From Reinekea forsetii (GTDB lineage: Bacteria; Pseudomonadota; Gammaproteobacteria; Pseudomonadales; Natronospirillaceae): a DNA stretch of 64,000 nucleotides. Shown in pieces: positions 1 to 64,000 of this stretch. The stretch is from the NCBI RefSeq assembly GCF_018860385.1, contig NZ_JAHKPH010000014.1:406487-470486 (forward strand). The letters run 5' to 3'. The notes under the pieces were generated by a model. It was not told where the DNA came from. It was given only the letters and a program-made list of their open reading frames with translations, and made no database searches. Positions within the stretch are counted from its first letter, which is position 1. Every line of letters starts with the position of its first letter. A program made the translations under genes and the position numbers.

Positions 1-869
1 GCTTTTGTTCGTGCGCCTTGGCTTTTATTGCCATGAATCGCAGCAGCGGATATCCCCTTAGCCAGTAATTTGGTGGCAATTCGGTTAGCGCCATGTTTTG
101 TACGTGAAAACACCAATACCTGGTGCCAATCGCGCGTTTTTACTAAATCTATCAACAAGTTAGTTTTCTGTGCTTTTTCACACGGAACCACACTTTGCTT
201 AACGGATTTAGCCGCGGCATTTTTAGGAGTTACCGATATTTCGATCGGGTCATGAACAATGGTTTTTGCTAAACTTCGGATATCATCAGAAAATGTCGCC
301 GAAAACATTAAATTTTGTCGTTTGGAAGGCAGCAGCTTTAAAATCCGACGAATGTCATGAATAAAGCCCATATCGAGCATCCGGTCGGCTTCATCCAACA
401 CCAATATTTCTAACTGATCAAACTTAACCGCGCGTTGTTGAAATAAGTCCATCAATCGTCCTGGAGTGGCAACCAAAATATCGACGCCCCCACGTAACTT
501 CATCATTTGCGGGTTAATTTTAACACCGCCAAACACAACGGTAGAGCGAATAGGTAAATGTTTACCGTATTGATTCACACTTTCTTCAACTTGAGCGGCG
601 AGCTCGCGCGTGGGCGTAAGTACTAAAGCACGTACTTGATTGCTCTTTAAATGTTGGCCACTGGCCAATGCCTTCTCTGAAAGCAACTGCAACATCGGCA
701 GAGTAAAGCCAGCGGTTTTACCGGTACCCGTTTGGGCAGCGGCCAGTATGTCGCGGCCTTGCAATACAGCTGGAATGGCTTGCGCCTGAATGGGCGTAGG
801 TGTGGTGTAGCCTTGCTCAGCCACAGCGGTTTCTATCTTCGGGGATAACTTTAATTCAGAAAAATTCAT
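1..869 (-). CDS. rhlE: DEAD-box ATP-dependent RNA helicase, RhlE type (3' end cut off)
   Basis: ATP-dependent RNA helicase, probably acting in RNA decay or ribosome assembly in the cytoplasm. Read from an ATG at 869, the first 289 codons are present and the reading frame runs off the left edge. Visible motifs in order are the Q-motif region ([11 protein letters not shown]), Walker [24 protein letters not shown], the DEAD box in [13 protein letters not shown] and SAT in FSATFSDD, followed by the start of the second RecA domain with [13 protein letters not shown]. That last motif and the short N-terminus fit RhlE better than SrmB or DbpA; this choice is from family memory. The gene points away from the small-protein operon at 1073. 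Confidence 0.9.
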
Positions 870-1072
870 AAATAGGATCGGTTCAACTTTTGCAAATGCG
901 CACAGAAGGGCGCGAGGTGAGAATTTGCACAGTATAGCATTTACTCTGCACACTCGCTTGTGACATTTGTGCTATTTATGAGCGTATTTTATGACTTTTC
1001 ACCGTTCACTTTTCCCAGTATCGGTTTAAACTGGCTGCCAAACGAATAAAAAGAACAAGGAAGGAGAAAGAT

Positions 1073-1291
1073 ATGAATGTTTTCCAAATGGTCTTTGGTA
1101 TCGTGTTGGCGCTGGTTATCGGCGCAACCATGATCATGAAACAAGTGGTGAAAATGCGTGAACAGGAGCCATCAGACATAGAAAATGCCCTGAAGCAGAA
1201 GGTATCTGAGCTCGAAGACCGCATCCAAACCTTAGAACGTATTGCAACAGACACTAAAACCTCACTTAAAGATAAGATTGACGCACTGTAA
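1073..1291 (+). CDS. PspB-like small membrane protein, copy 1
   Basis: A 72-residue protein with one N-terminal membrane helix (about residues 5-22) followed by a charged coiled coil. The tail, with DRIQTLERIATD near residues 49-60, resembles the coiled coil of PspB (RIQALESILDAE in E. coli, from memory), so I read it as a PspB-like envelope-stress component. A strong ribosome site (aaggaggag-like, 1060-1069) precedes the ATG. It is the first gene of a six-gene same-strand run ending at 4465. The next gene at 1301 is a clear paralogue. The function is inferred from shape and neighbours only. Confidence 0.8.
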   Translation: MNVFQMVFGIVLALVIGATMIMKQVVKMREQEPSDIENALKQKVSELEDRIQTLERIATDTKTSLKDKIDAL

Positions 1292-1300
1292 GGAACCGAT

Positions 1301-1510
1301 ATGGATATTTTTGTTTTTATTCTTGCCATTGTTGCATTGGGCATCATTGGTGATGTCGTCAAAAAGCATTTAGAAACCAAAGACAACGATTCAACTTCTA
1401 CCGAAGACACAGAGTCTCGCTTTAAAGAGTTGGAGCAACGCATTATTACGTTAGAGCGCATTGTGACCGATCAAAAGTCACAACTTAAAGAGAAGATCGA
1501 TTCTCTGTAA
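1301..1510 (+). CDS. PspB-like small membrane protein, copy 2
   Basis: A 69-residue protein built like its upstream neighbour: an N-terminal hydrophobic helix (residues 2-19) and a C-terminal coiled coil. The tails match closely: LERIVTDQKSQLKEKIDSL here and LERIATDTKTSLKDKIDAL in the first copy, so the pair arose by tandem duplication. The membrane helices are much more different than the coiled coils, which suggests that the coiled coil is the constrained part and that the two may form a hetero-oligomer. AAGGAA five bases before the ATG serves as ribosome site, nine bases after the stop of copy 1. Confidence 0.8.
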   Translation: MDIFVFILAIVALGIIGDVVKKHLETKDNDSTSTEDTESRFKELEQRIITLERIVTDQKSQLKEKIDSL

Positions 1511-1535
1511 GTTTTTTATACGCCATTAAAAGGGA

Positions 1536-1856
1536 ATGACTGTGTTAATAAGTAATCTTGAGCTAGTACCTGGTAAGAAAATCGTTCAGCATTTAGGGTT
1601 GGTACAGGGCAGTACGGTACGTGCGAAACATGTTGGGCGTGACATTATGGCTGGCTTTAAAAACGTCTTTGGTGGAGAGTTAAAAGGTTACACGGAGCTA
1701 TTAGAAGACTCTCGAGAAGAAGCTCTACTGCGCATAAAACAGCAAGCCGAAGCATTAGGCGCAAATGCCATTATTAATATTCGGTTCTCGACCTCTTCGG
1801 TCGCTCAAGGCGCGTCTGAAATATTTGTCTACGGGTCTGCCGTTATCGTGGAGTAA
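1536..1856 (+). CDS. YbjQ/UPF0145 family protein (soluble copy)
   Basis: A 106-residue protein of the YbjQ family (PF01906). The typical features are the N-terminal LVPGKKIVQHLGLVQGSTV strand region, the central GGELKGYTELLEDSREEAL and the C-terminal AEALGANAIINIRFSTSS with a late YGSAVIVE strand. The biochemical role of this family is not settled; members have been called heavy-metal-binding or pentameric stress proteins. No membrane segment is seen. It lies 25 bases after the second PspB-like gene and four bases before a second YbjQ-like gene. Confidence 0.88.
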   Translation: MTVLISNLELVPGKKIVQHLGLVQGSTVRAKHVGRDIMAGFKNVFGGELKGYTELLEDSREEALLRIKQQAEALGANAIINIRFSTSSVAQGASEIFVYGSAVIVE

Positions 1857-1860
1857 GAGG

Positions 1861-2313
1861 ATGGACTTTTATTTTACTCTGGGCAGCTTTGTCGTTTTTA
1901 TGGTGCTGGGATATATCTTCGGGAGCCTTGCTGAACGGAGACATTATAAATCGATCCAAGAACGAGAAGAACGCTATCGAAACATTGTTGTTATCGCCCA
2001 ACGTTTCCCTTTTGTGCCAAATGTTCGCCGCACGGTGCTGGTTACCGGCAGTGTTGTTATCTCCGTCGATTACTTTAAGCGTTTCGTAGCGACACTTAGA
2101 ATGCTAGTCGGTGGGCGATTAACCAGCTACGAAAGCCTGTTAGACAGAGCCCGACGCGAAGCCATATTACGCTTACAAGCCCAGGCCGATTTTTATCATT
2201 CTACTCAAGTTTATAATATCAAATTTGAAACCAGCTCAATCTCGAAGGGTGCAAAAGACCGAATTGGCAGTATTGAAGTGTTAGCTTATGGAACGGCGTT
2301 AATAACAGAATGA
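1861..2313 (+). CDS. membrane-anchored YbjQ-like protein
   Basis: A 150-residue protein with an N-terminal membrane helix (residues 3-22, FTLGSFVVFMVLGYIFGSL) joined to a diverged YbjQ domain. The domain is recognisable by GGRLTSYESLLDRARREAIL and a C-terminal AYGTALITE that parallels YGSAVIVE in the upstream gene. I chose the ATG at 1861 because GGAGTAAGAGG directly precedes it; longer readings would run back through the previous gene. It seems to be a tandem duplicate that gained a membrane anchor. Its stop overlaps the start of the M48 gene, so translation is probably coupled. Confidence 0.8.
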   Translation: MDFYFTLGSFVVFMVLGYIFGSLAERRHYKSIQEREERYRNIVVIAQRFPFVPNVRRTVLVTGSVVISVDYFKRFVATLRMLVGGRLTSYESLLDRARREAILRLQAQADFYHSTQVYNIKFETSSISKGAKDRIGSIEVLAYGTALITE

Positions 2314-3089
2314 TGCCTAACGAGAACCCTCGCATTCCAGAAGGGATCAATGTCAGCAAGAGCCACCCCATCAAAGACTTGTTGATGTTATCCTTTGGTG
2401 TGGCGGTTATTTTCACTTTAGTCACTCTAGCTCTATGGATGTCTCTTACCTTCTTAGTGCAATTTGTACCGCTGAGCTGGGAGAAACGTATTGCTGACCC
2501 CATAGTCGCTTCGATGGTAAAAGACTCCGATCAACAAGCTGAACTGCAAGTTCGTTTAGGTAGAATACTAGCTGTTATGGGTTATCACGGCGAAGCAGAG
2601 ATTCAACTCCACCTCATCAAGAGCCCAGAGGTGAACGCTTTTGCTACGTTAGGGGGCCACATTTTTATACTAACCGGCCTACTTGAGTCTATTGACTCAG
2701 ATATTGGATTAGACATGGTGATTGCCCATGAAGCTGCACATATTTTGCATCGAGACCCAATTCAAGCTGCATCAGGCATGCTAGGTGTCAGTTTAGCGAC
2801 CGCTATCATCACCGGGAATGGAAACTTTGCGCAAGCCAATGGTTTGATGTCGGTTGGCAATCAGGTGATTTTCTTAAACCACAGTCGAGCGCAAGAGAAA
2901 GCCGCCGACCAAGCCGCTTTAAATGCCCTTAAAACCATTTACAGTGAAGTTAACGGTGCTGAAGAATTGTTTGTGAAATTGTTAGAAAGCGATCACCAAG
3001 ATGTACCGGTTATATTTTCTAGCCACCCACACCCTCAAGCTCGAATAGACGCTATTCGCGCCATGACCACGGAAACACAGACTCAATGA
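2310..3089 (+). CDS. M48 family zinc metalloprotease, membrane anchored
   Basis: A 259-residue peptidase of family M48. The zinc-binding HEAAH is at residues 140-144 and the third ligand is probably Glu196 in QEKAADQAAL. One hydrophobic segment (about residues 27-50) precedes the catalytic domain, which most likely lies in the periplasm, so it resembles BepA/LoiP-like envelope proteases more than the multi-spanning HtpX. No lipobox or tetratricopeptide repeats are seen. It overlaps both neighbours by four bases (ATGA type), tying it to the YbjQ pair and the MATE gene. A role in envelope protein turnover is inferred. Confidence 0.88.
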   Translation: MMPNENPRIPEGINVSKSHPIKDLLMLSFGVAVIFTLVTLALWMSLTFLVQFVPLSWEKRIADPIVASMVKDSDQQAELQVRLGRILAVMGYHGEAEIQLHLIKSPEVNAFATLGGHIFILTGLLESIDSDIGLDMVIAHEAAHILHRDPIQAASGMLGVSLATAIITGNGNFAQANGLMSVGNQVIFLNHSRAQEKAADQAALNALKTIYSEVNGAEELFVKLLESDHQDVPVIFSSHPHPQARIDAIRAMTTETQTQ

Positions 3090-4465
3090 GCGACCAAGAA
3101 AACACCCACGCGTTAGATGGCCCCATCAATCTAACCTTTTATCGGTACTTGCTGCCTTCAATCGTTGGTCTGCTGGCCATGACATCCGCTTCTTTAGTCG
3201 ATGGCATCTTTATTGGAAACTTTATTGGTGTACCTGCATTGGCTGCGGTGAATTTAATTATCCCAATTTTATCACTGTTGTTCGGTGTTGGCCTTATGCT
3301 ATCGATCGGGGGTTCTGTCAGGGCGGGGAAGTTTCTAGGTGAAAAGAACCCGGTAGCGGCCTCGGCAATTTTTAGTAAAACACTGATTGCGGTACTTATT
3401 TACGCCACCGTAGTGATCGCCTTAGGGCTTATCTTTGAGCGCCAATTGTTTCGCTTTTTAGGTGCCGATGCCGACTTAATGAGGTTAATGAGCGAATACT
3501 ATCGCGTTGTTATGCCGTTTTTCTTTGCTCAATTGGGCACCATTGTTTTGTATTTCTTTATACGACTCGACGGTTACCCTTCCTTGACGGCCGCGGCACT
3601 CGTCGTGGGCTCAGTCATCAATATTGCACTGGATTATTTGTTTATTGCGCACTTTCAATGGGGCATTTCAGGGGCCGCTTGGGCAACAGGCTTATCACAG
3701 ATGTTCCCTTTATTGGTATTACTCGGATACTTCTTTACTAAGCAACGAAAGCTGAAATTTTCAGTAAAACAATCAAACTGGTATGAAGTGATTCAAGCAG
3801 CCTATAACGGAATTTCTGAGTTTATTAATGAGACCTCAGGCGGCATCATCGCATTTTTGTTTAACTTAATGCTGATTCATCGCGCCGGTGTTGATGGTGT
3901 GGCGGCCATGACCGTCATGAACTATTTAATGATGATGGGCTTTATGGTGTTTTTTGCCATTGGCGACACCAGCCAGGTGATGATGAGTCAAAACTTTGGG
4001 GCTAGAAACGGCAAGCGCATGAACGCCTTTTTCTATGTCGCCGCCGCGAATGTTTTGGCGATCAGTACCATTTGTATCTCGTTGCTGTTGTTTTTTAATG
4101 AGCCACTTATTTTAATTTTCTTATCAGATCAAAACAGTGACTTAGCGCTAGGGCTGGCCAATGAATTTATTCATTATGTTTGGCCACTGTTCTTGTTTGC
4201 CGGCTTTAACATGCTGATTTCTGGCTATTTAACTTCAGTTCATTTGGCTTACCAATCTGGCGTTGTAGCACTCAGTAGAAGCTTATTACTGCCTGCAACT
4301 TTGCTTGTGACACTTTACTTCTTAATTGATGATTACCGGTTCATTTATGCCCTAGCCTTAGGAGAAGCGCTCACATTCGCGCTCGCGCTATTTTATTTAA
4401 TGAGGCACCGCCCTTCGAAAGTCTTGCAACAAACGGCACCTAAGCTAAGCGATGGCGTGGTTTAA
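3086..4465 (+). CDS. MATE family multidrug/metabolite exporter
   Basis: A 459-residue inner-membrane protein with about twelve membrane segments, typical of MATE (MatE, PF01554) cation-coupled exporters. The N-terminal NLTFYRYLLPSIVGLLAMTS and the GIFIGNFIGVPALAAVNL segment are family hallmarks. The tail ends with a soluble HRPSKVLQQTAPK stretch. It is the last gene of the run starting at 1073 and overlaps the M48 gene by four bases. Its stop shares four bases (TTAA, 4462-4465) with the convergent tatD gene. The substrate cannot be read from sequence. Confidence 0.9.
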   Translation: MSDQENTHALDGPINLTFYRYLLPSIVGLLAMTSASLVDGIFIGNFIGVPALAAVNLIIPILSLLFGVGLMLSIGGSVRAGKFLGEKNPVAASAIFSKTLIAVLIYATVVIALGLIFERQLFRFLGADADLMRLMSEYYRVVMPFFFAQLGTIVLYFFIRLDGYPSLTAAALVVGSVINIALDYLFIAHFQWGISGAAWATGLSQMFPLLVLLGYFFTKQRKLKFSVKQSNWYEVIQAAYNGISEFINETSGGIIAFLFNLMLIHRAGVDGVAAMTVMNYLMMMGFMVFFAIGDTSQVMMSQNFGARNGKRMNAFFYVAAANVLAISTICISLLLFFNEPLILIFLSDQNSDLALGLANEFIHYVWPLFLFAGFNMLISGYLTSVHLAYQSGVVALSRSLLLPATLLVTLYFLIDDYRFIYALALGEALTFALALFYLMRHRPSKVLQQTAPKLSDGVV

Positions 4466-5262
4466 GTAAAATCAAACAATCGATTTGAATTGGCATAGCT
4501 GTATTGAAGAACCTGCTCAACAGTAAGCTCTTTAACTTCAGCAATTTTTTCTATGATGAACGGTAAGTATTTTGATTCGTTTTGCTTACCCCGATACGGA
4601 ACCGGTGTTAAATAAGGGGCATCAGTTTCCACGACAAGCTGCTCTATTGGTGTTGCTCGTAGCACATCGCGCACGTTCTCGACTTTATTAAAGGTTATGA
4701 TGCCGTTAAAGCCAAGCATAAAACCTTGCTCTAAACAAAATTCAGCCAGTGGTAACCCCGAGGTAAAGCTGTGAATAACGCCCTTGCGTTTTAATTGAGG
4801 CGCGAAATTTTTCAAGATGGCTTGAGTATCGGCATCGGCTTCACGCGTGTGCACAACAATGGGCTGATTCAGCTCTACGGCTATAGCCAATTGCTCTTCG
4901 AACACCTTACGCTGCACAGCTCTGTCGGCATGATCATAAAAGTAATCTAACCCAATTTCACCAATCGCAACTATTTTATCGGCCTTGCCGTACTCTCGTA
5001 TCTCTTGCGCCGTTTCGGGGGTAAACTTCTCAGCATCATGAGGGTGAACACCTTGGGTGCCAAAAATAATGTCATGCTGGGTTAAACTACGGACAGTGCT
5101 CAGGTTATCGGGTGACACCGCAATGGTCACAATTTTTTCAACGCCAATGGCCTGGGCATCGGAAACCACCTCGTTTAACTCAGAATCTTTGAGATAATCA
5201 AGATGGCAATGGGTTTCGATAATAGGCAGGTTAAAAACTGGTATCTCGCGTTTCTTACTCAT
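4462..5262 (-). CDS. TatD family metal-dependent hydrolase
   Basis: A 266-residue TIM-barrel hydrolase of the TatD family, which includes 3'-5' DNases acting on single strands and DNA damage. Metal-site motifs are present in order: ETHCHLD (residues 17-23), GEIGLDYFYD, VVHTREAD, and VVETDAPYLTP near the C-terminus. The length is usual for TatD/YcfH/YjjV; I cannot assign which of the three E. coli paralogues it matches best. The gene stands alone between the convergent MATE gene and glgC. Confidence 0.9.
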   Translation of the reverse strand: MSKKREIPVFNLPIIETHCHLDYLKDSELNEVVSDAQAIGVEKIVTIAVSPDNLSTVRSLTQHDIIFGTQGVHPHDAEKFTPETAQEIREYGKADKIVAIGEIGLDYFYDHADRAVQRKVFEEQLAIAVELNQPIVVHTREADADTQAILKNFAPQLKRKGVIHSFTSGLPLAEFCLEQGFMLGFNGIITFNKVENVRDVLRATPIEQLVVETDAPYLTPVPYRGKQNESKYLPFIIEKIAEVKELTVEQVLQYSYANSNRLFDFT

Positions 5263-5334
5263 GGCTTGCTCAATGAAAAATGAAGCACGCTAGTGTAGGC
5301 GCAAGGCAATGCCGCATCAACCAAAGTACTGATT

Positions 5335-6603
5335 TTATGCATACCCCTCTGGCTGCCCCAACATACCCCGTGTGACCAAAACGATGCCTTTTTCCGACAC
5401 TCTAAAGCCATTCTTTTTATCTTGCTCAGTGTCGAAACCTATCACGGTGTTATCTGGCACAGTGCATCCACGATCGATGATGGCATTTTTAATTTTACAA
5501 TTCCTTCCGATATCGACTTTTGGCAGTATCACGGTGCTTTCTATAGAGCTAAACGAATGGACTCTTACTTCTGAAAACAACAAAGATCGCTCGATGTGCG
5601 CGCCAGAAATAATGCAGCCACCCGATACCATTGAGTCTACAGCCATACCTCGCCGTTCATCAGAATTAAACACAAACTTAGCCGGCGGCAGTTGGGTTTG
5701 TGCTGTCCAAATTGGCCAGTCCGGATCATACATATCTAAAGAGGGTGTTGTAGAGACCAGTTCCATATTGGCCTCCCAAAAAGAATCAAGCGTTCCTACG
5801 TCTCGCCAATAGGCGCGCTCACCTGTTTCTAAATTTCTGAAAGGGAATGCCTGCACATGATGATGATCGACGACCTTAGGAATAATGTCGTTGCCAAAAT
5901 CATGCGATGAACCTTCTGTTTGCGCATCTATTTGCAGTTGCTCAAACAAAAAGTCAGTGTTAAAGATGTAATTTCCCATTGAGGCGAGCGTTAAATCGGG
6001 CTGGCCAGGAATGGGTGAGGGTTGTTCGGGCTTTTCTTCGAAACCCACAATTCGATTGGTTTCGTCGACTTTCATCACGCCAAATGCACCAGCGGCTTCT
6101 TCTATTGGAACTTCCAAACAAGATACTGTCATTTGAGCGCCACTTTCGACATGGGCGACCAACATGGCGCCGTAATCCATTTTGTAAATGTGATCACCGG
6201 ATAAAACCAAAACGTACTTTGGTCGTTCTGCTCGAATTATGTCTAAGTTTTGATAGATTGCATCTGCCGTTCCTAAATACCAATCTTCAGAATAGCGCTG
6301 TGAAGCCGGTAAAATTTCAACAAACTCGCCCAGTTCTTTTTTAAAGTGAGTCCAACCATGTACTAAATGGCGAACCAATGAGTGCGCTTTATATTGCGTG
6401 AGCACGCCCACTCGGCGAATGCCTGAGTTAATGCAATTGGAAAGTGGAAAATCGATGATGCGATACTTACCGCCAAAATAGAGGGCAGGCTTGGCGCGCC
6501 AATTGGTCAATTCTTTTAGGCGAGATCCGCGCCCACCGGCTAGAACTAACGCAAATGTGTCTTTCGTTAGCCGACTCACATACCGAGAATTTTGATCGAT
6601 CAT
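5335..6603 (-). CDS. glgC: glucose-1-phosphate adenylyltransferase (ADP-glucose pyrophosphorylase)
   Basis: Makes ADP-glucose from ATP and glucose-1-phosphate, the committed step of bacterial glycogen synthesis. The N-terminal nucleotidyltransferase signature [15 protein letters not shown], then [25 protein letters not shown] and [12 protein letters not shown], and a C-terminal left-handed beta-helix are visible. I chose the ATG at 6603 (422 residues) because GGAAGGAG lies just upstream. The ATG at 6606 sits very close to that site, and a reading back to 6669 lacks a comparable one. No glgA or glgB lies nearby. It is divergent from glpX, so carbon storage and gluconeogenesis genes share an intergenic region. 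Confidence 0.95.
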
Positions 6604-6856
6604 CATGGACTCCTTCCGTAAAGCAATGCTCATTAAAACATTGTCTTCGTTCGTTAGTTTGTTGACCATTCAATCAGAATCAAATGGGGTTTTATACTTT
6701 TTTTTACGCCATCACTTAAAATATAGCGACTCTCAAAAATTTTAAAACCTATTCCTGACTTTAATTAACGTTGTTTACGGATTTAAAGAGTTTGAGCGTG
6801 GTGGTCAGCCTATCAACAAGGTAGAATGCGCGCAAAATTTATTCAGGATATTTCCC

Positions 6857-7879
6857 ATGCGACGTGACCTAGCGTTCAACTTTTCTCGAGTAACTGAAGC
6901 CGCCGCTTTAGCCGGATACAACTGGTTAGGGCGTGGCGATAAAAACAAAGCCGATGGCGCGGCGGTAGAAGTCATGCGCTCAATGCTCAATAAAGTTGAG
7001 TTCGACGGCGAAATTGTGATTGGTGAAGGTGAAATTGATGAAGCGCCCATGTTGTATATTGGTGAAAAGGTTGGCACGGGTCGAGGAGACGCTTGTGACA
7101 TTGCTGTAGACCCAATTGAAGGGACACGAATGACGGCCATGGGGCAATCAAATGCTGTCGCTGTTATGGCCGTGGGTGAAAAGGGTGCTTTTTTAAAGGC
7201 TCCTGATATGTACATGGAAAAGTTAGTTGTTGGACCCGAAGCAAAGGGCTTCATCGATTTAACCTTACCTCTTGAGCAAAACATAAAACTGGTTGCGAGA
7301 GCTTTAAACAAAAAACTCGAAGATCTAGTGGTCGTTACTCTGGCTAAACCAAGACACGATGACGCCATCGCAATGATTCAACAAATGGGCGCTCGAGTGT
7401 TTGCATTACCCGACGGTGATGTCGCTGCAAGTATTTTAACCTGCATGCCAGAGAGCGAAGTCGACATGATGTATTGTGTCGGTGGTGCGCCTGAGGGCGT
7501 GATATCAGCAGCGGTCATTCGCGCATTGGGCGGTGACATGCAGGGTCGATTAGTGCTTCGTACCGAAGCGAAAGGCAATGATCCTGAAACTGTAGCCCTA
7601 GCGGAAGATGAAAAACGTCGCTGCCAAGAGATGGGGGTTGAGCCTAATGTTATCTTCAAATTAGAAGACATGGTTCGATCAGACAATATTGTTTTTTCGG
7701 CAACAGGCATTACCAAGGGTGACTTACTTGAAGGCATACTTCGAAAGGGTAACTTAGCCACAACCGAGACGTTGTTGATTCGAGGCAAAAGCCGAACGGT
7801 TCGCAAAATCCAATCTACACACTTCTTGGACCGAAAAGATGACGACATCAAAGAAGTAATCTTAGCGAAAAATACCTAA
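6857..7879 (+). CDS. glpX: class II fructose-1,6-bisphosphatase
   Basis: Hydrolyses fructose-1,6-bisphosphate to fructose-6-phosphate in gluconeogenesis. The 340-residue protein shows the GlpX signatures: RRDLAFNFSRVTEAAALAG at the N-terminus, GEGEIDEAPMLYIGE, the metal-binding DIAVDPIEGT and GGAPEGVISAA. The length is usual for the family. The stop overlaps the convergent oxidoreductase gene by four bases (7876-7879). No glycerol genes (glpF, glpK) lie next to it, unlike E. coli. Confidence 0.95.
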   Translation: MRRDLAFNFSRVTEAAALAGYNWLGRGDKNKADGAAVEVMRSMLNKVEFDGEIVIGEGEIDEAPMLYIGEKVGTGRGDACDIAVDPIEGTRMTAMGQSNAVAVMAVGEKGAFLKAPDMYMEKLVVGPEAKGFIDLTLPLEQNIKLVARALNKKLEDLVVVTLAKPRHDDAIAMIQQMGARVFALPDGDVAASILTCMPESEVDMMYCVGGAPEGVISAAVIRALGGDMQGRLVLRTEAKGNDPETVALAEDEKRRCQEMGVEPNVIFKLEDMVRSDNIVFSATGITKGDLLEGILRKGNLATTETLLIRGKSRTVRKIQSTHFLDRKDDDIKEVILAKNT

Positions 7880-8859
7880 GGCTGCTCAAACGGATAAATA
7901 GGGCCGTATTCTGAACGAATACGCTCTAACAAAGTCGCTAAGCTCAGCGCATCTTGCCAGCTGTGCTTAGACGATTCCAATAAGCCTGCCGCAATACAGC
8001 CGTTCACTTCGTCAAACTCATAACCCCAACCACGGTTTGTAAGAGCAAAGTATTGCGATTCTATGGGTTGGTCTGCCATGCACCAGTCAGCCCTGTTACT
8101 GGCAAACCAAGGCGCTTCTAATTCAACATAGCCCTTGGTGCCAGCAATGAAGGCCTTATTCGGCAAATAGGCATCCAGTCTATAACTGAGCTGCGCACTC
8201 ACACCCTGTGGATAAGTTAGTATCAGATCCGACGCCAAATCTACTTGGCTCTCTGAAAACTCAACATTGGCTTTAATTTCGGTAGGTTGGCCTAGTAAAA
8301 ACAACGGCAATAGCAGCGGGTATAGGCCAATATCAAGCAAGGCCCCGCCGGCTAACTGTGGGTTTAACAACCGTTGTTGATGATCATCTAAATCGACTCT
8401 AAAGCCAAAACTCGCCGAAATATGCCTAATTTCGCCGATTTTACCAGAAGATATGTCACTTATTACGGATTCTAATGTAGGCGTAAAACGAGTCCATAAC
8501 GCTTCAGCACAAAAGCGATTCGCCTTTTTTGCGGCGTCTATAATCTGTTGAGCTTGTGTGACATTAAGCGTCATCGGCTTTTCAATCAGAACATGCTTTT
8601 TAGCCTGCAACGCACGAATAGCTAAGTCGGCGTGCGTGGTATGTACCCCGGCAATGTAGATGACATCTAGATCGGGGTTTTCTACAAACGCATTATAATC
8701 ATCGTAGGCATGGTCTAACTTATGCTGTTGAGCAAACGCTGTTGCGCGAGAAAGTGACCCTGAATACACCGCATTAAAATGACCAGAGGTGAGTTTCGAA
8801 GCATCATCTAAAAATAAGCTCGCCATTCCGCCTGTCCCTGCGACACCCCAAGTTGTCAT
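7876..8859 (-). CDS. Gfo/Idh/MocA family NAD(P)-dependent oxidoreductase
   Basis: A 327-residue oxidoreductase. The N-terminal Rossmann motif is WGVAGTGGMASLF, followed by HTTHADLAIRALQAKKHVLIEKPMTLN, where EKP carries the family's catalytic lysine. The C-terminal substrate domain has GGALLDIGLYPL. Relatives act on sugars, inositol or trans-dihydrodiols; the substrate cannot be read here. It is probably co-transcribed with the unknown gene at 8872-9330, whose stop lies 12 bases upstream of its start. Confidence 0.9.
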   Translation of the reverse strand: MTTWGVAGTGGMASLFLDDASKLTSGHFNAVYSGSLSRATAFAQQHKLDHAYDDYNAFVENPDLDVIYIAGVHTTHADLAIRALQAKKHVLIEKPMTLNVTQAQQIIDAAKKANRFCAEALWTRFTPTLESVISDISSGKIGEIRHISASFGFRVDLDDHQQRLLNPQLAGGALLDIGLYPLLLPLFLLGQPTEIKANVEFSESQVDLASDLILTYPQGVSAQLSYRLDAYLPNKAFIAGTKGYVELEAPWFASNRADWCMADQPIESQYFALTNRGWGYEFDEVNGCIAAGLLESSKHSWQDALSLATLLERIRSEYGPIYPFEQP

Positions 8860-8871
8860 AGACTCTCCATT

Positions 8872-9330
8872 TTATTGTGAAATTGATTTTTTAATTTTCG
8901 CGATCAACTGCTGAATGTCCATAGGATTGGGTGGCTGATTACTGTGATAGACCAGTCGTGAAGGCGATTTATGTCGAAGGTAGCGGACTTGCTCACACAG
9001 AGCTTGAAATTGCTCTGGTGTTGCGGCTTCTTGCCCACCGTAAGCAATGACGGCCGCTTCTGGCATTTGCGTTTCATTGCTTATTGGGTCTTGTGCACCC
9101 TCTTGCAAGGCACGCTCAGCAATAAAGTGAGGGCTTACTAACGACCATTGACCACCAAAATCTTCTGCGTGTAATGAACTGGCCACTTGGTACTCTATAT
9201 CAACAAATACCATTTGAGCATCAGACACTTCACCGTACATCAGATAGCCAATGCCATGAGCATCGAGCTGATGTAACAAATAGACCAATGCGGGCGGCAC
9301 CGGCAAATTTGCAAACGGGTTGGGTTTCAT
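8872..9330 (-). CDS. conserved-looking hypothetical protein, 152 residues
   Basis: I do not recognise this gene. The 152-residue product has no clear signal peptide or membrane helix and looks cytoplasmic. It opens MKPNPFANLPVPPALVYLL and ends in a basic helix rich in Ile and Lys. Composition and codon use look like those of its neighbours, and it is tightly placed before the oxidoreductase gene, so it is probably real and co-transcribed with it. The gap to the upstream gene (9331-9404) holds an inverted repeat GATTGGC/GCCAATC (9377-9403) without a T-run. Confidence 0.65.
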   Translation of the reverse strand: MKPNPFANLPVPPALVYLLHQLDAHGIGYLMYGEVSDAQMVFVDIEYQVASSLHAEDFGGQWSLVSPHFIAERALQEGAQDPISNETQMPEAAVIAYGGQEAATPEQFQALCEQVRYLRHKSPSRLVYHSNQPPNPMDIQQLIAKIKKSISQ

Positions 9331-9404
9331 ACACGACCAATGAACTGAGTTTTTAACAGTTTAGCGCAATTCACTGGATTGGCGTGACTTTTTAAAGCCA
9401 ATCT

Positions 9405-9929
9405 TTACTGGCCTTGCCAACGAATGCGATCTAAAAAGATTTTTGCTCGATCCACGCGTGTTTCCATCGAGGGTTTATACATCATTGAGATTTTCACCCA
9501 TTGATCACCGTCTACAAAAATACGGTGTTCTTGGGTACGGTTCTCCGCATCATAGAGCGTGTAACTCGCGCTTTGCTCTGTGGTGGCTAGCGGTACTTTA
9601 ATATCACTGGCGCCTACTTGTTGGTCTTGGACCATGAGATCACGAACGAATTCATCGAATGGCTTTGCTAAGGTATCGGTTTGCACCATAAACAGCATTC
9701 GCTTTCTATCGAGCACCCATGTTGTTGGCTGGTTGGCTACCTGATCCGGCTCATCTTCCCATTGAAGAGAAAGGTTAGGGCTGATCTGTTGGGTGACATA
9801 GGTGGGCTCTTCAATGGTTACGCCGCGAGTTGGCCACTGCATATAGAAAAAACCTGCCGTTAACACAATGAGAACCCATCCTGTGGGTTCTTTAAGTAGT
9901 CGCGGTAAGCGATCTAGTACCTGAGTCAT
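9405..9929 (-). CDS. membrane-anchored protein at the end of the psp operon
   Basis: I do not recognise this family. The 174-residue protein has one N-terminal membrane helix (about residues 18-31, WVLIVLTAGFFYMQW) with a cytosolic basic lead, and a C-terminal domain of about 140 residues that should lie in the periplasm. It has alternating beta-type segments and no cysteines. It follows pspC by five bases on the same strand, so it is very likely part of the psp transcript and exposed to the periplasm, where it could sense or report membrane damage. That function is inference from position. Confidence 0.7.
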   Translation of the reverse strand: MTQVLDRLPRLLKEPTGWVLIVLTAGFFYMQWPTRGVTIEEPTYVTQQISPNLSLQWEDEPDQVANQPTTWVLDRKRMLFMVQTDTLAKPFDEFVRDLMVQDQQVGASDIKVPLATTEQSASYTLYDAENRTQEHRIFVDGDQWVKISMMYKPSMETRVDRAKIFLDRIRWQGQ

Positions 9930-9934
9930 ATCAC

Positions 9935-10411
9935 CTAATCTTGTATTTTGGAGAATTCTTTATCGAGTTCAAAGCGTCGCGAAGTCACATAGGATTCCAT
10001 TCGGCTGGTACGCTCAACAATGGCATCCAGTCTTTCTTTTGCGAGCGATAACCGTTCGGTTGGGTTGCTCCTATAACGGAACATATTAATTGGACGGTCT
10101 TCGTGCAAGTGCTCGTCGTATCGGTAATGAGTGCTTATCGTGCCATGCTTTGGACGCTGAGCCATGGCTATCCAAGCGCCGATATAAGCGAAAAACATCA
10201 AGGTGTTAAAAAACAAAAAACCACCGAATGCCGCTAATCTCATCACCCACGGTTCCACATTAAAATGATCGGCGAGGCCGGCGCAAACTCCTGCGAGCTT
10301 TTTATGGTCCATGTTGCGATACATGTTCATGCCATAGCCGTCTTTACGGCGAGCCCACCAGGTTTGAACGGCCTCAGCAGGATCTTGATAAGTATTGCGC
10401 TGACGATTCAT
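9935..10411 (-). CDS. pspC: phage shock protein C, long form
   Basis: Inner-membrane component of the Psp envelope-stress response; with PspB it releases PspA from PspF under stress (known for E. coli). The PspC domain is clear at residues 29-88: NMDHKKLAGVCAGLADHFNV, PWVMRLA and a hydrophobic segment LFFNTLMFFAYIGAWIAM. A C-terminal coiled coil (RLSLAKERLDAIVERTSRME) follows. A 28-residue N-terminal extension precedes the domain. Its start overlaps the pspB stop (ATGA), indicating coupled translation. Confidence 0.92.
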   Translation of the reverse strand: MNRQRNTYQDPAEAVQTWWARRKDGYGMNMYRNMDHKKLAGVCAGLADHFNVEPWVMRLAAFGGFLFFNTLMFFAYIGAWIAMAQRPKHGTISTHYRYDEHLHEDRPINMFRYRSNPTERLSLAKERLDAIVERTSRMESYVTSRRFELDKEFSKIQD

Positions 10412-10662
10412 CGTTTATCCTCTCTTCTTGAAGATTCACGCCGCCACTGAGGACTGCGCGCATCGAGAATAGATTCTAATGTTTCCATGCGGTCGGTTAG
10501 TTTATCCAAAGTTCGCAATAAATCATCTAAAACCGCCTGATCGGATTCCGTTAAGCCACGGCTGTTTTTGCTCTTGTACCGATAATGCATTATCAGCCAA
10601 AGTGGCATCACAATGACCAAGAATAAGATGGTCGGTACAAAAATAAAGTCAAAAAATTGCAT
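10408..10662 (-). CDS. pspB: phage shock protein B
   Basis: An 84-residue inner-membrane protein that partners PspC in Psp signalling. It has an N-terminal membrane helix (FVPTILFLVIVMPLWLIMHY), a linker, and the characteristic coiled coil MEXLESILDAxxPxWR type (here METLESILDARSPQWR). It starts three bases after the pspA stop and overlaps pspC. The same architecture appears in the two small proteins at 1073 and 1301. Confidence 0.92.
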   Translation of the reverse strand: MQFFDFIFVPTILFLVIVMPLWLIMHYRYKSKNSRGLTESDQAVLDDLLRTLDKLTDRMETLESILDARSPQWRRESSRREDKR

Positions 10663-10665
10663 GGT

Positions 10666-11334
10666 TTAGTCCTGCTTCATATCCTTACGGAGCTTCTCAA
10701 GAGCCTCATTAACGGCATCGTCTTTGGCTAATGAATCGATTTCAGTTTTTAGATCTACTTTGGCATCCCGGCCTAAATCATCGGCTTCTATTTGGCTTTC
10801 CATTGTATCCATTCGACGCTCATAATGCTCGAACTTCTCAAATGCATCCGTCAGCTGCTCACGACTTAATTGGCCACGTGTGCGCATACGAGTAGAAACC
10901 GTCTTTTGTCGCATTAACAAGCCTTTCTGTTTGGCTTTCGCATCGTTCAATTTTTGTTGTAATTGAGCGATTTCTTCCGATAAATGGGCTAAATGATCGT
11001 CTAGTGAATCAAATTCCTTTTCGACCATAATGACTTCGTCATCGATCGATTGCTTTTCAGCAATTGCAGCGCGGGCAAGGTCTTCTCGGTTTTTATCTAA
11101 GGCTAATCGTGCTTTAGACTCCCAATCGAGCGCTTCTGATTTTAAGCGATTTAAGCGACGTTCGGCGTCTTTTTTATCAGCGATGACGCGTGCAGAGCTT
11201 GAGCGCACTTCAACTAAAGTTTCTTCCATTTCTTGAATTATCAAGCGAATCATTTTTTCAGGATCTTCCGCTCGATCTAATAACGAGTTGAGGTTGCTGT
11301 TTATGATATCGCTAAGTCTTGAAAATATTCCCAT
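10666..11334 (-). CDS. pspA: phage shock protein A
   Basis: A 222-residue peripheral membrane protein of the PspA/IM30/ESCRT-III family, almost wholly coiled coil. It binds and protects the inner membrane and inhibits PspF when stress is absent. The N-terminus MGIFSRLSDIINSNLNSLL is the amphipathic membrane-binding helix, and DRAEDPEKMIRLIIQEMEE is the family hallmark. Length matches E. coli PspA. It is preceded on the same strand by a 49-codon gene at 11375-11524. Confidence 0.96.
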   Translation of the reverse strand: MGIFSRLSDIINSNLNSLLDRAEDPEKMIRLIIQEMEETLVEVRSSSARVIADKKDAERRLNRLKSEALDWESKARLALDKNREDLARAAIAEKQSIDDEVIMVEKEFDSLDDHLAHLSEEIAQLQQKLNDAKAKQKGLLMRQKTVSTRMRTRGQLSREQLTDAFEKFEHYERRMDTMESQIEADDLGRDAKVDLKTEIDSLAKDDAVNEALEKLRKDMKQD

Positions 11335-11374
11335 CTTTTTTCTCCTGATAAAACGTGTCGATAAAGGTTTATTT

Positions 11375-11524
11375 CTATCGATTAAAAATTCGATTAACGG
11401 CTTCCAAAATCAAGGCTGAAACTCCAAAGCTTAATAAGCCAGCCCATAAAAACGTGACTGAGGCTAATGCGCTGCTCAGTGTAATAAGACCTAAGTAAAG
11501 CGGTGTTCGCTCGGTTAATTCCAT
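11375..11524 (-). CDS. 49-residue hydrophobic protein, first gene of the psp operon
   Basis: A small gene read from an ATG at 11524 to a TAG at 11375. A strong ribosome site GGAGG lies about seven bases before the ATG. The product begins MELTERTPLYLGLITL, is hydrophobic through about residue 40 (one long or two short membrane helices: LGLITLSSALASVTFLWAG and LLSFGVSALILEAV), and ends RIFNR. It sits between the candidate sigma-54 promoter and pspA, so it would be the first protein made on Psp induction. I do not recognise it; PspD and PspE do not fit in sequence or position. It is short, so there is some risk that it is not expressed. Confidence 0.65.
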   Translation of the reverse strand: MELTERTPLYLGLITLSSALASVTFLWAGLLSFGVSALILEAVNRIFNR

Positions 11525-11558
11525 GTTGAGTCCTCCATTTTATTCTTATTTTGCATTA

Positions 11559-11574
11559 TCACAATGCGTGCCAA
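11559..11574 (-). promoter_or_regulatory. candidate sigma-54 (-24/-12) promoter of the psp operon
   Basis: Read on the minus strand, TTGGCACG (11574-11567) is a very good -24 element. The -12 position, ten bases after the GG, is GA instead of the usual GC. The predicted transcript start falls near 11548, about 24 bases before the 49-codon gene. The site lies between pspF and the psp genes, where a PspF-driven promoter is expected. The imperfect -12 element lowers confidence. Confidence 0.5.
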
Positions 11575-11688
11575 CTTTTAAGTTGTTGTTTTTAAAGGAC
11601 TTTTCTAACATCTGACTTTTGGCTATTGCTTAAATTTGATCATTTAGGCTAAGTTATTTAGCGAAATCAGCCAAATGTAACTATAAAA

Positions 11689-12699
11689 ATGGATCGTAAC
11701 CAAACCCAGCGCATGATTGGTGAAAGCTCGGCATTATCGGATGTCTTTGACCAAGTATCACAGGTCGCACCGCTAAATAGGCCCGTTCTGGTTGTCGGAG
11801 AGCGTGGTACCGGCAAAGAACTCATTGCAGAACGATTGCACTTTCTATCGACACGATGGGATGCACCCATTTTAAAAGTTAACTGCGGCGCTATCAGCGA
11901 AACCTTATTGGATGCTGACTTATTTGGATACGAACCAGGGGCTTTTACCGGAGCCAATAAGATACACAAAGGGCGTTTTGAACGCGCAGACGAAGGCACA
12001 TTATTTTTAGATGAGCTCGGTAATATGTCCGCTCAGTTACAAGAAAAACTTCTCAGGGTAATCGAGTATGGTGAGTTTGAGCGATTAGGCGGACAGAAGA
12101 CGTTGAAAGTGAACGTACGCATAATTGCGGCCACCAATGAACACTTGCCCGAGCTTGCACGCAATGGGAAATTTCGTGAAGACTTGCTCGATCGATTAGC
12201 CTTTGATGTTATTACCATCCCGCCACTGCGTTCTCGCGAGAATGATATTTTACGGCTGGCGGAACATTTTGCGGTATCCATGAGTACCGAACTGGGCTGG
12301 GAAGTGTTTCCAGGGTTCTCGCTTGATGTTCAGGACGAACTCAGAGCGTTACCTTTTTATGGCAACGTTCGAGAGCTTAAAAATATTGTCGAGCGAAGCG
12401 TTTACCGGTGGGGCAACCCACTTGAAGAAATCAACCATTTGGTTGTTGATCCATTTGAATCCCCATGGAAACCTAGCTCAAATCATCTACAATCGTCTAC
12501 CAGTAAAACTGAATCACTAGACCCTACGTTAGGATTCAGTGAGCAAGTAGCCCGTTTAGAGGTTTCTTTATTAACTCAAGCGCTCGATAAAAATGACCAA
12601 CATCAGGGCAAAGCTGCAGACGTATTGGGTCTCACTTACCATCAATTTCGCAGTCAATTGAGAAAGCACGGCTTAATCGGAAAAGATAAAGCCAGTTGA
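11689..12699 (+). CDS. pspF: psp operon transcriptional activator PspF
   Basis: A 336-residue sigma-54-dependent activator without a receiver domain, as usual for PspF. The AAA+ domain starts near the N-terminus, with Walker A VGERGTGKELIAERLH, the sigma-54 contact loop GAFTGA (in YEPGAFTGANK), Walker B TLFLDELGNM and the arginine-finger region FREDLLDRLAFD. A Fis-type helix-turn-helix lies at the C-terminus (AADVLGLTYHQFRSQLRKHG). It is divergent from the psp operon and should bind upstream sites in 11580-11688. No clear ribosome site precedes the ATG, which suggests low expression. Confidence 0.95.
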   Translation: MDRNQTQRMIGESSALSDVFDQVSQVAPLNRPVLVVGERGTGKELIAERLHFLSTRWDAPILKVNCGAISETLLDADLFGYEPGAFTGANKIHKGRFERADEGTLFLDELGNMSAQLQEKLLRVIEYGEFERLGGQKTLKVNVRIIAATNEHLPELARNGKFREDLLDRLAFDVITIPPLRSRENDILRLAEHFAVSMSTELGWEVFPGFSLDVQDELRALPFYGNVRELKNIVERSVYRWGNPLEEINHLVVDPFESPWKPSSNHLQSSTSKTESLDPTLGFSEQVARLEVSLLTQALDKNDQHQGKAADVLGLTYHQFRSQLRKHGLIGKDKAS

Positions 12700-12761
12700 C
12701 ACCAAAGTCGAATAGACATGACTCCCGTAAAAGCGCTTACTGAAAGAAAAAAGTGAGTGTT

Positions 12762-13112
12762 ATGGCCAATCAACAATTATTTACGACCGTTATATTAACG
12801 TTAATCAGTCTTATCTTTGCAGGGATGCTACTGTCTTCGCCATATCAGGTTTGGATGGTGCTCGCCGCCATTGGTTTAATCACCGGGCTGGTATTCAAAG
12901 ATGGGCAACGCCATGTGATTACAGGGTTTGCGATAGGGATTGCACTGACACTTGTACGCGAATACATGAGTTACGGAGAGGTGGTTAGAGTAACGGCTCC
13001 AGTCTACTTAGCCGGATATCTTTTTGCCATCGCAACCAGCTTATTCGTCAGAACCGTAAAACTAGCCGTGATGAAACGATTCGGTAATTCGCTTGCACCG
13101 GACGCAACTTAA
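12762..13112 (+). CDS. small integral membrane protein, unknown function
   Basis: A 116-residue protein with about four hydrophobic segments: TTVILTLISLIFAGMLL, VWMVLAAIGLITGLVF, VITGFAIGIALTLV and VYLAGYLFAIATSLFV. I do not recognise the family. I chose the ATG at 12762; a GTG at 12753 would add three residues and neither has a strong ribosome site. It follows pspF by about 60 bases on the same strand and could be co-transcribed. A terminator closes the unit at 13195-13232. Confidence 0.65.
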   Translation: MANQQLFTTVILTLISLIFAGMLLSSPYQVWMVLAAIGLITGLVFKDGQRHVITGFAIGIALTLVREYMSYGEVVRVTAPVYLAGYLFAIATSLFVRTVKLAVMKRFGNSLAPDAT

Positions 13113-13194
13113 ATGATTCTTGTGAATCGCATGTGAGCAGCCTTATTTAGCTAGATATAGCGCCAAATGTCGGCTATCGTCTTTTAAGTTGCCA

Positions 13195-13232
13195 AAAAAA
13201 AGCCACGAACTAAACGTCGTGGCTTTTTTATT
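13195..13232. terminator. bidirectional rho-independent terminator
   Basis: The stem AGCCACGA (13201-13208) pairs with TCGTGGCT (13217-13224), flanked by an A-run on the left and a T-run on the right. It can therefore end both the rightward membrane-protein gene and the leftward PII gene. Confidence 0.85.
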
Positions 13233-13258
13233 TGCCGCTTTAAAACACAAAACTGGTT

Positions 13259-13639
<381 letters not shown>

Positions 13640-13690
13640 TTACTGAGGCTGGCCTTGTAATATCAAGACCAGGTTAACGAGGTATAACCT

Positions 13691-14251
13691 CTAAAGCTCA
13701 CGGCTAGATTTAATGACTTTACTCACAATACCGTATTCAATAGCTTCTTGTGTAGTCATCCAGTTATCACGCTCAATGTCTAAGCGTACGCGCTCAATAG
13801 GCTGCCCAGTGGTATCAGAGATGGTACGAGCTAACCGTTCACGCATTCTTATAATTTGCTCGGCCTGAATTGCGATATCACTCGCCTGACCACCGACTCC
13901 GCCAGAGGGTTGGTGAATCAAAAATCGAGTGTTCGGTAAACAAAAGCGGTCTTCTTTATCGGCCGCTAAAAAGATATGCGTGCCCGCACTGGCCACATAC
14001 CCTGTACCCACAACTTTAACTTTAGGCTCAATAAATTGAATCACATCGTGGATGGTATCACCGGCTTCAACATGACCACCTTGGCTGTTGATAAACAAAA
14101 CGATGTCATCATTGGATTCTTCAGCCAGCGCCAACAATTGAGCGGTAACGCGCTTTGCCATTTTTTGGTTAATTTCTTCAACAATTAACACCTTGCGACC
14201 CGAGAATAGGCGTTCTCCTACAGGATCTAATGATTTTTCTTCGTCTTTCAC
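13691..14251 (-). CDS. ClpP-type serine protease, second ClpP-like paralogue
   Basis: A 186-residue ClpP-family peptidase. The triad residues can be placed as Ser in VASAGTHIFLA, His in LIHQPSGGVGG and Asp in RLDIERDNWM, so it should be active. I chose a GTG at 14251 because AAAGGAG lies six bases upstream; two earlier GTG codons reach 14278. It lacks a clpX neighbour and resembles the ClpP2 paralogue of Pseudomonas more than the housekeeping ClpP. DnaA boxes lie upstream at 14429-14462. Confidence 0.82.
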   Translation of the reverse strand: MKDEEKSLDPVGERLFSGRKVLIVEEINQKMAKRVTAQLLALAEESNDDIVLFINSQGGHVEAGDTIHDVIQFIEPKVKVVGTGYVASAGTHIFLAADKEDRFCLPNTRFLIHQPSGGVGGQASDIAIQAEQIIRMRERLARTISDTTGQPIERVRLDIERDNWMTTQEAIEYGIVSKVIKSSREL

Positions 14252-14428
14252 AATACTCTCCTTTGAATCAATCACCACAGTATAGCGCGTGTTCGACCAA
14301 TGATTTAGTTTAGCAACGGAATGAATCTACTTTCTTTTTCATTTTCGCGCTAAGTTGTTGAATTACCTGCATTTCTGATTACTTTAACGGCATTCGATGC
14401 CAGCCACCAGCGGCTCTAGCTTAGCCAC

Positions 14429-14462
14429 TTATGCACAGAGGTTATCCCTAGAGTTATCCACA
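14429..14462 (+). promoter_or_regulatory. pair of consensus DnaA boxes upstream of the clpP-like gene
   Basis: TTATGCACA (14429-14437) and TTATCCACA (14454-14462) are both perfect matches to the DnaA box TTATNCACA, in the same orientation and 25 bases apart. TTATCCCTA (14442-14450) lies between them as a weaker match. They sit about 180 bases upstream of the clpP-like start and 20 bases past the ABC-F stop, about 26 kb from oriC. Binding by DnaA is inferred. Confidence 0.55.
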
Positions 14463-14481
14463 GATACTGTGCATTAAAATA

Positions 14482-16377
14482 TTAACTAGCTTGCGCTTGT
14501 TCAATTTGCTCTGACAGATCGAGCCATTCTAATTCTACCGCTTCAACTTCTGTCTTTAATTGGCCTTGCTCTTTTAAGAGGGGCTGTAGCTTAGATTTAT
14601 TGTCGGCTTCATATAGGGTTGGGTCAGCCAATTGAGTTTCAACCTCCACCAACTTTTGTTGCGCTTTGTCTAAACGGGCTTCGGCTTTTTTGAATGCAGA
14701 TAATAAAGGTTTTAATTTTTCACGTTCAGCGGCTCTTGCTTGGCGTTGCGCTTTTTTATCATTGACTAGGTCTGCACCTTGATCCGCGCTTGCCGGCACC
14801 TCGTTAGGCGCTTTCAGCAGAGCTTGAAAGTAGTCTTCTAAATCACCTTCGTATTGTTCTACTTGTCCATTGCGTACCCACCAGAACTCATCAGCGGTTG
14901 AATTAAGCATGTAACGATCGTGTGAAACCAATATAACCGCGCCATCGTATTCTTGTAACGCAATGTTCAGCGATTCTCGCATTTCTAAGTCAAGGTGGTT
15001 AGTCGGTTCATCCAGCAAGAGCAAATTAGGTTTTTGCCAAGCAATCATTGCTAAAGCGACGCGTGCTTTTTCGCCTCCTGAGAAATTCACGATGGCTTCA
15101 TCCGCCCGTTCACCTGAGAACCCAAATCGTCCAACAAAATTTTTCAACACCTGATCTGAGGCATCGGCATCTAAACGTCTTAGATGTAAAAAAGGTGAGG
15201 CTTGTTCATCAAGCGATTCCAATTGATGCTGCGCAAAATAGCCTATGCGTAAATTATGCCCTCGAATAACTTCCCCAGACTGCGGTATTAAATCGCCGAC
15301 GATGGCTTTAATTAACGTCGATTTACCCGCACCGTTAACACCCAATAGCCCCAAGCGTGAACCGGGTTGCAACGAAACGTTCACGTTTTTCAAAATAGGT
15401 TGGTTTGTTGTATAGCCTAAATCTACGTTATCTAAACTGACAACAGGATCAGAAACACGTCCACCCGTAGGGATCGTAATATTGTATTGATAACTGATAG
15501 AGGCGGGCGCTGTGAGCGTTAGTTTTTCGAGCATCTTTACTCGGCTTTGCGCTTGTTTCGCCTTTGACGCTTTCGCTTTAAAGCGCCGTACAAACGATTC
15601 TAAATGCTCTTTTTGCTGTTGCTGCTTATCAAAGGCTTGTTGCTGCTGCGCTAAACGTTCACCTTTTTGACGTTCGTATTGGCTGTAGTTACCTCGATAA
15701 CCGATTAACTTTTGCTGTTCGAAACTCACAACCTGCGTAGCGACACCATCCATAAAGTCACGGTCATGGGATATCAGTAAAAGCGTTCCAGGATACTGTT
15801 TTAACCATTGCTCCAACCAATAGCAGGTATGCAAATCTAAATGGTTGGTTGGTTCATCTAACAATAGTAAGTCGGAAGGACACATTAACGCGCGTGCAAG
15901 GTTGAGCCGAACTCGCCAACCACCAGAGAATTCACCAACTGGCTTTGCAAATTCATTCACATTAAAGCCTAAACCTGCCAGTAACTGTTCGGCCTGGTTT
16001 TGCTTTTCGAAAGCATGATAGGTATCGAGCGCGCCGAGCGCTTGTGCCATTGCATCATCATCATGTTTGTTTTCAGCTTCGGTCAGTGAGCGTTGCAATT
16101 GTCGTAACGGTTGGTCACCATCCAATACAAAATCAAGAGCACTGCGATCTACCTCTGCAATCTCTTGTTTCATGTGCGACAATCGCCAATGCTTAGGCAC
16201 TTCTACCGTTCCGGCATCGACTTGCAGTTCATTTTGCAAAACCTTAAACAAGGTCGTTTTGCCCGTGCCATTTGCGCCAATTACCGCAATGCGCTCACCG
16301 GTATTGAACGTAACAGAGGTATCATCCAATAAGGATTTACCGCCAAGTTGTAAAGAAATATTAGAGAGTTTTATCAT
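14482..16377 (-). CDS. yheS: ABC-F family ATPase, YheS type
   Basis: A soluble protein of about 631 residues with two ABC ATPase domains and no membrane segments, as in ribosome-associated ABC-F proteins. Walker A motifs are GANGTGKTT and GVNGAGKST; signature motifs are FSGGWRVRLNLARAL and FSGGEKARVALAM; both LLLLDEPTNHLDL Walker B motifs are present. A C-terminal coiled coil follows. Close agreement with E. coli YheS (from memory) sets the start at ATG 16377 (MIKLSNISLQLGG). That start shares its bases with the divergent gene's ATG. An alternative start is 16395. Confidence 0.92.
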   Translation of the reverse strand: MIKLSNISLQLGGKSLLDDTSVTFNTGERIAVIGANGTGKTTLFKVLQNELQVDAGTVEVPKHWRLSHMKQEIAEVDRSALDFVLDGDQPLRQLQRSLTEAENKHDDDAMAQALGALDTYHAFEKQNQAEQLLAGLGFNVNEFAKPVGEFSGGWRVRLNLARALMCPSDLLLLDEPTNHLDLHTCYWLEQWLKQYPGTLLLISHDRDFMDGVATQVVSFEQQKLIGYRGNYSQYERQKGERLAQQQQAFDKQQQQKEHLESFVRRFKAKASKAKQAQSRVKMLEKLTLTAPASISYQYNITIPTGGRVSDPVVSLDNVDLGYTTNQPILKNVNVSLQPGSRLGLLGVNGAGKSTLIKAIVGDLIPQSGEVIRGHNLRIGYFAQHQLESLDEQASPFLHLRRLDADASDQVLKNFVGRFGFSGERADEAIVNFSGGEKARVALAMIAWQKPNLLLLDEPTNHLDLEMRESLNIALQEYDGAVILVSHDRYMLNSTADEFWWVRNGQVEQYEGDLEDYFQALLKAPNEVPASADQGADLVNDKKAQRQARAAEREKLKPLLSAFKKAEARLDKAQQKLVEVETQLADPTLYEADNKSKLQPLLKEQGQLKTEVEAVELEWLDLSEQIEQAQAS

Positions 16378-16825
16378 GGGGCAGAAGTTTACCAACGTGT
16401 CGTACGCTAAGCCATTGTGGAAGTACGCTAATAATGTTTATTCTGAAAATAAAGCGGCTTTTCTCAATTTCCAAAACACCGAACAATTGTGCGTGAATGA
16501 TCTCATTGCCCTAGGGTTTTGTTTAAATCACCAATTGAAGTCAGATCATCCCTGGTGGCAGAACCCTGATTTACAGTCGTTAAGAGTGATTATTGGGCAA
16601 CTCCGAACACTTCGTGATCGACCAGAATATCGACACTATAGAGATATCATTCTCGATATAGAATTAAGATGCGAACAACAAGATCTAGACATAATCGCAG
16701 AAAGCCTCGTATCTGACCATGACAACACTCTCTTAATCGAACAATATTGTGCCCACTACACGGTGGCAAACGCATCGGCATTAAAGGCATTTATTGCAAG
16801 TCTAAACCCAAAAAAAGGAGCCTAA
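16376..16825 (+). CDS. TIGR02444 family protein
   Basis: A 149-residue cytoplasmic protein of unknown function. The N-terminal PLWKYANNVYSENKAAFLNF and CVNDLIALGFCL match my memory of the TIGR02444/DUF2390 family. The ATG at 16376 lies within the CATG that also holds the start of the divergent ABC-F gene, so the two coding regions overlap by two bases and each promoter must lie inside the other gene. An intrinsic terminator wraps round the stop codon. Confidence 0.8.
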   Translation: MGQKFTNVSYAKPLWKYANNVYSENKAAFLNFQNTEQLCVNDLIALGFCLNHQLKSDHPWWQNPDLQSLRVIIGQLRTLRDRPEYRHYRDIILDIELRCEQQDLDIIAESLVSDHDNTLLIEQYCAHYTVANASALKAFIASLNPKKGA

Positions 16826-16836
16826 GCTCCTTTTTA
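16811..16836 (+). terminator. rho-independent terminator spanning the TIGR02444 stop codon
   Basis: GGAGC (16817-16821) pairs with GCTCC (16826-16830), extended by A/T pairs from the flanking A-run and T-run. The loop CTAA contains the stop codon of the rightward gene. The flanking runs could also allow leftward activity. Confidence 0.75.
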
Positions 16837-16853
16837 GTCAAATCTATACCAAT

Positions 16854-17981
16854 TTAGGCATCAGATTTAGGATCGAACAGGCTACGACCTTCAGATGGCG
16901 CTGTATTGACAACAGGTTCTGCAGGTTTAGCCGCTGGTGCTGGTGCACTGATAGGTGCCGCCGGAACACTAGGCTTTACAACAGGTGCCGGAGCAGCGGC
17001 AGGTTTCACTTGAACGCTCGGCTTTTCAACTTTCTTCACTGGTGCTTTTTTAGCTGGCGCCTTCTTAGCGGCTTTTTTAACGGCAGGCTTTTTAGTTGCT
17101 GTCGCTTTTTTAGCCGCAGGCTTCTTAGTTGCAGCCTTTTTAGGAGCGGCTTTCTTCGCAGCAGGCTTTTTAGCGACTGTTTTTTTAGCGGCAGCTTTCT
17201 TTACTGTGGCTTTTTTAGCCGATGTCTTTTTAGACGTTGCCGTTTTTGCCGTGGCTTTTTTAGCAGCAGGTTTCTTAGCTTTTGCTTTTTTCGCTGCAGC
17301 AGCTGCTTTAGCTTTCGCCTTCTTTAAGGCTAATTTCTCTTTCTCTTTAGCTTTCTTCTCAGCGGCTTTGGCTTTCTTTTCAGCGGCAGCGGCGGCTTTT
17401 TTCTCTGCGGCGGCTTTCTTCTTCGCTTCTGCAGCGGCTTTTTTAGCAGCCGCTTTTTCTGCAACCTTACGTGCAGCTTCTTCAGCCTTTCTTAAAGCAG
17501 CTACGCCTTTTTGATACTGATCGGCAAGTTTTTGTTCAAATTTGTGTGCGGCTAAGGTTTCTTTAGCGGCTGATAATTCATCTTTTAGAGTTGCAACAGT
17601 GGCTTTCGCAGCTGCAACAGCTTCAGCTGCTTTCGCAGTCGCTGCTTTACCTGCTGGTGTTTTCTTAGCCGCTGCTTTTGCTTTCTTCGCAGTCGCCGCT
17701 TTTACTTTAGCGGTTGCCGCTGTCAGTTTTTTGGTGAGTTGGGCCACTTCTTTATCGGCTGCTTTTAATTCTTTTTCCTGCTCTTTCGCTATCTGAGCTT
17801 CAAGCTTTAGTAAGTCTTTGTTCAATTGATCGACAACTGAAACCGCTTTTTTCTGAGCGGGTGCTTTCTTAGCGACAGTTTTTTTAACAGCTTTTTTGGC
17901 TGTTGTTTTTTTCGCAGTTGCTTTTTTAGCAACCTTTTTTGGAGCAGGTTTTTTTACAGCTTTCTTTTTAGTGGCAGCCAT
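16854..17981 (-). CDS. Lys/Ala-rich histone-H1-like protein, AlgP-like
   Basis: A 375-residue, highly basic low-complexity protein. Residues 1-45 and about 230-310 are arrays of KKA/KPAAKK-type repeats like eukaryotic H1 tails. The middle (about 50-215) is an Ala-rich coiled coil. The last 55 residues are Pro/Ala-rich and end in an acidic tip SLFDPKSDA. AlgP of Pseudomonas has KPAA repeats and, as I remember, lies next to the ABC-F gene, which supports the match. DNA binding and compaction are inferred. The long open frames on the opposite strand are by-products of the repeats. Confidence 0.75.
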
Positions 17982-18098
17982 GATCGAGTTCCTCTTTCAA
18001 TGAAAAATTTCACGCACGTTTTTAGTACCGCCATACTATTGTTATCACCTGTAAAAATTCAAGCAATAAAGACGAATAAAGGCGGTTTTTTTGCTGTT

Positions 18099-18809
18099 TT
18101 AGCTGTTTTCGTCAATCCAATCGACTAATTTTTGCCAATCGCTTAAATCTTTCTTTTGTGCATTTTGTAAATCGTGAATGCCTAAGCCGTATTCTGAAGC
18201 ACGAATATAGTATTGAGTGTCTCTAATAGTAGATACAAAAGGAATTTTTAAACTTTTCAAAAACAGTTCAAGCTTCGAATAAACAAGGGTGTTTTTACGA
18301 ACACGGTTCGCAACCACGGCAATTTTCTTTTTATTTGAACGATAAGCTGCACTGAGAAAGAGTTCTTTTATAAAAAAGGTGGTGGCGCGAATATCAATTG
18401 GGGAAGGCGTGACCGGTATAATGATAAAATCACACTCGCGTACGAGGTCGTTTAAAAGCATACCACTCAGGCCTGCTGGCGTATCAATCACAACTTTGGT
18501 GGTCTTTTCTGGCAAATTTCTTAAATACCAGGTCCGAGTCACATGGCCCGTTGCCTTTTTAAAGGCATTAACACCATGTATTTTGGAACGGACATTTTGA
18601 CGTAATTGCAGCCATTGAGCTGATGAACCTTGTGGGTCAAAATCTATTAATGCGCATTGTTCATCACGACTCGCATAGAAGCTAGACAAATTAGTTGCAA
18701 CGGTTGTTTTGCCGCTACCACCTTTAGCGTTAGCCACTAATATTCTTGTTGGCGTGGGTGTATTGACAACACGGGCACGCGATTCAGATACTGACAGTGT
18801 ATTTACCAT
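18099..18809 (-). CDS. orphan ParA/MinD-type ATPase
   Basis: A 236-residue Walker-type ATPase with the deviant Walker A KGGSGKTTVATNL (residues 29-41), DFDPQGSSAQWL, and VVIDTPAGLSGMLL. A basic lead (SESRARVVNTPTPTR) precedes the ATPase core. No parB and no parS lies near it, so it is not the chromosome-partition ParA. Orphan ParAs position various cellular cargoes. AGGAG precedes the ATG. It is followed 117 bases later by the AlgP-like gene on the same strand. Confidence 0.85.
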   Translation of the reverse strand: MVNTLSVSESRARVVNTPTPTRILVANAKGGSGKTTVATNLSSFYASRDEQCALIDFDPQGSSAQWLQLRQNVRSKIHGVNAFKKATGHVTRTWYLRNLPEKTTKVVIDTPAGLSGMLLNDLVRECDFIIIPVTPSPIDIRATTFFIKELFLSAAYRSNKKKIAVVANRVRKNTLVYSKLELFLKSLKIPFVSTIRDTQYYIRASEYGLGIHDLQNAQKKDLSDWQKLVDWIDENS

Positions 18810-18856
18810 CTTTACTCCTATCGATGTTCCATCATGCTAACAGATATTCCTTAAGG

Positions 18857-19801
18857 TCAAAACGTATATAGGTAACCGTTTGATCCAACGGCGATAAGCC
18901 GCCCTCCTTTATAGCCAACGTCTAACACCGATGTACTTTTCAGTGCATGCTTAGCTTCTGTTCCAATACGCCAACGCGATAACTTTTTACCCGTCTTCGC
19001 ATCAAATTCAAAAATATCACGGTAGGTTGTCCCGGTAAGTAGTCGAGAATCGCCCATAAAGGTTGCACTTGTAAGTCTGTATTTTGCAGTTTTCAGTTCA
19101 GCAATTTTTTTCCGCGTCGCTAAATTCCAAAGTTCCGCTTTTTCACTGGAAGGAACCATTAACGCAATAACGCCTGTTTCACTCAATTTTACTAACGATA
19201 CCTGATTCGAATATTTAAACTCTCGAATCACGCTGGCATCTCTTGTATTCCAAAGTATAGCTGAGTTGTCTTCAGAGCCTGTTAATGCGATCCCAGCCTG
19301 GATATTAAGACTGACACTGATCACCGGGCCACCGTGTTGAAACTCTCTTAAAACGCCACCGTTTTGAATGTCGAACAATACAGCTTGGCCGTTATCCATA
19401 CCCAGCAATGCAAATCGCCCATCGCCGGATAAATCGGCCGATTGAATTCTAGAGGGCGCTTCCCAAAATGCGACAGACTCACCAGTCGCAGTATTCCATA
19501 ACACTAAATTATAGTAGTTAGCCGTTAATGCATACTTTCCATCTGAAGAGAAAGAAGAATAGAGTATTTCAGTCAAGAAACCTGCTCGGTGATTCCAATT
19601 ATAAAGGCGGGCGTATTTGGGAATATTCCAATAACTGCCGCCATGCTGCAACGAACCAATCACTAGGTTTTGCCCTTGAGGATCGATCGATGCTGAATAA
19701 GCACCTTGCATAGCAAGTTGTTGATGCTTTTCAGGGCCCGTTGGCCAACAGGCAACAAGTAGCGGTATGCAAATAAAAATTATAAGGTGTTGTATACGCA
19801 C
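18857..19801 (-). CDS. WD40-repeat lipoprotein
   Basis: A protein of about 314 residues. From a GTG at 19801 it begins with a short lipoprotein signal, RIQHLIIFICIPLLVAC, whose Cys would be lipidated. About five or six WD40-like blades follow, for example LTANYYNLVLWNTATGESV, ALTGSEDNSAILWNT and LTGTTYRDIFEFDAKTGKK, predicting a beta-propeller in the periplasm. GAGAG precedes the GTG. An upstream reading to 19936 would overlap the divergent gene and bury the lipobox, so I reject it. The function is unknown; a scaffold role is likely. Confidence 0.75.
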   Translation of the reverse strand: MRIQHLIIFICIPLLVACWPTGPEKHQQLAMQGAYSASIDPQGQNLVIGSLQHGGSYWNIPKYARLYNWNHRAGFLTEILYSSFSSDGKYALTANYYNLVLWNTATGESVAFWEAPSRIQSADLSGDGRFALLGMDNGQAVLFDIQNGGVLREFQHGGPVISVSLNIQAGIALTGSEDNSAILWNTRDASVIREFKYSNQVSLVKLSETGVIALMVPSSEKAELWNLATRKKIAELKTAKYRLTSATFMGDSRLLTGTTYRDIFEFDAKTGKKLSRWRIGTEAKHALKSTSVLDVGYKGGRLIAVGSNGYLYTF

Positions 19802-19923
19802 ACAAACTCTCAATAAAAACCAGACTGATACTATAGAGTGTAGCATTGACACAGGGGAATGTGTTTTGGGGTTTGTCCGGTCTTCGTACTTACGCACATA
19901 AAAATAGTTGATGAGGAATGCAC

Positions 19924-20286
19924 ATGTTATTAGCACAATGCCATTGTGGTCAGATATCTGTCACCGCCACACATAAGCCCAGTACCGTGACGGAATGTAA
20001 TTGTTCCATATGCGGCCGATTTGGTGCCCGTTGGGCATATTACAAACAAATCGAGGTTACGGTTAAAACAACAGGTTCTGAAACCCACACGTATCGCTGG
20101 GGCGATGAGGACATAGACTTTCACCACTGCCCAAATTGTGGCTGTATGACCCATTATACCGGCACCGGTAAACAAAATGAGCAAGATCGTGTCGCCATTA
20201 ATACGAGAATGTGCAACCCGCAAGATATGATCGACATTACTGTTCGGCACTTTGATGGCGCTGACACATGGCAATATCTAGATTAA
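19924..20286 (+). CDS. GFA (CENP-V) family glutathione-dependent enzyme-like protein
   Basis: A 120-residue zinc protein of the GFA family. The zinc cysteines are in QCHCGQISV, ECNCSICGRFG and HHCPNCGCMTHY. Members include glutathione-dependent formaldehyde-activating enzyme, but most have no proven substrate. I chose the ATG at 19924 because GAGG is seven bases upstream; the ATG at 19918 is too close to it. It stands alone, divergent from the WD40 gene. Confidence 0.85.
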   Translation: MLLAQCHCGQISVTATHKPSTVTECNCSICGRFGARWAYYKQIEVTVKTTGSETHTYRWGDEDIDFHHCPNCGCMTHYTGTGKQNEQDRVAINTRMCNPQDMIDITVRHFDGADTWQYLD

Positions 20287-20370
20287 CTTTATTTTTTGCA
20301 CTTATAAACGTTTCAAAATGGCAGACACTCATAATTAAACTACGCTATATAGGAAGTAGAGGAGCATCCT

Positions 20371-22152
20371 TTGTATCGTCAAAGTTTAATAGTGTGGGTC
20401 TGTTTTTTGTTCGTGATACCATTTTCTAGCGCCACTGAGTTTAAAATCAGTAGCGAAGATCTTGTATCCGGTCAAAAAATCGAATTAATTGGCGAATGGT
20501 GGTTTGAGTTTGGTGAGCACCTTTCGCCCGAAGCCCTTACTTCAGCAATTAATCAAAATAGTCTGATTAAAGTACCAAGCCCCGCTAGTTGGCATGACTT
20601 TTTAGACCAAGACAAAGCTAACCCTAGCCTACATGGTATTGCAACCTACGCCGCTCGAATAAGCTTCGATAGCCTTCCCGATGAACCTTACAGTGTCGCT
20701 GTGCCGTTTATTAATGATGCTTATCGAATTATGTGGATGCCATTTGGGCAACCAGAACAAGCGATGGTTATTGGTGAATCCGGCGATTGGCAAGTGGGTA
20801 TGATCAACTCCCGCGAAGACTTACTTTACCCGCTGCCCTCGCTAAAAGATGCACTATTAGTGATTTATGTTGCTAAAACGCAGTCTTTTCCAGGTGGCAT
20901 TCGAGAACCTATCGCATTGCAAAACACGATCGATGCTCAAAATATGAGAGACCTAACCAGCTTTACACGGGCATTGATGATGGGCGCAATTTTGATCATG
21001 AGTATTCACTATATGGTGCAATACTTTCACTGGCGAAATAACATCAGCCTATTAATTCTTTCGCTCATTTGTTTGGTTATGTTTGTTCGCTCATTGGGCG
21101 TTTCAGGTTATACCGATTTAATCTTGTCTTACTTTACGCCACATCATTTTGTTATTCGCCTTCGCCTTGAATATTTGTCTATTATTGTCGGTCCGCCCTT
21201 GTTTTGGCACTTTATTCAATCGCTGTTAAACGAATACCTCTCTAAACGATTTATTATTTCGATTTGGGTTTACACACTCACGTTCGCAACCTTAGCTATG
21301 ACTATTCCGTTTTATCTAATGACTAAGTACTTGCTGCTTATTCAGCTTCATTTAGGGATAATTTCGGTGCTTGTGTTTTATAGTCTCCTTGTTCCTGTTC
21401 TGCGCGGAGAGCCCTTTGCTCGCTTAATGTTAGCTGGCACAGGCATCATTGTGGTGGGCGTATTAAATGACCTTTTTGCGTCAGTATCAGACACCTACCA
21501 TATTTATCTGATTGAATTTTTTGGCTTTCTATTCTTAATTTTCCAGGCGCAATTGGTGGGAATAAAACTGAATGAGACAGTTAATTTAGCCGCGCGCCTT
21601 AAATCGGAAAAGCAAAAGCTCGAACATAAACACGACCGCGTCGTTTTAGAAGGACAGTTGGATCACCTTACCGGTCTCTATAACCGTAAAGCATTTTCTG
21701 AGTTGTTTAGCCTAACTTGGCAAAGCGCAATGATTAGCCAAGAAACCGTCAGCATCATCATTATGGATTTAGATCACTTTAAGGAAATTAACGATACTCA
21801 TGGTCATTTAATCGGTGATGAAGTTCTGGTTTATACAGCTTCTTTATTACGCAGTCAGAATCTACGCAAAGGAGATTTTATCAGTCGCTATGGCGGTGAA
21901 GAGTTTGTTGTTGTATTACCCGATACCCATTTAGAAGATGCCTACAATATTGCTCAAAACCTTCGCAAAGCAATTGCCTACGGCCCTGCCTATCAAGATG
22001 AACAGATCTCCTTGACGATAACAGCCAGTTTAGGGGTATACGCCACCATTCCCAAAGAGGAAAACTATCAACACGCTCTTGCTAAAGCAGACGAAGCTTT
22101 ATACAAAGCTAAGGATAACGGGCGCAACTGTGTGGTCAGCCTTATTAACTAA
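20371..22152 (+). CDS. 7TMR-DISM diguanylate cyclase
   Basis: A 593-residue membrane protein that should make cyclic di-GMP. A signal peptide (residues 1-22) is followed by a periplasmic DISM-type sensing domain (about 25-185), seven membrane helices (about 195-400), a short coiled coil, and a GGDEF domain. The active site is GGEEF at residues 508-512. The inhibitory I-site RKGD lies five residues before it, so product feedback is likely. The start is a TTG with GAGGAG six bases upstream. Its stop overlaps the convergent LemA-type gene by four bases. Confidence 0.88.
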   Translation: MYRQSLIVWVCFLFVIPFSSATEFKISSEDLVSGQKIELIGEWWFEFGEHLSPEALTSAINQNSLIKVPSPASWHDFLDQDKANPSLHGIATYAARISFDSLPDEPYSVAVPFINDAYRIMWMPFGQPEQAMVIGESGDWQVGMINSREDLLYPLPSLKDALLVIYVAKTQSFPGGIREPIALQNTIDAQNMRDLTSFTRALMMGAILIMSIHYMVQYFHWRNNISLLILSLICLVMFVRSLGVSGYTDLILSYFTPHHFVIRLRLEYLSIIVGPPLFWHFIQSLLNEYLSKRFIISIWVYTLTFATLAMTIPFYLMTKYLLLIQLHLGIISVLVFYSLLVPVLRGEPFARLMLAGTGIIVVGVLNDLFASVSDTYHIYLIEFFGFLFLIFQAQLVGIKLNETVNLAARLKSEKQKLEHKHDRVVLEGQLDHLTGLYNRKAFSELFSLTWQSAMISQETVSIIIMDLDHFKEINDTHGHLIGDEVLVYTASLLRSQNLRKGDFISRYGGEEFVVVLPDTHLEDAYNIAQNLRKAIAYGPAYQDEQISLTITASLGVYATIPKEENYQHALAKADEALYKAKDNGRNCVVSLIN

Positions 22153-24317
22153 CTCATTTGGAATGGCGCCGATGGTTTAAATGCAAAGAGTTTGGCTAAG
22201 AATACGTCCGGTAATTTTTCGATTTGATTGTTATACAGCATTACCGCATCGTTATAACCTTGGCGAATCAAGGCTAACTCGTCCTCTGCTTCGCTCATTT
22301 GTTGCATAATTAATTCGATAGGCTTATTGGCTTTTAAATCTGGGTATTGTTCTACCAACGCCAAAAGTGAGTGCTTGGCCGCGTTTTGAGTCTTCAACTG
22401 AGTTTCTGCTTCAACTACGGATTCTCCTACGGGAGTTACTTGAGATCTTGCATTAACCAATTGCTTCATTACGTCGGATTCGTGCGATAAGTAAGCACTG
22501 ACAATTTCAGCCAAGCGAGGAAAAAGATCGGCTCTTTTTTGTAACAAGGTATCAATATCAGCCGCGGTCTTATGAATTCTTTGCCTTAAAAAAACCAAAC
22601 CGTTGTAGTGCATTATCACAGTGATACCCAACAATATAGCAGGGACAACGAGGGAAACCTTCAGAAGATCGAGCGGACTAAAGTTACTTTGCAAGGTTAG
22701 CCACATGGTAGCGGCCACAATCCCAAACATCAGCGCAAAACCCGTCAGTAAAAAACCATTCACGCCTTTGCCTAGAATCACTTGTTGTTCAGTTTTTGCA
22801 GAGATTAGAAACTTCATCTCTTTATTTGGGTCTTCCGCTAATATGAGCTGGCCTGCTGTTTCGGTATCGATTCGTGCAAAACCTAAGCAATAAAGTTGTG
22901 CGCCTGTCGCCAACCATTTTTCGGTGTAGCGGCGAGATCCTTTTTGTTCAACTTTTTGATCGGAGTACTCAATATTAGCTTCATTAGGATTAACTCGAAC
23001 GCGCCCAAGTTCGTCTTTTAGCGAAAATGACACACGTTCCGCACCAGATTCAATTTCAACCCATTTTTGGTTTTTGCCAGTGCCTTGTTTTTGTTCTATG
23101 CAGTATTCATAGGCAAAACATTCTTGCTGATTAAGTGGGCTAGTCAGAGCATGGGTGTGAGTCTTAGCTTGACCATTTAATTCGGCTAATCCATAGCTTA
23201 GGCCGGTTGTTTTGGAAGTTGGAATAAATTCAACTAAGCGCTTAAAACGTATGGCTTTTAGTGCAGAGCCAATAAACACCAAACAAATAATGGCACCGAC
23301 TATAGCAAGTAGAGAGCCTAACCAAACCGGTTTTAAACGGCTGAAATCACGTACCAGTGCGGCTTCTTGGAGTTGTTGCTGCTCTTGCTGTGACCAAACA
23401 TTTGGTTGAGTTTTAGTGTCAAAAAAACTAGAAAACAATGCACTGTCTGGCCAGCCTTGAGCGCTTTGTTCAATGCGTACAAAATATTGATACAAGTCTT
23501 GCTCAGCACTTTTGTTATTTGGTTGATGTAAGACCCCTTCGGATCTTAATGAATACAACTGCTCAGCACTTTGCCAATCTATTTGCACCCAGTGCAATCC
23601 AAGATAGGAAAATGCACCCATGAGTCCCAGTGTCATAGAAACAACAAATACCCAAAAACGATGAACCGCAAAGCTCGACAGCAGCAATGCAAAGCCAATC
23701 GCCAATGCGCCAGCCGATGCGCTGAGTATTAAGCTAATGCCTAACAAAGACTGACCTGTAGATTCGTTTAGCGCGTCGTTGGTTACGAATTTTGGGAGAG
23801 TCATATTTGATTGCAACTCGAGGGTTTGGTTTTCAGAACCGTAGGTGCCCGTCAACTGAATAGCATCACCCGTACGCAAGGTCTGTTCTGTATAGGTTAA
23901 GTCCCCTTTTTTATATTGGTAGGTTTGCGGGGCAATAAAACGAATATCCGATAACCTAAAACCGGGGTCAACTTGGACCTGCGCTGTGTTGTCTTGAATA
24001 AAGAATGGAGTCGCACTTTTACCGCTTTCTAACGTTCTGGTTTGTTGATTCCCGTCCGAGTCCGTATAGGTTTCTGTAAGCACATAGTGGTAATACACAA
24101 CCGCATCATCAGAATAGGGCGCAATAATGCTAGTAGCCTTATTTGTGATAGTACCCGACACTAAATATTCGCCTTTGGTCAATGCTGACAAAGGCGAAAC
24201 CGGCAAACGATCGAGCTGACGGACATCAGCCAGTTTGGAAAAGCCCACTGTAAAACCCAAAAGGGCTAACCCCATTAAACACAAAGCGATGCAAAAATAC
24301 GCAATTCGACGTACCAC
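22149..24317 (-). CDS. double GIDE-like domain and LemA fusion membrane protein
   Basis: A 722-residue protein, an unusual fusion. A membrane helix (about 6-26) is followed by a first GIDE/BAM-like domain (about 45-180: GEYLVSGTITNKA, VVYYHYVLTE, LRTGDAIQLTG), then membrane helices near 190-245 and 335-360. A second GIDE-like domain spans about 375-520 (ECFAYEYCIEQ, GARLYCLG-type region), then two membrane helices. A C-terminal LemA domain follows (about 580-710: LRQRIHKTAADIDTLLQKR, DLFPRLAEIVSAYL). The start is a GTG with AAGGAG six bases upstream. Domain calls are from memory of the families; the function is unknown but fits membrane stress or envelope maintenance. Confidence 0.75.
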   Translation of the reverse strand: MVRRIAYFCIALCLMGLALLGFTVGFSKLADVRQLDRLPVSPLSALTKGEYLVSGTITNKATSIIAPYSDDAVVYYHYVLTETYTDSDGNQQTRTLESGKSATPFFIQDNTAQVQVDPGFRLSDIRFIAPQTYQYKKGDLTYTEQTLRTGDAIQLTGTYGSENQTLELQSNMTLPKFVTNDALNESTGQSLLGISLILSASAGALAIGFALLLSSFAVHRFWVFVVSMTLGLMGAFSYLGLHWVQIDWQSAEQLYSLRSEGVLHQPNNKSAEQDLYQYFVRIEQSAQGWPDSALFSSFFDTKTQPNVWSQQEQQQLQEAALVRDFSRLKPVWLGSLLAIVGAIICLVFIGSALKAIRFKRLVEFIPTSKTTGLSYGLAELNGQAKTHTHALTSPLNQQECFAYEYCIEQKQGTGKNQKWVEIESGAERVSFSLKDELGRVRVNPNEANIEYSDQKVEQKGSRRYTEKWLATGAQLYCLGFARIDTETAGQLILAEDPNKEMKFLISAKTEQQVILGKGVNGFLLTGFALMFGIVAATMWLTLQSNFSPLDLLKVSLVVPAILLGITVIMHYNGLVFLRQRIHKTAADIDTLLQKRADLFPRLAEIVSAYLSHESDVMKQLVNARSQVTPVGESVVEAETQLKTQNAAKHSLLALVEQYPDLKANKPIELIMQQMSEAEDELALIRQGYNDAVMLYNNQIEKLPDVFLAKLFAFKPSAPFQMS

Positions 24318-24416
24318 TAAAATCTCCTTTTAATGAGCCTGATCAATAGATTCACTGGCCTGTTGGTTAAATTTCCTTACACTACACGGCAACCATGAAT
24401 CTGAATAGGATCCAGC

Positions 24417-28219
<3,803 letters not shown>

Positions 28220-28242
28220 TTAGTATTTTTTTTAAGGATGTA

Positions 28243-28264
28243 GCGTTTTCTTGGTAACGTTTTC
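28243..28264 (-). promoter_or_regulatory. operator-like repeat upstream of lacZ
   Basis: On the minus strand GAAAACGT (28264-28257) and GAAAACGC (28250-28243) form a direct repeat 14 bases apart, just downstream of the predicted -10 element. GAAAACGTTACC resembles half of the GAAAACGTTTTC palindrome common for LacI/GalR-family repressors. No such repressor is encoded in this window. Confidence 0.35.
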
Positions 28265-28267
28265 AGA

Positions 28268-28296
28268 ACTATAGAGATTTTAACTAAACAAGGCAA
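28268..28296 (-). promoter_or_regulatory. candidate sigma-70 promoter of lacZ
   Basis: On the minus strand TTGCCT (28296-28291) and TATAGT (28273-28268) are separated by 17 bases, a good -35/-10 pair. Transcription would begin near 28261, inside the operator-like repeat and about 55 bases before the lacZ start. Confidence 0.5.
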
Positions 28297-28326
28297 ATGA
28301 AGCTGAATTGCTCCGGGTGAGGCTCT

Positions 28327-29496
28327 TTAATTAGGTTTCAATTGAGATGCTTTAGATAAAGCCATAAAGGCAATTATTGCCATCAGGGTACATGCCACAA
28401 ATACACCCCGAATACCGATCATTTGCGCTAAAACACCGCCGCCTAAAGCACCTGCCAAACCGCCCATTCTTATGGCATTAGTGTATAGAGTTGAAGCCAT
28501 GCCCATACGGCCTTTCATTAAGGCTTGAAAAACCGATATCCCCAATCCCGCCATAATGCCGATAAATGCACCATTGAAAAGCTGTGCCATAAACAATATC
28601 GATAAATTTTGGCTAAAAAATATCAGGCTATAAAAAACCACGCCCATTAAAGCAGCAAACTTAAGTGGGGAAAATAACGGCCAATGATTCGAGCGTGCGC
28701 CCGTGTATATCATCATGGGAATTTCTAGCCCTGCCGTAAAGCCCATCAGTAAACCGGGAATAACCGCAACAAAATTTAGGTTTTCTTGGAGGTAAATTGG
28801 CATATATACGATGTACATATTGTTGGCAGCGAATACCGCAGCCATGGCTAGAACTAACCATTTTAGACGAGGATCCGTCAGTTTCACCTCAGTAGTTTTA
28901 ACCTGCAATGGTGCGTCTTGAAACCCTTTAAGTGAAACTAACGACAACAAAAAAATGCCCGCGCAAATAAATGAGAGGCCGCTAAAACCAATTAACGAAA
29001 ACAAAATGTAAGCCAACGGCGGCCCAATAATCCAGCTAAACGAAATAGAAGCACGCAATAGGCTTTGAAAGAGTGCTGCATCCTCTTCTTCGACTAAATC
29101 TCGAGCCATGGCAAATATTTGCGGCTGAATCGGAGATACGGCCGCAAACAAAGCCATGCCCGTAACCATCAAAACAATATAGTGAGTCGATACGCCCAAG
29201 CCGATCACGGAGAAAAAACTAATCCAAGCCCCATTTTGAATAATGCCTAATCGGCTTAAGCCAGAATCAGAATGGTTCGCGATCCAATGGCTGACAACAA
29301 TGCCTGATAATGTATTCGCCGCAAAAATAAAGCCGATCCACAAGGGTTCTATACCCATGTTTAGTGCAAGGTGCGTACTTAAAACCGGCATAATGGAAGC
29401 GCCGGCCATACCCATGCTTAAAGACAACAGCAAGAGCTTAAATCTCATGCGATCTTTAAATATTAACGTTAATTGCTCAAGCATGGAGATCTTCAT
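28327..29496 (-). CDS. MFS exporter, SetA/SetB sugar-efflux-like
   Basis: A 389-residue transporter with about twelve membrane helices. The stretch PQIFAMARDLVEEEDAAL and FQSLLRASISFSWIIGPPLAY closely parallels E. coli SetA/SetB, which export lactose, glucosides and other sugars (from memory). I chose the ATG at 29496 because it overlaps the stop of the upstream LysE-type gene as TAATG, implying coupled translation. It lies just upstream of lacZ on the same strand. Sugar efflux is likely, but the substrate is unproven. Confidence 0.82.
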   Translation of the reverse strand: MKISMLEQLTLIFKDRMRFKLLLLSLSMGMAGASIMPVLSTHLALNMGIEPLWIGFIFAANTLSGIVVSHWIANHSDSGLSRLGIIQNGAWISFFSVIGLGVSTHYIVLMVTGMALFAAVSPIQPQIFAMARDLVEEEDAALFQSLLRASISFSWIIGPPLAYILFSLIGFSGLSFICAGIFLLSLVSLKGFQDAPLQVKTTEVKLTDPRLKWLVLAMAAVFAANNMYIVYMPIYLQENLNFVAVIPGLLMGFTAGLEIPMMIYTGARSNHWPLFSPLKFAALMGVVFYSLIFFSQNLSILFMAQLFNGAFIGIMAGLGISVFQALMKGRMGMASTLYTNAIRMGGLAGALGGGVLAQMIGIRGVFVACTLMAIIAFMALSKASQLKPN

Positions 29497-30119
29497 TAAC
29501 CCAGCGCCAACCAAAACGCGACACCAATCATGAGCGTGCCCGATATGCGGTTAAGCAATTGAACATTTGAGGATTTCGCTAATAATTTACTCAATGTTTG
29601 ACCACCGCTGGCATAAGATAACAGCGCTGAAAATTCGATAAGCAATATCATAAACACTAAAACACTGAGCTGCATTGGCATGGGAAGCGATTCATCGATG
29701 AAGGGGGGTAAAAGAACCATAAAAAAGGCCCAGCCCTTAGGATTTGCAATGGCCGTAACAAAGCCCTGAGTCATCAGTGCTTTTGCTGAGACATTCGGCT
29801 GAACATTGGCATCAGTCGGTATCGCCATTTTACCTTTAGATTGCCACATTTGAATGCCCAGCCACGCTAAATAGGCGCCACCTAACCATTTAAAGGCCGT
29901 AAACACCATAGGTGCGCCAAGCATAATGGCGGCAACACCCACAACCGCACAAATGGCAACTATGCCAACCCCGACTAATTCACCTAACATCATCCACAAC
30001 GCTCTTTTAACTCCAAGCGTAATGCCTAGTGTCATTGAAAGCGTCATACACATGCCCGGTGTAAACGAAACAAACAAAAACGTGGGTACAAATGCAACGA
30101 GGAGAGCCCAATTTAACAT
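29496..30119 (-). CDS. LysE/RhtB family amino-acid exporter
   Basis: A 207-residue inner-membrane exporter with about six helices. SFTPGMCMTLSMTLGITLGV is the family's N-terminal hallmark, followed by FKWLGGAYLAWLGIQMW. The ATG at 30119 has AAGGA five bases upstream; an earlier reading to 30164 has no support. The substrate (threonine, homoserine, leucine or lysine in relatives) cannot be told. It is the first gene of a two-gene exporter operon with the SetA-like gene. Confidence 0.88.
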   Translation of the reverse strand: MLNWALLVAFVPTFLFVSFTPGMCMTLSMTLGITLGVKRALWMMLGELVGVGIVAICAVVGVAAIMLGAPMVFTAFKWLGGAYLAWLGIQMWQSKGKMAIPTDANVQPNVSAKALMTQGFVTAIANPKGWAFFMVLLPPFIDESLPMPMQLSVLVFMILLIEFSALLSYASGGQTLSKLLAKSSNVQLLNRISGTLMIGVAFWLALG

Positions 30120-30237
30120 CTTTTTCCTTAATAAGTTTTGAGACCTGTTTAAGATTAGTGACACTTCGCGCTATGCTACACTGTGACCAAATTAGACTAT
30201 TCACCGTGCCAATCGGTGTCATCAAGGAGATTCCACC

Positions 30238-30879
30238 ATGGGACTAAATAAAAAACGTATCGCTTCGCTGGTAGTTTTATCCGCGGCCACTGGTTTTAGC
30301 ATGGCTGATGTCGGTGTGCTCGATAAATACGACTGTCATAAACATCAACAGACCAAACAATATCATTGTCATGGGGATGCTAACAATGCCAAATTGGGAG
30401 GCTTGATCGTCAGTGCAGGTGCTCGTTCGCAAGTTTGGTCGGTCGGTAATAACAGTGTTTACCTTTTAGCCGGTGCCGGTGTTACCGGTGAATACACCCA
30501 TATGTGGTACGCGGTAACGGCGTCCTATTATGGAAAATACCTATTAACCGCAGATTTAGAAGCCAATGAATCGGTACTTCAAACCGGTTGGGATGCGGGT
30601 ATTAAAGTAGGTCCTGGTGTTGGTCGTATTGGCACCAAGCATTATGTATTAGCCGGATGGAGTGGATCTACCTTAACCAATAGCATTGACGACACAACCG
30701 CCGAGTTAGGCGGATATTATGTGGGCGTAGGTACTGGCTATAACTGGCCAGCGATGAGCCTAGATGCCAGTGTCGTATATAACGATCCAACCACCGCAAA
30801 CGACTATGTGGAAAGCACGCAATCTGAGTCTGTGGCTTATGATATCGGCGCCCAGGTAAGTTTAGGGGCTCGCTTCTAA
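30238..30879 (+). CDS. secreted YHYH-motif protein, tandem copy 1
   Basis: A 213-residue secreted protein. After a signal peptide (about residues 1-23) comes a Cys/His module DKYDCHKHQQTKQYHCHGD (about 30-48), like the short YHYH domain. The remaining 160 residues alternate hydrophobic and polar residues in Gly-rich strands (LLAGAGVTGEYTHMWYAVTA, YYVGVGTGYNW) and end in Phe (SLGARF), typical of a small outer-membrane beta-barrel. I do not recognise the whole protein. The next gene at 30991 has the same plan. Metal binding by the Cys/His module is inferred. Confidence 0.72.
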   Translation: MGLNKKRIASLVVLSAATGFSMADVGVLDKYDCHKHQQTKQYHCHGDANNAKLGGLIVSAGARSQVWSVGNNSVYLLAGAGVTGEYTHMWYAVTASYYGKYLLTADLEANESVLQTGWDAGIKVGPGVGRIGTKHYVLAGWSGSTLTNSIDDTTAELGGYYVGVGTGYNWPAMSLDASVVYNDPTTANDYVESTQSESVAYDIGAQVSLGARF

Positions 30880-30899
30880 ACGGATCGAATCAACGCAAT

Positions 30900-30923
30900 A
30901 TGAGCAAGGCCTATCTTGCTCAT
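30900..30923. terminator. hairpin between the tandem YHYH genes
   Basis: ATGAGCAAG (30900-30908) pairs perfectly with CTTGCTCAT (30915-30923) round a six-base loop. Only a weak T-rich tail follows, so it may be a partial terminator or attenuator controlling the second copy. Confidence 0.45.
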
Positions 30924-30990
30924 TGTCTTCAAAAATTTCACTTCAATAACGTACAGTTGCTGAAAGTTAAAGAACGGTGACCTTAGATAA

Positions 30991-31605
30991 ATGAGAAACC
31001 AACTAATGGCAACGCTGGGTTGTTTGATGGCTAGCGTTGCTTGGGCGAGCCCTGGCGCAATAGATCGATACGGGTGCCATAAAGACAGCTCGAATAATTA
31101 CCATTGCCATGGTGACTTCACACAAGCTAAACGAATTCACACCTTAGTAGGCCTAAATTTGGGTTCTAGAATTTGGTTTTATGGCGATGGACCGGCTAAT
31201 TTTTTTATAGGCCCAAGTTTAGAAACCGAAGTAGCCTTTGATGCACTTGCTGTTAGAGGCGGGTATACACTAAAACCTTTATGGTTTGGTTCAAGCGGTT
31301 ATTCATTGTCGGGTTGGGATGTTGGCGTCAAGCTAGGAAAAGGTTTGTCACGCTTAGGAAAGCACAGCTTTTTAGAAGTGGGTTATTTTAACACGCCATT
31401 TAAACGACCCAATAAGACAGATGTGATGATATCGGGCTTACAATTTGGTGCCGGGTTTATTCTAAATACTGAGAACTGGTCTTTCGATGGTCGTATAACC
31501 TATCGCGATGTGTCTAAACTTGAAGAATATTGGAACTATCAAGAAAACATTCCAACAGAAGCAGCAGATTATACCTTTTCAGTTGGAATGTATCGTCGGT
31601 TCTAA
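30991..31605 (+). CDS. secreted YHYH-motif protein, tandem copy 2
   Basis: A 204-residue paralogue of the upstream gene. It has a signal peptide (residues 1-19, ending SVAWA), the Cys/His module GAIDRYGCHKDSSNNYHCHGD (about 22-42; I quote it as DRYGCHK and NYHCHGD), and a strand-rich domain with matching pieces (SGWDVGVKLGKGLSRLGKHS against TGWDAGIKVGPGVGRIGTKH). It ends in Phe (MYRRF), again barrel-like. The Cys/His module is better kept than the barrel. Its stop shares four bases with the convergent YecA-type gene. The function is unknown. Confidence 0.72.
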   Translation: MRNQLMATLGCLMASVAWASPGAIDRYGCHKDSSNNYHCHGDFTQAKRIHTLVGLNLGSRIWFYGDGPANFFIGPSLETEVAFDALAVRGGYTLKPLWFGSSGYSLSGWDVGVKLGKGLSRLGKHSFLEVGYFNTPFKRPNKTDVMISGLQFGAGFILNTENWSFDGRITYRDVSKLEEYWNYQENIPTEAADYTFSVGMYRRF

Positions 31606-32240
31606 TGCAACGATTCGCCACCAGCATCGGCTTCAACAGCCATTCCTAAGCGGACATGTAAATCGGCCGCTTTAGGAAAATTAGCTAACACTTGGTCGGC
31701 TAATTGTTCGGGTCTTAGTTTGGATTTTTTCTGTTTTAAGAATGCTTTGGCATTGTCTGTACTGGCAAAAAAGCTCAGTGCAAATACTTGTGAAGTCAGT
31801 TCTTTTTGCAACTCATTCGGTATTTTTACCGACCATATCGACGAAATTCTGTCATAACCCGCACTAAAGCCTTGGCTAAAACTGTTTAATTCACTGCCCG
31901 GTTTCAACCCTTCAAGCGCATCGCCAGCATCGGGTAAATTATATTTTTGCGAAATCATCCGCTTTTTAAGGTGCATTTGGTATGAAATGAGCAGATTCAC
32001 GGCTGTGGCTGCTTTTTCATCATCTGGCAGCTGAACTAACGGCAATAAATCCCCTAACCAATCGGTAGGTGATACGGTTGCTGGTGCACTGCTGATGGCA
32101 AATAAATAGCCATCTATCGTACTCATATTTGCATGAAGATCACTGATAATAACTCGATCAGTTTCGCTAAGTTGCTGTAAACGTCGGGAAAATTCGTCTA
32201 AACATTCACGATAAGTGTAACTACTGGCCCATTGGCTCAT
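31602..32240 (-). CDS. UPF0149/YecA-YgfB family protein
   Basis: A 212-residue cytoplasmic helical protein. The segment STIDGYLFAISSAPATVSPTDWLGDLLP matches the UPF0149 hallmark (hydrophobic core followed by P-x-x-W-L). Family members YgfB and YecA are small helical proteins; their molecular roles are only partly known. No SEC-C zinc tail is seen at the C-terminus. It is translated with the DUF1244 gene, whose stop overlaps its start (ATGA). Confidence 0.75.
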   Translation of the reverse strand: MSQWASSYTYRECLDEFSRRLQQLSETDRVIISDLHANMSTIDGYLFAISSAPATVSPTDWLGDLLPLVQLPDDEKAATAVNLLISYQMHLKKRMISQKYNLPDAGDALEGLKPGSELNSFSQGFSAGYDRISSIWSVKIPNELQKELTSQVFALSFFASTDNAKAFLKQKKSKLRPEQLADQVLANFPKAADLHVRLGMAVEADAGGESLH

Positions 32241-32539
32241 TGTGAGTCCTTCGGTTTATTTGCTTCAAAACTGGCTTGTTGCTGTGCATTGGTAGGTGTT
32301 TGATAATTTTTCTTCCACTCAGAATAAGGCATTCCGTAGATGTGTTCCCGTGCCGTATCTGAATCTATTTCAAAGCCTTTTTCCAGTGCGGCTGCGGCAT
32401 ACCATTTAGACAAACAGTTTCGGCAAAACCCAGCTAAATTCATTAAATCTATATTCTGGACATCTTTTCGGTCATCTAAATGCGCCAACAAACGTCTAAA
32501 CGCTGCCGCTTCGATTTCGGTTTGAGTTTGCTTATCCAT
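32237..32539 (-). CDS. DUF1244 family protein
   Basis: A 100-residue protein matching DUF1244. The core LMNLAGFCRNCLSKWYAAAA with two cysteines three residues apart, followed by AREHIYGMPYSEWKKNYQ, is the family signature. The function is unknown. It lies between the Sui1-like gene (11 bases upstream) and the YecA-type gene (overlapping), so the three are probably one transcript. Confidence 0.88.
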   Translation of the reverse strand: MDKQTQTEIEAAAFRRLLAHLDDRKDVQNIDLMNLAGFCRNCLSKWYAAAALEKGFEIDSDTAREHIYGMPYSEWKKNYQTPTNAQQQASFEANKPKDSQ

Positions 32540-32550
32540 GTTTTCCTCTA

Positions 32551-32964
32551 TTAACCGCCTGCTATTTTTACAGTGTAACCGCGCTGCTCCAGTTCTTCTT
32601 TTAGCAGATCTCGGAAATCACCTTGAATTTCAATAACACCTTCTTTGACTGTTCCGCCCGTTCCACATCGCGTTTTTAACTTTTTAGCGAGTGCTTTAAG
32701 CTCAGATGGTGCTAATAACACTCCCGTAATAAGCGTGACACCCTTGCCTTTACGGCCTTTGGTTTCACGTTTTAATCGAACGATTCCATCGCCTTCTGGC
32801 ACAACATCATTAGAGCATAAACATTGATCAACGGCTTGATCACAGACCGGGCATATTCGACCTTGTTCAGTGCTATATACTCGTGAACCGGCGCCAAATA
32901 GGGCATCTAAATCAGACAATTGGGTCGCTTTTTTCTGCGCCATAGAAAGGGTACCTAGTTTCAT
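32551..32964 (-). CDS. yciH: translation initiation factor Sui1/eIF1 homologue (YciH)
   Basis: A protein of about 137 residues. The C-terminal Sui1 domain has TKGRKGKGVTLITGVLL, CGTGGTVKEGVIEIQGDFRD and YTVKIAGG, matching YciH. An N-terminal zinc-type cluster is seen in CPVCDQAVDQCLC, four cysteines that E. coli YciH lacks in my memory. The start could be 32964 or the internal ATG at 32943; neither has a strong ribosome site. Confidence 0.88.
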   Translation of the reverse strand: MKLGTLSMAQKKATQLSDLDALFGAGSRVYSTEQGRICPVCDQAVDQCLCSNDVVPEGDGIVRLKRETKGRKGKGVTLITGVLLAPSELKALAKKLKTRCGTGGTVKEGVIEIQGDFRDLLKEELEQRGYTVKIAGG

Positions 32965-33007
32965 TGTAGCCTAAGCCAAGTATTCTCAGCTTAGGCGTAC
33001 AAACGAA

Positions 33008-33628
33008 TTAAACGATATCGAGTAATTCTACTTCAAAGATTAATGCTTGGTATGGGCCAATTGCACCACCGGCACCTTGTGCGCCATAAGCTAGGTGATG
33101 AGGAATATAAAGCTTCCATTTATCACCAGGCACCATTAACTGGAGCGCTTCGGTCCAGCCGGCAATAACACCGTTTACGGCAAATTCAATTGGCTGGCCA
33201 CGATCCACTGAGCTGTCGAATACATCGCCCGATATTAATGTTCCGTGATAGTGAGTCTTCACTTTAGAATTAACCGCTGGCTTTGTAGCCGATTCGTCCC
33301 CGGATTTAATAACTTCATATTGCAATCCAGATTCCGTCACCGTTACTTCTTCGCGTTTAGCGTTTTCAGCTAAAAAGTTTTCGCCTTCTTTCGCGAGTTC
33401 CTTTTCTTGCTCAGCCTGAACTTTTGACATTTCTTCACGGATAACGTCATAGGCTTTTTGCATATCCATTGGGTTGATAGGATCGGCAACGCCAGTGAAT
33501 GCTTCGACAACACCTGCAGCAACTGCGTCGATATCCAAACCTTCAAAAGGTTGTTCTAGAAGTTGGCCACCCATTTGACGACCAATACCATAACTGACTT
33601 GTAGCTGAGGCGTGTTGTATTTAGACAT
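33008..33628 (-). CDS. fklB: FKBP-type peptidyl-prolyl isomerase, FklB type
   Basis: A 206-residue prolyl isomerase and chaperone. The N-terminal dimerisation domain (SYGIGRQMGGQLL, INPMDMQKAYDVIREEMSK) is joined to a C-terminal FKBP domain with KVKTHYHGTLISGDVFDSS, WTEALQLMVPGDKWKLYIP and LAYGAQGAGGAIGP. No signal peptide is present, so it is cytoplasmic, like FklB/FKBP22. TTGGAA precedes the ATG. An 8-bp inverted repeat without T-run (32969-32996) separates it from yciH. Confidence 0.93.
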   Translation of the reverse strand: MSKYNTPQLQVSYGIGRQMGGQLLEQPFEGLDIDAVAAGVVEAFTGVADPINPMDMQKAYDVIREEMSKVQAEQEKELAKEGENFLAENAKREEVTVTESGLQYEVIKSGDESATKPAVNSKVKTHYHGTLISGDVFDSSVDRGQPIEFAVNGVIAGWTEALQLMVPGDKWKLYIPHHLAYGAQGAGGAIGPYQALIFEVELLDIV

Positions 33629-33693
33629 AGTAATTCCAATTGGTAAGTGTATTTAGGCTTAAAAACGAAGCCCATAAAACGGCGCGCAGTTTA

Positions 33694-34338
33694 TCACATT
33701 TCTGAAGATATTTGAGTTAAGGCTTGTTTAAAAGCAGCAACAGGTTGGCCACCAGAAATGGCGTATTTGTCATTCACAATAAAGGTGGGAACTGACGTAA
33801 TACCCAGCTGTTGCATTTTATTTTGTTCTTCTCGCACATCTTGGGCAAATTCGTCGCTGTTCAGTACTTTTTCAGCGGCGTCTTTATCTAACCCTACAGA
33901 TTCAACGACAGTTAAAAGCTGTACAGGGTCACTCAAATCTAGATTTGTCGTAAAGTGTGCATCGAATAGCGCTAATTTTAACGGCGTTTGTTTATCAAAG
34001 CGTTTGGCCCACGTCAGTAGTCGGTGGCAATCAAAACTATTAATCATGCGCATTTTCTCTGAAAAGTTAAATTCAAAGCCTGATTCTTTGCCACGGTCGA
34101 TTATATTTTGTCGGTTTTGATCACTTTGCGCTTCGGTAATACCGTATTTCTCCATCAAATGTTCTCGGAGATCTTGGCCTTCTTTCGGCATGGCGGGGTT
34201 AAGCTCAAACGCATGCCATTCTATATTTGCTTGTATCGAATCATTCAATTCATTTAATGCGGCGTCTAAGTTGTTATAACCCACTACACACCAAGGGCAC
34301 ATAACATCCGATACGATATCTATTTTTAGGTTTTTCAA
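33694..34338 (-). CDS. DsbA-family oxidoreductase, FrnE-like
   Basis: A 214-residue thioredoxin-fold protein without signal peptide, so cytoplasmic. The active site is CPWC in DVMCPWCVVGYNNL (residues 10-23), and the cis-Pro loop is GITSVPTFIVNDKYAISG. This fits the FrnE/2-hydroxychromene-2-carboxylate isomerase-like group of DsbA relatives. A role in cytoplasmic disulfide or oxidative-stress handling is inferred. Confidence 0.88.
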   Translation of the reverse strand: MKNLKIDIVSDVMCPWCVVGYNNLDAALNELNDSIQANIEWHAFELNPAMPKEGQDLREHLMEKYGITEAQSDQNRQNIIDRGKESGFEFNFSEKMRMINSFDCHRLLTWAKRFDKQTPLKLALFDAHFTTNLDLSDPVQLLTVVESVGLDKDAAEKVLNSDEFAQDVREEQNKMQQLGITSVPTFIVNDKYAISGGQPVAAFKQALTQISSEM

Positions 34339-34500
34339 ATGAGGTCCTTAATTGCGATCATTCTTTAGATCGTAAATGATCACCAAAGTTTAATTTACTC
34401 GCTTTAATGCGTGCGTAGTTGGAAAATACAAGCCATAGATAACTTTAATGCGCTAAACTTACCCATATATATTCATTTCTAGTCATTATTGAGAAAGCAC

Positions 34501-35109
34501 ATGTCTGTCACTATCCGTGCAAATGTACCAATCCCTCTTACCGACCAAGCCGTAGAAACTAAATTCATCAGTTTTTCAGGTTTTTCTGACAATAAAGAAC
34601 ACATCGCAGTGCTTTTTGGACAACCTACCGAACAAGACGCGCCATTAGTGCGAATACATTCAGAATGTTTAACAGGCGACGTCTTTGGTTCGCAGCGGTG
34701 TGATTGTGGAGAACAACTTGAAGAAGCGCAGCGCTTAATGAGTGTAGAAGGTGGCATTCTGCTCTACTTAAGACAAGAAGGCCGCGGTATTGGTCTCTAT
34801 AACAAATTAGATGCCTACGCCCTGCAAGACAAAGGAATTGATACTTACAAAGCCAATGAGATGCTGGGCTTTGGGCACGATTTACGCGACTTTGGTCCAG
34901 CCATTGAAATGTTAGCCAGCCTCAACGTTAGGCGCGTTCGGTTATTATCCAATAATCCTCATAAGGCCGACGAACTCGAGCAAGCCGGTATTGAGGTAAC
35001 AGAAAGAGTTGATACCGGCGTATATGTGAATAAATATAATGCCGGCTATCTAAAAGCTAAAGTGGAGCAGCAAGAACACCGCATAAACCTAGAAGATAAC
35101 GACAGTTAG
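34501..35109 (+). CDS. ribA: GTP cyclohydrolase II
   Basis: Catalyses the first step of riboflavin synthesis from GTP. The 202-residue protein shows the zinc cysteines in ECLTGDVFGSQRCDCGEQL, the catalytic YLRQEGRGIGLYNK and the loop LRDFGPAIEML. It is the stand-alone form, not fused to RibB. I chose the ATG at 34501; the frame is open to a TTG at 34489 with less support. A consensus DnaA box (TGTGAATAA, 35025-35033) happens to lie in its coding sequence. Confidence 0.95.
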   Translation: MSVTIRANVPIPLTDQAVETKFISFSGFSDNKEHIAVLFGQPTEQDAPLVRIHSECLTGDVFGSQRCDCGEQLEEAQRLMSVEGGILLYLRQEGRGIGLYNKLDAYALQDKGIDTYKANEMLGFGHDLRDFGPAIEMLASLNVRRVRLLSNNPHKADELEQAGIEVTERVDTGVYVNKYNAGYLKAKVEQQEHRINLEDNDS

Positions 35110-35218
35110 GTGGTTTTTAGCTTACTTTCCGCAAAACTATAGTGTGGATAACTTTGTAGATAAACATTGAGTAACCAGTTGTATAACCTATGATTAAGCC
35201 GTGATAAGCTGGGAATAA

Positions 35219-36148
35219 ATGGTAGAGGGCACCTCATTGCAGTATTTAGAAGAGTTTTTAAACGCTCCCGATGGACACGAAATTCCGGTCAGACTCTGGC
35301 GACCTGAGCCTTGCGAACAGCTGTTGGTCATTTCTCATGGTATGGCTGAATATTGCGAGCGTTATGCACCGCTAGCTGAGTTTTTAACTGAACAAAATAT
35401 TGCTGTTCTTGCTATTAATCATCGCGGCCATGGAATGGATTGCCCCGACGATGATTTAGGCCACTACGCCGACGATCAAGGCTGGCAAAAAGTTATCGAT
35501 GATTTACATCAAGCTATCGAATACGGCCGCAAAGAAATCCCTAATGTGAAGGTAAGTCTGCTCGGACACAGCATGGGCTCTTTTATTAGCCAAGCTTATA
35601 TTCAACAATACGGCCAACATTTAGAGCACCTGATTCTCAGTGCTACAAATCGAATTGATCGACCTAAGTTACATGCTTCAAACCTGCTAATCTCTGCCAT
35701 CAAAGCCTTTAAAGGAAAAAGAAGCACTAGTACGTTTGTCACCCAAACGGCTTTCGCTCCTTTTAACGCAAAGTTTAAGCCTAATAGAACCGAATTTGAT
35801 TGGATTTCTCGCGATGATGCCATTGTTGATGAGTATATAGCCGACCCATTTTGTGGGTTTGATTGCACGCTCGGTCTGTGGACAGACTTTATTTCTGGCA
35901 TGTTGGCGATTCAACCTAAATCCTGGCCTAATGACGTGAAATTGCATCTTTTGTCGGGTACATCAGACCCTGTAGGCGATATGGGTAAAGGGGTTAAATT
36001 GTTAGCGGAGCAATTGAAGCAAAGCGAAAAAAACCTGCAAAGCGTTAAACTTTATCCACAAGCTCGACATGAAATTATCAATGAGAGCAACAGGGACGAG
36101 GTGTGGCAAGACATCTTAACTATTTTGAAAACAGGTAAGACGGATTAA
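35219..36148 (+). CDS. alpha/beta hydrolase, monoacylglycerol-lipase/lysophospholipase type
   Basis: A 309-residue alpha/beta hydrolase of the PldB/monoacylglycerol lipase group. Visible are the oxyanion region VISHGMAEYCERYAPLA, the family motif AINHRGHG, the nucleophile Ser in LLGHSMGSF, and the final His probably in ARHEI. No signal peptide is seen. The stretch 35110-35218 before it holds a consensus DnaA box (35143-35151) and no gene. The stop lies four bases from the convergent mutT stop. Confidence 0.88.
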   Translation: MVEGTSLQYLEEFLNAPDGHEIPVRLWRPEPCEQLLVISHGMAEYCERYAPLAEFLTEQNIAVLAINHRGHGMDCPDDDLGHYADDQGWQKVIDDLHQAIEYGRKEIPNVKVSLLGHSMGSFISQAYIQQYGQHLEHLILSATNRIDRPKLHASNLLISAIKAFKGKRSTSTFVTQTAFAPFNAKFKPNRTEFDWISRDDAIVDEYIADPFCGFDCTLGLWTDFISGMLAIQPKSWPNDVKLHLLSGTSDPVGDMGKGVKLLAEQLKQSEKNLQSVKLYPQARHEIINESNRDEVWQDILTILKTGKTD

Positions 36149-36152
36149 TAAT

Positions 36153-36578
36153 TTAGAGAATTGTCGCTAAACGATTCACGATAGGTATGTCTGCAGGTGC
36201 CCATTTTAAAGGCGTACAGTCGGTCAATGACAACCAACAGTATTCATCATGATCAACCAACTTAAGCTCGCCTATGAAGGATGCGACCCGGTAAACATGT
36301 AAGACTACTTTTTTATCCCCATAATCATGGGTCGTTTTCATAAAAAACGGCCCTATTTCTGTGGATAAATTAAGCTCTTCAGCTAATTCTCGTTTTAAAC
36401 ATTCAGGCGCTGTTTCGTTGGCTTCTATTTTCCCACCTGGGAACTCCCAATAACCCGCTAAATGCCGTCCATTACTGCGTTTTGCAGCAAAGACTTTTCC
36501 ATTTTGAATTAACAAAGCCGCCGTCACATCAATGACAGAACGCTCTTTTAAGTTATTTTCCAATGCAAAAGCTTCCAA
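36153..36578 (-). CDS. mutT: MutT-type Nudix pyrophosphatase
   Basis: A Nudix hydrolase of about 141 residues, likely to remove oxidised dGTP. The Nudix box is complete ([22 protein letters not shown]), preceded by [19 protein letters not shown], typical of MutT. No ATG is available: the frame opens with a TTG at 36578 and another at 36563. Both lie inside the end of mnmE, so the two genes overlap. Start choice is uncertain. Confidence 0.85.
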
Positions 36579-37917
36579 AGATTCGACCTAACAAATCATC
36601 TGAACTGAATTCACCAGTAATCTCATTCAATGCATTTTGTGCCACTCTCAGGTCTTCAGCTAACAACTCACCCGCCGCTGGGCCTAAAAGTTGCGCAAGC
36701 CCCTTATCAAGTGCATCTTGTGCAATGTTAAGGGCATCTAAATGTCGTTTACGAGCGATAAAGCCAGACTCATGTTGGCCTTCAAAACCCATTAATTGCT
36801 TTAAATGATCTCGTAATGCGTCTAAGCCGAGTTCTTTATCGGCTGAAATTCTGACAACGGGATAACTATCTTCGCATTCCGTTATACCAGCACTCTCAAG
36901 CGTCTTGTCAATTTTATTGCGAACGACGGTTATGCGGGCATTTTCGGGTAATCTGTGCATAAAATCGGGCCAAATAGTCTCTGGGTCTGTTGCATCGGTA
37001 TCACTGGCATCTACCATCAACAAAATGCGATCCGCTCGTTCAATTTCTTGCCATGCTCGTTCAACACCTATTCGTTCTACCTCATCAGGTGCATCACGCA
37101 GGCCGGCAGTATCGATGATATGCAAAGGCATGCCATCTAAGTGTATATGCTCTTTAAGGACGTCTCGTGTCGTACCAGCGATGTCTGTGACAATAGCCCG
37201 CTCTTGGCCTGCTAAGGCGTTCAATAAACTGGATTTACCCGCATTAGGTCTACCCGCAATAACCACAGACATGCCTTCGCGCATTAAACTGCCTTGATTA
37301 GCGGTTTTAAGCACTTGTCGCAATTGCGCCATAACGTCTGTTAAATCTGACTCAACCTTTCCATCTGATAAAAAATCGATTTCCTCTTCTGGGAAATCTA
37401 TGGCGGCTTCTACATAGATTCGCAGTTGTATGAGTTGTTCAACCAATGAATGGACTTGTTTCGAAAAGTCGCCTTGCAAGGATCTGACCGCTGATCGAGC
37501 GGCTTCTTTTGAACTAGCATCAATTAAATCCGCAATGGCTTCGGCTTGGGTTAAATCTATTTTATCGTTTAAGAAGGCACGTTCTGAAAATTCACCAGGA
37601 CGAGCTAATCTGACGCCTAAAGAAACAACTCGCTCCAGTAAAAGCTCTAATATGACAGGTCCGCCGTGCCCTTGCAGTTCTAGAACGTCTTCACCCGTAA
37701 ATGAGTTTGGACCCGGGAAATAAAGTGCAATACCTTGATCGATGGCACGGTCTTGCGCATCTAGGAAATCACCATAGTGGGCAAACCTTGGTTTAGGGAG
37801 TGTCCCTAAAATGGCTTGTGCAATATTGGCGGCTTTTGCACCTGAAACACGGATAATACCGACACCACCTCTTCCAGGTGGCGTTGCGACGGCGGCAATG
37901 GTTTCAGCACTGAGCAT
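36553..37917 (-). CDS. mnmE: tRNA modification GTPase MnmE
   Basis: With MnmG it makes the 5-carboxymethylaminomethyl group at wobble uridine of certain tRNAs. The 454-residue protein has the N-terminal folate-binding domain ([20 protein letters not shown]), the inserted GTPase domain with [23 protein letters not shown] and [10 protein letters not shown], and the C-terminal CIGK whose Cys is essential. It lacks mnmG next to it. A terminator separates it from yidC, so it must have its own promoter in about 37918-38000. Confidence 0.97.
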
Positions 37918-37943
37918 TGTGTTTTACCTTTATCGAACAATTT

Positions 37944-37976
37944 AAACAAAAAAAGGCAGAGTTTAGTCTGCCTTTT
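37944..37976 (-). terminator. rho-independent terminator after yidC
   Basis: AAAAGGCAGA (37951-37960) pairs with TCTGCCTTTT (37967-37976). On the minus strand the stem is followed by a long T-run, so it ends the rpmH-rnpA-yidC transcript before mnmE. Confidence 0.8.
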
Positions 37977-38002
37977 AGAATACACGCTAGCCACTTTAGT
38001 TG

Positions 38003-39664
38003 TTACTTGGCTTTTGCGTCTGCCTTTTGAACACTGCGGTTAACGTAGGCTTGCTGCGCAATGGTAATCAAGTTATTCACAAACCAGTATAATGTTAAGC
38101 CCGCTGGGAACCATAAGAACATGAAGGTAAACATGATCGGCATCAGCTTCATGATTTTAGCTTGCATTGGATCCATAGTCGGTTGTTGCTGCATTTGCAT
38201 CTGGAAGAACATAGAAGCACCCATCAACAACGGAAGAACGAAATATGGGTCCTTAACCGACATATCAACAATCCAGAAGATAAACGGCGATTGGCGAAGC
38301 TCTACCGATTCCATCAACACCCAGTACAACGCAATAAACACAGGCATTTGCACTAACATAGGTAAACAACCACCCAATGGATTCAGCTTTTCTTTCTGAT
38401 AAAGCTTCATCATTTCTTGGCTCATCTTCTGACGATCATCGCCATACATGTCGCGCATTTCTTGAATTTTAGGCGCAAACTTCTTCATTTTCGCCATTGA
38501 ACGATAAGAAGAAGCGGTCAGTGGGTATAAAACCATCTTAATGGTCAGTGTCATTAATACGATCGCCCAACCCCAGTTACCCACCCAACCATGGATAATT
38601 TGCAGTAACTTAAAGATTGGCGTTGCGATCCACCACAACCAACCATAATCGACTGTTTTTTCTAAGTTAGGTGCGATCAATTCTAATGAATCTTGATCTT
38701 TAGGACCCACATATAACTGAGTGGCCGTAGAAGCGGATTCACCTGGTCCCATCACCATTGTCGGTGCTTGGTAGCCCGCATAAAAATGACCATTCTTACC
38801 TTGTTGACCATAATAGTTATTCACATCGGTTTGAGCAGGCACAAACGCCGAAAGGAAGTAATGTTGTAAAATGGCAACCCAACCGCCCGTACTGGAATCG
38901 GTAAAGCGCTCTTTCTCTAAATCTTTAAATTTAACCTTATTATAGGCTTCATTTGAGGTCGAAAAGGTAGTTCCTAGGTAAGAATTCATACCGATACCGC
39001 CGGTTGCACTAGGGTCTTCACTCTTATCGCGGCGTAATTGAGCAAATAGATTCATTCGAACCGTTTGTGCAGACTTGTTTTCTACATCGTAGCGAATATC
39101 CATAAGATAGGAACCGTTAGTAAAACGGTAAGTTTTCTTAACCACGATGCCATCTTTGCTGACATGGGTTAACACCACATCAAGGCTATCTCCGTTTAAT
39201 GTGTATTCTGATTGTTCTGATGTATATTGCGCGCGATTTTGAGCATCGACGCCATTTTCACCCACTAACCCAGATTGAGCGATATAAGTACGGTCAACAT
39301 TTTCTAAAATCGCGAATGGGACATTTGGGGTATTTATATTGGCAGGGTATTTTGGAAGGCCTGTGTATAAGACATCCCCACCATTAAGATCGATGGTTAC
39401 AATCAATTCATTCGTTTTAACGGTCACTAAACGATTGTCTGAGGGTGCCGTCGCAGCTGTAGGTGTTTGTGTTGTGGTGCTATTCCCCTGTGGGATATCA
39501 CTTGCCACGTTTTCACTGACTACGCCACTGCTATCAACAACGACTGCCTGAGCAACGTCTGAGGTGGTTGGCTCTACGCCAGAATAGTCTTTTGACCACT
39601 GTAATATCATTAAATAAGAAACTACGGCTAATGCAGCCATGATTGATATACGACGAACATCCAT
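38003..39664 (-). CDS. yidC: membrane protein insertase YidC
   Basis: Inserts and folds inner-membrane proteins with or without SecYEG. The 553-residue protein has an N-terminal membrane helix, a large periplasmic domain (about 60-340), and the conserved C-terminal insertase core starting near GWLWWIATPIFKLLQ with the cytoplasmic loop PLTASSYRSMAKMKKFAPK. Length is usual for a gammaproteobacterial YidC. Two consensus DnaA boxes (38073 and 38817) and a third (39362) fall within its coding sequence. The yidD gene that usually precedes it is missing. Confidence 0.97.
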   Translation of the reverse strand: MDVRRISIMAALAVVSYLMILQWSKDYSGVEPTTSDVAQAVVVDSSGVVSENVASDIPQGNSTTTQTPTAATAPSDNRLVTVKTNELIVTIDLNGGDVLYTGLPKYPANINTPNVPFAILENVDRTYIAQSGLVGENGVDAQNRAQYTSEQSEYTLNGDSLDVVLTHVSKDGIVVKKTYRFTNGSYLMDIRYDVENKSAQTVRMNLFAQLRRDKSEDPSATGGIGMNSYLGTTFSTSNEAYNKVKFKDLEKERFTDSSTGGWVAILQHYFLSAFVPAQTDVNNYYGQQGKNGHFYAGYQAPTMVMGPGESASTATQLYVGPKDQDSLELIAPNLEKTVDYGWLWWIATPIFKLLQIIHGWVGNWGWAIVLMTLTIKMVLYPLTASSYRSMAKMKKFAPKIQEMRDMYGDDRQKMSQEMMKLYQKEKLNPLGGCLPMLVQMPVFIALYWVLMESVELRQSPFIFWIVDMSVKDPYFVLPLLMGASMFFQMQMQQQPTMDPMQAKIMKLMPIMFTFMFLWFPAGLTLYWFVNNLITIAQQAYVNRSVQKADAKAK

Positions 39665-39766
39665 TATTTAAAGTTCCAATGTTGGAAAATGCCCTTTATA
39701 GGCGTTTATACGATTAAAAAAGAGGCGAAATGGTACCTGTCGACGGCCTATATTGCCAGTCAGAAT

Positions 39767-40156
39767 TTAGGGATTCAGGTTTTTATTAGCGCGCTTGGCT
39801 AATTTTTTAAATTGCTTTTCTATCAACTCATGTAATTCTTTATCAGAAAGCTCTGACAAGCCTTTTCGACCCATGAATATGATGTCTAAATTTGGCAATT
39901 TAGATTGATTTAGGCGGAAATAATCTCGAGCAAACCGTTTAACGCGATTCCGATCGGTCGCATTTTTTACATTTTTCTTGGAGATGATAAAACCAAGGCG
40001 AGGCTTAGTTTCATTAAATTTTGCCAACAATAGGCAATTTGGGGAAGGGGCTTTGACATCAACTTTATCAAAAACCGTCCGGAAATCTTCTGCCGTGAGA
40101 AGTCTTACACGACGTGGAAATCCGAACGTTTTTTCAGCCACTGAATTCTTTAACAA
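39767..40156 (-). CDS. rnpA: ribonuclease P protein component
   Basis: Protein subunit of RNase P, which matures tRNA 5' ends. Recognised by FGFPRRVRLLTAEDF at the N-terminus and the RNR-type signature KNATDRNRVKRFARDYFR. No ATG is available: candidates are the TTG at 40156 (129 residues) and a GTG at 40141 (124 residues), which matches E. coli RnpA more closely in length before FPR. It lies 12 bases after rpmH, with which it is surely co-transcribed. Confidence 0.94.
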   Translation of the reverse strand: MLKNSVAEKTFGFPRRVRLLTAEDFRTVFDKVDVKAPSPNCLLLAKFNETKPRLGFIISKKNVKNATDRNRVKRFARDYFRLNQSKLPNLDIIFMGRKGLSELSDKELHELIEKQFKKLAKRANKNLNP

Positions 40157-40168
40157 AATGTTAATGAA

Positions 40169-40303
40169 TTAAGCGCTCAATACCGCACGTCCACGAGCAC
40201 GACGACGAGCTAGGATTTTACGGCCGTTTTTTGTTGCCATACGTGCACGGAAACCGTGGCTACGCTTACGCTTGATGGTACTAGGTTGAAATGTACGTTT
40301 CAT
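40169..40303 (-). CDS. rpmH: ribosomal protein L34
   Basis: A 44-residue, very basic large-subunit ribosomal protein. The start [19 protein letters not shown] and the end [12 protein letters not shown] are the typical L34 sequence. It is the first gene of the leftward operon from the origin. The leader holds a hairpin GCCATC/GATGGC (40326-40345). Confidence 0.98.
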
Positions 40304-40325
40304 GTTCACGATCTCTTTTGGTTAG

Positions 40326-40345
40326 CCATCGTCAGTTTGATGGCT
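40326..40345 (-). promoter_or_regulatory. hairpin in the rpmH leader
   Basis: GCCATC (40326-40331) and GATGGC (40340-40345) are a perfect inverted repeat with an eight-base loop, 23 bases upstream of the rpmH start on the minus strand. It could affect translation or transcript stability. No T-run follows. Confidence 0.35.
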
Positions 40346-40379
40346 TTACAGTTCTGTGATCAACCTTAAATTTAAAAAG

Positions 40380-40840
40380 ATCAATCGGCTAAAAATTGGA
40401 TGGCGGATTCTAAAGGCTTTGCGCCAGTAAATCAATGATGTTTTTTTGATCATGGATAAATAATCCTTTTTGATCTCAAAGAGGTTTAAATTATTAATAT
40501 ATATATGAATTATATGTTTTTAAGATTTATTGTTATTAGTATTTATTAGTGAAGCCTTTATCTGTGGAAAAGGTGCTGCAGGCCTTTAAATCATTAACGA
40601 TCAGAGAATGATAAGGTTGTTTAAAAAGATAAGATAAGCTGAGAATTGAGGGCGTGTAACCAGTGTATAAGTAGCCGTTTTATGCACAGAACTTTATGCA
40701 CATTTTAGAGCACAAGCTTAATAACAGACTTATGCGCCTAGTTTTCCACAGCTTTTATCCACAAAAATAGTGATTAAGGGTAGCGATGCCTTGCTCTGTT
40801 AGCTAAAATGTTCGGCCGTTTTAATTGAATTGGAGTAAAG
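40380..40840 (+). other. oriC: chromosomal replication origin, oriC
   Basis: The 537-base gap between rpmH and dnaA contains no gene and has the parts of an origin. An A+T-rich tract at 40440-40555 (with TTATTAATATATATATGAAT near 40491) is the likely unwinding element. DnaA boxes follow: TTATGCACA at 40680-40688 and 40694-40702, TTTTCCACA at 40742-40750, TTATCCACA at 40755-40763, and reversed TGTGGAAAA at 40563-40571 and AGTGTATAA at 40662-40670. Several GATC sites (40380-40602) are present. Position and content match the Pseudomonas-type origin. The dnaA promoter should lie at its right end; TAAAAT (40804-40809) is a possible -10. Confidence 0.88.
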
Positions 40841-42286
40841 GTGCACGAGTCACTTTGGCAGCAATGCATAGAGCAACTACAAAATGAACTGCCTTCTCAC
40901 CAATTTAATACTTGGCTGCGCCCTCTAACATTGTCTGAATCTAGTGTTTTAACACTACTGGCACCCAATAGATTCATTGCTAATTGGGTTCGAGATAAAT
41001 ATGTTCAGCGTATTCAAACTATTTTAGAAGAACTTGGTTATAACGATGCAATCGAAATAGAAATCGCTAATGGCCAGGGAAAAAAACCGGTTGTTGCCTC
41101 TTCTAGACAAGCCGGTGCTAAAAAACCAACTCAAATGGATCTTAAGCCCTCGGCCAGTTCACCTGTTTCAACAACTAGTGCAGCGCCTGCTGTGATTGAA
41201 GATCGAAAGCAGCCAAAAGAAATTGAAGTTCAAACCACTGGTGCTAAACGCGGAAAAGGAAAGGTTCAGAGCTACTTAAACCCTTCCTTTACGTTTAAGT
41301 CGTTCGTTGAGGGTAAATCAAACCAGCTGGCATTGGCCGCCAGCCAGCAAATTGCTGAAAATGTCGGTGGGGCCTACAACCCATTGTTTATTTACGGTGG
41401 AGTGGGTTTAGGTAAAACCCACTTAATGCAGGCTATTGGTAATCACATTATTGATCAAAACCCCGCCGCCAAAGTGGTTTATTTGCACTCAGAACGCTTC
41501 GTTGCCGATATGGTCAAGGCATTACAATTAAATGCGATGCCAGAATTTAAAAAGTTTTACCGTAGTTTAGATGCGCTGTTAATTGACGATATTCAATTCT
41601 TCGCAAAGAAAGATCGTTCGCAAGAAGAATTTTTTCATACCTTTAATGCACTGCTTGAAGGTAATCAGCAAGTCATACTTACCTGTGACCGGTTTCCGAA
41701 AGAAATTGAAGGCTTAGAAGATCGTTTGAAATCTCGGTTTGGATGGGGTTTAACCGTTGCGGTAGAGCCTCCTGATCTTGAGACGCGTGTTGCTATTTTG
41801 ATGAAGAAAGCAGAAGAGCAAAAAGTTAAATTACCTGGCGAAGCTGCGTTCTTTATAGCGCAACGGATTCGATCAAACGTTCGTGAATTAGAAGGCGCTT
41901 TAAAACGAGTCAGTGCAAATGCTCGATTTACCGGCTCTGCTATTAATACAGCTTTTGTTAAGGAAGCGTTAAAAGACCTATTAGCTTTACAAGATAAGCA
42001 AGTCAGTATTGAAAACATTCAACGAACAGTAGCAGAATACTATAAAATAAAGATATCTGATCTTCACAGTAAAAGACGCAGTCGAAGCATTGCACGCCCT
42101 AGGCAGGTGGCTATGGCTTTGTCAAAAGAGCTGACTCAACACAGTTTACCTGAAATAGGTGAGGCATTTGGTGGTCGAGACCATACAACGGTGTTGCATG
42201 CATGCCGAAAAGTGAAAGAATTGCGTGAAACTATTCAAGATATACGAGAAGATTACAGTAACTTACATCGAACTTTGACAACATAA
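40841..42286 (+). CDS. dnaA: chromosomal replication initiator DnaA
   Basis: Binds DnaA boxes and opens oriC. The 481-residue protein has domain I ([21 protein letters not shown]), a variable linker (about 95-145), the AAA+ domain with Walker [13 protein letters not shown] and Walker [13 protein letters not shown], and domain IV with the DNA-binding signature [16 protein letters not shown]. The start is a GTG at 40841 with GGAG five bases upstream. It heads the dnaA-dnaN-recF-gyrB operon. Confidence 0.98.
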
Positions 42287-42303
42287 AAGATGGAACGAAC
42301 CTA

Positions 42304-43413
42304 ATGATTCAATTTTCCCTCGCTAGAGAACAACTTATTAAGCCGCTGCAGCTGGTCAGTGGTGTAGTTGAGAAACGTCAAACATTGCCCGTACTTTCTA
42401 ATGTGTTGTTGGAAGTCGAAGCAAATATGTTGTCGTTAACCGGAACCGATTTGGAAGTCGAGTTGGTCGGACGAGTAGAATTATCTGAGCCAGCAACGGA
42501 AGGTGCAATTACGGTACCGGCTAAGAAGTTCTTAGATATTGTACGATCACTGCCCGACGACGCCATCATCAGTTTGCAGCAAAATGAAGAGCGTGTTCAG
42601 GTTGTTAGTGGTCGTAGTAAGTTTACCTTATCTTCTTTAGCTGCGACCGAATTCCCTAATATTGAAAACGACGCTGAAGCTGAGCAATATCAGTTGCCGC
42701 AAAATGTAGTCAGCAAACTCATTGAAGCCACAGCTTTTGCAATGGCCCAACAAGACGTTCGCTACTATTTAAATGGTATGTTGGTTGAGTTTCATAACAG
42801 CACGGTGAGAACTGTGTCGACAGATGGTCACCGATTAGCGATGAGTGCTAGGCATATCGAAGGGCTAAATGTTGTTGAGCGCAAGCAAGTTATTGTACCT
42901 CGTAAAGGCATATTAGAGCTTAATCGTTTGCTCGAAGATAGCGACAGTACGGTGCAGATTGATATCAGTTCGTCGCATTTAAGAGCAGTTACGCCGACTT
43001 TTAGTTTTACCACTAAACTCGTAGATGGGAAATTTCCAGATTATGAGCGCGTTATTCCACGTGGTGGCGATAAAGAAATGGTGGGTGATCGTCAGGTTCT
43101 TAAATCAATATTCAGCCGCGCGGCTATTTTATCTAACGAAAAGTATCGCGGTGTCAGAATGTCATTGAGTGATGGCAATTTGGTTGTTAAAGCGAATAAC
43201 CCAGAACAAGAAGAAGCCGAAGTAGCGATCGAAGTGGATTATAACGGTCCAGATATCGAAGTAGGGTTTAATGTGAGTTACCTTCTCGATGTTTTAAACG
43301 TTATTAATGGCGAGCAAGTTCGATTTGTGATGGCCGATGCAAACTCGAGCTCGTTGGTTACCGACTTTGATGATGACGCATCTCAATATGTCGTTATGCC
43401 AATGCGCCTATAG
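42304..43413 (+). CDS. dnaN: DNA polymerase III beta subunit (sliding clamp)
   Basis: Ring-shaped processivity clamp of the replicative polymerase. The 369-residue protein has three repeated clamp folds. It begins IQFSLAREQLIKPLQLVSGV, carries YYLNGMLVE and VSTDGHRLA in the middle, and ends VVMPMRL, the typical clamp C-terminus. It follows dnaA by 17 bases. Confidence 0.98.
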   Translation: MIQFSLAREQLIKPLQLVSGVVEKRQTLPVLSNVLLEVEANMLSLTGTDLEVELVGRVELSEPATEGAITVPAKKFLDIVRSLPDDAIISLQQNEERVQVVSGRSKFTLSSLAATEFPNIENDAEAEQYQLPQNVVSKLIEATAFAMAQQDVRYYLNGMLVEFHNSTVRTVSTDGHRLAMSARHIEGLNVVERKQVIVPRKGILELNRLLEDSDSTVQIDISSSHLRAVTPTFSFTTKLVDGKFPDYERVIPRGGDKEMVGDRQVLKSIFSRAAILSNEKYRGVRMSLSDGNLVVKANNPEQEEAEVAIEVDYNGPDIEVGFNVSYLLDVLNVINGEQVRFVMADANSSSLVTDFDDDASQYVVMPMRL

Positions 43414-43431
43414 CGTTTAATCGAGCTTAAA

Positions 43432-46943
<3,512 letters not shown>

Positions 46944-46963
46944 GTACCATTGCCGTTAAATTT

Positions 46964-46999
46964 AAAAAGCCTACCTTCTGAAAAGAGGTAGGCTTTTTT
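46964..46999. terminator. rho-independent terminator after gyrB
   Basis: AAAAAGCCTACCT (46964-46976) pairs with AGGTAGGCTTTTT (46986-46998), with a T-run to the right and an A-run to the left. It can serve gyrB and the convergent acetyltransferase gene. The parS site starts directly after it. Confidence 0.88.
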
Positions 47000-47014
47000 G
47001 TTCCACGTGGAACA
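46999..47014. promoter_or_regulatory. parS site downstream of gyrB
   Basis: TGTTCCACGTGGAACA is a perfect 16-base palindrome and matches the parS sequence I remember from Pseudomonas. It lies between the gyrB terminator and the end of the convergent acetyltransferase gene. It is about 6 kb from oriC. Confidence 0.9.
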
Positions 47015-47016
47015 CT

Positions 47017-47526
47017 TTACTTTCTTAGTTTCATTTCCATCCATAAAACATCATGGTATTGATCAAATTTACGGCCTGCTTCATTCAATATACCCACCTC
47101 ATAAAAGCCCATTTTCTTATGTAACCCTATAGAAGCTGAATTAGGCAAAGTAATCAATGCATGTGCACGGTGAACGTCTTCTTTTCTTAAGCGATCAAAT
47201 AAAGCCTCGTACAAAACAGATCCTAACCCTTTGTGATTAACATTCGATGCTTTATAGATACTTACTTCAACCGAGGTGTCATAGGCTGCTTTTGGCCTTA
47301 GAGGTCCGGAATTAGCATAAGCGACTACGTTAGAGTCGACCTCTGCCACAAGGCATTGATGCCGACCAGAATGACCAAATTGATTAAACCAAGGGAGTCT
47401 AGTTTCAGTGGAATAGGGCAGGGTATCGAAAGTGACCGCGGTATCTTCAATAAACGGATTAAGGATTGAAACAACGGCTGAGAGATCTTTTTCTTCAATA
47501 TGTCTAATGGTAACTTTTGGGTGCAT
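47017..47526 (-). CDS. GNAT family N-acetyltransferase, phosphinothricin-acetyltransferase-like
   Basis: A 169-residue acetyltransferase. VTIRHIEEKDLSAVVSILNPFIEDTAVTFD (start region), the acetyl-CoA loop HKGLGSVLYEALFDRL and LHKKMGFYEVG fit the Pat/Bar-like GNAT group. The substrate is unknown. I chose the ATG at 47526 with AAGG six bases upstream; a longer reading runs into the next gene. It ends three bases from the parS palindrome. Confidence 0.85.
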   Translation of the reverse strand: MHPKVTIRHIEEKDLSAVVSILNPFIEDTAVTFDTLPYSTETRLPWFNQFGHSGRHQCLVAEVDSNVVAYANSGPLRPKAAYDTSVEVSIYKASNVNHKGLGSVLYEALFDRLRKEDVHRAHALITLPNSASIGLHKKMGFYEVGILNEAGRKFDQYHDVLWMEMKLRK

Positions 47527-47545
47527 GTATAGCCTTAAAAATGGT

Positions 47546-47854
47546 TTACGGAGACTCGTTAGGCCAGTAATACTCAATAGGGAACTTTCCCCTTTCGTTA
47601 GGAATTAGACCTTCTTTGGCTAACAGTTGGTGCTGTAATAACGAACCAGAGTGTTGAGTGATTTTTCGCTGACTGTTAATGATTCTAAACCAAGGTAAAT
47701 TACTGCCTTCGGGTAAGGTTCTTAACCAAGCTTGTATTTGTCTTACATGCACGCCACAAAGTTGGGCAATCGCCCCGTAGCTTGTGTAATAGCCCTCCGG
47801 AATAGAGGCTAAGGTTTGGTAGAATATGGTTTTGTCGTTCATCGCACTGTGCAT
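47546..47854 (-). CDS. alkyltransferase-like protein (MGMT-family, no active-site Cys)
   Basis: A protein of about 102 residues of the MGMT DNA-binding fold. YTSYGAIAQLCGVHVRQIQAWL is the helix-turn-helix region. Where active methyltransferases have PCHR, this has LPWFRIINSQ, with Trp in place of Cys. It is therefore an alkyltransferase-like (ATL/YbaZ) protein, which flags O6-alkylguanine for nucleotide excision repair. The start could be 47854 or the ATG at 47842. It is followed closely by the acetyltransferase gene. Confidence 0.88.
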   Translation of the reverse strand: MHSAMNDKTIFYQTLASIPEGYYTSYGAIAQLCGVHVRQIQAWLRTLPEGSNLPWFRIINSQRKITQHSGSLLQHQLLAKEGLIPNERGKFPIEYYWPNESP

Positions 47855-47890
47855 TTACACTTGAATGACTAAGCATAAACGGAAAGACAA

Positions 47891-47923
47891 AAAAAAGCCC
47901 AACAATTAATAGTTAGGCTTTTT
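47891..47923. terminator. rho-independent terminator between peroxiredoxin and ATL genes
   Basis: AAAAAGCC-AAC (about 47892-47903) pairs with GTT-GGCTTTTT (47912-47923) with one mismatch, flanked by A- and T-runs. Both neighbours run leftward; it would end the ... upstream peroxiredoxin transcript (start at 48416). Confidence 0.7.
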
Positions 47924-47939
47924 AGTTAATTGCAAACAA

Positions 47940-48416
47940 TTAAAGTGCGTTTAATACCGCTTCTACTGAAGAGTGCTCGAACCCACCTTCTTCAATGCCA
48001 ATCCATTCAACGACACCATTATTAGCTATTAACGCGTAGCGTTCTGAACGAACACCCATGTTTGCATCGGTTAAATCTAAGACTAAATCTACGGCTTCAG
48101 TAAAATTAGCACTGCCGTCTGCAATCATACGTATATTTTCTGCGTTCTGAGATTCGCCCCAAGCACCCATCACCCAAGCATCATTAACACTGAGGCATAC
48201 AATTTCATCAACACCTTTAGCTTTCAACTCATCTGCTTTTACAACAAAGCCTGGAAGGTGAGCAGCGCTGCAAGTTGGCGTAAACGCGCCTGGAAGTGCG
48301 AAAAGCACGACCTTTTTGTTTGCAAAGATTTCATCACTGGAAACCTTCACAGGCCCTTCTTTTGATAATTCAGATAGTTCAACACTGGGTAAAGTATCAC
48401 CGACTTTAATAGGCAT
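47940..48416 (-). CDS. peroxiredoxin, Prx5/PrxII type
   Basis: A 158-residue thiol peroxidase. The peroxidatic Cys is in PGAFTPTCSAAHLPGF, the signature of the Prx5 group, followed by CLSVNDAWVMGAWG. No glutaredoxin domain is fused, unlike some relatives. I chose the ATG at 48416 because AAGAGA lies upstream; the frame is open to 48476. It protects against hydrogen peroxide or alkyl peroxides. Confidence 0.92.
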   Translation of the reverse strand: MPIKVGDTLPSVELSELSKEGPVKVSSDEIFANKKVVLFALPGAFTPTCSAAHLPGFVVKADELKAKGVDEIVCLSVNDAWVMGAWGESQNAENIRMIADGSANFTEAVDLVLDLTDANMGVRSERYALIANNGVVEWIGIEEGGFEHSSVEAVLNAL

Positions 48417-48575
48417 AATAAATCTCTTATTGTATGAAAAGTATTTAAACAATGGGGACAAGTTGCACGCTTTCAATACTTACTTTTCACCATACTCACT
48501 ATTTAGACGGCCATTCCCGATTAAATACTGCTAGACTAAAGGGATACCTTGTTATAATTGTGAGTTACTTCTATT

Positions 48576-50939
48576 TTGCTTAAGTTCAATTCCCATTTGA
48601 TTCATAAGAAGCTTTTAGCATTCGGAATGTTTGTTTTTTTTGCTTTTCAGCAAATGTCAGTCGCCGCTGAGACTACCACAACCGTTGAACTCAATAACCA
48701 ACCATCTCCTTATCTGGGCACGTTTGTTGAACTCCTCCCCGATAAAGATGATGCTCTTTCACCGTTTTCAATCGCTTTGCCTGAATGGTCCTCGCAATGG
48801 CAAAGCTATGATAAAGATATTATTAATTTAGGTTATGCCACAATTCCTTACTGGATTCGGTTTCGAGTAGACGCATCGGCGTCACTCTATAAACAGTGGG
48901 ACCTAGTGATCAGTACGGCTGTATTAGATTACATAGATATCTACCAAATCTTTGAAGATACAGGGCCTAGACTAATTTATCGTTCAGGTATGCAACGGTC
49001 TTTTGCGAATAGAATAGAAGATCATCGATTTTCAATTGTGCCGCTTAAAATATACAACGAACCGGGCAAGCCTACAGAGTTTATGTTGCGCGTTAAAACA
49101 AAAGGTTCTTTTTACATGCCACTAAAGCTCTACCCCAGTGGCGATTTTTGGTCCCCTTTGCAAAAGCAAGATATTTTCAACTGGATGTTCTACGGCGTAA
49201 TTCTAGCCATGGCGTTGTACAACCTATTTTTGTACACCTCGGTTAAAGATTCTGCGTACCTATATTATGTGTTTTTTATTTCCTCGTTTGCGATGTTACA
49301 CCTTTCACTCGACGGCTATATCTTTCAGCATTTCTGGCCATTTGACCAAGGCTATAGTTATGCACCAGATACTGTTTTTACACTAATGACGGCCATGTTC
49401 GGCTTCCTTTTTCTCAGCAAATTCATGGATTTAAAGCATCAGCTCCCAAACATTAACCGAGTTATTGTTTCACTGGCGCTGATCCAAATTCCAATTATCT
49501 TCTTATCAATTTACTACCATGATGTTGCGTTCGATCGTTGGACATTATTGCCGATATCTCTCATGTTGGTTTTAGCGGTTTGCGTTGGCTTTTATGCTAC
49601 GGCTAAAGGTCTCGAAACAGCAAGATACTTCTTAATTGCCTGGTTATTGTTTGCCTTAGGCAATACTTATTTGATGATTTCTTTATCAGGTGCACCCTTA
49701 TTTGATTTTTCGCCTTTGCTGGTCTCAAAAGCCTCTGCATTTGCTGAGGCGATGCTTTTGAGCTTTGCATTAGCGCAAAGAATACGACGACTCAGTGATG
49801 ATCGTGAAAAACAACGTATTAAAGCGGAAGCGCAAAGTTACTTTTTAGCCCAAGTAAGCCACGAAATTCGAACCCCACTTAACGGCGTTTTAGGGACGGT
49901 AGAGCTTTTAGATCAGACAGATTTAAACCAAGAGCAAAAAGGTTACATAAATATCATTAAAGGGTCTGGGCAGTCTTTGTTAACCCTTGTGGGTGATGTT
50001 CTTGATTATTCTAAAATTGAAGCCGGAAAAATGGACGTTAAATATGATCAGGTAGCAATACAAGATCTGGCCACCCAAGAATTTGAATTATTCAGGCCGA
50101 ATGCGGCACAAAAGAATTTAGAGTTTACGCTCCATATTTCCAGCAATGTTCCAACATGGGTATCAACAGACGCACACCGTTTGCGACAAATTTGGTCTAA
50201 CTTAATTTCTAATGCGATTAAGTTTACGGATTACGGCTACGTCAGAGTCTTTTTGGGAGTCACTGTCGAAAACGATGAGAAGCAGCTCAGTTTTTCAGTA
50301 AGCGACAGTGGCATGGGTATACCTATAAATGAGCAGCCATCACTATTTAACGCCTATAAACAAGTGAAAGTAGGTAAGCGAAGAGTTTATGGAGGAACCG
50401 GCTTAGGCTTGGCTATTTCTAAAGAATTAGTCGAATTGCTGGGAGGTTCAATTTCGTTAGAAAGTGACTTAGGTAAAGGGTCTATCTTTAAAATACTCTT
50501 ACCGTTGAATGTAGTTGAGCTCCCAGAACTGCCTTCAGAAAAAGAGCTTAAAATAGAGCCAGGCCGAACCATGAGAATTTTGGTGGCTGAAGATAACCTA
50601 GTGAACCAAAAAGTAGTGGAAGGTTTATTAATTAAATTGGGCCATTCTGTCAGTGTGGTACACCACGGTAAAGACGCACTGGAAAGAAGACAGTCGGCTG
50701 ATTTTGATTTCGACCTTATTTTGATGGATTGTGAGATGCCAAGTATGGACGGTTACGAAGCGACAGCAAGAATTAGAGCATTTGAAAAACAAGAACGCTT
50801 GCCTGAAATTCCAATTGTCGCGCTGACTGCACATGCCCTAGAAGAAGTACGAAATCGTTGCATACAATCGGGTATGACTGACTTTTTAACTAAGCCAATA
50901 AATACCAATAAATTGATTCGAACATTAAACAAATATTAA
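48576..50939 (+). CDS. LadS-like hybrid sensor histidine kinase (7TMR-DISM, HisKA, HATPase, REC)
   Basis: A 787-residue hybrid kinase. A signal peptide (residues 1-31) is followed by a periplasmic 7TMR-DISM sensing domain (about 40-190), seven membrane helices (about 200-400), HisKA with the phosphorylated His429 in VSHEIRTPLNGVLG, HATPase (SDSGMGIP, YGGTGLGLAISKEL) and a receiver domain with Asp718 in LILMDCEMPSMDG. This layout is that of LadS of Pseudomonas. No HPt domain is attached, so a partner is needed. The start is a TTG at 48576; an ATG at 48627 would cut the signal peptide. Its stop abuts the convergent cyclase stop. Confidence 0.87.
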   Translation: MLKFNSHLIHKKLLAFGMFVFFAFQQMSVAAETTTTVELNNQPSPYLGTFVELLPDKDDALSPFSIALPEWSSQWQSYDKDIINLGYATIPYWIRFRVDASASLYKQWDLVISTAVLDYIDIYQIFEDTGPRLIYRSGMQRSFANRIEDHRFSIVPLKIYNEPGKPTEFMLRVKTKGSFYMPLKLYPSGDFWSPLQKQDIFNWMFYGVILAMALYNLFLYTSVKDSAYLYYVFFISSFAMLHLSLDGYIFQHFWPFDQGYSYAPDTVFTLMTAMFGFLFLSKFMDLKHQLPNINRVIVSLALIQIPIIFLSIYYHDVAFDRWTLLPISLMLVLAVCVGFYATAKGLETARYFLIAWLLFALGNTYLMISLSGAPLFDFSPLLVSKASAFAEAMLLSFALAQRIRRLSDDREKQRIKAEAQSYFLAQVSHEIRTPLNGVLGTVELLDQTDLNQEQKGYINIIKGSGQSLLTLVGDVLDYSKIEAGKMDVKYDQVAIQDLATQEFELFRPNAAQKNLEFTLHISSNVPTWVSTDAHRLRQIWSNLISNAIKFTDYGYVRVFLGVTVENDEKQLSFSVSDSGMGIPINEQPSLFNAYKQVKVGKRRVYGGTGLGLAISKELVELLGGSISLESDLGKGSIFKILLPLNVVELPELPSEKELKIEPGRTMRILVAEDNLVNQKVVEGLLIKLGHSVSVVHHGKDALERRQSADFDFDLILMDCEMPSMDGYEATARIRAFEKQERLPEIPIVALTAHALEEVRNRCIQSGMTDFLTKPINTNKLIRTLNKY

Positions 50940-52382
50940 TTAGGCGGCTGTAGAAACCTTATTGCGCCCCTCATTTTTTGAAGCATAGAGCGCGCCATCG
51001 GCTCTATTTATCCATTCCTCAGTGGCTTCGTTTTTTACCAATTGAGCCACACCGGCTGAAATAGTAATGGGGACCGGTTTGTTTTGAAAATGAAATGGTC
51101 GGGATTCTATTCGCTGTCGTATTTTATCAACCGCCGTAAACGCCTCTTCTAAGGAAGTTTGCGGTAATAGTAGAATAAATTCCTCGCCACCAAAGCGGGC
51201 TAAAAAGTCTGAAGCGCGGGATACTTTTTTCATTTCTTTTGACATCATTTTTAACACCTTATCACCGACAAGATGACCAAACTGATCGTTAATGCGCTTA
51301 AAAAAATCAATATCCAAAACAGCAATGCTAATGGGTTGGTTAAAGCGCTGAGCGCGAGTGAGCTCTTCATTCAGCCTTTGCTCAAAACCAAGCCTGTTGG
51401 GTAATTGAGTGAGGGGGTCATGCATACTCAATTGCCGTTCTTTTTGTAGAGCCTTGATCAGCGAAACATTTTCACTTTCTAGCGCTTGAATGTGCTCATT
51501 CATTACAATTTTATTAGCATTAAGGTTAGACAGTTTTCCAGCGTAACTGCTTTGATAAGCTTCTAAACGATTTGTAATTGCGTCGAGAGATTCGAGTAAA
51601 TCGTTTTTGAGTAAATTTAGTTCACTGTGTTGGTCAATTTTATCGCGAGCATCGCTCATTTGCTGACTGATACTGCTGTTAAAATCTAAATTTATTTGTT
51701 TGATTTCATCGAGCGTCTTTGAATCGTCGGCAACGATGTCATTGATGCGCTTGAGCTTTAAATTGAGTTCAGCTAAGTAGTCTTCAAATTGCTCTTTTTC
51801 TTTTGTAACCCGCTCTTGCAATAAAGTAATAATTTTCGATGCTAATTTATCTAAGGTTTCCCAATCAGGGGTGGGTGAGAGCGATTTTGATAACTCAACC
51901 AGCACTCCGTCTTGGTCCCCCAATTGCGCTAAGGCTTCGATTAAAGATAAAAAACGGGAACTTAATCGTTCTCTTACCTTATCTAAATCTTCGTTTACAG
52001 TACCCTCAGATACTGGGTGCAAAAGGACCTTATCTATTTCGGCAGATATGGGTTCGGCTATTTGGATGAGATCATTTATTAAAGCGTCTTTTTGTAATAA
52101 CGGGCCAACGAGTGATTCTCTTCTCTGTTCAGTGCTGCCATGCAAGAGTCTTCTAAAGGAATCACCAAAACGATTTATGTTGGCTTGCATATCAAGTTCT
52201 AGCTCATCATAGACCGCCTCAGCATCGCTTAATGCTGCCTTTAGGGCATCATCGGAAACATCATTCGATTTAAGAAGGCTACGGAACTCTTTTAACTTAA
52301 CATCCAGCTTTGCATCTAAGCCCATTAACATAAGTGCTAAGCTGTTAGCACTTTGTTCACATGTATTAATATCTTGAGGCAT
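50940..52382 (-). CDS. diguanylate cyclase with long N-terminal coiled coil
   Basis: A 480-residue cytoplasmic protein. Residues 1-310 are mostly helical and rich in predicted coiled coil, with no recognised sensor domain. The GGDEF domain follows, with GGEEF at 398-402 and an I-site RASD five residues before it, so it should be active and feedback-inhibited. Its position before an EEP-hydrolase gene, dsbA, cytochrome c4 and engB resembles the PA5487-PA5492 block of Pseudomonas as I remember it. Confidence 0.88.
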   Translation of the reverse strand: MPQDINTCEQSANSLALMLMGLDAKLDVKLKEFRSLLKSNDVSDDALKAALSDAEAVYDELELDMQANINRFGDSFRRLLHGSTEQRRESLVGPLLQKDALINDLIQIAEPISAEIDKVLLHPVSEGTVNEDLDKVRERLSSRFLSLIEALAQLGDQDGVLVELSKSLSPTPDWETLDKLASKIITLLQERVTKEKEQFEDYLAELNLKLKRINDIVADDSKTLDEIKQINLDFNSSISQQMSDARDKIDQHSELNLLKNDLLESLDAITNRLEAYQSSYAGKLSNLNANKIVMNEHIQALESENVSLIKALQKERQLSMHDPLTQLPNRLGFEQRLNEELTRAQRFNQPISIAVLDIDFFKRINDQFGHLVGDKVLKMMSKEMKKVSRASDFLARFGGEEFILLLPQTSLEEAFTAVDKIRQRIESRPFHFQNKPVPITISAGVAQLVKNEATEEWINRADGALYASKNEGRNKVSTAA

Positions 52383-52441
52383 CGATTAAAACCTACTTAC
52401 GGGATAAATGATTAGTATAGCCTAAGTCTCAACACTGCCAG

Positions 52442-53263
52442 CTAAAATGGCTTTTCGATCTCGATAGCAACCGGGAGGTGGTCCGATAAGGCGAAATCGA
52501 GTACGGCCATACGTTCAACTTTTAAGTGTTGGCTAATGAGTATTTGGTCAAAACACTTTACCGGACGCCAGCTGGGGTAGGTCGCTCGCGCATGAGCCGA
52601 CTTTAGGTTGCACTCACTAAGAGGGGAGTCATTAAGTATTCTTAAACTGTGCGTATTCATATCACCCATTATAATGGCATGACGATATCGATTAACGAGG
52701 TTTTTAATATAGCGAAGTTGCTTGTTTTGAGCCTCGCGTGTTAACGCTAAATGAACGACCACAATTAATACGGGTTCGATATCGCCAATTTCGAATGCTA
52801 TCGCACCACGACCCTTTAGTCCGGGAAGGGCATGGTTATCGATTCTAATCGGCTGTAAATCACTGATCACGCCATTACTGTGTTGACCCCATTTACCTAA
52901 ATTACGGTTGCGTTGTTGATGCCAAAATTCTTTGTTGGCGGCTTTTGCAAGGTAATGAATTTGATTTATGAATTGCGTTCTGTAACTTCCACCATCGACC
53001 TCTTGAAGTGCTACTAGGTCAAAGTGCTGTATTAATTGAGCAATTTTATCAAGGTTTGTTAAACGGGATTTAGAAGGGAGTATGTGTTGCCATGCCCGAG
53101 TTAAGTAATCTCGGTAGTGGCGAGTTTGAATGCCTACTTGAATGTTATAGGACAATAACTTGAGCGTGTCTTTCTGATGATTCGCTTGATCGTGCAGGTA
53201 GCGTTGCCAAGGCTCCAGTACAACGGGGGTGCACATCTGTTTGTATGACAAGTTGTTTAACAT
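52442..53263 (-). CDS. endonuclease/exonuclease/phosphatase (EEP) family protein
   Basis: A 273-residue EEP-fold hydrolase. Conserved motifs are LLSYNIQVG, LVALQEVDGG (metal-binding Glu), GDMNTHS and the final LSDHLPVAIEIE (Asp-His). The substrate may be a phosphodiester in nucleic acid or lipid. The start is uncertain: ATG 53263 or ATG 53236, neither with a good ribosome site. It lies between the diguanylate cyclase and dsbA, both on the same strand. Confidence 0.85.
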   Translation of the reverse strand: MLNNLSYKQMCTPVVLEPWQRYLHDQANHQKDTLKLLSYNIQVGIQTRHYRDYLTRAWQHILPSKSRLTNLDKIAQLIQHFDLVALQEVDGGSYRTQFINQIHYLAKAANKEFWHQQRNRNLGKWGQHSNGVISDLQPIRIDNHALPGLKGRGAIAFEIGDIEPVLIVVVHLALTREAQNKQLRYIKNLVNRYRHAIIMGDMNTHSLRILNDSPLSECNLKSAHARATYPSWRPVKCFDQILISQHLKVERMAVLDFALSDHLPVAIEIEKPF

Positions 53264-53341
53264 GCTGGCAACGCAATGAAGGTGTTTTTATAGACTAGCA
53301 GATTTTGAAATGAATTCTGTAGAAATTACCGATAAAGAAGT

Positions 53342-53367
53342 CACCCGCACTCTTTTTAGTGCGGGTG
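53342..53367. terminator. hairpin downstream of dsbA
   Basis: CACCCGCACT (53342-53351) pairs perfectly with AGTGCGGGTG (53358-53367). It lies just after the dsbA stop. No clean T-run follows on the minus strand, so termination would be weak or the hairpin may protect the transcript end. Confidence 0.5.
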
Positions 53368-53374
53368 TAACTAT

Positions 53375-54004
53375 TTATTGTGCAGCGTCACGCTCAACAA
53401 GCCACTTTGCAACTTCTAAAGCGACATTATTGCCACCAACCGCGCCAGAGTCTATTAAGTATTTACCATTGGCCATAATTGATGGCGTGCCTTGAATTCC
53501 GCTCTTACCGGTTAACTGAATACTTTGATTCACTTTTCCAGCTACGCCAAATGAATTAGCCATCGCCATATATTGATCTTCTGACACGCCAAAACGAGTA
53601 AAGAACTTCGCGAAAGCTTTATCTGAACGCATGGGTTTACGTGCTACGTGAAACTCATTGTAGATTGCTTGGTGGGCATCGTCATTGATCTTTAGTAGCA
53701 CAGAGGCGTAGTAAGCCTTCACTTCGGCAGATTGACGCTCGTTAAACATGACAGGTACTGGTGAAAATCGAATGTTTTCCGGTAGGCTCTTTTTAAAAGC
53801 TTGAGCGGCGGGTTCTAGATTGAAACAATGAATACAGCCATAACTGAAGAACTCTGTAATCTCTCCAATTTCATCACCACTGTAAGTTGTAGGTAGTGGG
53901 TTGGCTAGAGTTCGATAGTGAACACCTTCTACCCATTTATCTTCAGCGGCGGCGAAAAGTGACACCGCGCATAAGGCCGCTGTAATCATAAGTTTTTTAA
54001 TCAT
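53375..54004 (-). CDS. dsbA: periplasmic thiol:disulfide oxidoreductase DsbA, CIHC active site
   Basis: Introduces disulfides into secreted proteins. The 209-residue protein has a signal peptide (about 1-19, MITAALCAVSLFAAA) and a thioredoxin fold with helical insert. The active site is CIHC in FFSYGCIHCFNLEP, and the cis-Pro loop is GIQGTPSIMANG. DsbA normally has CPHC, so Ile replaces Pro here. GGAG seven bases before the ATG at 54004 sets the start. It lies next to cytochrome c4, as in Pseudomonas. Confidence 0.93.
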   Translation of the reverse strand: MIKKLMITAALCAVSLFAAAEDKWVEGVHYRTLANPLPTTYSGDEIGEITEFFSYGCIHCFNLEPAAQAFKKSLPENIRFSPVPVMFNERQSAEVKAYYASVLLKINDDAHQAIYNEFHVARKPMRSDKAFAKFFTRFGVSEDQYMAMANSFGVAGKVNQSIQLTGKSGIQGTPSIMANGKYLIDSGAVGGNNVALEVAKWLVERDAAQ

Positions 54005-54062
54005 GTTCGTGCTCCAAAAAAAAGAATGTCTTGTCTGCTCTATAGTGCCTTGAGGGCTTAAA

Positions 54063-54100
54063 CAAAAAAAGCGAGTAGAAGTCTCCTTCTGCTCGCTTTT
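54063..54100 (-). terminator. rho-independent terminator after cytochrome c4
   Basis: AAAAGCGAG-AGAAG (54067-54081) pairs with CTTCT-CTCGCTTTT (54086-54100). On the minus strand a T-run follows, so it ends the cytochrome c4 transcript before dsbA. Confidence 0.8.
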
Positions 54101-54142
54101 CAGTATCTTTACTGCGCTTGAATATAAGCTGAACAATAAATC

Positions 54143-54775
54143 TTAATGTAGACCTTGGATATAACTTGCTAAGGCTTCAATTTCGAAATCTTTCAAATTG
54201 AAAGCAATGCTACGCATAATTTTTGCTTCACCATCATTAATGCGGTTATCAGCCGCTGGCGCATCAAAACGATATCCTTTTTGGAATTTCTTCAATTGCG
54301 CGATGGTGTAATCAGCGTGTTGGCCCGATAACGCAGGGAAACCGCCTAATGCAATACCTTCCCCTTTAGGAGAGTGGCAACCTGCACAGGCAGGAACGCC
54401 CGTTTTAGCATTTCCGGCTTTATACAAAGCTTCGCCTAGTTTAACTAGTTCAGGGTCCGCTTGACCTACTTGAGTACTTTGAGCAGCGTAAAAAGCGCTG
54501 ATATCTTCAAGTTGTTGATCAGTGTAGGGTGTTAATAGGCCGGTCATCTCAACAATGACACGATTGCCTTCTTTAATATCCTTTAACTGCTTAACCAAGT
54601 ACTTTTCACCTTGGCCGGCCAATTTAGGAAAAGTAGCGACGGCGCTGTTACCATCGGCACCGTGGCACCCTGCACATACAGCAGTCAGTGCTTTACCATC
54701 TTCTGCATTACCAGCAGCATTGGCGCCAGCGGCCAAACCGGCAATGACTAAAAAGCTTACTAATAGTTTTTTCAT
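54143..54775 (-). CDS. dihaem cytochrome c4
   Basis: A periplasmic electron carrier of 210 residues that can feed cytochrome oxidases. A signal peptide (about 1-20, LLVSFLVIAGLAAGANA) is followed by two haem domains with CAGCHGADGN and CAGCHSPKGEG. The axial Met residues are probably those in VEMTGLLTPYT and KIMRSIAFNL. It lies upstream of dsbA, separated by a terminator, and is divergent from engB. Confidence 0.95.
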   Translation of the reverse strand: MKKLLVSFLVIAGLAAGANAAGNAEDGKALTAVCAGCHGADGNSAVATFPKLAGQGEKYLVKQLKDIKEGNRVIVEMTGLLTPYTDQQLEDISAFYAAQSTQVGQADPELVKLGEALYKAGNAKTGVPACAGCHSPKGEGIALGGFPALSGQHADYTIAQLKKFQKGYRFDAPAADNRINDGEAKIMRSIAFNLKDFEIEALASYIQGLH

Positions 54776-54915
54776 ATCGCATTCCAGGCTAAATTTTTGT
54801 CATTGTTCGCACCAGCACTATCGCTGAGCCATTAATAAAGTGCCGATAGTATATAGAGTAGATCAGAAAACCGCTACAATGCTAATTACATCATCAAACT
54901 TTTAAATGGTTCTAT

Positions 54916-55554
54916 ATGTCTTCAATTAAGTATGACTCCGCCGAATTTATGACCAGCGCAGCAAAATATTCGCAATGCCCAGCCGATATAGGCTCCGAAG
55001 TGGCCTTTGCAGGTCGATCTAATGCCGGTAAAAGTTCTGCTATGAATACAATCACCCGAAACTCAAAGCTCGCGAGAATTTCAAAAACACCGGGACGCAC
55101 TCAATTACTGAATTTTTTTACCTTATCAGGTGGTGAATACCGTTTAGTCGATCTCCCAGGTTATGGCTTTGCCAAAGTTAATAAAAATATGAAAGCCGAT
55201 TGGGAAGAAAATATCGGCGAATATATGGCAGAGCGACTCAGTTTAAAAGGTGTCGTTCTTTTGATGGATATTAGACACCCGTTGACTGAATTCGACCGAA
55301 TGATGATCGACTGGGCTGTAACCGCTGAAATGCCATTGCGCGCAGTGCTTACTAAATCTGACAAATTAAAAAAAGGTCCGGCAAAGAGCACCTACTTAAA
55401 AGTACAAGCTGAGCTGCATTCTAAAGCGCCCTGGTTAAGTGCTCAAATGTTCAGTTCGTTAAAGAAAGAAGGCGTGCCTGAATTAAATCAATGGATCACT
55501 GAACAGTTAACTGACGTAAACAACGAAGAAGAGCCGAACGAAGAATCAGTTTGA
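54916..55554 (+). CDS. engB: ribosome-biogenesis GTPase EngB/YsxC
   Basis: GTPase needed for large ribosomal subunit assembly. The 212-residue protein has G1 [12 protein letters not shown], the switch [12 protein letters not shown]3 [10 protein letters not shown] and G4 TKSDKLKKG. The length is normal. It ends nine bases inside the convergent MaoC-like gene. Upstream, it is divergent from cytochrome c4. Confidence 0.96.
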
Positions 55555-56454
55555 GCAAATGTATCGGCCTGATACCAATAAATTGCCTTCATCATCGACC
55601 AGTTCAAAGTGATCTAATGTGCACAGCAGCGTTGGCTTTGACGGTTGGGAAACAGGGCGAATAAAGTTGATATCCATACTGCGTATCGTGCATTTCCAGT
55701 GCTTTCCTAAAGTGGCCACAACGACGTTTAAGGTACATAAGCCTTGTATAAACGATTTTTTATGACCAAACAGGCGAGCGCCAATAGAGGAAATGTGCAT
55801 TGGGTTCAAATCGCCCGATAACTTACCGTATTGCTGGCCCAGTGAGCGACCAATATCTATTTTTAAGCTGTCGGCCATTTTATTATTTAATAAGGTGGCC
55901 TTGGTGTTTCGGCGCTGAGTTTCTTCGCTGCTCAAATTAAGTTGTTTTACGAAATCCTCATCTAAGCCTGCAACGTAGAGTTCATCTTCCAGATGCATAA
56001 TGTCTTGGCCGCGAACATTTTTTACAATTGATAAAAAACGAATCATAACGGCGCGCTTGCTGTGCGGTTTCACGCCCAAATAATGCACATAGGTAGAATA
56101 ATGCTCGCCAACCTGAAAGCCGTCTTTACTCAACATTAGCAGCCGACTGCTTAAGTGCATTATGCGCCCAAAACTGATGCCAATCTCCTTGAGCACTTGC
56201 ATCAAAGCCCAAACACCGGCCGGTGCACTAAACGTAAATGCCTGCGGATAGGGTAAATCATAGCCAGTAAGTTTGAGCCATGCCGCCATCTTTTTTTCTG
56301 TTAAAAACCAGGTGGTTTTCATGGGCGGCAGTTCAGAATTTAAAGAGAGGGTTTCATCTTGAGAGATGCTTTTAAAAACTTTGTAATAAAACTTTGTCGC
56401 ATAGCCAAAGCCAGAAGAGGGCGTTTCAAACCATTTGGATTTTAATTTGGCCAT
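55546..56454 (-). CDS. MaoC-like hotdog-fold protein
   Basis: A 302-residue protein with a MaoC-type hotdog domain in its second half. The segment [20 protein letters not shown] with the Asp and His expected for hydratase activity, then [12 protein letters not shown], is the signature. The first half may be a second, degenerate hotdog. It could act on acyl-CoA thioesters. No signal peptide is visible. No fatty-acid genes lie nearby, so its pathway is unknown. It overlaps the engB end by nine bases. Confidence 0.75.
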
Positions 56455-56592
56455 AAAAAAAGCATCTGATATGGAAGAGAGTGGGTTGCTTATTCAATGA
56501 ATATAGCAGAAAACCACTATAGTAAATTGTCATTACTAATAATTAAACTGGAAACCTGACTAAAAGGCCAATTAAATAATTAACCCTACCTC

Positions 56593-56621
56593 ATGACGAT
56601 TGGCTTACAGGCCGCTATACT
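56593..56621 (+). promoter_or_regulatory. candidate promoter of yheV-purE-purK
   Basis: ATGACG (56593-56598) and TATACT (56616-56621) are 17 bases apart. The -10 element lies within an inverted repeat, CCGC(TATACTA)GCGG. The predicted start is about 20 bases before yheV. The upstream stretch 56455-56592 shows no gene. Confidence 0.4.
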
Positions 56622-56647
56622 AGCGGTCTTTGTCGAGTGCTTCCTTT

Positions 56648-56884
56648 ATGAAAAAACGTTTTATCGCCGGTGTAGTGTGCCCAAAATGTGGTGCTGCCGA
56701 TGCAATGCGTGCAGGTGAAAATGAAGACGGAACGGTCTTAGAGCGCGAATGTGTAGACTGTGGCTTCACCGACAAGCTCAGCACGGGGTTGAATGTACCG
56801 AATGAGCTCACGACTCGGGTGAATGACCCATTAAAACCTTCAACAGAACATGAACCGGTACAAATCGTAAAATTTATTGAATAA
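56648..56884 (+). CDS. yheV: YheV family putative zinc-ribbon protein
   Basis: A 78-residue protein with two CxxC pairs, [13 protein letters not shown] and ECVDCGFTD, which should bind zinc. It matches the YheV family, of unknown function. I chose the ATG at 56648 ([12 protein letters not shown]); an earlier ATG at 56630 adds six residues. It heads a run with purE (14 bases later) and purK. Confidence 0.85.
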
Positions 56885-56897
56885 GGAACGTCCTGCT

Positions 56898-57407
56898 GTG
56901 TCTAGTCATACCAATTCTCCGCTTGTAGGAATCATCATGGGGTCTCAATCTGATTGGGGGACCATGAGTCATGCCTCTGAAACACTCACATCCCTTGGCA
57001 TCAACCATGAATGTAAAGTGGTCTCTGCCCATAGAACGCCTGATTTATTATTTGAATATGCCACAGAAGCCGACACTCGAGGCCTTAAAGTAATCATTGC
57101 CGGAGCCGGCGGTGCAGCCCATTTGCCAGGAATGTGCGCAGCTAAAACACATTTACCCGTTTTAGGGGTGCCGGTGCAAAGCAGTATGCTCAGTGGCGTA
57201 GACTCGCTGCTGAGTATTGTGCAAATGCCGGCCGGCATTCCAACAGGCACCCTAGCTATTGGTAAAGCTGGGGCAATTAACTCAGCTTTAATGGCAGCCA
57301 GTATTCTGTCGTTGAATGACGAATCTATCAAAGCGGCATTACTATCTTATCGGACAAAGCAGACCGACACCGTGTTAGCAAACCCAATTCCAGGTGAGGT
57401 GAAATGA
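56898..57407 (+). CDS. purE: N5-carboxyaminoimidazole ribonucleotide mutase
   Basis: Converts N5-CAIR to CAIR in purine synthesis, working with PurK. The 169-residue protein shows [21 protein letters not shown] and [15 protein letters not shown] with the catalytic His. I chose the GTG at 56898 (nine bases after AAGGAA); no ATG is available in that place. It overlaps purK by four bases. Confidence 0.95.
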
Positions 57408-58492
57408 AATTAGCAATCGTAGGCGGAGGACAGCTGGGTCGAATGATGGCTCAAGCTGCACTGCCATTGGGAATAAAGACGGTTCTACTTGATCCATCGG
57501 ATCAAGCCTGTGGAGGTGATTGCGGCGATTTGATCATTGCCGATTACGCTGATGAAAATGCTCTAGACCAACTGACGGATAAAACAGACGCGGTGACGTT
57601 TGAGTTTGAAAATGTCCCTGCCGCTGCATTTGCTAGACTTGAGCGAGCTTTGCCAGCATTTCCGCCAGCGAAAGCGCTCGATACGGCTCGTGATCGTTGG
57701 AATGAAAAATCGTTGTTTCAATCGTTAAACATTGCAACCGCGCCGCTCGCGTTAGTTGATGATCAAGCAAGTTTAGAAGCGGGTTTAGAAAAAGTAGGGT
57801 TGCCTGCCGTGTTGAAAACACGCACCCTTGGCTATGATGGCAAAGGGCAAAAAGTTATTCGCGAGAACAAAGACATCGCCGGTACTTTTACAGAGCTGGG
57901 CTCGGTGCCAATGTTACTGGAAGGGTTTGTAGCATTTGATTACGAGGTGTCTTGTATCAGTGTTCGGTCGAAGCAGGGCGATTGTAAGTTTTACCCGTTA
58001 GTTGAAAATGAACACCGCCAAGGCATATTGCACAAGAGCCAACCATTGATAAACCATCCGTTGCAATCTAAAGCTGAACAGGCCGCACAATCCGTCATGA
58101 ACGCTCTCGATTATGTCGGTGTAATGGCGTTTGAATTTTTTGTAAAAGGTGATGAGCTGATAGCTAATGAAATAGCCCCTAGAGTCCATAACTCTGGACA
58201 CTGGAGCATAGAAGGCTCTGCTTGCAGCCAATTTGAAAATCACGTTCGTGCTGTTATGGGTCTTCCATTAGGTTCTACAGAAACGTTACACCCAATAGCA
58301 ATGCTTAATGTAATCGGTGCACGTCCAGATATCTCGAAACTTTTGTCGGTTCCTGGAGTGCATCTAAACGATTACGGTAAATCAGAACGGCCAGGACGGA
58401 AAATTGCACATATCAATATAAGTGCACCTTCTCAAGCCGAGTTAACGGTTCGTGTTAAAGCCGTTGAAGCATTGTTGGTTAATCAGCTTTAG
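57404..58492 (+). CDS. purK: N5-carboxyaminoimidazole ribonucleotide synthase
   Basis: ATP-dependent carboxylation of AIR to N5-CAIR, the step before PurE. The 362-residue ATP-grasp protein begins [18 protein letters not shown] and has [27 protein letters not shown] and [14 protein letters not shown]. It is coupled to purE by an ATGA overlap. Confidence 0.96.
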
Positions 58493-58529
58493 TCGAATCG
58501 CAGTCATGCTTCTGGCGTGGTATTTAAGG

Positions 58530-59873
58530 TTAATAGACACGCCGGAAGAAAACGGTCAATAACCAAAGTGACCGCACCATAAACATACAATGAAAGCTCA
58601 ACCACAACCCTGTGTTGGACTCGATTAAAAACCAACTGATGCCAAAAAAGCTTAAAAAGCCAAAGACCACGCTGTTACGCATGGCTTTTGATTCTCGTGC
58701 ACCTATGAATATACCGTCTAACCAAAATGCTAATCCACCCGTGATCGGTAGCCACGCAATGAGCCAGATGACTTGATTGGCTTCGATAAGCACATCTGGC
58801 TGGCTATTCAGTAATGCCACAAAATGGCTGCCGAACACACCAAAAAAAGCGCTCATGGTGAGCATAAATCCAACCGTTAAGAAGAATGTGGTTTTAAACA
58901 CTAACCTTTTGAGTGGCTTATTGTTGCGACCAATAGCATGCCCTGTTTGAGCCTCTGCAGCAGCGGCAGTGCCGTCTAAAAAATGCGAAATAAAGTAGAA
59001 AAACTGCAGCAGTAACCCATTGGCTGCAAGCGTAGACGCTCCTAAATCTGCACTAATTCGACTGAACCATAAAAAACTGGTCAGTAAAATAAAGGTACGA
59101 ACAAAGATATGGGAACTGACTTCGAAGATTGGTTTAAAAGCCCGCCATTTAATGCTAAATGAACTAACTTTCTCGTTTTTTAAAGACGTTGACTGAAAAG
59201 TTCGCCACAATCGCCACAATATTAAACTTAGGCCAAGGTACTCACTGATAACTGTACCCCAAGCAATGCCATCAATTGTCATGCCCAGCCCATAAACGAA
59301 CCATAGGTTTAAGCCGATATTTGCCACTTGGCTTACGGCGACTGTTTGTAAGCCAATCTTTGTGTTTTGCATACCAATAAAAAAGCCCAGCAATAAAGAA
59401 TTTAACACTAATGCCGGGACGCCAAACATTCGGATACTTAAATACAGTTGGGCTTGTTCTGCGACGGCCGCTGGCGGGTTTATAAACGTTAGCCCTACTT
59501 TGATAAAAATCGGCGAAAACAAAATGAACGATACGATTAAGAAAAGCGCTAAAGCTATGTAGCGATACAACGTCAGTTTTAACTCGGAGTAATTTTTCTG
59601 GCCAAGGAGTTGCGATGTAAACCCCGATAAACCCATGGCCAGAAAATTAAAACCACCAAATACATAAGCCATGAGTGCCAGGCCCGCAGTTACACCCGCT
59701 AAATAGAGGCTGTTGTCGAGGTGGCCGAGTATCGCCGCATCGGTTAACCCTAATAATGGCATAGACATATTCGCCAATATAACGGGCCACGCTAGCGACC
59801 AGCTTTTAAAAAGTGCTGTTTTTTCCTCTTTTGCAAAAATATTTGCGAAAAAATTAAATATTTTTAATGACAT
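58530..59873 (-). CDS. MATE family exporter, DinF type
   Basis: A 447-residue inner-membrane exporter with about twelve helices. LAWPVILANMSMPLLGLTDAAI is the DinF-subgroup N-terminus, and DGTAAAAEAQTGHAIG is also typical. It differs from the MATE at 3086 and is probably not a recent duplicate. No lexA or SOS-type neighbour is seen. The following intergenic stretch to coxB (59874-60092) holds only a likely promoter. Confidence 0.88.
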   Translation of the reverse strand: MSLKIFNFFANIFAKEEKTALFKSWSLAWPVILANMSMPLLGLTDAAILGHLDNSLYLAGVTAGLALMAYVFGGFNFLAMGLSGFTSQLLGQKNYSELKLTLYRYIALALFLIVSFILFSPIFIKVGLTFINPPAAVAEQAQLYLSIRMFGVPALVLNSLLLGFFIGMQNTKIGLQTVAVSQVANIGLNLWFVYGLGMTIDGIAWGTVISEYLGLSLILWRLWRTFQSTSLKNEKVSSFSIKWRAFKPIFEVSSHIFVRTFILLTSFLWFSRISADLGASTLAANGLLLQFFYFISHFLDGTAAAAEAQTGHAIGRNNKPLKRLVFKTTFFLTVGFMLTMSAFFGVFGSHFVALLNSQPDVLIEANQVIWLIAWLPITGGLAFWLDGIFIGARESKAMRNSVVFGFLSFFGISWFLIESNTGLWLSFHCMFMVRSLWLLTVFFRRVY

Positions 59874-59954
59874 AGATCAACTTTAAGTGACTGATTTATA
59901 TAGATTTTCTCACAAATATTCATCGGCTGATGGTTTTTTGATCTAAAAACCCTC

Positions 59955-59984
59955 TTGGGTGTTTAAATTAACACTGTTTATACT
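59955..59984 (+). promoter_or_regulatory. candidate promoter of the cox operon
   Basis: TTGGGT (59955-59960) and TATACT (59979-59984) are 18 bases apart. They lie about 110 bases upstream of coxB, leaving a long untranslated leader. Confidence 0.42.
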
Positions 59985-60092
59985 AAGGGAGTAAGGATTT
60001 CATCGGTTTCTATAAGGATTCTAAGAAAACTTATTCAATTGAGTTAATTGAATCCTTTGATGACCAAAAATAACAATAAACAGGGGTGAATT

Positions 60093-61232
60093 ATGCCGTT
60101 TAAGCTGCTTGTTAGAACAGTGGCACTACTGGTCTTTGCGTTGAGTTCTCTCGCGCATGCCGACTGGGAATTAAATATGCCACGAGGTGTCACAGACATA
60201 AGTGCGGATGTGTATGGTCTGCACATGCTGACGTTTTGGGTCTGCGTTGTCATTGGCATACTGGTGTTTGGTGTCATGTTCTACGCAATGTTCAAACACA
60301 GAAAATCAAAAGGGGCCGTTGCCTCTAATTTCCATGAAAGTACAAAAGTAGAATTACTTTGGACCATTATTCCAACCATCATCATTGTTGCCATTGGTGT
60401 TCGAGCCTTCTTTACATTGGAAAAAATGTACGATTTTGAAGACTCCTCTATGACGGTAGAAGTTGTTGGTTATCAATGGAAGTGGCGTTATACCTATTTG
60501 GATGAAAACCCAGATGAACAAGTGAGTTTCTTCTCAACGTTAACTACGCCTCAAGATCAGATTAATAACCTACAAGAGAAGTCAGAAAACTACTTACTTG
60601 AAGTTGATGAGCCGTTGGTTTTACCTGTCGGCACGAAAGTTCGCTTTGTGTTGTCGTCTGCTGATGTAATTCACAGCTGGTGGGTACCGCAGTTAGCCGT
60701 TAAGAAAGATGCTATTCCAGGTATTGTGAATGAAAGCTGGACCATTATTAATGAACCAGGCACATACCGTGGTCAGTGTACTGAGCTGTGCGGTAAAGAT
60801 CATGGCTTTATGCCAGTAGTAGTAATTGCAAAGCCTCAAGCTGAATTTGATGAGTGGTTAGCGGGCAAGAAAGAAGAAGCCCGTAAATTGGCTGAGTTAA
60901 CACAAAAAGATTGGACCTTTGATGAACTCATGACCTTGGGTGAATCGGTTTACCAGAAGAACTGTGCCTCTTGTCACCAAGCCAATGGCGAAGGTGTACC
61001 GGGTGTATTCCCTGGCTTAAAAGGAAGCCCAATTGCCACCGGCGCTGTATTTGATCATTTAGATGTAGTGATTAATGGGTCTGCGAAGAACCCAGCCATG
61101 TCAGCCTTTGGTGCACAACTGAGCGAAGTAGATCTAGCTGCGGTTATTACTTACGAGCGAAATGCGTGGGGCAATGACATGGGCGATATGGTTACGCCAG
61201 TAGACGTTCTCAACTTTAATTCGGGTCAATAG
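60093..61232 (+). CDS. coxB: cytochrome c oxidase subunit II with fused cytochrome c
   Basis: Takes electrons from cytochrome c and passes them to subunit I. The 379-residue protein has a signal peptide (ends near residue 24, SSLAHA), two membrane helices (about 45-66 and 84-103), a CuA domain (GQCTELCGKDHGFMP, with Cys, Cys, His, Met ligands), and a C-terminal cytochrome c domain with CASCHQANGEG. This is the caa3-type arrangement. GGGGTG lies four bases before the ATG. Confidence 0.95.
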   Translation: MPFKLLVRTVALLVFALSSLAHADWELNMPRGVTDISADVYGLHMLTFWVCVVIGILVFGVMFYAMFKHRKSKGAVASNFHESTKVELLWTIIPTIIIVAIGVRAFFTLEKMYDFEDSSMTVEVVGYQWKWRYTYLDENPDEQVSFFSTLTTPQDQINNLQEKSENYLLEVDEPLVLPVGTKVRFVLSSADVIHSWWVPQLAVKKDAIPGIVNESWTIINEPGTYRGQCTELCGKDHGFMPVVVIAKPQAEFDEWLAGKKEEARKLAELTQKDWTFDELMTLGESVYQKNCASCHQANGEGVPGVFPGLKGSPIATGAVFDHLDVVINGSAKNPAMSAFGAQLSEVDLAAVITYERNAWGNDMGDMVTPVDVLNFNSGQ

Positions 61233-61242
61233 GAGATTTGTT

Positions 61243-62826
61243 ATGACAGCAGTTACCGATCATCACGATGATCATGAACATCATGGCCCGGCTAAAGGTA
61301 TAGGCCGCTGGTTATATTCTACCAACCACAAAGACATCGGCACACTGTATCTATGGTTCAGTTTTGCCATGTTTATTTTAGGTGGTGCTTTTGCAATGGT
61401 CATCCGTGCTGAATTATTTCAGCCGGGTTTGCAATTAGTTCAACCTGAGTTTTTCAACCAAATGACTACCATGCATGGTTTGGTGATGGTATTTGGTGCA
61501 GTTATGCCAGCGTTTGTGGGTTTAGCCAACTGGATGATTCCACTCATGATTGGTGCGCCAGATATGGCGTTACCACGTATGAATAACTTGAGTTTTTGGA
61601 TTCTTCCTTTTGCGTTTGCCATGTTGGCGAGCACGTTGTTTATGGAAGGCGGCGCACCTAACTTTGGTTGGACCTTTTACGCGCCATTATCGACAACGTA
61701 TGCGCCTCCAAGTGTAACCTTCTTTATTTTTGCGGTTCATATTATGGGTGCGAGCTCAATTATGGGGGCAATTAACGTTGTTGCGACCATTTTGAATATG
61801 CGCGCTCCAGGCATGACTTGGATGAAGATGCCATTATTCGTGTGGACGTGGTTAATCACGGCGTTCTTGTTGATCGCGGTAATGCCAGTGTTGGCTGGCG
61901 TGGTTACGATGATGTTGATGGATATTCACTTCGGCACCTCTTTCTTTAATGCCGCAGGGGGTGGCTCACCGGTATTGTTCCAGCATTTATTCTGGTTCTT
62001 TGGTCACCCAGAAGTGTACATCATGATTTTACCGGCCTTTGGTGTGGTTTCCGCTATTATTCCAACCTTCTCGCGTAAGCCACTATTTGGCTATGCGTCC
62101 ATGGTATACGCCACTGCGTCGATTGCTTTGTTGAGTTTCATTGTTTGGGCTCACCACATGTTTACCGTTGGTATCCCATTTGCCGGTGAATTGTTCTTTA
62201 TGGCCGCCACCATGCTGATCTCGATTCCGACAGGTGTGAAAGTATTTAACTGGGTCACCACTATGTTCCGTGGTTCGATCACATTTGAAACTCCGATGCT
62301 GTTCTCAATCGCCTTCGTGGTGTTGTTTACCATTGGTGGCTTCTCAGGGTTGATGCTTGCGGTGGCTCCTGCAGATTTCCAGTATCACGATACTTACTTT
62401 GTTGTTGCTCACTTCCACTATGTTCTTGTTCCGGGTGCTGTATTCTCAATTATGGCGGCTGCCTATTACTGGTTACCTAAGTGGTCAGGCAAAATGTACA
62501 ACGAGACATTAGGTAAGGTTCACTTTTGGTTGAGTTTTGTGGGCGTTAACTTAACGTTCTTCCCACAACACTTTATTGGCTTGGCCGGCATGCCACGTCG
62601 AATTCCGGACTATGCCGTGCAATTTGCCGATTTCAACATGGTGTCGAGTGTGGGTGCGTTCTTGTTTGGTGCGAGCCAGATCTTATTCCTGTACATCGTG
62701 ATCAATACGATTATGGCAGGTAAGAAAGCACCAGCTAAACCTTGGGAAGGTGCGGAAGGGCTTGAGTGGACTGTACCATCTCCAGCGCCGTTCCATACTT
62801 TTTCTACGCCTCCTAAAGTAGATTAA
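61243..62826 (+). CDS. coxA: cytochrome c oxidase subunit I
   Basis: Catalytic subunit of aa3/caa3-type oxidase; reduces oxygen and pumps protons. The 527-residue protein has twelve membrane helices and the metal ligands in WFFGHPEVYIMILPAFG, WAHHMFTVG and VVAHFHYVLVPGAVF. The N-terminus is rich in His and Asp (DHHDDHEHHG). It follows coxB by ten bases. Confidence 0.97.
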   Translation: MTAVTDHHDDHEHHGPAKGIGRWLYSTNHKDIGTLYLWFSFAMFILGGAFAMVIRAELFQPGLQLVQPEFFNQMTTMHGLVMVFGAVMPAFVGLANWMIPLMIGAPDMALPRMNNLSFWILPFAFAMLASTLFMEGGAPNFGWTFYAPLSTTYAPPSVTFFIFAVHIMGASSIMGAINVVATILNMRAPGMTWMKMPLFVWTWLITAFLLIAVMPVLAGVVTMMLMDIHFGTSFFNAAGGGSPVLFQHLFWFFGHPEVYIMILPAFGVVSAIIPTFSRKPLFGYASMVYATASIALLSFIVWAHHMFTVGIPFAGELFFMAATMLISIPTGVKVFNWVTTMFRGSITFETPMLFSIAFVVLFTIGGFSGLMLAVAPADFQYHDTYFVVAHFHYVLVPGAVFSIMAAAYYWLPKWSGKMYNETLGKVHFWLSFVGVNLTFFPQHFIGLAGMPRRIPDYAVQFADFNMVSSVGAFLFGASQILFLYIVINTIMAGKKAPAKPWEGAEGLEWTVPSPAPFHTFSTPPKVD

Positions 62827-62841
62827 GAAGACGTTATTGCT

Positions 62842-63438
62842 ATGACTGAACATACACAGACAGATCAGCCAATATCTCATAAAAAGGTGGTCATCAGCTC
62901 AGTGCTGGTGGTTATTGGGATGGTTCTGTTTGTGTACTTCGTACTTCGACCGATGTATTACCTGATATGTGAATGGACTGGTATTACCGGCAGCACATTT
63001 GAGGAGGTCGAAGCACGATCGTTCGAGGTTGATTACGATCGCCCAATCAAAGTTCAGTTTTTAGCAATGAATAACGCCAGTATGCCCTGGAAGTTTAAGC
63101 CGGTAGAAACGGAAATAATTGCTTACCCTGGTGAGCAAACGTCTATTTTCTACTACGCTAAAAATACCAGTCAGCGAGATATGGTGGCTCAAGCGGTTCC
63201 GAGTTTATCGCCTTTTGATGCAACCAATTATTTTTTAAAAACTGAGTGCTTTTGTTTTAATTCGCAGCCATTGGCGGCTGGTGAAGAGGTCGATATGGGG
63301 TTGGTTTTTCAAATAGATCCCGATTTACCGGAGTGGGTAAAAACGATCAGCTTAACCTATTCACTCTTTGATATTACCGAAAGCGCACAACTTGCTGAAC
63401 AAAAGACCGTTAACAACAGTGATCAAGCAACCAACTAG
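62842..63438 (+). CDS. ctaG: cytochrome c oxidase assembly protein CtaG/Cox11
   Basis: Copper chaperone that fills the CuB site of subunit I. The 198-residue protein has one membrane helix (about 16-36) and an immunoglobulin-like domain facing the periplasm. The copper-binding motif is CFCF in KTECFCFNSQPL, and the C-terminal ISLTYSLFDI is typical. It sits between coxA and coxC, as usual. Confidence 0.94.
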   Translation: MTEHTQTDQPISHKKVVISSVLVVIGMVLFVYFVLRPMYYLICEWTGITGSTFEEVEARSFEVDYDRPIKVQFLAMNNASMPWKFKPVETEIIAYPGEQTSIFYYAKNTSQRDMVAQAVPSLSPFDATNYFLKTECFCFNSQPLAAGEEVDMGLVFQIDPDLPEWVKTISLTYSLFDITESAQLAEQKTVNNSDQATN

Positions 63439-63489
63439 GTTGTTCGATTAAGAGTACATCAAACACAATAAAAACAATTGGAGAGCAAC

Positions 63490-64000
63490 ATGACCTCATC
63501 CAGTCAACATACAGAACATGATCATTATTATGTTCCAACGCAATCACGATTGCCGGTATGGACCGCATTTGCAATGTTCCTTACCGTTTTTGGTGCGGGC
63601 AGTTTATTCAATGATATGTCTAAGGGCATTGAATCGAATGCCCAGTGGATACTATTAGCCGGATTTATTGCATTAGCCTTTGTGCTTTATCTTTGGTTTG
63701 CAGCCACGATAAAGGAAAACCAAGCCGGTTTAGTAAATAAGCAGCTTAAACACTCCTACGTTTGGGGAATGGGCTGGTTTATTTTCTCTGAAGTGATGTT
63801 TTTTGCTGCATTCTTCGGTGGGCTTTTTTACATTCGTAACTTTGTTGGTCCTTGGATCGGAGGCGAAGGCGCCAAGGGTGTTACAAATTACCTTTATGAA
63901 GGCTTTAGCTACAGCTGGCCTATGTTGAGTAACCCCGACAACAGTTTGTTTACGCCACCTACAGAAGTAATCAATGCTTGGCATTTACCTCTGTTGAACA
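63490..64000 (+). CDS. coxC: cytochrome c oxidase subunit III (3' end cut off)
   Basis: The first 170 codons of subunit III are present, from the ATG at 63490 with GGAGAG upstream; the frame runs off the right edge. The leader is His-rich (QHTEHDHYYV). The membrane part shows LPVWTAFAMFLTVFGAGSLF and the family hallmark WFIFSEVMFFAAFFGGLFY. NAWHLPLLN at the cut is also typical of the family. It is the fourth gene of the cox run. Confidence 0.94.
   Translation, partial: MTSSSQHTEHDHYYVPTQSRLPVWTAFAMFLTVFGAGSLFNDMSKGIESNAQWILLAGFIALAFVLYLWFAATIKENQAGLVNKQLKHSYVWGMGWFIFSEVMFFAAFFGGLFYIRNFVGPWIGGEGAKGVTNYLYEGFSYSWPMLSNPDNSLFTPPTEVINAWHLPLLN

Follow-up and report, generated by a model that had tools for sequence, protein, structure and literature searches.

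The 49-codon open reading frame (ORF) between pspF and pspA in Reinekea forsetii is, judging by its conservation and by the selection acting in its frame, a genuine protein-coding gene, and its product most likely belongs to a so far undescribed family of tiny proteins of the inner membrane. Upstream of it lies a sigma-54-type site, and this placement supports the view that, in part of the Pseudomonadales, the psp operon under PspF/sigma-54 control has this gene as its first cistron. The Psp response to membrane stress has been studied extensively, and we know of no textbook psp operon with a gene in the first slot before pspA. The features of the locus within the window, by which we mean the whole stretch of 64,000 nucleotides analysed, are as follows.

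9405..9929, minus strand: uncharacterised 174-aa protein, 3' of pspC; no family
9935..10411, minus strand: pspC, 158 aa; PF04024 at 2.9e-17, above cut-off; TIGR02978 at 88.6 bits, below the cut-off of 104
10408..10662, minus strand: pspB, 84 aa; PF06667 at 6.3e-27; TIGR02976 above cut-off
10666..11334, minus strand: pspA, 222 aa; TIGR02977 at 270.6 bits, cut-off 242.95
11375..11524, minus strand: small membrane protein gene, putative first psp cistron, 49 aa, ATG start; from sequence, conservation and selection
11532..11536, minus strand: Shine-Dalgarno GGAGG, 7 nt 5' of the small-gene ATG; from sequence
11559..11573, minus strand: sigma-54-type psp promoter-like site TGGCACGCATTGTGA (-24/-12); consensus match, compare TGGCACGCAAATTGT of E. 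coli K-12
11689..12699, plus strand: pspF, divergent sigma-54 activator; TIGR02974 at 470.4 bits, cut-off 443.55

The sequence-only reading had described an open frame with a strong ribosome site between a candidate sigma-54 promoter and pspA, and this description holds in every part: on one strand the TGGCACGCATTGTGA site is followed by GGAGG, the small ORF (11524-11375), pspA, pspB, pspC and the gene for the 174-aa protein, with pspF divergent. Membership of the psp operon is indicated by the PspF-type sigma-54 site upstream, recognised as a consensus match, and by pspA downstream on the same strand. At the far end of the operon, a homologue of the 174-aa protein adjoins pspC at all six g1 loci and at five of six g4 loci (the remaining one being truncated), and none was found beside pspC outside g1 and g4 among the 78 loci compared below. 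Downstream of pspF the window also encodes a 119-aa hydrophobic protein (12753-13112), for which Pfam and NCBIfam gave no match above cut-off.

An ORF of 49 codons is by itself conceivable as a product of chance. A single-sequence search (E <= 0.01) identified homologues in 10 of 57 related genomes, its own genome included, and the ten peptides show 41-67% identity to the window peptide, few alignment gaps and the same genomic place. Among four sequences from the window's genus, the mean in-frame pN was 0.25 against a pS of 0.70, and the two remaining frames of these sequences gave pN/pS values of 0.36/0.39 and 0.44/0.13. Pairwise codon comparisons returned pN/pS ratios of 0.26-0.40 for six pairs from the window's genus, 0.20-0.70 for fifteen pairs from g4 and 0.22-0.42 for fifteen pairs from f40 g86, which are to be taken as rough because synonymous sites are near saturation; in the alternative frames of these alignments the synonymous excess was gone or reversed. 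This pattern indicates that purifying selection acts on the protein, in the ORF's own frame only, and it is the combination of conservation and in-frame selection that identifies the ORF as a real gene, which we consider secure, and that rules out a spurious ORF. The related idea of either a spurious frame or a type I small hydrophobic toxin would suit a short and hydrophobic product, but the conserved slot and charges, the purifying selection and the homologues found in a second operon all speak against it, and Rfam at gathering threshold returned no RNA element and no antisense RNA family, so that we regard it as barely credible.

In order to describe the spread of the gene, we compared psp loci across the order, where pspA (TIGR02977) was detected in 78 of 390 genomes. 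The 78 loci used leave out G030, in which pspA is split over contigs, add G020 from the single-sequence search, and count both the window and its near copy in the same-species genome G391. The pspF gene is divergent at all 78. The slot between pspF and pspA holds the small-gene family at 22 loci, another short hydrophobic ORF at four, a secreted protein or lipoprotein at five, and nothing at 47. The pspF-pspA gap measures 335-834 nt where a hydrophobic gene fills the slot (26 loci) and 166-297 nt at 44 of the 47 empty-slot loci, the remaining three having 404, 404 and 412 nt. The hydrophobic slot ORFs of L069 and L083 (f47) and of L072 and L089 (f1) were kept out of the family count, since none of these four genomes matched the family profile, although L072 and L089 were nevertheless included in an alignment. 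The sequence-only reading had let its claim hang on conservation of the frame in relatives, and the frame is indeed conserved, with a homologue in the slot at 22 of 78 loci and in-frame purifying selection.

A 21-member profile matched 22 of the 39 genomes in the carrier group, and by position all 22 matches lie beside pspA. The gene is missing from G003, a congener that does have pspA, and also from 5 of 16 f40 loci and others; the congener shows that it is not essential to the psp operon. The pspB gene was detected at every carrier locus, as was pspC (weakly in L052, E 0.006), and since both are kept, the small gene comes on top of the usual psp genes. A combined PspA and PspF tree, made by a quick method with four rows lacking PspF, places all 22 carriers in one starred group of 35 rows (SH-aLRT 99), within which the small gene requires at least five changes of state; gain and loss are not separable in this tree, and a single old origin with later losses is possible. 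The order-wide search matched 14 of 390 genomes, ten of them strongly; these 14 include G286 and G390, as well as G150, a true match beside pspA, and G137, whose match is not near pspA. A wider spread of this sequence family through the Gammaproteobacteria was considered and rejected: among 369 genomes of the class, only 19 of which have pspA, the profile matched nothing except its own genome and nine others at E 2.1e-4 or weaker. The named relatives of the peptide belong to Reinekea and Saccharospirillum (five named records).

Several other observations concern the slot itself. At L036 (G018) the pspF-pspA gap is unusually long, 834 nt, and a promoter-like site is still found 60 nt 5' of the small gene. 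In other gammaproteobacterial families, the slot is occupied at 6 of 20 class-level pspA loci and at 4 of 4 f7 loci (L118, L121, L122, L124, L128, L134, L102-L105) by a small protein whose start resembles a signal peptide, and these proteins show weak mutual likeness. Small envelope proteins seem to occupy this slot quite generally. At L090 (G255) it is filled by a lipoprotein-like protein that carries a SHOCT domain. Two genomes carry two pspA copies each (L115/L134 in G530, L116/L135 in G737), and within the stretch read a divergent pspF is present at one copy only.

The position of the promoter-like site bears on the order of the cistrons. The TGGCACGCATTGTGA site (11573-11559) lies 49 nt before the small-gene ATG and starts 239 nt before pspA; its E. 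coli K-12 counterpart, TGGCACGCAAATTGT, is found at -67 of pspA. In 19 of 22 carriers the pattern TGGCA[CT]N5NTG, derived from these loci and present in E. coli K-12, stands 49-125 nt 5' of the small gene, and in 38 of 47 empty-slot loci it stands 52-194 nt 5' of pspA. Shuffled intergenic regions contained it in 18 of 3900 cases, a control that overstates the strength of the pattern somewhat because it was chosen after some loci had been seen. The pattern is absent in three carriers (L056, L058, L064) and nine other loci, and in the carrier L050 the small ORF itself contains a second match. The site thus shifts together with the small gene, as would be expected of a first cistron, and the earlier suggestion that its peptide would be the first product made under PspF is supported by this placement in 19 of 22 carriers. 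An ORF placed like this one, in the 5' portion of the transcript and 2-65 nt ahead of pspA across carriers, could also be a leader: its translation would govern the translation of pspA or the stability of the mRNA, and the peptide would be idle. We find this very improbable, since selection acts on the amino acids, the 21-member alignment is almost gap-free, the spacer to pspA is variable, pspA has its own ribosome site and Rfam gave no match at gathering threshold.

Members of the family are 49-65 aa long and combine a single hydrophobic stretch (about 33 residues) with an N-terminal R/K-x3-Y motif and a Glu near the C-terminal end. Using hhalign, the f1 set (10 sequences) and the f40 set (11 sequences) gave a full-length profile match (E 1.2e-9) with a score of 47.6; the highest score was 25.0 among 300 shuffles that preserved hydropathy classes and 16.2 among 200 full column shuffles, and the reversed set scored 15.4. 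In the 21-member alignment (A4) the Tyr and Glu are invariant and the Arg nearly so; in the 28-member alignment (A5) only the Glu (E41) is invariant, in 28 of 28. Residues 10-38 are uncharged in 17 of 21 members, with one charge in the other four, and most of the 21 have K/R at both ends. From its composition only, the product is predicted to be a membrane protein. A dip in hydropathy at residues 24-29, a place taken by Gly-Pro (L058 and L064), Gln or His in some relatives, is suggestive of a turn. The window protein is modelled by AlphaFold2 as one continuous helix over residues 7-48 (pLDDT 92, pTM 0.48) and the L058 protein as one helix over residues 5-46 (pLDDT 70), without a hairpin.

Curated Pfam and NCBIfam models gave no match above cut-off for the window protein, and PHROGs gave nothing for it. 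A scan of 23 aligned members returned scattered weak families only, none common to more than two members. A search of solved structures yielded one match, a viral spike glycoprotein at E 0.06, which is at chance level and was rejected.

Among known Psp and Lia proteins, the closest parallel is LiaI of Bacillus subtilis, likewise a small membrane protein encoded with a PspA homologue in a stress-induced operon. In the liaIH operon liaI precedes liaH. According to PMC9239133, LiaI in Bacillus recruits LiaH and anchors it at the membrane. PMC11237479 places LiaI in the LiaI-LiaF-TM domain, a 4TM region as described there, whereas the proteins here, at 49-65 aa, have a single hydrophobic segment of some 33 residues; control also differs, by PspF/sigma-54 here and by LiaRS for LiaI. 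No LiaI or LiaF model was among the 12 Pfam families matched at E <= 1 by 23 members. PspB (PF06667) is also a small membrane protein beside PspA, but a separate pspB is present here and the small peptide has no PF06667 match. PspG (PF09583) resembles it as a small membrane protein of the PspF regulon, and PspD (PF09584) as a small psp operon protein. In E. coli pspD follows pspC. PspG is described in the literature as an unlinked orphan gene in E. coli. The PspG model matched 0 of 80 genomes, the window's included, and the PspD model matched 0 of 80 over cut-off, with one weak match, while the E. coli controls matched in both cases. These searches of genomes and members rule out a PspG or PspD in disguise, and since the small protein fails the sequence tests for LiaI, PspG and PspD, we do not file it under any of them. 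Most likely it works like LiaI by analogy, and we do not claim homology.

The absence of PspG and PspD from the genomes searched also bears on whether the protein is an effector and not an adaptor, acting alone in the bilayer (proton leak, lipid order) as PspG or PspD might and replacing them. Its size and hydrophobicity fit such a role, and relatives occur in an operon where pspA was not seen. However, PspD and PspG are also absent from related genomes without the small gene, so replacement would not be specific, the conserved charged residues at the edges resemble a contact surface, and there is no similarity to either model; we consider an effector rather unlikely.

The relatives just mentioned were found with the 21-member profile, which gave a second match in 7 of the 39 genomes (best E 1.4e-9, weakest 0.0027; loci L137-L143). 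These homologues encode proteins of 63-65 aa and lie 3' of der, a placement fully checked for L142; at six of these seven loci the gene precedes one for a small membrane protein of 93-107 aa. In L142, the only locus where this operon was typed in full, the genes that come next encode a protein matching DUF2807 (PF10988, E 1.6e-38), a regulator of the GntR type, and the ATPase and permease of an ABC transporter; in L138 (G387) a DUF2807-like protein lies directly 3' of the small gene. An inverted repeat, mostly GTGTTATAGTTnnGTATAACAC or near it, is found immediately 5' of the small gene in L137-L143. The psp set and the second-home set match each other as profiles at E 7.8e-10. We also searched 30 loci around DUF2807 matches and obtained further homologues in G150 (E 6.7e-12) and, weakly, in G233 and G340 (g111; 7e-4 and 0.017); L153 is also among the loci where a peptide homologue heads a DUF2807/Toastrack operon. 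On these profile matches, diverged relatives of the psp peptide head a second envelope-related operon. In f40, 10 of 11 genomes with the psp peptide have a DUF2807-neighbour homologue (the eleventh, G289, has no DUF2807 match), as against 0 of 5 without the peptide, a co-occurrence that is a hint and not a test because the genomes are related.

PMC11237479 unites DUF2807 with Toastrack and lists Toastrack-ABC-GntR operons among the likely functional analogues of Psp; its section 27 on these operons names no such small gene. The second gene of the operon (L142:3164-3442, with counterparts in L137, L139-L141 and L143) ends in a segment resembling the second half of the peptide (GIG-L-I-FF-PAALL-E). 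This segment matches the peptide profile at E 0.01-0.04 only, and the gene is perhaps a fusion or duplicate of the peptide unit. At L092 (G356) and L073 (G372) a DUF2807 domain lies directly beside pspA and pspC was not detected; Toastrack may replace PspC there.

The two settings raise the tentative and on balance doubtful possibility that the peptide is a shared membrane module heading two independent envelope operons, psp (PspF/sigma-54) and GntR-Toastrack-ABC, as a common membrane-side sensor or adaptor linking both stress responses. They also bear on a signal-side regulator which, being made first, would damp or prime PspB/PspC by feed-forward or feedback and set the threshold of PspF release. 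Its place as first cistron behind the PspF promoter would suit this, as would the related genes that head an operon with its own GntR and an inverted repeat just before them, but pspB and pspC occur also without the small gene, and such a regulator seems distinctly unlikely to us.

We favor, at roughly even confidence, a membrane accessory encoded by the first cistron that helps PspA/PspBC at the membrane in the manner of LiaI. Once PspF is released, the small protein would be made just before PspA and would insert into the inner membrane with both charged ends cytoplasmic, as a hairpin or one long tilted helix. Its residues at the cytoplasmic edge (R/K6, Y10, E41) could then contact PspA or the membrane parts of PspB/PspC, so that PspA would be anchored to the damaged membrane, or tuned there, in the way LiaI acts on LiaH; the small protein's expression, membrane insertion, topology, partner and role are here those we infer. 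In favor of this accessory role, the gene is always beside pspA in carriers, and its relatives in the second operon sit in a Psp-linked context. Counting against it are the single helix modeled by AlphaFold2, the three carriers without the promoter pattern and the congener without the gene, and an anchor is not obviously needed because PspB and PspC are also present; the case for the role is built on analogy and on gene neighborhood.

Our search of the literature on small or upstream psp genes found no description of this gene, in a body of sources where subscription journals are thinly covered and absence is unproven, and two recent broad psp surveys, built on known domains, do not mention it in their available parts. 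As a conserved first cistron under selection, it is a new candidate component of the psp response, and its natural absence in the congener G003 makes its effect directly testable. Through its relatives in the Toastrack operon, two systems that until now were connected via shared domains and neighborhoods would also be linked by sequence.

Follow-up and report, generated by a model that had tools for sequence, protein, structure and literature searches.

Reinekea forsetii encodes, in a single gene, a membrane protein in which two GIDE domains precede a C-terminal LemA domain, and this GIDE-GIDE-LemA architecture was found in about 70 genomes from at least six phyla. In other Gammaproteobacteria the same two families are also encoded by adjoining lemA and GIDE genes. 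We consider it probable that the fusion is the one-polypeptide form of this LemA-GIDE pair and serves as a scaffold or sensor in the inner membrane.

Gene and domain architecture

The fusion gene occupies positions 22149 to 24317 on the minus strand of the window, i.e. the whole stretch of 64,000 nucleotides that was analyzed, and its product is 722 amino acids long. The strand was absent from the preliminary description of this region. The reading frame runs from a GTG start codon (24317) to a stop codon (22149-22151), and an alignment showed that the start lines up with those of the Reinekea orthologues. An AGGAG ribosome-binding site, read from the sequence, lies 6 bases upstream of the GTG (24324-24328, minus strand); no sigma-70 promoter or terminator signal was found around the start. 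The ends of this gene and of a convergent 7TMR-DISM/GGDEF gene overlap by four bases, and the divergent neighbor is pdxJ (name likewise read from the sequence).

Pfam searches of the whole protein gave 59.5 bits for GIDE (PF12483, curated cut-off 23.6 bits) and 115.9 bits for LemA (PF04011, cut-off 26.2 bits; residues 586-721). When the parts were searched alone, the N-terminal half reached 25.3 bits (residues 87-178) and the middle part 42.6 bits (residues 410-533) for GIDE, both above the cut-off. The two GIDE-like sections and the C-terminal LemA domain proposed in the preliminary description were thus recovered, with GIDE similarity present in each section. Comparison of the GIDE-1 and GIDE-2 profiles with hhalign, a comparison already suggested there, gave a probability of 99.7% (E 1.1e-26, 145 columns); the controls, a reversed profile and 20 column shuffles, all stayed at or below 0.4%. 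Because the profile match is strong and the controls are clean, the duplication is, as judged from profiles, real, and the two domains are homologous copies. In the Reinekea orthologue L083, a search with the first 330 residues alone gave no Pfam GIDE match at E 1; GIDE-1 is therefore a borderline case for the Pfam model, and its assignment leans on the profile-profile result.

All parts of the protein are encoded on the minus strand. Membrane helix 1 (residues 4-24; 24246-24308) was defined by family hydropathy and flanking K/R residues. It is followed by GIDE-1 (residues 36-188; 23754-24212) and by membrane helices 2 and 3 (residues 192-215 and 221-243; 23589-23744), which form a hairpin with a short, K/R-bearing turn. 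A poorly conserved helical linker (residues 245-330; 23328-23585) leads to membrane helix 4 (residues 331-354; 23256-23327), defined by hydropathy, K/R flanks and the structure model. GIDE-2 (residues 355-526; 22740-23255) is supported by its Pfam match, the model, the GIDE tree and invariant residues, namely K359, R360 and E363 of a KRLxExxPTS motif located immediately past helix 4. Membrane helices 5 and 6 (residues 517-541 and 548-573; 22599-22769) form a second hairpin, and helix 6 runs on into the first helix of the LemA domain (residues 572-722; 22152-22604). The latter matches the T. maritima LemA protein TM0961 (2ETD) in phmmer with an E value of 2.5e-26. The MamQ equivalog model NF040966 matches the LemA part only and scores 76.3 bits against its own cut-off of 250.

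Predicted structure and membrane topology

An AlphaFold2 model of the fusion, built from 49 alignment rows, has a mean pLDDT of 90.4 and a pTM of 0.83. This high-confidence model contains six membrane helices (residues 2-37, 183-215, 221-263, 331-364, 510-542 and 550-609), where the preliminary description had spoken of several, and two strand-rich domains between them. The helical bundle of the LemA part matches 2ETD (Foldseek TM 0.87 by target; VIA Z 17.3, rmsd 1.9 over 139 residues). For the GIDE-1 region, OB-fold domains make up most of the match list, at VIA Z scores of about 9-10. GIDE-2 modeled alone (m599697868792, pLDDT 91.7) gave OB folds at VIA Z 5-8 and no significant Foldseek match against the PDB; a search of PDB sequences with the GIDE profile found none. 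With moderate certainty the GIDE domain can be called OB-fold-like, an assignment that leans on VIA re-ranking with modest Z scores of 5-10 and that finds support in two PVC members of the fusion family, which match an OB-fold entry of Pfam weakly. Such matches indicate fold, not function.

The side on which each domain lies was assigned solely by the positive-inside rule. In 73 orthologues, the 15-residue flank preceding helix 1 contains 3.45 K+R on average, and those following helices 4 and 6 contain 3.40 and 3.62, respectively; the turn between helices 5 and 6 contains 0.1-0.2, and that between helices 2 and 3 about one K/R and almost no acidic residue. Based on these charges, the N-terminus, the turn between helices 2 and 3, GIDE-2 and LemA are predicted to be cytoplasmic, GIDE-1 and the helical linker to be periplasmic, and the turn between helices 5 and 6 to lie outside. 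Standalone LemA proteins (n=68) have 0.43 K+R before their helix and 2.06 after it, and standalone GIDE proteins (n=34) have 2.53 and 3.32 on the domain side versus 0.32 and 0.56 outside; both are therefore predicted to be cytoplasmic. The LemA domain was placed outside in one paper (PMC3905215), and our charge data speak against that placement. Since the BAM domain of human MAPL is located in the intermembrane space (PMC4457424), GIDE-1 would be MAPL-like in its predicted orientation and GIDE-2 would not.

Distribution and origin of the fusion

Scanning 84,980 genomes with a profile yielded 76 loci, nearly all of them full-length GIDE-GIDE-LemA; the architecture first described in this one protein also occurs in other phyla. 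Hosts include Marinobacter, Saccharospirillum, Reinekea, Hahella, Halospina, Aliikangiella, Ectothiorhodospira and Desulfobotulus, as well as a myxococcotal MAG, Verrucomicrobiota, Planctomycetota (Phycisphaerae) and Lentisphaerota. No full-length copy was found in plasmid records. In a tree that came from a short search and has low support within the fusion clade, the LemA domains of the fusions group together on one branch, apart from every standalone LemA protein (SH-aLRT 100); this pattern fits a single origin followed by horizontal spread. The only apparently standalone LemA inside the fusion clade comes from a Planctomycetota MAG (L142). A split into GIDE-GIDE and lemA genes as the ancestral state was considered for this locus and rejected, as the split is merely an in-frame TAA stop in a MAG. 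GIDE-1 was lost in one relative (L016/L073). The GIDE tree separates GIDE-1, GIDE-2 and standalone GIDE proteins into three groups, with GIDE-2 closer to the standalone proteins than GIDE-1.

Gene pairs of lemA with GIDE or M48 partners

Among 274 gammaproteobacterial genomes, PF12483 was found at 62 places in 60 genomes, a tally that omits the second GIDE copy within a fusion. At 53 of these 62 places the GIDE gene lies directly downstream of lemA (51 tallied on the same strand, two more on inspection). Three places are fusions and six are untied to lemA: one of the latter is at a contig break, two had weak matches missed by our own model, and three GIDE genes are apparently alone. The gene pair (for example at loci L076, L079 and L163) thus combines the same two families as the fusion, both domains being predicted to be cytoplasmic, and differs in having two genes, with lemA first and a single GIDE domain. 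Several pair-type GIDE proteins contain an EF-hand calcium loop, which occurs in no fusion.

Standalone lemA genes without GIDE almost always adjoin a gene for an HtpX-like M48 peptidase, and no locus with both partners adjoining was present among the standalone lemA loci examined. GIDE-paired and M48-paired LemA proteins fall into separate LemA clades, and the fusion LemA clade is separate from the pair-type LemA as well. Nearly every fusion genome has a further standalone lemA; in the Reinekea genome of the window it is located on another contig, with M48 adjacent. Standalone GIDE genes are absent from 36 of the 39 fusion genomes. The remaining three (Aliikangiella and two Ectothiorhodospira) contain both the lemA-GIDE pair and the fusion, so the two forms can coexist; a strict replacement of the pair by the fusion was rejected on these grounds.

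Many verrucomicrobial and lentisphaeral fusions are longer (1037-1115 amino acids), with 250-318 additional residues past LemA and, in most of them, an N-terminal zinc-finger-like motif. The extension was compared by hhalign with the M48 peptidase linked to LemA: it matches the C-terminal domain of the peptidase with 99.8% probability (E 2.3e-29, 231 columns) and the catalytic domain with 0.3%, and reversed and shuffled controls gave less than 1%. Neither Pfam nor NCBIfam has a name for this C-terminal domain. The lemA-M48 pair resembles the fusion in that LemA has a membrane partner, and the C-terminal part of the M48 protein recurs in the PVC fusions; unlike the pair, the fusion lacks a protease domain and is not adjoined by an M48 gene of this type. 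Because GIDE, LemA and the M48 C-terminal domain co-occur in one chain, these sequence matches make it likely that the three belong to one common system.

Discussion

The data presented here are consistent with a modular arrangement, in which the fusion would thus be the covalent form of the LemA-GIDE pair and an alternative to LemA-M48. For its function as a probable scaffold or sensor, the following mechanism can be envisaged. The six helices would anchor the fusion in the inner membrane, and the GIDE-1 barrel on the periplasmic face may interact with a ligand or partner. Its connection to the two domains on the cytoplasmic side, GIDE-2 and the LemA bundle, would run through helices 2-4 and the helical linker, and these two domains would recruit or organize membrane proteins; in other operons LemA has an HtpX-like M48 protease as its partner instead. 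We infer this sensing and organizing role. The output may be either membrane-protein quality control, as the M48 link suggests, or membrane organization, as MamQ and MAPL suggest.

The preliminary description had placed the protein in an envelope-stress network with PspA, YbjQ and M48 families. These genes are indeed present in the window, about 11-21 kb from the fusion: PspA at 10666-11334, two YbjQ at 1542-2301 and an M48 peptidase at 2310-3089, and PspF is encoded in the window as well. A phage-shock or envelope-stress component acting together with them could be imagined, since PspA is also found within 10 kb of the fusion in two other Reinekea species. Among about 75 fusion loci, however, PspA is near the fusion nowhere outside Reinekea, YbjQ and M48 lie within 10 kb in one MAG only (L112), and no neighbor is conserved beyond closely related genera, so that no pathway is indicated; in addition, a 2024 survey of PSP systems names neither LemA nor GIDE (PMC11237479). 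We take the nearness in the window as chance proximity and regard such a component as improbable. What holds of the proposed network is a connection to M48, which comes from the lemA-M48 pairs and the PVC fusions and not from proximity in the window. The Pfam name of the GIDE family, E3 Ubiquitin ligase, would suggest a bacterial ligase. This is hardly conceivable because the catalytic RING is missing: Pfam detected neither a RING nor any other ligase domain in the fusion protein, and RING is absent from prokaryotic BAM/GIDE proteins (PMC4457424).

The M48 connection could also be read in terms of a membrane-protease adaptor, whose GIDE domains capture membrane proteins that are damaged and whose LemA domain hands them to HtpX- or FtsH-type proteases encoded elsewhere, with the M48-type C-terminal domain joining LemA in the handover in PVC members. 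The pairing of LemA with HtpX-like M48 in other loci, the peptidase domain in the PVC fusions, and the extra lemA of nearly every fusion genome, M48-linked in Reinekea itself, are in line with such a role. Nevertheless, no M48 gene matching the LemA-linked peptidase was found near any fusion locus, and the local mutual exclusion of GIDE and M48 as partners of LemA fits two separate systems as well; we judge an adaptor to be rather unlikely. Slightly less likely still is a membrane-remodeling or vesicle protein, in which LemA would organize membrane patches like MamQ and GIDE would act as in MAPL. MamQ, a member of the LemA family, is required for normal magnetosome membrane formation and was proposed to be a hub (PMC4902198), and MAPL is a cargo of mitochondria-derived vesicles with its BAM domain facing the intermembrane space, matching the predicted side of GIDE-1 (PMC4457424). 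Both analogies, however, come from specialized relatives; the parallel with MamQ would be one to a single specialized family member, and the fusion scores far below the cut-off of the MamQ model.

Compared with its relatives, the scaffold or sensor proposed here shares with the LemA family (PF04011; TM0961/2ETD, MamQ) the domain score, the arrangement of helices and the membrane helix that continues into the first bundle helix. Typical LemA proteins have a single membrane helix and about 200 amino acids, whereas the fusion adds five helices and two barrels before LemA. With MAPL/MULAN/MUL1 it would share a GIDE domain, GIDE-1, between two membrane helices and on the predicted equivalent of the intermembrane-space side; it differs by the lack of a RING, by a second GIDE domain predicted on the opposite face and by the added LemA domain. 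The component families were already known. A search of openly accessible literature found no mention of the architecture, the cross-phylum clade, the lemA-GIDE pair, the alternation of GIDE and M48, or the M48 C-terminal domain in fusions, and no paper joining LemA with GIDE; an earlier mention elsewhere, for instance in subscription journals or in domain databases such as InterPro, is possible.

LemA occurs across bacteria and archaea, and in a 2016 paper MamQ was described as the only family member tied to a cellular process (PMC4902198). For the BAM/GIDE domain of MAPL, the ancestral role is an open question (PMC4457424). As a tentative extension, LemA may work in a modular inner-membrane system with either an HtpX-like M48 or an OB-fold-like GIDE partner, the two-faced fusion may be a self-contained version of this system that couples a sensor barrel in the periplasm to a second barrel in the cytoplasm, and the pairing of GIDE with LemA in bacteria may represent the ancestral setting of the MAPL/MUL1 BAM domain; this wider picture is possible but less than probable. 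The fusion and the gene pairs tie two orphan families, LemA and GIDE, to each other and to HtpX-like proteases. The roles of LemA and of bacterial GIDE thereby become askable in cultivable marine bacteria such as Marinobacter, Reinekea and Saccharospirillum, and the topology of the fusion protein would reveal the side of the membrane on which LemA works.

Further domains and motifs of the fusions and of LemA-linked proteins

The verrucomicrobial and lentisphaeral GIDE-GIDE-LemA fusions at loci L127, L132, L115, L120, L133, L148, L124, L125 and L144 end in a C-terminal domain of 250-318 aa, which is homologous to an unnamed C-terminal domain of the M48 peptidases encoded next to standalone lemA genes. 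In the LemA-linked M48 peptidase of the Reinekea forsetii genome itself (L081:7805-9814, contig C16) this domain comprises about 290 aa, and none of the Pfam and NCBIfam models covers it there. PVC fusions (L115, L120, L127, L132, L133 and L148) open with a zinc-finger-like CxxC...H...C motif, weakly matching UBZ-type fingers.

Several standalone GIDE proteins adjoining lemA carry a canonical EF-hand loop, for example DTNGDGKI, C-terminal to the GIDE match; examples are L076:6155-7042, L079:6010-6936 and L163:5684-6589, and further standalone GIDE proteins also contain it. This loop is present in no fusion.

A fusion without the first GIDE copy and one with an in-frame stop

In genome G013 (L016/L073) the fusion has lost the first GIDE copy and retains the helices, the second GIDE copy and LemA. 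In a Planctomycetota MAG an in-frame TAA lies between the second GIDE copy and LemA (L142:11530-11600), where relatives read through; it may be a sequencing error or a real interruption.

Other genes of the window

YbjQ, a YbjQ-like protein with an N-terminal extension and an M48 peptidase are encoded consecutively at 1536-3089, and in a Luminiphilus MAG (L112) a similar cluster, at 1742-3021, lies close to the fusion. The gene at 16854-17981 encodes a 375-aa protein that is rich in lysine and alanine and resembles histone H1; its HC2 match falls below the Pfam cut-off.
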